NCBI GenBank assembly: GCA_903835255.1
Contig: CAILMI010000032.1
Coordinates: 1-38,550, forward strand
Reading direction: 5' to 3'
Source of the DNA: an uncultured Verrucomicrobia subdivision 3 bacterium
Lineage (GTDB): Bacteria > Verrucomicrobiota > Verrucomicrobiia > Limisphaerales > UBA11358
Length of the DNA: 38,550 bases
Part shown: positions 1-38,550 of the stretch, in pieces
How the letters are laid out: each line of letters begins with the position of its first letter
Position numbering within the stretch: the stretch's first letter is position 1
The notes under the pieces: model-generated
What the model saw: only the letters and a program-made list of their open reading frames with translations
Told to the model about the DNA's origin: nothing
Databases searched by the model: none
Made by a program: the position numbers and the translations under genes

Positions 1-96
1 ACAATTTTACAGATTTTGAGCCTCACACTTTTTGAGAAAATGCCCATTTCACAGGCTCTTTCTCAACTCCCACCACCACCCCAGCTAACCGATAAT

Positions 97-102
97 TATA
101 AT
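97..102 (+). promoter_or_regulatory. Possible -10 element upstream of the prepilin-like gene
   Basis: A perfect TATAAT lies about 75 nt before the start codon at 177, inside a strongly AT-rich stretch (1-176) that contrasts with the GC-rich remainder of the window. No convincing -35 hexamer is present 16-18 nt upstream, so this is only a candidate promoter. The rest of 1-176 shows no gene. Confidence 0.25.
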
Positions 103-176
103 CATCAATGTTTATTAGCCTTTTAAACGGGACAGCAGTGACATTAAAATAAATATCTCTATTTTTTAAAAAAATT

Positions 177-746
177 ATGAAATTACAAACCTTGGTTCCT
201 GCACCCTATCGGCTGCGCATCGCCCGTCGCGGTTTTACTCTGGTCGAACTCCTCGTCGTCATCGCAATCATCGGGACCTTAGTTGGCTTGCTAATCCCGG
301 CAATACAAGCAGCCCGCGAAGCCGCGCGCAGGAGTTCAATTAACCAGAGCCTTCAACCCTATGCGACTCAAATCCTTGAAATCCTTGACGAACCCATCGC
401 GCCCGCTGCGGCTTTAAGGACTCCCCGCCCATCCGCGCCTCCTCTCCCACAGATCATTGCACAAGTGGAGATTGTCATTGCCGATATTGAAAATGGGGGT
501 GTTCCTAAACGTAAAATAATCGAAAGACTGGTGAAGGATCTTCAGGCGGCAGAAACAAAACTCAAGAAGGTCGTAGGAGACCTTGAGGTTGGATGTCCTT
601 CCTCCAAAACCTTTCATATCGTATACCTTGCCGAAGAAGAGATGTTGCGCGAGGAACTGATTGTCCGCGTCAAGGAGGTATTGCTGTTGCTCGACAGGCT
701 TGAGGCAAGGCTACGGCAGGTGAACCCTGTGCAAACAACGGGTTAG
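177..746 (+). CDS. Prepilin-type N-terminal domain protein with helical C-terminus
   Basis: 189 aa. The N-terminus has a basic leader, then the type IV prepilin cleavage/methylation motif RRG|FTLVE (cleavage after Gly19), then one hydrophobic helix ([19 protein letters not shown]) and the [10 protein letters not shown] stretch typical of planctomycete/verrucomicrobial pseudopilin-like proteins. Such proteins are processed by a prepilin peptidase and stay in the inner membrane or join pilus/type II secretion-like filaments. After about residue 55 the protein does not look like the usual beta-rich pilin head: it has a Pro-rich linker (about 75-92), then two charged, heptad-like helical stretches (about 93-137 and 152-185). 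No pilus partner genes are nearby. The gene is less GC-rich than its neighbours. The prepilin motif is certain; the function of the C-terminal part is unknown. Confidence 0.8.
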
Positions 747-806
747 CAGGTGTCGGCGTGGCCATACTGAGAACCACAAGTAAGGCTGAGGGGTGCATAA
801 AGCCGG

Positions 807-1214
807 TCAAAGCGGCTTTGATAATTGAGTCAGGAGTTCGCGCGGCGTGAGGATTTGAATTCCGAACGGCTTTTGTAGCGCCAGCAAATCGTCATCGCGC
901 GACACAATGTATTTCGCGCCGGCAGCCAAAGCGCAGGCAAGGTAAGGGTCATCCTTGGCGTCGCGGCTGCGTTGCTTGCCCAGCAGAGCCGGTTCCACCA
1001 ACTTCACGCGTTCGTAATACCACGTCAGCAGATTGTGCGGCTTGTGTTTAAATTTGCTTCCGCGTTCGGACACCAAGACCCGCACTTCGTCCAATATTTC
1101 CAGCGTGGCAAAAACAGTGATGCGCCGCCTGGCCATCGCCAGCAGGCAACTGTGCGCTTCACCGCGCCAACCCACGCCGGCAAAGACGACATTCGCATCA
1201 AGAACAACGCGCAC
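807..1214 (-). CDS. PIN-domain toxin (VapC-like RNase) of a toxin-antitoxin pair
   Basis: 135 aa, GTG start. It fits the 'putative toxin-antitoxin system toxin component, PIN family' type. The PIN acidic residues are visible: Asp6 in VLDANVV, Glu43 in EILDEV, Asp85/Asp88/Asp89 in RDAKDDPYLACAL and Asp107-109 in VSRDDDLL. These bind the Mg2+/Mn2+ used for RNA cleavage in the family. The start lies inside the last codons of the upstream antitoxin gene (17-nt overlap), so the two are probably co-translated. The RNA target is unknown. Confidence 0.88.
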   Translation of the reverse strand: MRVVLDANVVFAGVGWRGEAHSCLLAMARRRITVFATLEILDEVRVLVSERGSKFKHKPHNLLTWYYERVKLVEPALLGKQRSRDAKDDPYLACALAAGAKYIVSRDDDLLALQKPFGIQILTPRELLTQLSKPL

Positions 1215-1470
1215 GCTTCCTCTCCGCCCGATGGCGATGCTGGGTTTTCACAATTTCAGCCATCTCTTCATCCGAGGGATCACCCAGCGGCGCGTTTTCC
1301 ATCCCCTTTTCCAACAACGCCACGTCCTGGCTGATTTGTTGCTGCCGACGGTTGCGGATCAGGTCGCGCATGTATTCGCTCATGGAATCAAACGCGTGCG
1401 CTTCCGAGTCTGACCGAGCAAAGTCTGCCAGCTCCGGATTCAATGAAATGTTGATAGTCACTGCTTTCAT
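1198..1470 (-). CDS. Antitoxin of the PIN-toxin pair (ribbon-helix-helix-like)
   Basis: 90 aa. The N-terminal beta-strand (KAVTINISLNPELADF) followed by SMSEYMRDLIRNRR, where a Ser-Glu-Tyr helix leads into a basic helix, is the pattern of ParD/CopG-type ribbon-helix-helix antitoxins. The C-terminal half is acidic then basic and would wrap the toxin. It sits first in the operon and overlaps the PIN toxin gene by 17 nt. An inverted repeat straddling a TTGACA hexamer lies immediately upstream (1488-1514), consistent with autorepression. The family assignment is by pattern, not alignment. Confidence 0.8.
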   Translation of the reverse strand: MKAVTINISLNPELADFARSDSEAHAFDSMSEYMRDLIRNRRQQQISQDVALLEKGMENAPLGDPSDEEMAEIVKTQHRHRAERKRARCS

Positions 1471-1487
1471 GTCGTCAAACTAATCCG

Positions 1488-1514
1488 ATGGCAATATATG
1501 TCAAGGCTTGCCAT
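1488..1514 (-). promoter_or_regulatory. Promoter/operator of the toxin-antitoxin operon
   Basis: A perfect 7-bp inverted repeat ATGGCAA-N13-TTGCCAT (arms 1488-1494 and 1508-1514) encloses a consensus -35 hexamer TTGACA read on the minus strand (1499-1504). A possible -10 (TAGTTT, 1477-1482) would put the transcript start at or next to the ATG at 1470, i.e. a leaderless or nearly leaderless mRNA. Alternatively TATATT at 1493-1498 serves as the -10. In either case the palindrome overlaps the promoter, as expected for an antitoxin operator. Confidence 0.55.
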
Positions 1515-1521
1515 GACGGTT

Positions 1522-1780
1522 TCAATCTTCCTTTGCCGCCAATTCCTTCACGACTTGATCACCGGGCGCAGCCGGGTCCGCTTCCGGCTTGGGTTTGAAA
1601 CTGATAAACCAGCTGGTAAACCGTTTAAAATCACGATCCGGCTGTCCCTTTTTTGATTGAGGAGAATTTCCTAGGCATCAAAAACGCCTTGAAATTTGCG
1701 TTCCACACAACATCTGCCAGCGATTTCAGTTCATTGAACCCGATTTCCAAAATAGGCAGGGGCACTCTCGCTGCGATGCC
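1522..1780 (-). pseudogene. Remnant of an unrecognised gene (C-terminal part, frameshifted)
   Basis: The minus strand carries coding-like sequence in two consecutive frames. The first reads RVPLPILEIGFNELKS, continues through LADVVWNANFKAFLMPRKF and stops just after an A6 run (T6 on the plus strand, 1649-1654). Removing one A joins it in frame to KKGQPDRDFKRFTSWFISF, ending in KELAAKED and TGA at 1522-1524. So about 80 C-terminal residues survive with one insertion, and the 5' end runs into a dispersed repeat at about 1777. I do not recognise the family. The amino-acid composition looks like genuine protein. Confidence 0.55.
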
Positions 1781-1913
1781 CCCCCTGGGAGGGCGGGACG
1801 GACAGGGCAAGACATCTGCCTTACCTCATTGATTTCCGTCGCCTAACGCTGCGCTTGGCGACGGGGACGGTGCAGCGCGCTATCACTACCCCATTTCGGA
1901 ATTCGATTTTAAC
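1777..1913 (+). repeat. Dispersed non-coding repeat, copy A (GTCGCC hairpin module plus CCGAAATGG box)
   Basis: It contains the stem-forming core GTCGCC..GGCGAC (1839-1862), then a GC-rich CAGCGCGC..ACTACC segment, then CCATTTCGGAATTCG (1891-1905). Related copies lie at about 24123-24250 (opposite orientation) and 38291-38462. All are in gene-free gaps. Confidence 0.7.
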
Positions 1914-2043
1914 AAAGTAAAAAAAGAATAAGAAAGGGACGTGTTAAAAATATAGAATGAAAAATAATCGCCTGCAGTCATGGCTGGCAAAGTTCGGAGA
2001 GCGGACAGGATCGATCAGACACCTGCTCTCAACCGGACCCCTG

Positions 2044-2090
2044 CCGCCAAGGCGCCCAGGAGCAAGACCTGAGCCGAGTTTCTGGCGTCA
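2044..2090 (+). repeat. Dispersed repeat, CCGCCAAGGCGCC family, copy 1
   Basis: CCGCCAAGGCGCCCAGGA followed by a short spacer and CAAGACCTGAGCC, ending near GGCGTCA. The second copy is at 27792-27848 with the same element order. Both are intergenic. Confidence 0.65.
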
Positions 2091-2236
2091 ATGAAGTAAA
2101 CCCGCTCACAAAACGAACCCGATGCAATTTTATGCCCCCTCCAATGAATCACCCAACCGTGAGGAAATCCTCCTGCAATGCAGTGGGGTTTAATTCTGCA
2201 AGTAGTTCATAGATTGATAGTTGTCTTGTTGAATTC

Positions 2237-2273
2237 GGGCCCGCGCTGCAACTCAACCGCAGGGTTCCGGCTC
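2237..2273 (+). repeat. Dispersed repeat, TGCAACTCAAC family, copy 1
   Basis: A 37-nt segment around TGCAACTCAACCGCAG with about seven differences from 28116-28152, where it reads TGCAACTCAACTGCAG. The copies are in the same orientation and both are in gene-free gaps. Confidence 0.6.
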
Positions 2274-2315
2274 CGTTTCGGGCCGACGGCGCAATCGCAG
2301 CCACGGCGAATAATC

Positions 2316-2346
2316 AAAAAAACGCCCACCAGATTCCAGTGGAGCG
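2316..2346 (-). terminator. Possible intrinsic terminator (minus strand)
   Basis: On the minus strand an imperfect hairpin (CGC, bulged T, CCAC pairing with GTGG, GCG) is followed by seven T residues. It lies about 350 nt downstream of the M3 peptidase stop codon, with no other gene between, so it could end that transcript. The imperfect stem lowers confidence. Confidence 0.35.
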
Positions 2347-2700
2347 TTATGAAACTGAAGGGGAGGCATTCATCACCTACCTTCGCCTGCTTTAGGACCG
2401 CGACACACGCGCGCCTTTTCTTTTTTCTTGGCTTAAAATGCTTTGAACCGGACGTCTTTGCCCTCTGGGAACCTGTGACCCTAAACACCTTATAGCCCGT
2501 TTAAGCCCCAATGCAGGGTGAAATATAGGTTGGCTTTGACCTTTTTAAAAGCAGGTGGTTCCTAGGAATTTCGACCCCGACAGGAATGAACTTTTGGGGG
2601 CCTGAGTCATTGCCGGAAAAGCCCGCATTATATCTCTGCGGTGCCATGTGAAATCCCCTACGTCTGACCCCTGGTCCAACCCCATCCGGGATCGCCTGCC

Positions 2701-4428
2701 CTACAATCGGGCCATCTCACTCCCGGCCAGCTGAATCAATGGCCGGAGGGTGGCGGCGTCAAACTGGAATCGGCAGCCCGCCGCCGCGAACAATTCCGGC
2801 AAAGGTCGCGAGCCGCCCAGCGCCAGCGATTTCTTATAAGCGCTCAAGGCCGCCGCCTTGTCGCTTCGCGAATTCGCCCAGACCTGCAAGGCGCCCAGCT
2901 GCGCGATGCCATATTCCACATAATAAAAAGGATGGATGAAAATATGGAGCTGCCGGTGCCAGGAACAGGCCCGGGATGCTTCATATCCGGAATAATCCAC
3001 GTCCCCGCCGAAACGGCTCATCAGTTTCAGATACGCCGCCGTGCGTTCGGCCCGCGTGTGGCCCGCGTGGGTGTAAATCCAGTGCTGAAACGCGTCGACC
3101 ACCGCCATCCAGGGAAAAAACCCGATGATGCCCTCAAGATGCGTCTTGCGCGCGCGGTTCGCCTCGGCGCCCGGATAAAACTCCTCCAGGAATTCATTGC
3201 CGAGCAGCTCCATCGCCATCGAGGCGACCTCGCAGAACTCAATCGGCGCGCTGCGATACGCATACAGGTCCTCATCGCGCGTGGCCTGCGCGTGGAAGGC
3301 GTGGCCCGCCTCGTGCAGAATCGTCTCCACATCGCGCTGCAGCCCGATGGCGTTCATGAAAATGAAGGGCACCCGCGCCTCCGATAGCGTGGACTGATAT
3401 CCGCCCGGCGCCTTGCCTTTGCGGTTGTCAAGATCGAGCAGCTTTAAATCCTGCATCTGCTGGAAGCCCGCCGCCAATTCCGGATCCAGATGATTAAAAA
3501 TCTTCTGCGTGCGCGCCACCATCTCCGCCACCCCCGCAAAAGGCTTCAAAGGCGGACGATTCTGCGGGTCCACGGCGAGGTCCCAGGGGCGCAGCGCCTC
3601 CAGCTTCAACTGGCGACGCCGGTCGCTCTGGATCTTCCGGACGGCGGGCACAATCTCCTTTTCTACCGCGTCATGAAACCGCAGGCAATCGGCGGGGGTA
3701 TAATCAAACCGGCCCTTCTGGCGGAAAGCGTAGTCGCGGTAATTCTCGAAGCCCGCGTTCCGGGCAATCTGCGTGCGGAGCTGGATGAGCTGCTCGAAGA
3801 GCGTCTCGCACTGGTCCACGTCCTGCAGGCGGCGCCCGGCCACCAGCTCCCACGCCTCCTGACGCAACGCCCGGTCCGGCTCCTCGAGATACCGCCCCAT
3901 CTGCACCAGGGTTTTCTCCTCACCCCGAAACGTCACCGCCTGCGCGCCGATCAATTTCTGATACTGCTGGCACAGCTTGGCCTCCTCGGTTTCCAGCGCC
4001 ACGTTTTCGGGGCGGAACAGCTCGACATGATTCTTCACATCCCGGTTAAAAACCTCAAAGCGCGCCTGCGGTAAGTGGACGGCGAGCGGATGCGCGACAT
4101 AGATTTTTTCCAAGGCAAACTGGCGCGGCTTGAGCTGCGGCTCGACGTGTTCCACAAAATGGAGATACGCCCGCTCCGCGTCCGCGTTGTCCGTGTGGCA
4201 GGTCATGGCGATGTAGCGGCGCGAGGCCTCCTCATCGAGCGCGGCGTTGAGCTCGCTCCAGTCCAGCAACCAGCGCTCCAACTCGGCGGCGGAGCTGATG
4301 GACGCGGCGCGGGACTCCAGCCGGTCGAACAGCGGCGCCATCCGGGCCCAGTCGCCCAGGTCCAAGTCGGTGGGAACGAACGTGCGCGGACGGTGGGCCG
4401 CCAGGGGCTTAAAAGGCAATAAATCCAT
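2701..4428 (-). CDS. M3 family oligoendopeptidase (PepF-like zinc peptidase)
   Basis: 575 aa. The zinc-binding HExxH is H372-E373-A-G-H376 in ILHEAGHAFHA, and the third ligand is Glu400 in the FCEVASMAMELL segment 24 residues later, the M3 arrangement. The length fits cytoplasmic PepF-type enzymes, which cleave short peptides of roughly 6-20 residues in peptide turnover. There is no signal peptide. The start at 4428 gives a normal N-terminus (MDLLPFKPLAAHRP). The gene is monocistronic and diverges from the CvpA-like gene, with a perfect 9-bp inverted repeat between them. Confidence 0.93.
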   Translation of the reverse strand: MDLLPFKPLAAHRPRTFVPTDLDLGDWARMAPLFDRLESRAASISSAAELERWLLDWSELNAALDEEASRRYIAMTCHTDNADAERAYLHFVEHVEPQLKPRQFALEKIYVAHPLAVHLPQARFEVFNRDVKNHVELFRPENVALETEEAKLCQQYQKLIGAQAVTFRGEEKTLVQMGRYLEEPDRALRQEAWELVAGRRLQDVDQCETLFEQLIQLRTQIARNAGFENYRDYAFRQKGRFDYTPADCLRFHDAVEKEIVPAVRKIQSDRRRQLKLEALRPWDLAVDPQNRPPLKPFAGVAEMVARTQKIFNHLDPELAAGFQQMQDLKLLDLDNRKGKAPGGYQSTLSEARVPFIFMNAIGLQRDVETILHEAGHAFHAQATRDEDLYAYRSAPIEFCEVASMAMELLGNEFLEEFYPGAEANRARKTHLEGIIGFFPWMAVVDAFQHWIYTHAGHTRAERTAAYLKLMSRFGGDVDYSGYEASRACSWHRQLHIFIHPFYYVEYGIAQLGALQVWANSRSDKAAALSAYKKSLALGGSRPLPELFAAAGCRFQFDAATLRPLIQLAGSEMARL

Positions 4429-4483
4429 GGGCCCAGCCTAGCGGAAAACCGGCCGTTGAAAAAACAATTCTTCACCCCCCTGC

Positions 4484-4507
4484 GATCCCAGCAGGGCGGC
4501 TGGGATC
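4484..4507. promoter_or_regulatory. Perfect 9-bp inverted repeat in divergent intergenic region
   Basis: GATCCCAGC (4484-4492), a 6-nt spacer, then GCTGGGATC (4499-4507). It lies in the 122-nt gap between the divergently transcribed M3 peptidase and CvpA-like genes. It could be an operator for a dimeric regulator or a hairpin in the 5' leader of the CvpA-like gene. No T-tract follows. Confidence 0.45.
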
Positions 4508-4550
4508 CGGCGGGCGGGCGGGGGAATTTTCGGCGTGCTTTTTGCGGTAA

Positions 4551-5786
4551 ATGATTTTTACTGTGGCTATGACCATTTGGATTCTTGCACTGTTGTTGTT
4601 GGCGTCGGCGATTGCGCTCGGCCACAAACTGGGGGCGATCAACGCGGCGTTCACCTTTGTGGGCATTCTCTTTGGCAGCCTGCTTGGGCCGCTGATTGGG
4701 AAAATCTTCAAGCCCCTGCTGCCGCATCTCGGGGTGGAGAATCCGGCAATCATCTGGGCGGCTGCCCCGGTGCTGGGCTTTTTTCTGGTGCTGGTCGCGT
4801 TCCGGATGGCGGGGGTTTTCGTGCATCGCAAAGTCGAGGTCTATTACAAGCATCATGCGGGCGATCTGCGGCGGGCGCTGTGGGAGCGGCTCAATGCCCG
4901 GCTGGGCGCCTGCCTTGGGGTGTTGAATGGGACGGCGTACCTGCTGCTGGTGAGTTTCTATTTTTTCAATCTGAGCTATTGGACGGCTCAGGCCGCCCCC
5001 TCGGCTGATGAATCGCGGATGATGAGACTCGTCAACCGCGTGGGCGCCGACCTGGACCGCACCGGCCTGGCGAAGCCGGCGCGGGCGCTGGCGACGCTGC
5101 CTGAAAATTTTTACCGGATGGCCGATCTGGCGGGCCTGCTCTGCCAGAACCGCCCCCTGTCCGACCGGCTGGGCGATTACCCGGCTTTTCTCTCGCTCAC
5201 CGAACGGGACGACTTGCAGCAGCTCATCCGCAACCCCGATTTCACCAACGCCTGGCGGTCGCAGGCGCCCGTGGGACAGCTGCTCGAAGACCCCCAGGTC
5301 AAAGCGTTTTTCCAGAATCGGGAGCTGACAGCACTCCTCCGGAGCACGACTGAAACCAACCTGGACGATCTCAGGGTCTTCCTCAACACCGGCAAGTCCC
5401 CCAAGTATGAGTCGCTCCCCCTCGTCGGCCGCTGGAATTTCAACGCCAGCGTCACCGTCGCCATGCTGCGCCAGGCCCATCCCAATTACACGACCGCGGA
5501 GATGAAAGCGGTGCGCGCCCAGATGACTCAGGCCTATGCGGACGCCGCCTTTGTCGCCGGCAGCGACGGCCAGGCATTCCTGAAAAACCTCCCGCGCGTC
5601 AAACCGGGCGCCCCCGCCGAAACTGAAAAAGTAATCTGGAAAGGGAATTGGACGGCGAATGAATCAAAATTTGATCTGGCGCTGGCGAATGGAGGGGACA
5701 ACAAATTCCTGACGGCGGAGACCCGCGGCGCGCGGCTGACCCTGAAGGACGACAAACTTACGCTGATCTTTGACCGCGCCGATTAA
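4551..5786 (+). CDS. CvpA-like membrane protein with long soluble C-terminus
   Basis: 411 aa; an internal ATG at 4569 (MTIWILALLL) is an equally likely start. The first ~140 residues contain four hydrophobic segments (about 7-25, 28-48, 63-84 and 115-138) in the order of CvpA/colicin V production family proteins, including the GxxxGxxxG-rich second and third helices (FVGILFGSLLGPLIGK). Residues ~150-411 form a hydrophilic, non-membrane region containing several stretches that look helical and a final beta-rich segment (VIWKGNWTANESKFDLALANG). Typical CvpA proteins are less than half this long, so the tail is an added domain of unknown role. It is convergent with the Minf_1886-type gene. Family assignment is moderately sure. 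Confidence 0.75.
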   Translation: MIFTVAMTIWILALLLLASAIALGHKLGAINAAFTFVGILFGSLLGPLIGKIFKPLLPHLGVENPAIIWAAAPVLGFFLVLVAFRMAGVFVHRKVEVYYKHHAGDLRRALWERLNARLGACLGVLNGTAYLLLVSFYFFNLSYWTAQAAPSADESRMMRLVNRVGADLDRTGLAKPARALATLPENFYRMADLAGLLCQNRPLSDRLGDYPAFLSLTERDDLQQLIRNPDFTNAWRSQAPVGQLLEDPQVKAFFQNRELTALLRSTTETNLDDLRVFLNTGKSPKYESLPLVGRWNFNASVTVAMLRQAHPNYTTAEMKAVRAQMTQAYADAAFVAGSDGQAFLKNLPRVKPGAPAETEKVIWKGNWTANESKFDLALANGGDNKFLTAETRGARLTLKDDKLTLIFDRAD

Positions 5787-5839
5787 CCCGCCAAAGCTCC
5801 TCGCCCGGATGACCCCGAGCGGCTCGCATCTTTTGGGGG

Positions 5840-6259
5840 CTATGGCACCACCGGTTTGGGCTCCGCCTTTAATTTGCTGGGCGGCCAGAACGGCTTGAGA
5901 AAAGCGTCGGTGAAGTCGTAGCCGTGGTTGAAATCATCCCGATTGTCCTTCTCGGTTTTTGCGAGCAGTTCAATCTCCACCATGTTGAAGACAATTTCGC
6001 CGAAGTCGCGGGAATTGCGGACGCCCCAATCCTCCAGCACCGTAATCGCCATCGGCCCGAACTGGTTCAAGGCAAACTGCCGGATGCCATCCAGCAGTTC
6101 CTGTCCCGTGATGTGACGGACCTTCCCGCGGTTCTCCTTGCTGATGGTTTTCTGCGTGAAGTCGAGCGACTCCCGCACGAACGCATAGGCGTCGCGCGCG
6201 TAGCGGGGATCTTTGAGGAGAATCATCTCCACTTTTTCATCGAAATGGATTTCTTGCAT
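5840..6259 (-). CDS. Minf_1886 family conserved protein, function unknown
   Basis: 139 aa from the ATG at 6259 (MQEIHFDEKVEMILL). An in-frame ATG at 6304 is less likely because it lies inside the upstream small gene. The sequence has the family's conserved core: DPRYARDAYAFVRESLDF, TGQELLDGIRQFALNQFGPMA and LEDWGVRNSRDFGEIVFNMV. The Minf_1886 family, named after a Methylacidiphilum locus, is found in Verrucomicrobia and relatives and has no known activity. The protein is soluble and mostly helical. The start follows the stop of the 43-aa membrane ORF by one nucleotide, so translation is probably coupled. Assignment rests on recognition of the family pattern. Confidence 0.8.
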   Translation of the reverse strand: MQEIHFDEKVEMILLKDPRYARDAYAFVRESLDFTQKTISKENRGKVRHITGQELLDGIRQFALNQFGPMAITVLEDWGVRNSRDFGEIVFNMVEIELLAKTEKDNRDDFNHGYDFTDAFLKPFWPPSKLKAEPKPVVP

Positions 6260-6260
6260 G

Positions 6261-6392
6261 TCAGGGCGTCGCCGAACCGGTTGCGGAAACTGCCGGATGA
6301 GCAAGGCGATAGGCTTTCACCGCCCAACCGGTCAGCAGCAGACCCACAACAACGCAGAGAACCAGTTGTTCCTGCCGGGTCAGACGAATCAT
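6261..6392 (-). CDS. Small single-pass membrane protein, 43 aa
   Basis: ATG at 6392, TGA at 6261-6263. The protein begins MIRLTRQEQLVLCVVVGLLL, with a basic N-terminus and one hydrophobic helix (about residues 9-25), then a short Ala/Pro/Ser tail. Its stop is separated by a single base from the ATG of the Minf_1886-type gene, so the pair almost certainly forms an operon. The ordered N-in topology and coupling support a real gene. I do not recognise a named family. Confidence 0.65.
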   Translation of the reverse strand: MIRLTRQEQLVLCVVVGLLLTGWAVKAYRLAHPAVSATGSATP

Positions 6393-6699
6393 GAGCGGAC
6401 TCTAACCGAACAACGGCGTGACAGCAAGCCGCGGGGATCAATTCAGATCACTGTCGGGGACCGATGGGCGCCTCTCCTCTTCTCATCTTCTGGCACGCAG
6501 GGAGCGTCGGGCGTCCGCGCCCGCCGGAAAAGACACCCATCCTCGGGGCCGAACAGCGGGGAGGAGGCCTGACGCGACCACCTCCAGGCGGATTCCCGCA
6601 CCCGGGGCAGAAACGGGGAGGCGCCCATTTCGGCGGCCGCCGCAAGAATTTGGTTTCGAGCAGGCCGGTTTTAGTGTTTCATTCCCGGACCATTTTGAA
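6393..6699 (+). promoter_or_regulatory. pheT upstream region with long inverted repeat (possible mRNA leader)
   Basis: This gap holds no convincing gene, although reading frames stay open because it is GC-rich. Outer arms ATGGGCGCCTCTCC (6464-6477) and GGGGAGGCGCCCAT (6615-6628) pair over 14 bp with one G-T wobble, enclosing about 137 nt. Inside are further complementary arms, GGAGG/CCTCC and GCCTG/CAGGC, around 6566-6595. This could be a folded 5' leader of pheT. No T-box sequence was identified. Confidence 0.35.
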
Positions 6700-9144
6700 A
6701 TGAAAGTCACCCTAAACTGGCTCAAGCAATACGTCGATTTCAACTGGTCGCCCGAAGAGGTGACCGAACGCCTCACCCTGCTCGGCGTCGAAGTCGAGGG
6801 CGTCCAAAAAATCGCCGCGCCCTTCGACGGCATTGTCGTGGCGCAAGTCCTCACCAAGGACAAGCACCCCGGCGCCGACAAGCTCACCGTCTGCCGCGTC
6901 CATGACGGCACGGGCGAACGGCAGATCGTCTGCGGTGCGCAGAATTTTTCGGCCGGCGACAAGGTGCCGCTCATCCTGCCCGGGGCGTCGCTGCCCCCCA
7001 AGCCCGGCGACCGGGAACCCTTCACCATCAAGGTCGGGAAAATCCGCGGCGTGGAGTCCCACGGCATGATGTGTTCGCACGAGGAACTTCAGATCGAGCC
7101 TGAAGCGATTGGCCATAAAAAGGAGGACGGACTTCTGCTCCTGCGGGCGGACGCACGGGTCGGCCAATCCTTCGCAGACTATCTCGGCCGCAGCGGCAGC
7201 GACGTGGTTTATGATCTGGAGATCACGCCCAACCGGCCGGACTTGAACAGCGTCCTAGGCATCGCGCGCGAAATCGCCGCCATCACGGGGAACGCGCTGA
7301 AAATTCCTGCCGTGGATCTTCCAGTGCCATCGCCGGCCCCGGTTCCCCTGTCCGTGGACGTGCGCAATGAAGAGCCGGAGCTGTGCCCGCGTTACACCGC
7401 GCGCGTCCTCCGAAACGTGAAGGTTGGCCCCAGCCCCGACTGGCTCAAGTCCACCCTCGAAAAGGTGGGTCTGCGCAGCATCAACAACGTGGTGGACATC
7501 ACCAATTACGTGATGCTCGAATGCGGCCAGCCGCTGCACGCCTTCGATTATCACCTGCTCCAGGCCGGGGGAAACAAGCCGGCGATGATTGTCCTCCGCC
7601 GGGCGGCCGAGGGCGAAAAATTCACAACCCTCGACGGCAAGGTTCGGGTCCTCACGAATCAGATGCTGCTCATCGCCGACGAATCCAAGGCGGTGGCGCT
7701 GGCGGGGGTCATGGGCGGGCAGAATACGGAGATCAGCGCGCAGACGGTGGACGTGCTAATTGAGAGCGCCTATTTCAAGCCGCAAAATATCCGCGCCACG
7801 GCAAAAAAACTGGAGCTGCGGACGGATTCCTCCTACCGCTTTGAGCGCGGCGGCGATGTGGGCATTTGCGATTGGGCCAGCCGCCGGGCGGCGCAACTGA
7901 TCTGCGATCTGGCCCAGGGCCAAGTGGCCGGACCCGCGCGGGAGGACTTCCCCCGGCCCGCCGCTCCCGGGCGCGTCACCCTTCATTTCTCAAAAACCCA
8001 GGCCCTGCTCGGCATCGCCATCCCGCATCCCGAGCAGATCGCCTATCTGACCCAACTGGGGTTGCGGGTGACGGAACAGGCGCCCGGCTTCTGCACTTTT
8101 GAAATCCCGACGTGGCGGGTGGATCTGAAGCGCGAGGTGGATTTGATCGAGGAAGTCGCCCGGCTTTACGGGGTGGATCGGATTCCCAGCACGCCGCCGC
8201 GGGGCGCCCTCGGGACCAATCCCTATGATCTGGTTCACGATCAACTCGCCGAGGCGCGGCGGATTCTAAGCGGGCTTGGCCTTAACGAGACGCAGGGGCA
8301 AACCCTCATCTCCAGCGCGGAACCCGGGAGCCAAAGCCCGGAGGCCGTGAGGCTGGCAAACCCCTTGAGTTCGGATATGGACCAGCTGCGCCCCAGCCTG
8401 CTGCCGGGCCTGCTTCAAGCGCTGCGGCACAATGTGAGCCGGAAGAATTACGACGCAGCCCTGTTCGAAGTCGGCCGGGTATTTCTGCAGGCGAACGGCC
8501 GGGTCCGGGAAGAACGGCGCGTGGCCATCGCCCTCACCGGGCAGCGCGCCCTGCCCTTCTGGAGCGGCGAGGAGCGCGAGGCCAAGTTCGACATCCACGA
8601 CTTGAAAGGACGGCTGGAAGATTTTCTGGAGCACTTCGGCCTCCGCGGCGTCACCTTCACACGGCGCGCGGAAAGCACGGCGCTGCTGCTCGAATCGGCG
8701 ACTCTTTCGCTGGGCGGCAAGCTGGTGCTGGGCGAAGCGGGCCAGCTGCTGCCGGGGCTTGCGAAGAAATATGACCTGCGCGACAGCGTGCTGCTCGCGG
8801 AATTGAACCTGGACCTGCTGCTCGCGCGGCGGAATCCGGCCAAGGCATTCAAGCCGCTGCCCCAGTTCCCCGCCATCCGCCGCGATGTGGCGATGCTGGT
8901 GCCGGAAGCCACGACCCATGAGGCCGTATTGCAGACCGTCCGTCAGAGCAAGCCCGCCCATCTGGAAAGCGTGGAGCTGTTTGATGTGTTCCGGGGCCAG
9001 CACGTGCCGGAGGGGCAGAAGAGCCTGGCGTACGCGTTCACCTACCGCTCCCCGGAGAAAACCTTGACGGATGCCGAAGTGGGCGCCGCGCATGAAACCC
9101 TGCTGGCCCAGTTCAAGAAAAACCTGAGTGCGGTCCTGCGGTGA
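6700..9144 (+). CDS. pheT: Phenylalanine--tRNA ligase beta subunit
   Basis: 814 aa from ATG at 6700 (MKVTLNWLKQYVDFNW), the normal PheT N-terminus; the frame is open further upstream but that part is not PheT-like. Domain order is right for the family: N-terminal region and EMAP/OB-fold tRNA-binding domain (about 40-150; VVAQVLTKDKHPGADKLTVC), B3/4 domain (about 210-385), B5 domain (about 405-475), catalytic-like core, and the C-terminal FDX-ACB anticodon-binding domain (about 720-813; LPQFPAIRRDVAMLVPE). With PheS it forms the alpha2beta2 enzyme charging tRNA-Phe. pheS is not in this window, so the usual pheS-pheT pairing is broken. It is convergent with the M48 protease gene, 8 nt apart. 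Confidence 0.96.
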   Translation: MKVTLNWLKQYVDFNWSPEEVTERLTLLGVEVEGVQKIAAPFDGIVVAQVLTKDKHPGADKLTVCRVHDGTGERQIVCGAQNFSAGDKVPLILPGASLPPKPGDREPFTIKVGKIRGVESHGMMCSHEELQIEPEAIGHKKEDGLLLLRADARVGQSFADYLGRSGSDVVYDLEITPNRPDLNSVLGIAREIAAITGNALKIPAVDLPVPSPAPVPLSVDVRNEEPELCPRYTARVLRNVKVGPSPDWLKSTLEKVGLRSINNVVDITNYVMLECGQPLHAFDYHLLQAGGNKPAMIVLRRAAEGEKFTTLDGKVRVLTNQMLLIADESKAVALAGVMGGQNTEISAQTVDVLIESAYFKPQNIRATAKKLELRTDSSYRFERGGDVGICDWASRRAAQLICDLAQGQVAGPAREDFPRPAAPGRVTLHFSKTQALLGIAIPHPEQIAYLTQLGLRVTEQAPGFCTFEIPTWRVDLKREVDLIEEVARLYGVDRIPSTPPRGALGTNPYDLVHDQLAEARRILSGLGLNETQGQTLISSAEPGSQSPEAVRLANPLSSDMDQLRPSLLPGLLQALRHNVSRKNYDAALFEVGRVFLQANGRVREERRVAIALTGQRALPFWSGEEREAKFDIHDLKGRLEDFLEHFGLRGVTFTRRAESTALLLESATLSLGGKLVLGEAGQLLPGLAKKYDLRDSVLLAELNLDLLLARRNPAKAFKPLPQFPAIRRDVAMLVPEATTHEAVLQTVRQSKPAHLESVELFDVFRGQHVPEGQKSLAYAFTYRSPEKTLTDAEVGAAHETLLAQFKKNLSAVLR

Positions 9145-9152
9145 CCCGTCCC

Positions 9153-11108
9153 TCACGCCGGCTGCAGAAATGGCGGCATCGGGCAGTCCAGCGTGTCGGC
9201 GATGGCGCGCAGCAACTCCGCCTCGCTCTCCCGGATCACGCCATCCGCGCCCACCACATGGACGCAGGCCTCGATTAGATTCTTTTTGATCTGCGGCGCG
9301 GCCAGGGCCAGTCGATCGAGCGCGGCGTCTATCGGTTGCAGTCCGCACTGGTCGCGCGGCAGCAGCGACAGCCCGCCCTCGGGGGCGCGCCAATACGGGG
9401 CGCCGGCATCAAAGGCCCGCTGAACCTCGCCCGCATCATCGCCGCTGACATGGGCCAGCGTGGAGAGGATGACCCGGCCATCCGGCACCAGGGGCTTAAT
9501 GCTATAAAACTGGATGGCCGGCGGCCGCGCCGCGCCGAACTGGGGCGCGAGATGGCGCAGAATGATTTTCTGCAGCACGAATTCAAACAGCTCCAGCCGG
9601 CCGTCACTTTGAATCAGCCACTGCAGCGTTTTGGAGAATCGCTGGTACTGATCCCGATTTAATTGCCGCAGCGCACCCATGGCAATGTTGACCATGGGTA
9701 GCCGCGCCGGAACAGCCGCCGAGGCGATGTCGGCGAACAGGGTCACGGTCATGCTGTAACTCTCCGGCGGCAGATGCCGGGCGAGCGCGTCGAGCTGGGT
9801 GGCGCGAGTGGCCTCCTCGGAACTCAACAGCAGCGCGTAAATCAAGGCCACCGCGTCGAGCGGCTGGCGGACGGCGTTCCGGACGCTTTCCGGCAGGGAG
9901 TCGCGCATTTTCTCCGCGTATTCCAAATGCAGCGGCGTGGGCGTGCCTAGATTCGGCAGGACGGAATGGGATGCAATGACCGGGGGCTTCCCGGCCGCGC
10001 CGGCGCCGATGACGACGCCCCCAAGCACGGCGCGAAAGGCATCCGGCAGCGGGGGAGGAACCGACGCGCGGCGGGAAGGCGTTTCCGGATTGTCCGCGCT
10101 GAGAGCCTTGAATGTTCCGTCCCACGCTGGCTCAATGGCGCGGATGCGATCCTCGAGCGGCGGATGGGTGGCCAGCGCGCCCAGAAAGGAATGGGAGAGG
10201 GCGCTGCCAAAAAATAGATGGCCGGCATCCGGGGCATTGGGCGACTCCATCTGCGAGCCATAGCCGCCGATCTTCTGCAGGGCGCCGGACAGCCCGGCAG
10301 GATTACGGGTGAATTGCACCGCGGAGGCATCGGCCAGAAACTCGCGCTGACGGCTGATGGCGGCCTGGATCAGACGGCCAAAAAACACTCCCACCGAGCC
10401 GATGAGAATCAGGGCCATCCCGATGATCGGCAGCGGGTTTTTTTCCCGGCTATTGCTGCTGCGCATGTAGAGCAGAATCCGGCCGATGGAGGCAAGGCAG
10501 AGAATCCCAAACAGGACGCCCATGAGCTGAAGGTTCAGGCGCATGTCGCCGTTGAGGATATGGCTGAACTCGTGGCCAATGACGCCCTGCAGCTCGTCGC
10601 GCGACAGCTTCGAGATGCAACCGCGCGTGACACCCACGGCGGCATCGCCGGCGGTGTGCCCTGCAGCGAAGGCGTTAATGCCCTCCTCATGGTCGAGCAC
10701 GTAAACTTTCGGCATCGGCACACCGGAAGCGATGGCCATCTCCTCGACAATGTTGAGAAGCTTGCGTTCGTCCGGATCGCGCGTGCTGGAATCCACCGGT
10801 CGGCCGCCCATGGATTCGGCCACCACCCCGCCGCCGCCGGCGAGCTGGCTGACCTTGAACAGGCTGCCGAATGCCACGATGGCCAAGGTGATCAGGGCGG
10901 CGCCAAAAAAGATCTGCGGATCCCACAGCGCCAGCGAAGGCTCCGATCCGTAAGACCCGCCAGCATCCGAATGCGCCCGGGCGCCGGTGAGCACCACCAG
11001 CCCGACCAGGTAATTCAGGACGACAATGAGGAGGACGGCGACGACAAAGTAAAAAACCAGCAGCTTGGTTTTTTTGCGGGCCCGATCCTGTCGCTCGAAG
11101 AAATCCAT
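9153..11108 (-). CDS. M48 family (HtpX-like) membrane metalloprotease with TerB-like C-terminus
   Basis: 651 aa. Hydrophobic segments are near 16-40, 66-84, 192-212 and 226-247. The catalytic HExxH is H179-E180-F-S-H183 in IGHEFSHILNGD, with the third ligand Glu257 in REFLADASAVQFTRNP, the M48B/HtpX layout. HtpX-type proteases degrade damaged membrane proteins with the active site facing the cytoplasm. Unlike HtpX (about 290 aa) there is a ~300-residue C-terminal extension. It holds two Asp-Gly-rich helical motifs (SDGRLELFEFVLQKIILRHL near 501 and GADGVIRESEAELLRAIADT near 620) resembling TerB-type domains. It lies 77 nt downstream of a LemA gene, a common pairing. Confidence 0.9.
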   Translation of the reverse strand: MDFFERQDRARKKTKLLVFYFVVAVLLIVVLNYLVGLVVLTGARAHSDAGGSYGSEPSLALWDPQIFFGAALITLAIVAFGSLFKVSQLAGGGGVVAESMGGRPVDSSTRDPDERKLLNIVEEMAIASGVPMPKVYVLDHEEGINAFAAGHTAGDAAVGVTRGCISKLSRDELQGVIGHEFSHILNGDMRLNLQLMGVLFGILCLASIGRILLYMRSSNSREKNPLPIIGMALILIGSVGVFFGRLIQAAISRQREFLADASAVQFTRNPAGLSGALQKIGGYGSQMESPNAPDAGHLFFGSALSHSFLGALATHPPLEDRIRAIEPAWDGTFKALSADNPETPSRRASVPPPLPDAFRAVLGGVVIGAGAAGKPPVIASHSVLPNLGTPTPLHLEYAEKMRDSLPESVRNAVRQPLDAVALIYALLLSSEEATRATQLDALARHLPPESYSMTVTLFADIASAAVPARLPMVNIAMGALRQLNRDQYQRFSKTLQWLIQSDGRLELFEFVLQKIILRHLAPQFGAARPPAIQFYSIKPLVPDGRVILSTLAHVSGDDAGEVQRAFDAGAPYWRAPEGGLSLLPRDQCGLQPIDAALDRLALAAPQIKKNLIEACVHVVGADGVIRESEAELLRAIADTLDCPMPPFLQPA

Positions 11109-11185
11109 CCAATAGGTGCGGCAATCAGAATCAGGGGGCTCGGTTCAAACCGCCAAGCCCGCCGGCATCCGCTGCCGCAAAAAAT

Positions 11186-11788
11186 TCACGAGAAGGTAAC
11201 CTTGGGCACGACCTTCTCTTCCGGCTTGTCCACCGCGAACAGCTCCGCAGAGGTGAAGTTGAACATCCCTGCAATCAGGTTGCTCGGAAACACCTCGCGG
11301 CCGGTGTTATAGGCCATCACGGAATCATTGTAAGCCTGGCGCGCAAAGGAGATTTTGTTCTCCGTGGAGGTCAGCTCCTCGGTGAGCTGCATCATGTTCT
11401 GATTGGCCTTCAGGTCGGGGTACTGCTCAGAGACCATCAAGAGCCGGCTCAGAGTGCCGCCCAATCCCGTCTCTGCCTCCGTGAGATTTTTCATCGCCGT
11501 GGTATCGCCGGGATTGGCGGCGGCGGCCTTGGAGGCGGCGTAAGCGATGTTGCGGGCGGCGGTGACGGCTTCGAGCGTGCCGCGCTCGTGCGCCAGATAC
11601 CCCTTGGCCGTCTCGACCAGGTTGGGGATCAGGTCATAGCGGCGCTTGAGCTGCACGTCGATCTGCGCAAAGGCGTTTTTAAATCGGTTGCGCATCGTGA
11701 CCAGCTTGTTGTAGATGCCGACCACAAACCCGCCGATGATGAGCACGAGCAGAAGGAGAACTCCCAGAAAAATAAGCGATGCAATCAT
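11186..11788 (-). CDS. LemA family protein
   Basis: 200 aa from ATG at 11788 (MIASLIFLGVLLLLVLIIGG); the frame stays open upstream but that part has no LemA character. One N-terminal transmembrane helix (about 3-24) is followed by the family signature YNKLVTMRNRFKNAFAQIDV and QLKRRYDLIPNLVETAKGY, then long alpha-helices, with the C-terminus SAELFAVDKPEEK. LemA proteins are membrane-anchored helical-bundle proteins of unclear function, often genetically linked to M48 proteases or TPM-domain proteins; here the M48 gene follows on the same strand. It probably works with that protease. Confidence 0.93.
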   Translation of the reverse strand: MIASLIFLGVLLLLVLIIGGFVVGIYNKLVTMRNRFKNAFAQIDVQLKRRYDLIPNLVETAKGYLAHERGTLEAVTAARNIAYAASKAAAANPGDTTAMKNLTEAETGLGGTLSRLLMVSEQYPDLKANQNMMQLTEELTSTENKISFARQAYNDSVMAYNTGREVFPSNLIAGMFNFTSAELFAVDKPEEKVVPKVTFS

Positions 11789-12010
11789 AATTTTTTCTTT
11801 AGTTAATGACGGACACAGCTTGGCTGAACGGCACCGGCGGGCAATGATAATTTCCACGCTCATTTGGAATCGAACACCCTCGGGACACTGCCCGGGCGCT
11901 CACTCCGTCCAAAGCCGGCATCCAAGGCCCTTGCCGTTTGAGGACTCAGACGCAACCGTGAAAGCGCGCCCTTCCTGGCACCTGCGGCGCGCCGGTTCAA
12001 TGGGCGGCCA

Positions 12011-12934
12011 TCAGATCCGGGCCCGCACCTGGAGGATATCGCGGGCGATTTGTTCCCGCAATTCCGCAGGAGAGTCAAACCGCCGCTCCGCCCGCAATTT
12101 TACCCCGATTTCTACCTCGAGTTCCTGGCCATAAAGGGAGCCATCAAAATCCAGCAGATGAGCCTCAATCCGGAGGGCGGGCTGGGACGCCGTGACGGTC
12201 GGGCGCAACCCGATGTTCAGGGCCACGGGATACCGTCGACCATCCAGGGTAGTGGCGGCGGAATAAACCCCATGCGGGGGCAGGACCCGGCCGTCCATCT
12301 CCAGATTGGCCGTTGGAAACCCAAGCTGACGTCCCAACCGGTCGCCTTCGACCACCCGCCCACAGAGCGCGTAAGGTCGGCCCAGCATCTGGCGGGCGGC
12401 CTCCAAATCGCCGGTGCTGATGGCCTCGCGGATGCGGGTGCTGCTGACAGTTTGGCCATCCAGCGCCACCGCCGCCAGTCCATGAACCTCAAAACCCAGC
12501 TCGTCGCCGAGTGTTTTCAAAAGGGCGACGCTGCCGCTGCGGCGGCAGCCGAAAACAAAGTCAGCGCCGACACAGATGCTTTGTATGCGGACGAGGTCGC
12601 GCACCAGGCCGCGGATAAACTCTTCGCCGGTCTGCTGGCTGAAAGCTGGGTCAAAATGCACCAGCAAAACCCCCTCCACTCCGAGCGATTCAATCGCCCT
12701 CAATTTCTGAGGCAGCGAATGGATCAGCGGCGGAACGCGGTCCGGCGCGACGATGGCGCTGGGGTGCCGGTCGAACGTCAGAACCAGGCCCAAGGCGTCA
12801 TGCTGACGGGCGTCGGCCAGGGTTTGACGGATGATGTGCTGATGGCCGAGGTGCACGCCGTCGAATACGCCGATGGCCAAGCAGACCTTTCGGCCGCCGG
12901 TGGCGAGTTTGGTTGCGGCATCGACCCGTTGCAT
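12011..12934 (-). CDS. ribF: Bifunctional riboflavin kinase / FAD synthetase
   Basis: 307 aa from the ATG at 12934; a GTG one codon earlier is possible. The N-terminal FMN adenylyltransferase domain has GVFDGVHLGHQHIIRQ near residues 23-38 and an ISSTRIR-like segment (TVSSTRIREAI) near 165-175. The C-terminal riboflavin kinase domain has GRPYALCGRVVEGDRLGR and GFPTANLEMDGRVLPPHGVY with the PTAN motif. It converts riboflavin to FMN and FMN to FAD in the cytoplasm. It is the last gene of the nusA-infB-rbfA-nrnA-truB-ribF run, 22 nt after truB, as in many bacteria. No FMN riboswitch is visible. Confidence 0.95.
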   Translation of the reverse strand: MQRVDAATKLATGGRKVCLAIGVFDGVHLGHQHIIRQTLADARQHDALGLVLTFDRHPSAIVAPDRVPPLIHSLPQKLRAIESLGVEGVLLVHFDPAFSQQTGEEFIRGLVRDLVRIQSICVGADFVFGCRRSGSVALLKTLGDELGFEVHGLAAVALDGQTVSSTRIREAISTGDLEAARQMLGRPYALCGRVVEGDRLGRQLGFPTANLEMDGRVLPPHGVYSAATTLDGRRYPVALNIGLRPTVTASQPALRIEAHLLDFDGSLYGQELEVEIGVKLRAERRFDSPAELREQIARDILQVRARI

Positions 12935-12959
12935 CACGTGAAAAATTCCCAGGGTGTCT

Positions 12960-13673
12960 TCAGGCCGCAGCCAGCCGCAAATACGGGAGCACTTTCCTCT
13001 CCAACTCCGGCACCGTGAGTTTCAGGACCTCGTCCAGCCGGGTCGCCTCCGCCACGTCGAACTTACCAGAAACGCTCCGGCGCAAGGCGGCAAGATGCGC
13101 GCCGCAACCGAGTTTCTGGCCGAGGTCGTGCGCAATGCTGCGGACATAGGTGCCCTTGGTGCAGGCCACCCGGAAGTCGCCCAGCGGTTCCTCGTAACGT
13201 GTAAAACGGAAATTGTAGATATGGACCAAGCGCGGCTCGCGTTCCACTTCGATGCCTTTGCGGGCCAGCTTGTAGAGCGGCACCCCGTTCTTTTTAATTG
13301 CCGAAACCATCGGCGGCATCTGCATCTGATCCCCTAGGAACGAGGCGGCATCGGCGTTCAATTGCTCCAGCGTCATCGGCGGGACCGGCAGGGAACCGGT
13401 GAGTTCTCCGTCCGAGTCATAGCTGGCGGTAGTCTCGCCAAACTTGATGGTGCCCTCATAGACCTTGTCGTCGCCCATGAGCTTTTCCGAGAGCTTCGTG
13501 CCGCGGCCGAGGACGATGATGAGCAGGCCGGTGGCATTCGGGTCAAGCGTGCCGCAGTGCCCCACCTTTTTGATCTGAAAACGGCGGCGGATGGCGTCCA
13601 CGACATCGTGCGACGTGGGGCCGGCCGGTTTATCGATGAGAATGGCGCCGTCCAGCGAGGAGAAATCTTGCAT
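12960..13673 (-). CDS. truB: tRNA pseudouridine(55) synthase
   Basis: 237 aa, on the short side because the C-terminal PUA-like extension is reduced or absent. It starts LDGAILIDKPAGPTSHDVV, and the catalytic Asp44 is in the hallmark GTLDPNATGLL motif. Later family blocks are YEGTIKFGETTASYDSDGE and CTKGTYVRSIAHDLGQKLGCGAHL. TruB isomerises U55 in the T-loop of tRNAs. It begins 9 nt after nrnA and is followed by ribF; truB-ribF downstream of infB-rbfA is a widespread order. Confidence 0.95.
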   Translation of the reverse strand: MQDFSSLDGAILIDKPAGPTSHDVVDAIRRRFQIKKVGHCGTLDPNATGLLIIVLGRGTKLSEKLMGDDKVYEGTIKFGETTASYDSDGELTGSLPVPPMTLEQLNADAASFLGDQMQMPPMVSAIKKNGVPLYKLARKGIEVEREPRLVHIYNFRFTRYEEPLGDFRVACTKGTYVRSIAHDLGQKLGCGAHLAALRRSVSGKFDVAEATRLDEVLKLTVPELERKVLPYLRLAAA

Positions 13674-13682
13674 GGAAAATGA

Positions 13683-14663
13683 TTAAATGGCCTGCAACGC
13701 CCGTTTCACCGCGGCAATCACCCGGCGCTGAACCGCCAGCGGACGGCCGGGAATCCGCGCGCCCGCCGCCGCCGAATGTCCGCCGCCGCCGAATTGCGCC
13801 GCAATTTCATTCACATTGATCCGGGCGGTCTTGGAGCGGAGGCTGATGCGGGTGAGCTCGGGCTCAAGCTCCTCAAAGACGCAGGCGACCACCACCGGTT
13901 CAATCGCGCGGATGTGGTCGATAAGACCCTCCGAGTCGTTGCTCTCGCAGCCGGTGCGGGTGAAATCGGCCTTCTTGAGCCAGAGATAGGCGATCTGGTC
14001 ATCCTGCGCGAGCCGGAATTTGCTGTAAACATGCTGGAGCAGCTTGGCGCGCGAGAGCGGATAGCTTTGATACACTTCGTCGCCAATCTTGGCCAGGTTC
14101 GCCCCGCGCGTGACGAGCTCCGCCCCGGTGTGGAACGTGCCAGGCCGCGTGGTCGGATACTGGAAAGAACCCGTATCGGTGGAGACGGCGGTGAAGAGAT
14201 TATCGGCGATGAGTTTCGTGATCGGCCAGCGCGCCACCTTCAGCAGCCGGAAAATCAACTCGCCCGTCGAGGCTTCCCGGGCGGAAACCCAGTTCACATC
14301 CGCATAGCGCGTGTTGCTTTCGTGGTGGTCAATGTTGATGAACACCTTCCGGTCCGCAATGGACTCGCCGGCCTTGCCCAGCCTCTGAAAACTCGCGCAG
14401 TCCGTCGCGATGACGCAGTCGAATTTCTGCCCGCGCTTCGGCTTTTGGAACAGGCCGTCCGGATCGAGGAACTTCAACTTCTGCGGGACGGCATCCTCGT
14501 TCCAAACCGTGACTTTTTTGCCCTCGTTGCGGAGCGCGAGCGCCAGACCCAGCTGCGAACCGATGCAGTCCCCGTCCGGCCGCATGTGACCGACGATGCA
14601 AAAGGTCTGATGTTCGCGGAGTATCTCCACGATCCGATTGATGATTTTGGGATGGCTTTTCAA
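13683..14663 (-). CDS. nrnA: DHH-family phosphoesterase (NrnA-type nanoRNase/pAp phosphatase)
   Basis: 326 aa, TTG start that overlaps the rbfA stop by 4 nt (TTGA). Motif I is GHMRPDGDCIGSQLGLAL (DxD), the DHH motif is NIDHHESNTRYAD, and the C-terminal DHHA1 domain ends with FGGGGHSAAAGARIPG, which binds the substrate end. NrnA enzymes degrade 2-5-nt RNAs and dephosphorylate 3'-phosphoadenosine 5'-phosphate. It sits between rbfA and truB, its usual place in bacteria lacking orn. Confidence 0.92.
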   Translation of the reverse strand: MKSHPKIINRIVEILREHQTFCIVGHMRPDGDCIGSQLGLALALRNEGKKVTVWNEDAVPQKLKFLDPDGLFQKPKRGQKFDCVIATDCASFQRLGKAGESIADRKVFINIDHHESNTRYADVNWVSAREASTGELIFRLLKVARWPITKLIADNLFTAVSTDTGSFQYPTTRPGTFHTGAELVTRGANLAKIGDEVYQSYPLSRAKLLQHVYSKFRLAQDDQIAYLWLKKADFTRTGCESNDSEGLIDHIRAIEPVVVACVFEELEPELTRISLRSKTARINVNEIAAQFGGGGHSAAAGARIPGRPLAVQRRVIAAVKRALQAI

Positions 14664-15037
14664 GAGGGGTCGGCGGGCCCGCTGCCCGCGGACGGGCTTT
14701 TGTCCAGTTCCTCGAGGATTTGCAGGACGCGGTTGCCACGCACAATGGAGTCGTCAAAAACAAATTTCAGCGTGGGCGTGAATTTCAAGATCACCGAACG
14801 CGCAATCAGGGTCTGGAGACGGATGCGGTTTTCGGTGAGCAGCTGGAATCCGCGCTTCTGCTGGTCGGCGCTGCCGAGGATGCTGATGAACACGACCGCC
14901 GACTTCAAGTCGCCCGCCACGTCCACGTCGTTGACGGAAATCAAGCCGGCCTCGTGGGAATGGAACTCGCGGCGGATGGCCTCGCCGAGCGTCTGCTTGA
15001 GCAGTTCGCGCACACGTTGAATTCGGAGACTAGCCAT
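14660..15037 (-). CDS. rbfA: 30S ribosome-binding factor RbfA
   Basis: 125 aa. It starts SLRIQRVRELLKQTLGEAIR, and the KH-like core includes LISVNDVDVAGDLKSAVVFI and ILKFTPTLKFVFDDSI, the standard RbfA pattern. RbfA binds the immature 30S subunit near the 5' end of 16S rRNA and helps its final maturation. The last ~15 residues are a Ser/Gly/Pro tail. It lies 78 nt after infB and overlaps nrnA by 4 nt, in the usual order. Confidence 0.95.
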   Translation of the reverse strand: MASLRIQRVRELLKQTLGEAIRREFHSHEAGLISVNDVDVAGDLKSAVVFISILGSADQQKRGFQLLTENRIRLQTLIARSVILKFTPTLKFVFDDSIVRGNRVLQILEELDKSPSAGSGPADPS

Positions 15038-15115
15038 GGGGAGTGAGCGTCCGGGGTCTCGAATCAGGAATGGCGCGTGCGGGGTTCAGGTTGGGCTCGA
15101 ATCCGAAACTCGGGT

Positions 15116-17538
15116 TCACAACTTGGCCGCGACCTTTTCAATCGCGTAGCATTCGATCGTGTCACCGACCTGGAATTCGCTGTAGCCTTCGATGCGGATG
15201 CCGCATTCCATGCCCGAGCGGACCTCGTTGACCTCGTCCTGAAACCGGCGGAGCGATTGCGCAATGCCCTCGTAAATAACGTCTTTGCGGCGGCGCACGC
15301 GGACTTTTCCCCGGGCAATGCGCCCGCTGGAAACCATGCAGCCGGCGACCGGCACACCCTTGGAAAGTTCAAAGACCTGCCGCACCTCCGCCACGCCCGT
15401 GATCGTCTCCCGGGCCTCAGGATCCAGCAATCCAGCCATGGCTTCCTTCACCTGATCAATCAGCTCATAGATGATCGCATACAGCTTGATCTGCACGCCG
15501 GCGTGCTTGGCCTTTTCGGCAGCGGTGCTGTCCACCCGCGTGTGAAATCCAAGGATGATCGCGCCCGAAGCCGATGCGAGCGCCACGTCGTTTTCGCTGA
15601 TGGCGCCGACATCGCTGTGCATGATTTCGAGGGAAACTTTTTGAGCCTCGATCTTGTTGAGCGCCTCGACGATGGCCTCGACCGAGCCTTGGGTATCGGC
15701 CTTGACCACCACCTTGAGCGCCTTGCTCTGGTTGGCGGCCAGCGTGGCGAAAAGGTTTTCCAGCGTGACCTTTTTGCTTTCATGGCCGTCAGCACGGTCT
15801 TTGAGAAAACGCTCTTCCGCCTTGGCGCGCGCGGCTTTTTCGTCCTCCACGACGATGAATTCCCGGCCGGCATCCGGCACGCCGTTCAACCCCAGCACCC
15901 GCACCGCCACGGAGGGGCCGGCCTGCTTGAGCCGCTGGCCTTCCTCGTTGATCAGGGCGCGCACGCGCCCGTAAAATTCCCCGCACAAAATAATATCCCC
16001 CACATGCAGCGTGCCCTTGCGGACGAGCACGGTGGCGGTCGGGCCTCCGGGCTCCACGCCGGACTCAATGACGTTGCCCTTGGCATTGCGTTCGGGGTTG
16101 GCCTTGAGCTCCAGCAATTCAGCCTGAAGCAAGATCATCTCCAGCAGTTTGTCCACCCCCACCTTGGTCAGCGCCGAAACATCCACGAAAATCGTTTCAC
16201 CGCCCCAATCGTCCGGCACCAGGCCCTTTTCCTGAAGCTGCTGGCGCACCTTCATGGGGTTCGCATTCGGATGGTCTATCTTGTTGACCGCGACCAGAAT
16301 CGGAACCTTCGCCGCCTTCGCATGGCTCAGCGCCTCCAGCGTCTGCGGCATGACGCCGTCATTGGCGGCGACCACCAGCACCACGATGTCGGTGACATTG
16401 GCGCCCCGGGCGCGCATGGAGCTGAACGCGGCATGACCCGGCGTGTCGAGAAAAGTGATTTGAGCCAGGCCTTTTTTCGGGTCGGGATGGGGGACGGAAA
16501 TCGTGTAGGCGCCGATGTGCTGGGTGATGCCGCCGGATTCACCTGAGGCAACGTTCGCCTTGCGGATCACGTCCAGCAGGGAGGTTTTGCCATGGTCAAC
16601 GTGGCCCATGATGGTGACCACCGGCGCGCGCGGCTTGAGATCTTCCGGCTTGTCCTCCGTGTCCACTTCCAACTCCAAAACCGGCTTGTGAACCACACCG
16701 GCACCCCGGTCGCGCTTCTCCACTTCAAAACGGAACCCGTATTTAGCGCATAACTGCTGGGCGATTTTTTCGTCCACGGTCTGATTGACCGTCGCAAAAA
16801 CACCCAAACCCATCAGATCCGCGATGATTTTGAAGGGCTTCTGCTTGAGCTGGGTCGCTAGCTCGCGCACCACGATCGGCGGCTTGATAATGATGATCTC
16901 GCCGCCGACTGGGGCGATAAATTTGGGAGCCTGGGGGGCCGCCGGTTTGGCCGGCTCACGGGTCGCCGTCGCGCCCGGACGGGCGCCGAAAGCCTGGCGC
17001 TGACCCGGACCACCCGGGCGAAAATCGCCCCGCGCGGGAGCACCGGGCCGGGGGGGGGCATTTTGGCCAAACCGGGCTTTTCACTGCCGCGCGGCTGCGG
17101 ACGGGGGGCTAGCTGGATGAATCCTACTTTGTCGCCGATTTTTGCTACGGGCGGTGCGGCGGGAGTGATGGGGACGACAGGAATCGAGGGCTCCTCGGCC
17201 TTGACCTGCGGAGCGGGAGATTCCACTTCCGTCGCCGGGGTCAGTTCGGGGAGGGGTTCCGGCTCGGGCGCTGGCGGCGGCGGCGGGGCGGTGATCAGGA
17301 TGATTTTCTCTTCGACGGGCGCCGGCTTGGGCGGCTCCGGCGGGGCCTTTGGCGCCAGCCGGGCGGCGACCTCGGGATAACTCTTGAGCAGCTCTTCTTC
17401 CAGCCACTCGGCGCTGATCTTATCCAGCGAGCTGGACGCCACCTTGGCGGCGGCAATGCCCAGCAACTTGGCCTTGGCGATGATTTCCTTGTTCTCCAGG
17501 CCGAGCTTCTTCGAAATGTCGTAAATCCGAACGGGCAT
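15116..17538 (-). CDS. infB: Translation initiation factor IF-2, frameshifted at a C9 run in this sequence
   Basis: The start at 17538 gives the IF2 N-terminal domain ([20 protein letters not shown]), then a Pro/Ala/Glu-rich linker. The frame breaks at nine C's (G's on plus, 17050-17058) just after LAKM-PPP. Adding one C restores [19 protein letters not shown] and leads through [14 protein letters not shown] into the second IF2_N region, giving about 807 residues. The GTPase domain shows GHVDHGKT (G1), DTPGHAAF (G3) and NKIDHP (G4), followed by domains II-IV ending at 15116. IF-2 delivers fMet-tRNA to the 30S P site. Because the gene is essential, the deficit is most likely a sequencing/assembly error or a slippage-prone tract, not inactivation. 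It lies 91 nt downstream of nusA; no ylxR gene intervenes. Confidence 0.93.
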
Positions 17539-17629
17539 AATTTTTTTGCGGCATCACCGACCCATTCATGCGATCGGCCTTCATGGCTCAATTCGCACCA
17601 GCAAACGCTGTTCGGTCGGCGTCATCCAA

Positions 17630-18910
17630 TCAACTTTTCGGAGGCGTTTCAACGGCCGGCAACAACCGGCGGTCTGCCTCTGCGCGCGCGGCGCCTAAAA
17701 CCGCTGCCGCGCTCTCACCGATCTGAGGAATCTCCGCAATGTCAGCGGGTTCGGCTGACAGCAAATCCTCGATCCGGGTCAGCCCGGCATGGACCAATGC
17801 ATCGGCCTGTTCGCGGGTCACACCCGGAATGGAGGCGAGCTGTTCCACCGCCTCGGCCACCTTCTCCTCAAAGCCCTTCGTGACAATGTGCTCGGCATCA
17901 ATGTCCACTTCCCAACCCGTCAAACGGGCGGTCAGCCGCGCGTTCTGCCCGCGCTTGCCGATGGCCAGCGACAGCTGGTCTTCACCCACCATGATTTTCA
18001 CCCGGTGACGGACCTCATCCAGCGTGATGGTCTTCAGCTGGGCCGGCTCCAGCGCCTTGGTGATGAACGTTTTGACGTCCGCCGACCACGGAATCACGTC
18101 CACTTTCTCATTGTTGAGTTCGCGGACGATATTTTTGACGCGTTGCCCGCGCATGCCCACGCAGGCGCCGACCGGATCCACTTTCGGGTCGCGGGAATAC
18201 ACGGCCATCTTTGTGCGGAAACCGGGTTCCCGGGCGATGCCTTTGATCTCAATGGTGCCATCGTTGATTTCAGAGACTTCCAGCTGAAACAGCTTGATGA
18301 TGAAGCGCGGGTCGGCGCGGGACAGGATGATCTCCGGCCCGTGCGGACCCTCCTCCACGGCCTTGACATAGCAGCGGATGCGTTCACCCACCTGATACTC
18401 CTCGGTGGGCACCCGTTCGCGGTTCGGCAGCAGCGCCTCGTATTTGCCCAGATCCAAAATCACGTCCGAACGCTCAAACCGGCGCACCGTGCCGCTGATG
18501 ATGTCGCCGACGCGATCCTTGAACTCGGTGAAGATGAGGGCTTTTTCCGCCTGGCGGATTTTCTGCATCAACGCCTGCTTGGCAAACTGGGATGCAACCC
18601 GGCCAAATCCAGTGGGGGTGACCTCCTTCTCAATCTCGTCGCCGACCTTGGCGTCGGACTTGATGCGCCGCGCGTCGAACACGGAAATCTGGTCGTGCTG
18701 CGAGATGACCTTTTCGGAGACGATCAGCTTGGCAAACGCCTTGATGTCGCCGGTCTTGGGGTCGGTGACGACGCGCAGGTCCCGGGCCGGGCCGACCGCT
18801 TTTTTGGCGGCCGACAGCATGGCTTCCTGCACCGCCGCGACAAGGACGTCACGGCTGATGCCTTTTTCCCGTTCGTAAAATTCCAAACCCGCTAAAATTT
18901 CTGCATTCAT
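17630..18910 (-). CDS. nusA: Transcription termination/antitermination factor NusA
   Basis: 426 aa. Domains in order: the N-terminal RNA-polymerase-binding domain (1-~125, MNAEILAGLEFYEREKGI), S1 (about 132-200, GDIISGTVRRFERSDVILDL), KH1 with DPVGACVGMRGQRVKNIV and KH2 with LAIGKRGQNARLTARLTGW, and a C-terminal helix-hairpin-helix region (about 350-415, LASIPGVTREQADALVHAG). It stimulates pausing and intrinsic termination and acts in antitermination complexes. It heads the nusA-infB block. The usual upstream rimP is absent; rho lies upstream instead, with a predicted promoter and terminator-like leader between (18950-19052). Confidence 0.96.
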   Translation of the reverse strand: MNAEILAGLEFYEREKGISRDVLVAAVQEAMLSAAKKAVGPARDLRVVTDPKTGDIKAFAKLIVSEKVISQHDQISVFDARRIKSDAKVGDEIEKEVTPTGFGRVASQFAKQALMQKIRQAEKALIFTEFKDRVGDIISGTVRRFERSDVILDLGKYEALLPNRERVPTEEYQVGERIRCYVKAVEEGPHGPEIILSRADPRFIIKLFQLEVSEINDGTIEIKGIAREPGFRTKMAVYSRDPKVDPVGACVGMRGQRVKNIVRELNNEKVDVIPWSADVKTFITKALEPAQLKTITLDEVRHRVKIMVGEDQLSLAIGKRGQNARLTARLTGWEVDIDAEHIVTKGFEEKVAEAVEQLASIPGVTREQADALVHAGLTRIEDLLSAEPADIAEIPQIGESAAAVLGAARAEADRRLLPAVETPPKS

Positions 18911-18949
18911 AGCTCAATTAGCTCAACCCGGCGTCTGCATGTGGCGAAC

Positions 18950-18980
18950 AAAAAAGCCGGAGATGTGGTATCATCCGACT
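18950..18980 (-). terminator. Intrinsic terminator / candidate attenuator in the nusA leader
   Basis: On the minus strand the stem AGTCGGATG / CATCTCCGGCT (imperfect, two unpaired bases) is followed by six T's (18950-18955). It lies 40 nt before the nusA start and about 40-65 nt after the predicted transcription start. It may stop rho readthrough, or act as an attenuator for nusA because the only strong promoter-like sequence lies upstream of it. Confidence 0.6.
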
Positions 18981-18985
18981 TTCGC

Positions 18986-19000
18986 GCTGGCCGAACCAGC
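18986..19000 (-). promoter_or_regulatory. Small hairpin in the nusA leader
   Basis: GCTGG-TTCGG-CCAGC on the minus strand: a perfect 5-bp stem with a 5-nt loop, lying between the predicted transcription start and the terminator-like hairpin. The two adjacent hairpins resemble a leader that can pause polymerase before a terminator. Confidence 0.4.
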
Positions 19001-19023
19001 AAACTTTACCGTTCTAGGGGCAG

Positions 19024-19052
19024 AATGTAGTTTTCTCGGCGACCCTCGTCAA
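19024..19052 (-). promoter_or_regulatory. Predicted sigma-70-type promoter of the nusA operon
   Basis: On the minus strand the -35 TTGACG (19047-19052) is separated by 17 nt from the -10 TACATT (19024-19029). Predicted transcription would start near 19017, giving a leader of about 107 nt before the nusA ATG at 18910. Five of six -35 bases and four of six -10 bases match consensus, with ideal spacing. Confidence 0.55.
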
Positions 19053-19144
19053 GCGCAATCAACCCCCTGAAAAAGGCCCCCCAATCCTAAGCCCCCCCAT
19101 GCTAGAAAGCCGGACTAGGGGAACGACGGACGCCTTCCTGAGGC

Positions 19145-20662
19145 TCAGCTCACGCTCATGCCGAGCAGGAATTCAATGTTGCTGCGGTATTTTTTGAGTT
19201 TCCCCAATAAAAGCTCCATCGCCTCGACCGGCGGCACCCCCGTCAACGCACGCCGCAAGAGGACCACGCGGCTGTATTCGTCCGGGTGATAGAGCAGCTC
19301 CTCCTTGCGCGTGCCAGAGCGCTCGACGTTGATGGACGGGAAAATGCGGCGGTCCACCAGGCCCCGGTCCAGATGCACCTCCATGTTGCCGGTGCCCTTG
19401 AATTCCTCAAAAATGACTTCATCCATGCGGCTGCCGGTATCCACCAGCGCCGTGGCAATGATGGTGAGCGAGCCGCCTTCCTCGATGTTGCGCGCCGCGC
19501 CGAAAAAGCGTTTCGGCTTGTGCAGCGCATTCGCATCCACGCCGCCGGACAGGATCTTGCCGGAATGCGGCTGCACCGTGTTGTAGGCGCGGGCCAGGCG
19601 CGTGATGGAATCCAGCAGAATCACCACGTCGCGCTTGTGCTCAATCATGCGCTTGGCCTTTTCGATGACCATTTCCGCCACCTGCACATGCCGCTCCGGC
19701 GGCTCGTCAAACGTGGAACTGATGACTTCCGCGCCCCGGCAGGAACGCTCCATGTCCGTGACCTCCTCCGGGCGTTCGTCGATGAGCAAGATGAACAGAT
19801 AAGTCTCCGGGTTGTTCTTCAGGATGGCGTTGGCCATCTTCTGCATCAACACCGTCTTGCCCGTGCGCGGCGGGGCCACGATCAATCCGCGCGTGCCCTT
19901 GCCAATCGGGCATACCAGGTCCAGCACGCGCGTGTTCAACTCTTCCGGGGTGGTCTCGAGAATGAACCGCCGGTTGGGAAATAGCGGCGTCAGATTCTCA
20001 AAATGCGTCTTGTCCTTGGCCTTGTCCGGCTCCTCGCCGTCGACCGCCTCCACCTTGAGCAACGCAAAAAACTTTTCCTTTTCCTTGGGCGGACGGATCT
20101 GGCCGGCGATCAGGTTGCCGGTCTGCAGATCGAACCGGCGGATCTGCGACGGGGAAATATAGATGTCCTCCGGGCACGGCAGATAATTGAAGCTCTGCGA
20201 GCGGAGGAACCCAAAGCCTTCCGGCAGGACTTCCAGCACCCCCTCGGAAAACAGCACCCCCGCGCGCTCGGCATTCTTTTGCAGGATATGAAAGATCACC
20301 TCGTGCTTGCGCATCGTACCAAAATTCTCCACCCCCAGCTCGCGCGCCATGTTGTTGAGCTCGGTCATCTGCATCGCCTGAAGCTTGGCGATGTTGATCG
20401 AGGCGGCAATCTTGTCGCGCTGATGCCCGCGCCGATCCTCCGCCGGCGGCTCTTCACGGTCATGGGTCGGCTCCACCGGGGTGGACGGCGGCTGCAGCGC
20501 CGAGGAATCCTGGGCGGACGGGGCGTCTCCGGTGGCGGGATTGAATTCCGCTGCCTGCAATTCCGGCGCCATTCCCGCAGACGACTCCTCCAGAGCCGCG
20601 GCTTTGACGGATGCTTTGGAGGGGGCTTTTAACTTGGGTTTCTTGATAGGGACTTTGGCCAT
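19145..20662 (-). CDS. rho: Transcription termination factor Rho
   Basis: 505 aa from ATG at 20662 ([16 protein letters not shown]). The open frame continues to 20752, but those 30 residues are not Rho-like. Residues 1-~90 are a Lys/Ala/Pro/Glu-rich, probably disordered extension. Then come the Rho N-terminal helical domain ([20 protein letters not shown]), the RNA-binding cold-shock-like domain ([20 protein letters not shown], then [12 protein letters not shown]), and the RecA-type ATPase with P-loop APPRTGKT, Walker B ([15 protein letters not shown]) and the Q/R-loop region ([12 protein letters not shown]). It is an RNA-dependent hexameric helicase that ends transcripts. It lies directly upstream of nusA on the same strand. 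Confidence 0.96.
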
Positions 20663-21073
20663 AAAATAAAAATAAGGGATTAATCGGTCAGTTAAACTGG
20701 CTGGAGTTTCCTGGACCTCCCGACACTCAAAAGTCGTTTTGCGGTCACGCATTGGACGGCAAACGACCGGATTGGTTCAAATTGGAGTGGTTGCCGCTGG
20801 AGCCACCGAGATTTTCCTCAAGCTACCGGGGGAAATCTTGCAGTCAGTTCGCGAACACACTGACGCACCGCCGCCGCCAAGTCAAATCCGTTTTTGTCCG
20901 TTTCCCATTTTTCCAGGGCAAGACGCCCGCCACCGCCGTTGCCAATCCACGCGTGCCGGTTTACCACGACGGCGCGCACGGAGCGACACGCCCTACCTGT
21001 CCCAAAGGTGCCAAAAACTGCCATGCTTGGGTGTCTGGGGTTCATGAGCGTTTTGCGCCCACGGCCCACCGGC
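20663..21073. other. Intergenic region between clpB and rho (rho leader/promoter region)
   Basis: No supportable gene. Short ORFs on both strands have low-complexity, GC-driven composition. It includes an inverted repeat GTCGTTTTGC (20733-20742) / GCAAACGAC (20759-20767) about 70 nt upstream of the rho start, which could form a leader hairpin. A CGGCGCGCACGG...CGCCCTACC segment (about 20969-20999) resembles the GC-rich end of the dispersed repeats. No clear promoter hexamers were found. Confidence 0.5.
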
Positions 21074-23713
<2,640 letters not shown>

Positions 23714-23900
23714 ATGCTTAATCAAATAAACTCAATCCGCGCCCCGTCAAGTCTGGGAAATCTGGGAAAGGCCACCGTGGAAGGAATCAATTCATCCGAG
23801 GACGGCGGCAGACAATTCCCGACGCGAAAACGGCCAAGGAAACCTCGGGCCACTTCGCCAACCCTGTCGGCCGCATGAAATACGGCCCCTACCGCCCGCA

Positions 23901-23962
23901 ACACCCCAATTACACCCCAATTACACCCCAATTACACCCCAATTACACCCCAATTACACCCC
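23901..23962. repeat. 11-bp tandem repeat array (ACACCCCAATT)
   Basis: Five perfect copies of ACACCCCAATT (23901-23955) followed by a partial sixth (ACACCCC). The 11-bp period is near one helical turn, so the AATT blocks recur on the same DNA face. It lies about 190 bp upstream of clpB and 430 bp upstream of icd. It is not a CRISPR array because there are no spacers. Confidence 0.95.
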
Positions 23963-23985
23963 GACTCCCTCCCTCGCCGCAGCGC

Positions 23986-24009
23986 ATTAAATTCGAACTC
24001 CGAAATAGG
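23986..24009 (+). repeat. AACCCGAATTCCGAA-type box
   Basis: Reads ATTAAATTCGAACTCCGAAATAGG, matching boxes at 1734-1756, 1891-1913 (reverse), 27848-27873, 38245-38270 and 38419-38462. It is short and degenerate. Confidence 0.55.
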
Positions 24010-24122
24010 AGTTCTCGCCAGCGTGGCAGGGTCAGCGCGCAGCGGACCTCGCCCGCGTTCAGCGGACCTCAGGAATCGGCTTGGAATAGACGCCCATAAA
24101 AGTCCCTTCCGCGCCGGTTTTT

Positions 24123-24250
24123 TACCGGTAGGGAACGCCGCGCTGCGGCGTCCCCGTCGCCGAGCGCAGCGTTAGGCGACGGAAAGCAATCAGGCAAGGC
24201 GGATGACTCACCTCGTTTGTTCCGCCCTGCCGAGCGGGGGCATCGCCGCG
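24123..24250 (-). repeat. Dispersed non-coding repeat, copy B (reverse orientation)
   Basis: Read on the minus strand it aligns with copy A. Both have GATGCCCCC at the left, then GCC TTGCCTGATTG / CTTACCTCATTG, then TTTCCGTCGCCTAACGCTGC, GGCGACGGGGACG and CAGCGCG..CTACC. The core GTCGCC..GGCGAC can form a hairpin. Copy C is at the right end of the window. Confidence 0.7.
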
Positions 24251-24389
24251 CGATGGCCTTACCTTTTCGGAGTTTGGATTAAAGTTTTTTGTCCTGCGTC
24301 CCTTGGCAAAAGACACCTCATTTCCTGCTCGCAGGATTTTCCCGGCTGGCGTAGTATCCATGCCGTTCGATCACATTTTATTAACGATT

Positions 24390-25655
24390 ATGGCTTACAA
24401 AGACGTCACCCCGCCCGCCGGCGGAAAGATCACCATCGCCAACGGCACGCTCACTGTTCCGGAGAACCCCGTCATTCCGTTCATCCGCGGCGACGGCACC
24501 GGTCCGGACATCTGGGCCGCCAGCGTGCGGGTGCTGGATGCGGCGGTGCAAAAGGCCTATCGCGGCCAGCGGAAGATCTCCTGGTTCGAGGTGTTCGCCG
24601 GCGAAGAGAGCTTCAAGAAATTCAACAACTGGCTGCCGGACGACACCGTGGCGGCGTTCAAGGAATATCTCGTGGGCATCAAAGGCCCGCTGACCACGCC
24701 CGTCGGCGGCGGCATCCGCTCCCTCAACGTCGCCCTGCGTCAGATGCTCGACCTCTACGTCTGCCTGCGCCCGGTGCAATGGTTCACCGGAGTCCCCTCG
24801 CCGGTGAAGCACCCGGAAAAGGTCGAGATGGTCATCTTCCGCGAGAACACGGAGGACATCTATGCGGGCATTGATTTCGAAGCCGGCCAGGAAGCCGCGC
24901 TCAAGACGATCGAGTTTCTCAAGACCACCTTCCCCAAGGATTTTAAAAAAATCCGCTTTGGAGAGACGCCCGAGGTCGTCGGCATCGGCATCAAACCCGT
25001 CTCCAAGACCGGCACCCAGCGCCTGTTCCGCTCGGCCATGCAGTACGCCATCGCCAACCGGCGCAAGTCGGTAACCATTGTCCACAAGGGCAACATCATG
25101 AAGTTCACCGAGGGCGGCTTCCGCGACTGGAGCTATGAGCTGGCCAAGAGCGAATTCGGGGCGGTGGAAATCGACGGCGGCCCGTGGTGCAAGATTCCCG
25201 AAGGCAAGCCCGGGGCGGGCCTGGTCATCAAGGATTCCATCGCGGACATCGCCCTGCAACAGGTGCTGACGCGCCCGACCGATTTTGATGTGATCGCCAC
25301 GCTGAACCTGAACGGGGATTATTTGAGCGACGCGCTGGCGGCGCAGGTGGGAGGGATCGGCATCGCTCCCGGCGGCAACATCAACTACTTGACCGGCCAC
25401 GCCATTTTTGAAGCCACGCACGGGACCGCGCCCAAGTACGCCAACAAGGACCAGGTCAATCCCGGCTCGGTGGTGTTGAGCGGGGAGATGATGCTGCGCT
25501 ATCTGGGGTGGACCGAGGCGGCGGATCTGATCCTCAAAGGATTGAACGGGGCGATTTCCAGCAAGCGCGTGACCTACGACTTCGCCCGCCAGATGGAAGG
25601 CGCGACGGAGATCAAATGCTCCGCGTTTGGCGACAATATCATCGCGCACATGTAA
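24390..25655 (+). CDS. icd: Isocitrate dehydrogenase (NADP-dependent, E. coli-type)
   Basis: 421 aa from ATG at 24390 ([19 protein letters not shown]); an upstream in-frame extension is not Icd-like. It shows the substrate loop [13 protein letters not shown] (the Ser equivalent to the E. coli AceK phosphorylation site is present), [12 protein letters not shown], the metal-binding segment [24 protein letters not shown], and the cofactor loop [17 protein letters not shown]. The Lys-Tyr pair in that loop matches NADP-specific enzymes. It oxidatively decarboxylates isocitrate to 2-oxoglutarate in the TCA cycle. It is monocistronic, ending at a strong terminator. Confidence 0.96.
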
Positions 25656-25677
25656 GCTTTCGAAACTATTCTGCATC

Positions 25678-25712
25678 ACGGGCGGGCCCTTGCGGTTCGC
25701 CCGTTTTGTTTT
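25678..25712 (+). terminator. Intrinsic terminator after icd
   Basis: A perfect 7-bp stem ACGGGCG / CGCCCGT around a 13-nt loop is followed by TTTTGTTTT. It starts 22 nt after the icd stop codon. Confidence 0.88.
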
Positions 25713-25752
25713 ACAGCCAAGCGGCAGCTTCGCCGCCCCGGACAGGGAATAA

Positions 25753-26661
25753 ATGAACTGGATTGTCGCCACATTATTATCTGCGCTATTCCTCGGCCTC
25801 TACGACCTGTGCACCAAGCACGCGGTGCGGGAAAATGCGGTGCTGCCGGTCCTTTTTTTCAGCACCCTGACAGGGGCGTCCGTGTGGCTGGGGCTCCTGC
25901 TGGCGCAGGCGGTCCATCCGGGGATGCTGCCGGCGGCACTGGTCACGGACCCGCTCACGTGGAAACAGCATCTGCAGCTGCTCTTAAAGTCCACCATCGT
26001 CGCCGTCTCCTGGCTGGGAACTTTTCTGGCCTTAAAGCATCTGCCGCTCTCGCTCGGCGCCCCTGTCCGAGCCATGAGCCCGGCGCTCACCCTGTTCGGC
26101 GCCATCCTGCTTTTAGGCGAGCGCCCGACCTGGCTGGAAATGGTCGGGATCACGACCACGCTGGGGTCGTTTGTCGGATTGTCATTGGTGGGCCGGAGAG
26201 AAGGGGTGCATTTCCGCCGGAACCGCTGGTTCTGGTTTCTCCTGGGCGGGATGCTCTTTGGCGCGGTGAGCTCCCTCTACGACCGGTACCTTCTCGACAC
26301 ACTGCGATTCTCCGTGCCGACGGTGCAATGCTGGTTTTCCATTTATTTAGTGCTCCTCTTCACCCCGCTCGCGCTCGCATGGAAATGGCGGCTGTGGAAG
26401 CGGGACCTATTTCACTGGCGCTGGAGCGTACCGTGCATCGCCCTCGCGCTGCTGGTCGCCGACTACGCCTATTTCTGGGCGCTCGGGAATCCGGACGGGC
26501 TCGTGTCGCTCGTCATGAGCCTGCGCCGCGCCAGCACGCTCGTGGCCTTCGGCGGCGGACTGCTGTTCTTCGGCGAACTCAACGGCTGGCGAAAGCTTCC
26601 CGCCGTCCTCGGCATTCTCGTCGGCATCGCGCTGACCCTCTGCGGCCGGCCGGGGCACTGA
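25753..26661 (+). CDS. EamA/DMT-superfamily transporter
   Basis: 302 aa with about ten hydrophobic segments in two similar halves (each ~140 aa), as in EamA-domain members of the drug/metabolite transporter superfamily. Recognisable bits are LSLGAPVRAMSPALTLFGAILLLGERPTWLEMVGI, the typical end of the first EamA repeat, and GLVSLVMSLRRASTLVAFGGGLLFFGEL, the matching end of the second. It acts in the inner membrane as an exporter or permease of unknown small molecules. A GGGA Shine-Dalgarno-like sequence lies just before the ATG. The icd terminator separates it from icd. Confidence 0.88.
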   Translation: MNWIVATLLSALFLGLYDLCTKHAVRENAVLPVLFFSTLTGASVWLGLLLAQAVHPGMLPAALVTDPLTWKQHLQLLLKSTIVAVSWLGTFLALKHLPLSLGAPVRAMSPALTLFGAILLLGERPTWLEMVGITTTLGSFVGLSLVGRREGVHFRRNRWFWFLLGGMLFGAVSSLYDRYLLDTLRFSVPTVQCWFSIYLVLLFTPLALAWKWRLWKRDLFHWRWSVPCIALALLVADYAYFWALGNPDGLVSLVMSLRRASTLVAFGGGLLFFGELNGWRKLPAVLGILVGIALTLCGRPGH

Positions 26662-26713
26662 AAAACCGGATGGTAGCAAGGGCGTAGAATCACCGACCAC
26701 AGATTTGAACGGT

Positions 26714-26728
26714 GATGATTTTATCATC
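26714..26728. promoter_or_regulatory. Perfect inverted repeat upstream of the aldo/keto reductase gene
   Basis: GATGAT-TTT-ATCATC, 37 nt before the start codon at 26765. It could be a small operator or a leader hairpin; no T-tract follows, so a terminator is unlikely. Confidence 0.35.
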
Positions 26729-26764
26729 GAAGCCCTGACCGCCCTCCGCTAAACTCCTCGGAAC

Positions 26765-27757
26765 ATGTATTCTCCTTTAGCCACCCGATATGCGGCGCCC
26801 GATTTTTACCGGCGCTGCGGCCGATCCGGCGTCAAGCTGCCCCTGATTTCACTGGGGCTCTGGCATAACTTTGGCAGCGTGGACCCGTTCGAGAACGCGC
26901 GAGCCATTGCCTGCCGGGCGTTCGATCTGGGCATCACCTGTTTCGATCTCGCCAACAACTACGGGCCGCCGGAGGGGTCGGCGGAGGAAACATTTGGCCG
27001 CATCCTCCGCGAGGATCTCGGCAGATGGCGCGATGAGCTGATCCTCACCACCAAGGCCGGCTACCACATGTGGCCCGGACCCTATGGCGAATGGGGATCG
27101 CGCAAATCCCTGCTGGCCTCGCTCGACCAGTCCCTTCAGCGCTTGGGGCTGGAATATGTGGATATTTTCTATTCGCACCGGCCGGACCCCGAAACGCCAC
27201 TGGAGGAGACCATGGGGGCGCTCGCCCACGCCGTCCGCAGCGGCAAGGCGCTGTACGCGGGGCTCTCGAACTATCCGCCGGCGGAGACGGCGCGGGCGGC
27301 GGCGCTCTTGCGCGAGCTGGGAACGCCCTGCCTCCTCCACCAACCGCGTTACAGCCTGCTGGACCGCTGGGTGGAGCCGCAACTGCTTGCCACGCTGGAG
27401 GCAGAAGGCATCGGCTGCACGGTTTTTTCGCCCCTAGCCAAAGGCCTGTTGACCGACCGTTATTTCAAGGGCATCCCCGCCGATTCCCGCGCAGGTCACG
27501 ACCCCCGGTTTCTCCGCCCGGCAGACATCACCGATGCGGTGCTGGCGCGGACCCGGAAACTCAATGAGGTGGCAGAGTCGCGCGGTCAAACTCTGGCGCA
27601 GATGGCGCTGGCGTGGGTATTACGGCACAAGGTTGTGACCAGCGCCCTCATCGGCGCCAGCCGCGTAAGTCAGGTGGAGGATTGCGTGGGGGCAACCCGG
27701 CGCCTGCATTTTACCGCGGAAGAACTCACGCGGATCGAGCAGATTCTCGCCGCCTGA
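26765..27757 (+). CDS. gpr: Aldo/keto reductase, YghZ-type L-glyceraldehyde 3-phosphate reductase
   Basis: 330 aa. Very strong resemblance to E. coli YghZ: SLGLWHNFGSVDPFENARAI, FDLANNYGPPEGSAEETFGR (catalytic Asp and Tyr), TTKAGYHMWPGPYGEWGSRK (catalytic Lys), LEYVDIFYSHRPDPETPLEE (catalytic His) and SPLAKGLLTDRYFKGIP. The C-terminal NADPH-binding segment is TSALIGASRVSQVED. The E. coli enzyme reduces L-glyceraldehyde 3-phosphate and methylglyoxal with NADPH, a detoxification role. It lies about 100 nt after the DMT transporter gene, same strand, possibly transcribed with it. Confidence 0.9.
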   Translation: MYSPLATRYAAPDFYRRCGRSGVKLPLISLGLWHNFGSVDPFENARAIACRAFDLGITCFDLANNYGPPEGSAEETFGRILREDLGRWRDELILTTKAGYHMWPGPYGEWGSRKSLLASLDQSLQRLGLEYVDIFYSHRPDPETPLEETMGALAHAVRSGKALYAGLSNYPPAETARAAALLRELGTPCLLHQPRYSLLDRWVEPQLLATLEAEGIGCTVFSPLAKGLLTDRYFKGIPADSRAGHDPRFLRPADITDAVLARTRKLNEVAESRGQTLAQMALAWVLRHKVVTSALIGASRVSQVEDCVGATRRLHFTAEELTRIEQILAA

Positions 27758-27791
27758 CACCCCCTCAGCCGGAAGCATGAAGTCCAAATGA

Positions 27792-27848
27792 ACCGCCAAG
27801 GCGCCCAGGACGCCCAGGGACAAGACCTGAGCCCGATTCATGACGTCA
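27792..27848 (+). repeat. Dispersed repeat, CCGCCAAGGCGCC family, copy 2
   Basis: CCGCCAAGGCGCCCAGGACG, then CCCAGGGACAAGACCTGAGCC and TGACGTCA. It matches 2044-2090 with a 9-nt insertion near CGCCCAGG. Confidence 0.65.
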
Positions 27849-27953
27849 TTCAACCCGACTTCCGAAACGGGCCAGCCTCTCGCGGCCCTTTGAACAGATA
27901 AAGCCGCACCTCCTCTCCACGCCCTCCTCCATTTCATGGAAGAGAGGGAGTGG
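27848..27953 (+). repeat. Dispersed repeat with CCATTTCATGG hairpin tail, copy 1
   Basis: It starts with the CAACCCGACTTCCGAA box, then GGGCCAGCCTCTCGCGGCCC, then CACCTCCTCTCC, and ends in a hairpin-forming CCCTCCTCCAT-TTC-ATGGAAGAGAGGG. The same order is found at 38442-38541. The tail stem pairs over about 10 bp with small bulges. Confidence 0.7.
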
Positions 27954-28115
27954 TAGTCGAACCGCGCCGCTTCATTTTCAGCTCCCCTCCCGAATCGAGT
28001 TTGAAATGAACCCCTTGAGGCCGCCAAACGAGGCAGGCCCGGCTCTACCGCGCTAACGACGATCCCAGGCCTTCCCCACTCGCCCCGCAAAAGCTTGAGC
28101 GAGGACCGGGGACCT

Positions 28116-28152
28116 CGGCCCGATTTGCAACTCAACTGCAGAGTTCCAGCTC
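28116..28152 (+). repeat. Dispersed repeat, TGCAACTCAAC family, copy 2
   Basis: Matches 2237-2273 with about seven differences in 37 nt; it ends 27 nt before the stop codon of the MFS gene. Confidence 0.6.
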
Positions 28153-28178
28153 AGGGCGCCCCTCCCGGAAGACCGGGA

Positions 28179-29393
28179 TCATTTCAAGTTGGCTGCGGGG
28201 AGGGTGGGGCGGGGTCCGCGGAAAGCGGCGAGAAAATACAGGAGCACGCCGGCCACGCCCCCCGCGAGTCCGCCCCAGAACAGGGACCAATGAGTGCCGT
28301 CTGAAAAACTGCAGGTGCTGAACCACCAGCCGGTGCCAAGGTAGCCGATGAGGTTTCCGAAGCCCCCGTTCATGAGCGAGAGGAGGGCCTGCGCCCGACC
28401 GCGCCAAGCCGGGTCAACGCGCTGCTCGAGATACATCTGGGCGACCACGAACACGAGAGCAAAGGAGGCCCCGTGCAGAAAGATGCCTGGCAACAGGGTG
28501 GCGTCCGTGTTGAAGGCGGACAGCGCAAACCGCAGGACGCCCAAGGCAAGACCGCAGGCAAAAATCCATTTCAGCCGCCAATGCACCAGCAGCCAGCCCA
28601 AGCCGAACATAGCGATGATCTCGGAACATTGAGCCAGACTCATCCACGCGCTGGTGTGCAGGAACCCGAGGTCGCGCAGCTGCGTGGGCGCAAACGGATA
28701 AAATGCCGCAAGCGGGATGGAAAATAGCATTGCGGTGAGAAAGACGACCCGGATATCACGCTGTTTGAATAGAGTCAGGGCGTCGAGACCGAGCCGTTCA
28801 TGCCAGGTCAGGTGCTCCGCCGAGGCAGGAACCTCCAACACTGGGAGAAAACAGGTGAAGACAGCCACCCCCAGCCACAGGGCCGCACCCAGATAACCGG
28901 CGAAGATCGAGGCATCAAGATTCAATGCGCTGACCAACAGGCCGCCCGCCATCCAGCCGATGGTGGCCATGCAGCGGACCGGGCCGAATTCTTTTTGAGC
29001 ATCGCTCAGCCGCGCCAGAACGAGGGTGGAGGAAATGCTGAACATCGGCGCATAGGAGAAATAGAAGATCTGGACCAGCAGCAGGACCAGCCAAGGATGA
29101 CACCGGGTTTGGATCGCGGCGCTGACCAGGGTCATGGACAGGGCGGTTGCCAGCGCCAGCCAGCGCAGCACGCGCGCCGGCGGCACGTGCCGGTCGGCCA
29201 TTGCCCCGAACATCAGGGGCGAAACGAAGGCCGCCACCGCCGATGCCGCAAAGGCTAAGGGCTTGATGCCATGTAATCCATGCGCGTCCAGGATTGGTCC
29301 CAGCGGCACAAACCAGACCGCCATCGCCGCGCCCTGGATAAAGAACAGGACGAGGAGCTCAAAATATTCAGCCTTGCGCAATGTGGTCAGCAC
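28179..29393 (-). CDS. MFS transporter, nucleoside:H+ symporter (NupG)-like
   Basis: 404 aa from a GTG at 29393 (reads MLTTLRKAEYFELLVLFFIQ). There is no ATG near the true N-terminus, and the frame continues upstream into the AsmA-like gene without transporter character. About twelve transmembrane helices. The first helix QGAAMAVWFVPLG, the LMFGAMADRHVPPARVLRWL loop between helices 2 and 3, and ALLSLMNGGFGNLIGYLGTG near helix 11 match NupG/XapB-type nucleoside symporters. It acts in the inner membrane. It is the last gene on the same strand after the ABC/GldG/DUF4340/AsmA cluster, 194 nt after the AsmA-like gene, so co-transcription is possible but not shown. Confidence 0.82.
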   Translation of the reverse strand: MLTTLRKAEYFELLVLFFIQGAAMAVWFVPLGPILDAHGLHGIKPLAFAASAVAAFVSPLMFGAMADRHVPPARVLRWLALATALSMTLVSAAIQTRCHPWLVLLLVQIFYFSYAPMFSISSTLVLARLSDAQKEFGPVRCMATIGWMAGGLLVSALNLDASIFAGYLGAALWLGVAVFTCFLPVLEVPASAEHLTWHERLGLDALTLFKQRDIRVVFLTAMLFSIPLAAFYPFAPTQLRDLGFLHTSAWMSLAQCSEIIAMFGLGWLLVHWRLKWIFACGLALGVLRFALSAFNTDATLLPGIFLHGASFALVFVVAQMYLEQRVDPAWRGRAQALLSLMNGGFGNLIGYLGTGWWFSTCSFSDGTHWSLFWGGLAGGVAGVLLYFLAAFRGPRPTLPAANLK

Positions 29394-29587
29394 TGGCCCA
29401 GAGGATAGCAACTCCCGCGGAGAATCAAAGCGGGGAACTATCGCAAAGCGCAGACACGCCCCCCCCTGCTCGTACGACTTCCAGCGCGCGGCCCATGACC
29501 ACGCTGAATGCCCCCCCAGCAGTGTCTCGGAATGGCTATTTAAGGAGCCGGAGGAAAAAGAGCTCTCCCGGCGGGGGGTCAGTCGAT

Positions 29588-32236
29588 TCAGGGAGAATCG
29601 CCGCCGGGAAGCAGTTCCCCCAGCGTGCGGAAGGGATGCAGCGGGACCAGCAGGAGTTTGGGGATCAAATACAGGGGTTCGCTCTTGGGATTGGTCAGCG
29701 GGCCAGTGACTTGATATTCGAACAGCTTGCTGAATGGCCAGAACACGGTGGTGACCAGCGGGCCGACACCCCAGGCGTTGCGCAGCACCTGCGCGGTGAC
29801 GCGGGCGTCCACGTTCTGCTGGAGATCGATGGTCCCGATGTATTCCAGCCGCGCCATGGTGGAGTGAATCAGCAGCGAGTCCGTGTAAATCACGCCGTTG
29901 GTGATGATGAATTTTCCGGCCGCCTCCGTTGCCCGGCTGCTGCCCAGCCCAGTGGCAACCGAGTTCAACACCGGCGATAGAATGCCGAAGATGGGGATAT
30001 CCCATAACAATCCGTCGCGCAGATAAATCTGGCCCTCTCCGTTCCAGGTGCGCACATGCATCGTGCTGGCATTGTTCACGGCCAACCGTCCGGACAGCAC
30101 GCCTTCCAGCTGGTTGGTGGGAGCCCACAAATCCAGCGCCAGCGCGTGGAGGTTCAGATTGGTGACATCCACGGCAAAGTTATAATCAGCTCCCTCATGC
30201 GGGAACCGAAAATTAAAATAAGCAAAACCCGTGGCGGCGCCGCCGTAGCAGTCGGCCACAGCATTGGTCAGAAGCAGCGTCTGCCCCCGCCAGAGCAGCG
30301 TGGCGGTGATGTCCTTCGTCTTGACCCGCTCCCATTGGAACGGGGCGCCCCGGATGATTTCAAACCGCATGTCCACCGATGCCATCTCAGGTCCGCCATG
30401 CATGTCGCCCAGCGGTATCTGCCCGTTCACCCGCGCGGCCGGCGGCTGGAAAAAATGATACGGCTCCACCAGCGCTGCGGTTTTGGGTCCGATGGCACGG
30501 GTCACTGGACCGGGATCGGCGGTGCTCAACGCGTTGGTGAATAAAATCAGCCGACGGTTAAAATCCAGCGTCACCGAGTCGGCCGTCGCCATCTGCATCC
30601 CGGTGTGCATCTGCGGCTGCCAAAACGACAGCACCCGGTTGGTGTAATCCACCGTCGCCGTGACGGTGCCGAACACCTCGCCGCGCACGGCGATATTGGT
30701 CACGGCCACGCAACCGCGCACCGCCAGGCTTTGAATCTCGCGCCCGAGGCCCGACACCGTCACATCAAACGCCAGAGGATCCTTCAGATGCACAATCTCC
30801 ATACCGTGCGCCGCCGGGGTTTCCTTTAACAGGTCGCGGGCGGTTGCCTGATCCATCCGGCCTTGGAGACGGCAGCGGTATTCTTTCGTGGCGTCATTCA
30901 GACTGCCGCTGATGTCCAGCCGGCTATTCCCCAGCACCAGCGCCAGATCGGGCAGCTGCCAGACCCGGTTGGAACAGCTGAAATGGCCGGCAACGGAATC
31001 CACCGCCGCGCCCAGTACCCGACCGTTGGCGAGCGCCAGATCCCCGTCAAGCTGCAAGGTCGGAAGGACTTCACCCGCCCAATCCGGCACGGCATCCGTC
31101 CACGGCGGGAGCACCACGGCGCCCTGGAACCGCACGGCCGGCGGCTGAGCCCAGCGGAAGTCCGCGAGCCGCCCGCGCAGTTTTTCCGGCAGCCATCCGG
31201 CCAAGTCGGCCAGATCAAAGCTTGAGGCATTGGTGAAGGCCAGCTCGCGCGTGGCCACGTTTAATCGCAACCCCGCCTCCAGCCGACCCCGTTCCAGCAC
31301 GGCGGACAGGCGGGTGACCACCAATTCCGGCGCGCTCCAAAGACCCGAACAGGACACCGCCTGCGCCCCCTGCCCCGCCGCATTGAATTGGGTGAGCGCG
31401 ACCGACCAGCTGAGGTGATACGGCTGCAGATTCGTCCAAACACCCCAGGCCGGGTCGGGACGATCCGGGGCGCCAGCCGGAGCCGTGAGGCGGGCGATGA
31501 TCTGGACGTCGCGCGCGCGGAACCACGGTGTATGCACCGCCGGAGCCGTCGCCTTGAGCTGAAGCAGGAAGGAATGAGGATCGCGCGCATCGCCATTGAT
31601 TGTAAGACTCAACTGCGACGCGCCCTCGAGAGAGACCCGGGCCAGCGCTTCGGAAAAATCCTGCAACCATGCCCGCTGGCCGGCGGCAGGGTCGCCCTGG
31701 AACAGGGCCCAATCGCGGAGTTCCGACGCATGGGCGACTTCGCCGGAGAGAGCGAGTCTGCCCCCCGCAAAATCCGCCTGAAAACTGTCGAGCGTCCACG
31801 TGTCGTTGGTTTGGAACCGCAGCTCGGTGCGGATGTTCTCAAGCTGCAGGGCATGGGTCGGTGATACCGGCCAAGAGAGCCGACCCTGACGCAGACCGAG
31901 TCCGTCCACCTGCAACCGGCGCCGCAGCAGAGCGTGGAAATTCAGCTGCAACTTGATTTCCGCCAGCGTCAGACTCGGGCTGCCGGAGTTTTGCGCCGGG
32001 GCAAGGCGGACGTTCTCCCCTACGATGCCGCTGTCCAGCCGGAGCCGGAGGCGGGTGAATTCCAGATTCACGCCGCGGTCGCGGCAGGCGGCGACCAGTC
32101 GGGTTTTGAGAAAACCCGGCAGCCCCACCTGATTGAACCAGAACACGGCGACCAGCGCGCCCAGCACCGCCAGCAGCGCGCCCCGCCGCAACCAGCGGAA
32201 GATCACACGGCATTGTCGCCAGAAACCAGGTCGCAT
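29588..32236 (-). CDS. Large AsmA-like envelope protein
   Basis: 882 aa from ATG at 32236 (MRPGFWRQCRVIFRWLRRG); a 24-residue upstream extension overlaps the previous gene and is unlikely. One N-terminal transmembrane helix (about 20-36) is followed by a very long beta-rich periplasmic region, as in AsmA/TamB/YhdP-type proteins. The C-terminal block is the AsmA_2-like region (WNGEGQIYLRDGLLWDIPIFG, AAGKFIITNGVIYTDSLLIH and LEYIGTIDLQQNVDARVTAQ). Proteins of this class form hydrophobic grooves linked to lipid transfer between membranes. It begins 4 nt after the DUF4340 gene, so it belongs to the ABC/GldG cluster. Its role in that cluster is inferred, not known. Confidence 0.85.
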   Translation of the reverse strand: MRPGFWRQCRVIFRWLRRGALLAVLGALVAVFWFNQVGLPGFLKTRLVAACRDRGVNLEFTRLRLRLDSGIVGENVRLAPAQNSGSPSLTLAEIKLQLNFHALLRRRLQVDGLGLRQGRLSWPVSPTHALQLENIRTELRFQTNDTWTLDSFQADFAGGRLALSGEVAHASELRDWALFQGDPAAGQRAWLQDFSEALARVSLEGASQLSLTINGDARDPHSFLLQLKATAPAVHTPWFRARDVQIIARLTAPAGAPDRPDPAWGVWTNLQPYHLSWSVALTQFNAAGQGAQAVSCSGLWSAPELVVTRLSAVLERGRLEAGLRLNVATRELAFTNASSFDLADLAGWLPEKLRGRLADFRWAQPPAVRFQGAVVLPPWTDAVPDWAGEVLPTLQLDGDLALANGRVLGAAVDSVAGHFSCSNRVWQLPDLALVLGNSRLDISGSLNDATKEYRCRLQGRMDQATARDLLKETPAAHGMEIVHLKDPLAFDVTVSGLGREIQSLAVRGCVAVTNIAVRGEVFGTVTATVDYTNRVLSFWQPQMHTGMQMATADSVTLDFNRRLILFTNALSTADPGPVTRAIGPKTAALVEPYHFFQPPAARVNGQIPLGDMHGGPEMASVDMRFEIIRGAPFQWERVKTKDITATLLWRGQTLLLTNAVADCYGGAATGFAYFNFRFPHEGADYNFAVDVTNLNLHALALDLWAPTNQLEGVLSGRLAVNNASTMHVRTWNGEGQIYLRDGLLWDIPIFGILSPVLNSVATGLGSSRATEAAGKFIITNGVIYTDSLLIHSTMARLEYIGTIDLQQNVDARVTAQVLRNAWGVGPLVTTVFWPFSKLFEYQVTGPLTNPKSEPLYLIPKLLLVPLHPFRTLGELLPGGDSP

Positions 32237-32240
32237 AAAA

Positions 32241-34022
32241 TCACCGTACGGATGCCGGAACGGTGAGATACGCCAGAACAAACTGGTAGAGCGTGGCCGG
32301 GAAAACAAAGGCCCAGCGCTCGCCCGCCAAGGTGACGCCGGCCAGAGCCGTCTGGCCGGCGATCTCGGCGCCGAAATTCACGGATAATTTTTCGCCGCCT
32401 TTGAGCTCAATGGAAATCTCCAGATTCTCGGGATTCAGCCCGAACTTTTCCGGCGCGGTCACGTGACGTCCCACCCAGCCGGTGGCGGCCAGGCTGCCCA
32501 ATCGGTGGGCGGTTTCCTCCAGCGCCTCCGGATTGATGATCCCCTGCGACCCGGGGGCCAGCGACCATTTGTTCGGCCCGTTGTGGAGGAGCGTGCGCGT
32601 CCGGCCGCTTTGCCGGAGTGTGATCTGCACCACCTCGCCCTCTGTGAAACGCCATAGGCGCCGCTCGCGGAACTCCCAGCTGGATTCCGGCAGCCGGTTG
32701 AAATCCTCCGGCGAGAGGGCATAGATGAAGTCCTCATCGGCGCGGCGCACAAAAATCCCGTTGGTCTGCACGGCGAAAGCCAGCTGCGCACTGAGAACAT
32801 TGGTGCCATCCGACGCCGTGCGCACGAGAATTTCCCGCTGCGGCGGCGCCAGTCCGTAGGCGGCCAGATCAGGCGCAGTTACGACGTCCTTCACAAATCC
32901 GGCGACGCGCAGACCGCTCAAAACCTTAAGAAACAATTGCACATTGTCTGCATCGGCCGGGAAGGATTCACCCGCCAGGCTCCAGCCATTGGTGCCCTGC
33001 CGCTTCAAAATGAATCCGTCCGGACCGCGCACCTCGATTTCGGTGACAGGGTCGGTCAGCGATAGCAGGTGCGGATCGCGAAAATCATTCACAGCTCCAT
33101 ACCAGAACGCTAGCGCCTCCCTCGGCGCCGCCACGACCGGAGTGAAGCCCTTGCGATTCGCGTAGACCTGGGCGGAGTCATTGGTCACCGCTTTGCCGGC
33201 GTCTAGGGCGGAGAGGGCATTGGTCCCGCTCCGCAGCCAGAGCGATAGATCAGGGGGCTGAAGGCCGAACATGGCCAGATCCGCCCCGGCATCCTCGGTG
33301 ATAAAGTGCGTGACCGACGCCGACTGGAGCTGCTGCAATGCCTCGGTGATGCGGTCGCTGTCGGCACGGGCCTGTAGCGGACGGATCATGCGCCAGGGGC
33401 GGCGGGCGGCGTCGCGCCGCAGTTCGATGACTTTCGTGTCATTGGTCAGCACGATGGCGTCGCAGGTGCTGGCGTCCGACGCCACCAGCGCTGTGCTGCG
33501 CCAGTCATTGGGGGAGCGCGGGACGAACTTCAACCATTCCACATCGGTCACAAACGCACCATCCACACCGACCACGCGGAGGAAGACCTGGTCGCCGGGC
33601 GGGGTTTTGTTTCCGACCAGCAGCTGCCAGCGCTGATCTCCGGACTCGACGACCAGCGAGAGCTGCGGGGCATCAAAGCCGAAATCGGTGGCCGCCGCAG
33701 GATGCTCGCAAAGTTCCCCGGCACTGATCCGGGTGGCGGGGGCGAGCTTTTGAAGGGCCGCCAGCAGCGCCTCGATGGCGGCGGGCTGGGCCGGGTATTC
33801 CAAGGGCTTGGAGAGCTGCCAGGAATGGTTGGTGCGGTGCGCGCGGATTTCAAGGGCCCCAGCGGGGATCACCTGGAGGCGGGTGACCGAGGCCGGCTGA
33901 AGGCCGGGCAGGACCAGACGAGCGGCCCCCGCCGGCGGGATCACGTAGCGCTCCCGGATCAAAATAGACGCCAGCAATCCAGCAGCCACCACCCACCAGA
34001 GCCATGTGCTTTTAGTGTTCAT
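32241..34022 (-). CDS. DUF4340 domain-containing protein
   Basis: 593 aa. One N-terminal transmembrane anchor (TWLWWVVAAGLLASILI, about 5-22), then a periplasmic region with the repeated DUF4340 pattern. The repeats include LEIRAHRTNHSWQLSKPLEYPA, then IELRRDAARRPWRMIRPLQARAD, then ILKRQGTNGWSLAGESFPAD, then RTLLHNGPNKWSLAPG, each a strand pair with a Trp and a nearby LxxPxxxxAD-like turn. DUF4340 proteins are regularly encoded next to GldG-like proteins and ABC exporters; no activity is known. Its ATG overlaps the stop of the GldG-like gene by one base (TAATG). Confidence 0.9.
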   Translation of the reverse strand: MNTKSTWLWWVVAAGLLASILIRERYVIPPAGAARLVLPGLQPASVTRLQVIPAGALEIRAHRTNHSWQLSKPLEYPAQPAAIEALLAALQKLAPATRISAGELCEHPAAATDFGFDAPQLSLVVESGDQRWQLLVGNKTPPGDQVFLRVVGVDGAFVTDVEWLKFVPRSPNDWRSTALVASDASTCDAIVLTNDTKVIELRRDAARRPWRMIRPLQARADSDRITEALQQLQSASVTHFITEDAGADLAMFGLQPPDLSLWLRSGTNALSALDAGKAVTNDSAQVYANRKGFTPVVAAPREALAFWYGAVNDFRDPHLLSLTDPVTEIEVRGPDGFILKRQGTNGWSLAGESFPADADNVQLFLKVLSGLRVAGFVKDVVTAPDLAAYGLAPPQREILVRTASDGTNVLSAQLAFAVQTNGIFVRRADEDFIYALSPEDFNRLPESSWEFRERRLWRFTEGEVVQITLRQSGRTRTLLHNGPNKWSLAPGSQGIINPEALEETAHRLGSLAATGWVGRHVTAPEKFGLNPENLEISIELKGGEKLSVNFGAEIAGQTALAGVTLAGERWAFVFPATLYQFVLAYLTVPASVR

Positions 34023-35491
34023 TATTTACGGCGCACCAGCCAGACCAGCCAGCCCAAGATCAACACCCCGCCCGGCAGCGCGCCCAGCAGCAGCCAGCGG
34101 ACTTTTTCCAGCTGCGCGCGCGTCATCGTCAGACGGAATTCAGTGACTGGTCTCGGGCCGATCCCCTCCAGCAGCACCGTGCGATCCAGCAGCCAGTTCG
34201 CAGCGTAACCCACGAAATCGCGATTGGCGCACGCCTCCATCATCTGATTATCGAGAAAAAAGGAATCGCCCGTCACAATCATCCGGGTGGTGCCGCGGGT
34301 GTTGGCCACGCCGGGGAGGGTTTTCTGCTCCACCGCGACCATCAAGGGATAGCGCTGCGGCGGGGTCGCGGAATCGACCATGAGCGAGGATTGCGGGCTG
34401 GAGAAGGCCAGTTCATCCACCCGCGGCGCGTTGGCGGGCGGGGTTTTCCAGTCCACCCGGCTGACGGGGCGGGGCAGCACCAGTTCGAGGGCCAGCTGCA
34501 CAAGCGGACCCGCCACCGGATGCGGACTGAACTCATAGGCGATCACATCCTGGCCGGAATGGGTGTTTTTGGGCTCCCGCACGGCGTCGGGGAGGACGTT
34601 GACGCCCCAGCGGGCCAGGATGGGCTCGAGGCCGGTGGGATGCTTGATGGAAAAATAATTGAGCAGCAGGAAAAGCCGCCCGCCCTGGGCGAGGTATTGA
34701 TCAATCTTCTGAAGCTCCGACTCGGAAAACTCCGTGCGCGGCCCGGCGATGACGAGCAGATTGCAATCCTCGGGCACAGCGGCGCTGCCCGCGAGCAGCA
34801 GCGGCGCGGTGGCGATATAGCTCTCCGCCAGCACCGAGCTGAATTTTTGATAATCCGTCTCGCCGGTGCCCTCCAGCGAAGGTTCGCCGTGCCCCTGAAG
34901 AAAATACGCTTGGAGCGGCCGGGGGTTCACCACCGCGAGCAGCATGGTGGTAAACATCATCTCCCCGTTGAAGGCGACGGGCTTCCGCCGAAACTCGCGC
35001 TGGGCCGCATTGGGCACCTGCTCCAGCTTGATCTGGGTGAGAGCGTCGCCATTGATCATTTTAACGCGGCCCGCGCAATCAAAGATCACCAGGTCCTTGT
35101 CCTTGGACGAGTTCAGCTTGTACTGCGCCTTAATTTTCTGGGCCTCCCCGGCATCCCGCAGATAGTCCACGACCTTGACGGAAATGTTGGGATTGGCGGA
35201 GCGGTATTCGTTCAGCAGGGCGATGATGGTGGGATAAAAATTCCCGTCATCCCGGGTGTCATAATAGACCGTCACCTGGACGCGATTGGTCATCGATTGC
35301 ACCACATGCAGGGAGCGGGTGGACAAGGCCACCCGCGTCTGCGAACTCAGATAAAACCGTCCGTAAAATTTTGAGCCCAGATAATTCACCATCACCACCA
35401 CCGCCAGCACCAGGACGGTGCGCAGCGCCACGTCCAGGGCGATGGTCCAGCGGCGGCGGGCGGAAAAACTGGGTTGGGGGTTGGGGTTCAT
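34022..35491 (-). CDS. GldG-like ABC-associated membrane protein
   Basis: 489 aa. Transmembrane helices sit near the N-terminus (about 17-40) and at the C-terminus (about 463-483, GALPGGVLILGWLVWLV), with a large extracytoplasmic part between. Family blocks: NRVQVTVYYDTRDDGNFYPT, PNISVKVVDYLRDAGEAQ, LQAYFLQGHGEPSL and CNLLVIAGPRTEFSESELQK followed by IDQYLAQGGRLFLLL, which is the IFT52/GATase-like fold of Gldg-family proteins. It is 1 nt from the permease stop and overlaps the DUF4340 gene. In Bacteroidetes GldG belongs with GldA/GldF and gliding; outside that phylum the family occurs without gliding genes, so gliding is not implied. Confidence 0.9.
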   Translation of the reverse strand: MNPNPQPSFSARRRWTIALDVALRTVLVLAVVVMVNYLGSKFYGRFYLSSQTRVALSTRSLHVVQSMTNRVQVTVYYDTRDDGNFYPTIIALLNEYRSANPNISVKVVDYLRDAGEAQKIKAQYKLNSSKDKDLVIFDCAGRVKMINGDALTQIKLEQVPNAAQREFRRKPVAFNGEMMFTTMLLAVVNPRPLQAYFLQGHGEPSLEGTGETDYQKFSSVLAESYIATAPLLLAGSAAVPEDCNLLVIAGPRTEFSESELQKIDQYLAQGGRLFLLLNYFSIKHPTGLEPILARWGVNVLPDAVREPKNTHSGQDVIAYEFSPHPVAGPLVQLALELVLPRPVSRVDWKTPPANAPRVDELAFSSPQSSLMVDSATPPQRYPLMVAVEQKTLPGVANTRGTTRMIVTGDSFFLDNQMMEACANRDFVGYAANWLLDRTVLLEGIGPRPVTEFRLTMTRAQLEKVRWLLLGALPGGVLILGWLVWLVRRK

Positions 35492-35492
35492 G

Positions 35493-36245
35493 TCATTTCC
35501 AGCGGCGGCTTTCCACCGCGCGCAGCGTGAGGAACAGGAAGAAAAAGATCGCGCTCACGTAAAAAACCACAGTGCGCGTGTCCACCACCCCCCGGGCAAA
35601 ATCATGCATCTGCTCGAACAGGCCGAAATAGGAAAGCGCCTGCGACTGCCACTGCGCCGTGACCGGCAGCGCCTCCGCCAGAAAACCGAGCGAAAACAAA
35701 CTCACTCCCAGCACAAAACTAATCATCGCCGCCGCCATCTGGCTGCGGGACAGGGCCGAGGCGAAGCAGCCCAGGGACAAAAACAAGCCGCCGGTCAGGA
35801 AAATGCCCAGATACATTCCCCCCACCGTGCCGGCGTCCAGCGCGCCGCCTTGGCCGGTGAAATGCCGCACCGTCAACAGACACACCAGGGTCGGCAGCCA
35901 GGCGGTCAAATAAAATATCAGAGCTGCCGCAAACTTGGCCACCACCACCGGAAGGTCTCCCACCGGGGTCGTCATGAGGGTCTCGAAGGTGCCGGACGAT
36001 TTTTCCAGGGCGAACAGCCGCATCGTGATCACCGGCGTGGAGAGCAGCACGATCAACCAGAAAAAATAGGTGCGATAAAACATCTCCGTCACCGGCATGA
36101 GCGATGGATCGGAACCCAGGTTGGTCATCAACACCACGAAACTCAAACTGTTCAACAACGTCACCGCCGCGATGATGATGTAACCCGTGACCGAGAGGAA
36201 AAAGGACGCCAGCTCCCGTCGCAATAAAGTCATGAAGACGCGCAT
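35493..36245 (-). CDS. ABC transporter permease (GldF-like, ABC-2 type)
   Basis: 250 aa from ATG at 36245 (MRVFMTLLRRELASFFLSVT). The frame is open to 36467, but that part lies inside the ATPase gene. Six hydrophobic helices (about 17-37, 58-80, 104-127, 137-163, 169-193 and 222-242). The loop MRLFALEKSSGTFETLMTTPVGDLPVV is the conserved ABC-2 permease segment that contacts the ATPase. It works with the ATPase upstream, whose stop codon overlaps this start (TAATG). The substrate is unknown. Confidence 0.93.
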   Translation of the reverse strand: MRVFMTLLRRELASFFLSVTGYIIIAAVTLLNSLSFVVLMTNLGSDPSLMPVTEMFYRTYFFWLIVLLSTPVITMRLFALEKSSGTFETLMTTPVGDLPVVVAKFAAALIFYLTAWLPTLVCLLTVRHFTGQGGALDAGTVGGMYLGIFLTGGLFLSLGCFASALSRSQMAAAMISFVLGVSLFSLGFLAEALPVTAQWQSQALSYFGLFEQMHDFARGVVDTRTVVFYVSAIFFFLFLTLRAVESRRWK

Positions 36246-37207
36246 TAGTTTTCCTCCTCCTCGTTCCGCTGGGTCACCTGGACATAGACGTCCTCGAGCG
36301 AGTGACGGCTCCGCATCAGCTCCCGCAATACCCAGCCGCGCTCGCGCGCCAGCAGGAAAATCTCCGGACGCAGATCGCAGCCGTCGCGCGGGGTCAGGGT
36401 GCACCGATGAAAATCGCCCCCCGATGCCGCCACATCGAACTGGAGCACGCCGGGCATCGCCGCCCACGCCGCGCGCAACGCCTCCGCCGGGGCGGCGATT
36501 TCCGCCACGACCGGGCTGCTGCCCTGCATCAATTTCTGCAGATTCTCAGGCGTGTCCGCCGCGAGAATTTCTCCGGCATAAAGAATCAACATGCGGCTGC
36601 ACATCATTTCCGCCTCCGGCAGGATGTGCGTTGAAATCAGCACCGTGTGCCGGTCCGCAAGGCTTTTAATCAGCTGCCGTACCGAGCGGATCTGGTTCGG
36701 ATCCAGGCCGATGGTGGGCTCGTCCAGAATGATCAGGTCCGGCTCATGCACTAGCGCGTCAGCCAGGCCCACGCGCTGCTTGTAGCCCTTGGAAAGCTGT
36801 CCAATGATGCGACGGTCCACATCCGTCAGACCGCATTGCTCCATCACCGTGGCCACGCGCTCGCGCGAGCGCCGCCACCCGAGGCCCTTGAGCCGCGCGC
36901 GATATTTGAGGTACTCCCGCACGCGCATCTCCGGATAGAGCGGATTATTTTCCGGCATGAACCCGATGCGCCGACGGACCTCGACCGATTCGCGGAAAAC
37001 ATCGAAGCCGGCCACGCGCACCGTGCCACTCGTGGCCGGCAGGAAGGTGGAAAGAATCCGCATGGTCGTGCTTTTCCCGGCGCCGTTAGGCCCGAGCAGC
37101 CCGACGATCTCGCCGCGGCCGACCGTAAACGAAATATCCGCCACGGCGGTGCGGCCGGCGTAGCGCTTCGTCAGGTTCGACACCTCAATCATGGGAATCT
37201 GGCTCAT
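36245..37207 (-). CDS. ABC transporter ATP-binding protein (GldA-like)
   Basis: 320 aa from ATG at 37207 (MSQIPMIEVSNLTKRY); an alternative ATG is five codons later. The extension to 37402 has no ABC character. Walker A is GPNGAGKST (residues 39-47). The signature is LSKGYKQRVGLADAL, Walker B is LIILDEPTIGLDPNQ and the switch His is in STHILPEAEM. The last ~85 residues are the C-terminal DUF4162-like domain usual in ABC-2 exporter ATPases, ending in an EEEEN tail. It is the first gene of the five-gene coupled cluster and diverges from ymdB. Confidence 0.93.
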   Translation of the reverse strand: MSQIPMIEVSNLTKRYAGRTAVADISFTVGRGEIVGLLGPNGAGKSTTMRILSTFLPATSGTVRVAGFDVFRESVEVRRRIGFMPENNPLYPEMRVREYLKYRARLKGLGWRRSRERVATVMEQCGLTDVDRRIIGQLSKGYKQRVGLADALVHEPDLIILDEPTIGLDPNQIRSVRQLIKSLADRHTVLISTHILPEAEMMCSRMLILYAGEILAADTPENLQKLMQGSSPVVAEIAAPAEALRAAWAAMPGVLQFDVAASGGDFHRCTLTPRDGCDLRPEIFLLARERGWVLRELMRSRHSLEDVYVQVTQRNEEEEN

Positions 37208-37321
37208 CTCAATCGGGACGCAGTGTAGCCGGAAATTCCCGCCGACAGCCAACAAAAACTCCGCCGGACTCGTCAACCCTACTCCGCCTCTTCGAACCGG
37301 ACGAGATGCAACGCCATCCGG

Positions 37322-37335
37322 CAGGCGAACGCCTG
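37322..37335. promoter_or_regulatory. Palindrome in the gldA-like/ymdB divergent region
   Basis: CAGGCG-AA-CGCCTG, perfect 6-bp arms, roughly midway between the ATPase start (37207) and the ymdB start (37418). It could be an operator for either direction. Confidence 0.3.
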
Positions 37336-37417
37336 TTTGGGCAGAGCGAGAAAGCCAGGGGCAATGCCTGAGGTTTTCTTGCGTGTCTTCGGGGCTTTTC
37401 ACCGTTAAATTAATCCG

Positions 37418-38200
37418 ATGAAAATTCTATTCATCGGCGACATCGTCGGGAGTCCGGGCCGGCGCGCGGTCCGGGAATTACTGCCCCGGTTGAAATTGTC
37501 GCGCGGCGTGGACGTGGTCATTGCCAACGGCGAAAATTCGGCCGGCGGAAATGGAATCACGCCCGACATCGCCGAGGAACTGTTTGGCTACGGGGTGGAC
37601 GCCATCACCACCGGCGACCATCTGTGGGATCAGAAGGAGGTGATGGAACTGCTTCAAAATGAACCCCGTTTCCTGCGGCCGCTGAATTATCCGGCGGGCA
37701 CCCCCGGCAAAGGGAGCACCCTCCTCAAGATCCGGAATCTGCCCCCCGTGGCGGTGATGAACGTTCAGGGGCGCACCTTCATGCAGCCGCCCTTGGACAA
37801 CCCGTTCACCCTCGCCCTAGAGGAGGCCAAGTGGCTGCGCCAGCACACCCCCATCATCTTTGTGGATTTTCATGCCGAGGCCACCTCGGAAAAAATCGCC
37901 TTGGGCCGACTTCTGGACGGACACGTCAGCGCTGTGGTGGGGACGCACACGCACGTGCAAACGGCGGATGAACAGATCTTCCCCGGGGGCACGGCGTATC
38001 TGACCGATGCCGGATTCACCGGCCCGCAAGAAAGTGTTTTGGGCCGGGAAATTGTCCCCGTCATCGCCCGCTTCCGCACGGCCATGCCGCAGCGGTTTGA
38101 GGTGGCCCGCAACGACGTGAAGCTCCTGGGCGCCATCATCGAAATCGACCCCATCACCGGCAAGGCGCTGGGGATCCAGCGCGTGGCGGAATCGGTTTGA
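37418..38200 (+). CDS. ymdB: YmdB-type metallophosphoesterase (TIGR00282 family)
   Basis: 260 aa. Metal-site residues of the family are visible: Asp8 (IGDIVGSPGR), Glu39-Asn40 (ANGENSAGGNG), His68 (TTGDHLWD), His152 (VDFHAEATSEK), and His177 and His179 (VGTHTHVQTAD). At position 67 there is Asp where Bacillus YmdB has Asn (GNHTWD). Family members hydrolyse 2',3'-cyclic nucleotides and influence RNA turnover and cell development. In many bacteria it follows rny; here it stands alone, divergent from the ABC ATPase gene. It is cytoplasmic with no signal peptide. Confidence 0.93.
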   Translation: MKILFIGDIVGSPGRRAVRELLPRLKLSRGVDVVIANGENSAGGNGITPDIAEELFGYGVDAITTGDHLWDQKEVMELLQNEPRFLRPLNYPAGTPGKGSTLLKIRNLPPVAVMNVQGRTFMQPPLDNPFTLALEEAKWLRQHTPIIFVDFHAEATSEKIALGRLLDGHVSAVVGTHTHVQTADEQIFPGGTAYLTDAGFTGPQESVLGREIVPVIARFRTAMPQRFEVARNDVKLLGAIIEIDPITGKALGIQRVAESV

Positions 38201-38239
38201 TCCCTGCGAACTCCGCCCAGGTCCTCAAAAAATCAGCGC

Positions 38240-38275
38240 GGCCCATTCAGCCCGAATTCCGAAGTGGGCCTTTCT
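38240..38275 (+). terminator. Repeat-derived hairpin, possible ymdB terminator
   Basis: GGCCCATTC pairs with GAAGTGGGCC (one bulge) and is followed by TTTCT, 40 nt after the ymdB stop. The loop is the conserved AGCCCGAATTCC of the dispersed box, so a repeat element may serve as the terminator. The T-tract is weak. Confidence 0.4.
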
Positions 38276-38290
38276 GGAAAATCGTAAGGA

Positions 38291-38462
38291 AACGCTGCGC
38301 TGTCCCCGCCCGCGCGGAGCGGGCGGAACAAATAATATTAGGTTTCACGCGGCACCCCCCTTGTTTCGTCACCTGGCGCTGCGCTCGGCGACCAGGACGG
38401 CGCAGCGCGCCATCCCTACCCTATTTCGGAATTTGGGTTCAACCCGAATTCCGAAGTGGGCC
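38291..38462 (+). repeat. Dispersed non-coding repeat, copy C, ending in a long inverted repeat
   Basis: It contains GTCACCTGGCGCTGCGCTCGG, then CGACCAGGACGG and CAGCGCGCCATCCCTACCC, aligning with copies A and B. It ends in two facing CCGAA boxes (CCCTATTTCGGAATTTGGGTT then AACCCGAATTCCGAAGTGGG, 38419-38460), an almost perfect 20-bp palindrome. Confidence 0.75.
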
Positions 38463-38541
38463 AGGCTCTCGGAGCCCTTCGAACGTCTCCAAGCGCCTCC
38501 TCTCCCCGCCCTCTCCTCCATTTCATGGAAGAGAGGGAGTG
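38442..38541 (+). repeat. Dispersed repeat with CCATTTCATGG hairpin tail, copy 2
   Basis: Box AACCCGAATTCCGAA, then GGGCCAGGCTCTCGGAGCCC, GCGCCTCCTCTCC, and the hairpin CCCTCTCCTCCAT-TTC-ATGGAAGAGAGGG followed by AGTG. It matches 27848-27953 element for element. Confidence 0.75.
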
Positions 38542-38550
38542 AAGGCAGCG

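Follow-up and report, generated by a model that had tools for sequence, protein, structure and literature searches.

Five tightly joined genes in the genome of an uncultured Verrucomicrobia subdivision 3 bacterium, encoding an ABC transporter ATPase, an ABC-2 permease, a GldG-like protein, a DUF4340 protein and an AsmA/YhdP-like protein, form a real conserved unit according to the comparisons reported here, and the most plausible reading of its role is lipid or envelope export. We assign a probability of roughly 40% to the more specific proposal that the five genes constitute one envelope export pathway, in which an ATP-driven exporter would feed an AsmA-type groove, and lipids or lipidated cargo would in this way reach the outer membrane.

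The genes lie on the minus strand of the window, the whole stretch of 38,550 nucleotides that was analysed. With re-derived coordinates, they run in the order ABC transporter ATPase (P0001, 320 aa, 36245..37207), GldF-like ABC-2 type permease (P0002, 250 aa, 35493..36245), GldG-like protein (P0003, 489 aa, 34022..35491), DUF4340 protein with three DUF4340 stretches (P0004, 593 aa, 32241..34022) and AsmA/YhdP-like protein (P0005, 882 aa, 29588..32236). An earlier note had described five tightly joined genes, and each of its overlaps and gaps was reproduced exactly: the ATPase stop overlaps the permease ATG in a TAATG at 36245, a single nucleotide separates the permease end (35493) from the GldG-like ATG (35491), a second TAATG at 34022 joins the GldG-like stop to the DUF4340 ATG, and 4 nt lie between the DUF4340 end (32241) and the AsmA-like ATG (32236). 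Given that promoter and terminator matches were no more frequent than in shuffles (2 versus a mean of 1.8 and 9 versus 9.8, respectively), we make no claim about transcript boundaries.

The arrangement recurs well beyond the window. Among 14 close relatives picked by GldG alone, the first four genes kept the same order in all 14, neighbours overlapping by 1-4 nt or lying no more than 6 nt apart. Thirteen of these loci are on a contig long enough to cover the position of the AsmA-like gene, and in 11 of the 13 it directly followed DUF4340. This recurrence of order and tight junctions indicates that the arrangement is more than chance. Adjacency of the AsmA-like gene, which the earlier note had proposed to count in relatives, proved to be far from rare: the gene sits directly 3′ of DUF4340 in 100 of 114 DUF4340-bearing Limisphaerales genomes, and the Verrucomicrobiota sample shows the same for 70 of its 118 GldG-bearing genomes, spread over 25 of 39 families. 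The phylum tallies were made at the level of open reading frames (ORFs), and profiles broadened with the ORFs of fetched loci contributed two of the adjacent genomes (70 versus 68); they supersede a genome-level profile tally (adjacent in 31 of the 47 phylum genomes with both), which missed diverged AsmA-like proteins and genomes poor in DUF4340. Furthermore, mapping AsmA adjacency onto the GldG tree required 9 changes, compared to a mean of 38.4 for shuffled labels, with none of 500 shuffles as low.

The surroundings of the unit were not conserved. A gene of the major facilitator superfamily (MFS; Nuc_H_symport, PF03825, 185.5 bits; 28179..29393, minus strand) follows the AsmA-like end (29588) after 194 nt, counted to a GTG start at 29393 that is one pick among several possible starts. 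The earlier note had left it open whether this gene belongs to the unit; we judge that it does not, since it lay beside the unit in none of the 14 close relatives and none of 134 fetched loci. The YmdB-like gene of the window flank recurred in 1 of 134 loci, and none of the 134 contained the flanking aldo/keto reductase, EamA-like or isocitrate dehydrogenase gene; with 0-1 of 134 loci per flanking gene, we rejected the window flanks as conserved context. Even the most recurrent flanking family reached only 22 of 146 loci. In relatives, a block resembling type II secretion, named by eye, runs convergent to the AsmA-like gene; its secretin-like family was present in 10 of the 146 loci, every one of which comes from the 14 close relatives, and no such block was observed next to the unit in the window.

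The first three proteins have the components of an ABC exporter. In a Pfam profile search, P0001 matched ABC_tran (E 1.7e-33), and its translation carries intact ATPase motifs (GPNGAGKST, LSKGYKQR and LIILDEP); P0002 matched ABC2_membrane_4 (36 bits, cut-off 27), and P0003 exceeded the cut-offs for both ABC_transp_aux (86.7 bits) and DUF7088 (32.1 bits). Permease and GldG are fused in a single ORF in 6 loci, and the middle part of P0003 matches solved IFT52 chains (E 1.9e-5). Like GldA-GldF-GldG of gliding Bacteroidota, the unit combines an ATPase, a permease and a GldG-like partner, and these families provide the best NCBIfam model for P0001 and the best or only one for P0002 and P0003. The signature LSKGYKQR also resembles the LSKGYRQR of GldA given in a passage of PMC9127263. 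However, all three proteins fall below the curated equivalog cut-offs (GldA TIGR03522, 307.5 versus 402.6 bits; GldF TIGR03518, 139.8 versus 288.5; GldG TIGR03521, 74.3 versus 389.85), and the unit adds DUF4340 and AsmA-like genes. GldG-like proteins are found outside gliding bacteria too, and GldM, the only gliding or type IX secretion gene searched for, had no match in the window's genome or in 14 control genomes.

P0004, the only DUF4340 gene detected in this genome, matched PF14238 in three stretches (158.6 bits, cut-off 25). Its low-confidence model (pLDDT 61) places an N-terminal helix at residues 6-27 and returned no Foldseek match at E ≤ 0.001; by sequence, DUF4340 gave one chance-level match among solved structures (E 0.6). 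Excerpts of published work describe a DUF4340 domain as essential in Verrucomicrobium spinosum (PMC12283558) and count the P. aeruginosa protein PA4040 among the DUF4340 proteins (PMC8088628). In the openly licensed PMC literature, we found nothing on DUF4340, GldG and an ABC transporter together; AsmA and GldG appeared together there in Flavobacterium work only.

At the level of profile comparison, P0005 is a remote AsmA/YhdP homologue. It matched YhdP (E 6.8e-11, 41.3 bits) and AsmA (E 2.5e-4, 20.4 bits) below the Pfam cut-offs of 46 and 29.8, respectively. At E ≤ 1e-3, YhdP was matched by 11 of 12 close relatives and AsmA by 7 of 12; among diverged relatives, YhdP was matched by 6 of 10, and 4 of 10 matched no Pfam family. 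As in the AsmA class (YhdP, TamB, YdbH and AsmA), the model of P0005 (pLDDT 63) has an N-terminal helix (residues 6-31) and is mostly beta, with 50 strands, and the modelled strands present one apolar face (2.59 versus 1.65 ± 0.20 in shuffles, 0 of 500). ApoB100 topped both structure comparisons, at TM-scores of only 0.11-0.20; TamAB ranked 47th in the Foldseek list (E 0.8) and did not appear among the 50 matches listed for the second comparison (VIA), which decides nothing. By sequence, the AsmA-like profile found no solved structure at E ≤ 1, and no relatives of P0005 were present in the viral contigs or plasmids searched. Gene order ties P0005 to an ABC exporter, a link not known to us for any of the E. 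coli AsmA-class proteins. No other long AsmA-class protein was found in the window's genome, in which TamB had no match.

In the proposed pathway, the five proteins would act together as follows. At the inner membrane, the ATPase and ABC-2 permease would extract or flip a lipidic substrate, either a phospholipid or a lipidated molecule. The GldG-like and DUF4340 proteins, both anchored in the membrane and with large portions in the periplasm, would relay it. The AsmA/YhdP-like protein would then offer it a way across the periplasm, in the direction of the outer membrane, along an extended amphipathic beta groove. The contact between exporter and AsmA-like protein in a complex, the lipidic nature of the cargo, its outward direction and its ATP-driven flow are all parts that we infer. 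Lipopolysaccharide export by Lpt, where an ABC exporter feeds a periplasm-spanning beta groove, serves as a working analogy; unlike in Lpt, however, P0002 matches only ABC2 families and not LptF_LptG. The unit also differs from Mla/MCE lipid transport, as no MlaD (MCE) domain was matched among the six proteins of the locus. In favour of the export pathway, we counted the AsmA adjacency, the unconserved flanks, the intact ATPase motifs, the fusions, the YhdP/AsmA homology, the apolar strand face, the first rank of ApoB100, the lack of a TamB match in the genome and the status of P0005 as its sole long AsmA-class protein, together with the role of E. coli YhdP and TamB as phospholipid transporters described in part of PMC11226057. 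Against it stand the occurrence of the halves apart, the scores of P0005 below Pfam cut-offs, the unmatched diverged relatives (4 of 10), the weak P0005 model and the low ApoB100 TM-scores. Moreover, the genome holds two LptF/G proteins, on other contigs than the unit, and six MlaD matches (contigs C20, C34, C41 and C54, not C32), which could serve other lipid routes.

The separate occurrence of the two halves bears directly on whether they work together. No AsmA-like gene adjoins DUF4340 in 41 of the 118 GldG-bearing phylum genomes, and two 0.9 Mb genomes carry an AsmA-like match (E 1.1e-9 and 6.0e-9) with no GldG or DUF4340 match. In one genome (G306), the ABC core and the AsmA-like gene lie on separate contigs. 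The same four genes, with no AsmA match beside them, occur on a Bradyrhizobium plasmid, in the same order and with a short DUF4340 gene of 528 bp, and, by profile, on a plasmid of Subdoligranulum (Bacillota), indicating that the core needs no outer membrane. The earlier note had taken the tight coupling to imply a stoichiometric complex; the conserved unit stands, and the bond within it is common but not obligate, given that core and AsmA-like gene are each found without the other. These occurrences, and the diffusive nature of AsmA-type phospholipid flow in E. coli reported in part of PMC11226057, make it quite conceivable that P0005 is the ordinary passive phospholipid bridge of its lineage, kept by co-regulation beside an exporter with a separate envelope task. 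Arguing against mere neighbourhood, the adjacency spans much of the phylum with few changes on the tree and has outlasted the flanks, and the junctions in close relatives overlap or span only a few nucleotides.

Other cargoes were considered as well. In an improbable variant, the ABC exporter would hand over lipoproteins, and the AsmA-like groove would take them on to be displayed in the outer membrane or at the surface, in the way proposed for GspN in type II secretion. GldJ and GldK/PorK are lipoproteins. Both are lost in GldA mutants according to a passage of PMC9127263, and surface lipoproteins of A. baumannii need the AsmA-like GspN according to an excerpt of PMC12802150. As with GspN, an AsmA-like protein is here tied to an export machine, and P0005 has a weak N-terminal match to the NCBIfam GspN model, confined to residues 18-111; yet this match scores 27.6 bits against a cut-off of 50, and the 882 aa of P0005 far exceed the 280 positions of the model. 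The convergent block resembling type II secretion would suit this variant, but it lies on the opposite strand, was not observed next to the unit in the window and is limited, by its secretin-like family, to close relatives; moreover, the analysis identified no lipoprotein substrate. Among ABC-2 permeases are exporters of polymers and of drugs, and DrrA is the second-best NCBIfam model for P0001, below its cut-off. An envelope polymer or glycolipid, in place of phospholipid or lipoprotein, nevertheless appears a very unlikely cargo, with no glycosyltransferase or polymerase conspicuous by eye among the 14 most recurrent flanking families.

Returning to the single export pathway, AsmA-class proteins are reported to transport phospholipids in the Gram-negative envelope (PMC11226057), and a unit in which an AsmA-like gene stays beside an ABC exporter through much of the phylum provides a concrete setting for testing ATP-driven loading. 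These genes are good candidates for encoding a powered lipid-delivery machine. More doubtfully, such ATP-driven AsmA-type intermembrane transport may be widespread, with the exporter and the periplasmic parts of its GldG and DUF4340 proteins loading the AsmA/YhdP-like bridge, and may represent a main non-Lpt route by which lipids or lipidated molecules reach the outer membrane in many Verrucomicrobiota. If true, DUF4340 and GldG-like proteins would gain a function.

The window belongs to contig CAILMI010000032.1, one of 70 contigs in a genome of 3.17 Mb that is 97.5% complete, and encodes five consecutive minus-strand genes in the order ATPase, ABC-2 permease, GldG-like protein, triple DUF4340 protein and AsmA/YhdP-like protein (P0005). 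The junctions described in the earlier note, comprising TAATG overlaps, a 1-nt gap and a 4-nt gap, were reproduced exactly upon re-derivation. GPNGAGKST, LIILDEP and LSKGYKQR are present in the ATPase, the last resembling the LSKGYRQR signature reported for GldA (PMC9127263), and the enzyme should be active. Elsewhere in the window, the genes scanned between 2701 and 25655 gave unremarkable Pfam assignments: M3 and M48 peptidases, PheT, riboflavin kinase/FAD synthetase, NusA, Rho, Clp ATPase, isocitrate dehydrogenase and a Colicin_V-like membrane protein.

Searching with the GldG-like protein alone yielded 14 relatives, namely MAGs of Verrucomicrobiota subdivision 3/Limisphaerales, one Verrucomicrobiales MAG and less exactly named MAGs, which points to a Limisphaerales source for the window. 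The first four genes of the unit, from ATPase to DUF4340 (the core), were clustered in all 14, with overlaps of 1–4 nt or gaps of at most 6 nt, the ATPase and DUF4340 genes of locus L012 each being partly cut off by contig ends. The AsmA-like gene lay directly 3′ of DUF4340 in 11 of the 13 relatives whose contig was long enough; that of L012 stops 2 nt past the DUF4340 fragment. Among the 14, L004 alone had intervening genes, with 3.7 kb and two ORFs of 1100 and 108 aa (L004:13315-16951) separating DUF4340 from AsmA, and L014 showed no AsmA match within 8.2 kb after DUF4340. The MFS gene following P0005, previously entertained as a possible member, drops out of the unit, as none of the 14 relatives carries it there. 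At L005:11688-16876, L007:15963-20160, L015:16378-21463, L016:15074-19874 and L097:1-4747, the AsmA-like gene faces a convergent type-II-secretion-like block, whose ORFs were assigned by eye as secretin-like, GspL/GspM-like and GspE-like. Its secretin-like family occurred in 10 of 146 loci, all among Limisphaerales relatives from the 14-locus set; in L097, the block is still beside AsmA and the ABC core lies on a different contig.

Across 116 Limisphaerales genomes, DUF4340 was matched in 114 and the AsmA-like protein in 108 (E ≤ 1e-8), all 108 having both. The two shared a contig in 96 genomes, always on the same strand with AsmA downstream, and this tally draws on match positions rather than on reading ORF by ORF. 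Corrected for profile ends, the distance was at most 750 nt in 92 of the 96 and 905–1160 nt in four, three of which had unusually long open frames (1153–1350 aa); in the fourth, G278, the match was incomplete. Fetched stretches of G196, G239, G260 and G270 showed a partial AsmA ORF straight after DUF4340 at the contig end, bringing adjacency to 100 of the 114 DUF4340-bearing genomes. Contigs stop within about 1 kb in four (G289, G194, G241 and G213), and AsmA was not next in ten (G306, G298, G297, G266, G252, G275, G291, G303, G284 and G308), the call for the last seven resting on 1.4–5.5 kb of inspectable sequence.

GldG was found in 118 of 194 genomes sampled across the phylum; surroundings were fetched for 117, with the window as the 118th, and ORFs were called and profiled. 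An AsmA-like ORF lay directly 3′ of DUF4340 in 70 (68 with the original profiles) and beyond a 1.9 kb gap in one (G140); 41 had no AsmA next to DUF4340, two ended at a contig break and four had no recognised DUF4340 beside GldG. At least one adjacent case occurred in 25 of 39 families and none in the remaining 14, with other classes represented among adjacent genomes. The adjacency singled out in the earlier note is thus common in both surveys. A GldG tree built with FastTree has 130 rows, of which 122 carry a label (73 adjacent and 49 non-adjacent). Adjacency requires 9 changes on it against a shuffled mean of 38.4, with 0 of 500 shuffles as low; non-adjacent cases are over-represented on this tree because 11 labelled rows, 7 of them non-adjacent and 4 adjacent, are extra Limisphaerales loci chosen for adjacency unseen on a single contig. 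Such clustering also follows from plain relatedness. The distribution on this unrooted tree is compatible with an old unit, broken up in or never present in some clades. The five-gene set stands out from its genomic surroundings: the window's own flanking genes recur in 0–1 of the 134 loci fetched, a set that takes in loci with AsmA alone, and the most recurrent flanking family, with all flanking ORFs compared, in 22 of 146 core-bearing loci.

The permease and GldG-like protein form one ORF of ~730–800 aa at six loci (L086:3691-5937, L092:2848-5097, L095:7187-9580, L105:2547-4727, L137:7382-9631 and L194:7985-10165), supporting their direct contact. Against solved structures, the middle part of GldG matched the GIFT domain of IFT52 (E 1.9e-5); for DUF4340, neither such a search nor structure comparison gave a clear relative of known fold. 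An archaeal GldG relative, arCOG01314, has been described with another gene context (PMC5898192), and essentiality has been reported for a DUF4340 domain in V. spinosum (VSP_RS39600; PMC12283558). The four-gene core extends beyond Verrucomicrobiota, being annotated in the same order on a Bradyrhizobium plasmid and, on a Subdoligranulum (Bacillota) plasmid (L167:2855-7363), recognised with profiles, with no AsmA match adjoining it on either. Its presence on a Bacillota plasmid indicates that the core is not bound to the presence of an outer membrane.

P0005 matched the YhdP C-terminus (E 6.8e-11) and, weakly, AsmA, both below the curated cut-offs. At E ≤ 1e-3, 11 of 12 close family members matched YhdP and 7 matched AsmA; among ten diverged members picked across the phylum, six matched YhdP and four no family, so that the AsmA name of the most distant ones is based on our own profile and position. 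The AlphaFold model of P0005 is weak (pLDDT 63, pTM 0.51), with an N-terminal helix and 50 strands that are apolar on one side (2.59 versus 1.65 ± 0.20 shuffled; 0/500). ApoB100 ranked first with both Foldseek (E 2.5e-6, TM-score 0.11) and VIA-align (Z 11.4, rmsd 11.0, 287 aligned), many unrelated beta proteins reaching Z 7–9 in the latter; the model fits, without proving, an AsmA-type groove. In the window's genome, the AsmA profile (PF05170) missed P0005 and gave two weak matches, in open frames 287 and 339 aa long; the YhdP profile picked up P0005 and the 339 aa frame. Given the shortness of those frames, P0005 is the sole long AsmA-class protein found, and further ones may escape detection since P0005 itself scores below cut-off. 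The same genome holds two LptF/G proteins and six MlaD matches, and no TamB match in a profile search positive in 6 of 14 control genomes. In two genomes with AsmA distant from the core, the ORF beside it resembles an endonuclease IV by eye (L059:3110-4021, L065:5990-6970).

The likeliest mechanism, to which we assign a probability of roughly 0.4, is that the exporter loads the AsmA-like groove with a lipidic substrate. The ATPase and permease would load this substrate, which would pass via GldG and DUF4340 into the groove and be led towards the outer membrane; contact with the AsmA-like protein, cargo and direction are what we infer here. The principle would be similar to that of Lpt, with other building parts. 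That the genes are instead stable neighbours with no direct coupling is the main rival and a serious possibility, favoured by genomes in which one half occurs alone. Of these, 41 of 118 lack adjacent AsmA, and two of 0.9 Mb, G036 and G057, have an AsmA-like match (L129:5377-7728 and L131:4916-7261) and no GldG or DUF4340 match, indicating that the AsmA-like protein can be kept on its own after genome reduction.

An unlikely third reading, a lipoprotein route, is suggested by the AsmA-like GspN, reported to be required for surface lipoproteins (PMC12802150), and by the reported dependence of stable GldJ and GldK on GldA (PMC9127263); polymer export is more improbable still. Among openly licensed papers, we found no description of a unit combining DUF4340, GldG and AsmA. 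The unit is a GldAFG-like/DUF4340 ABC system with an added AsmA-like protein, retained across much of Verrucomicrobiota.
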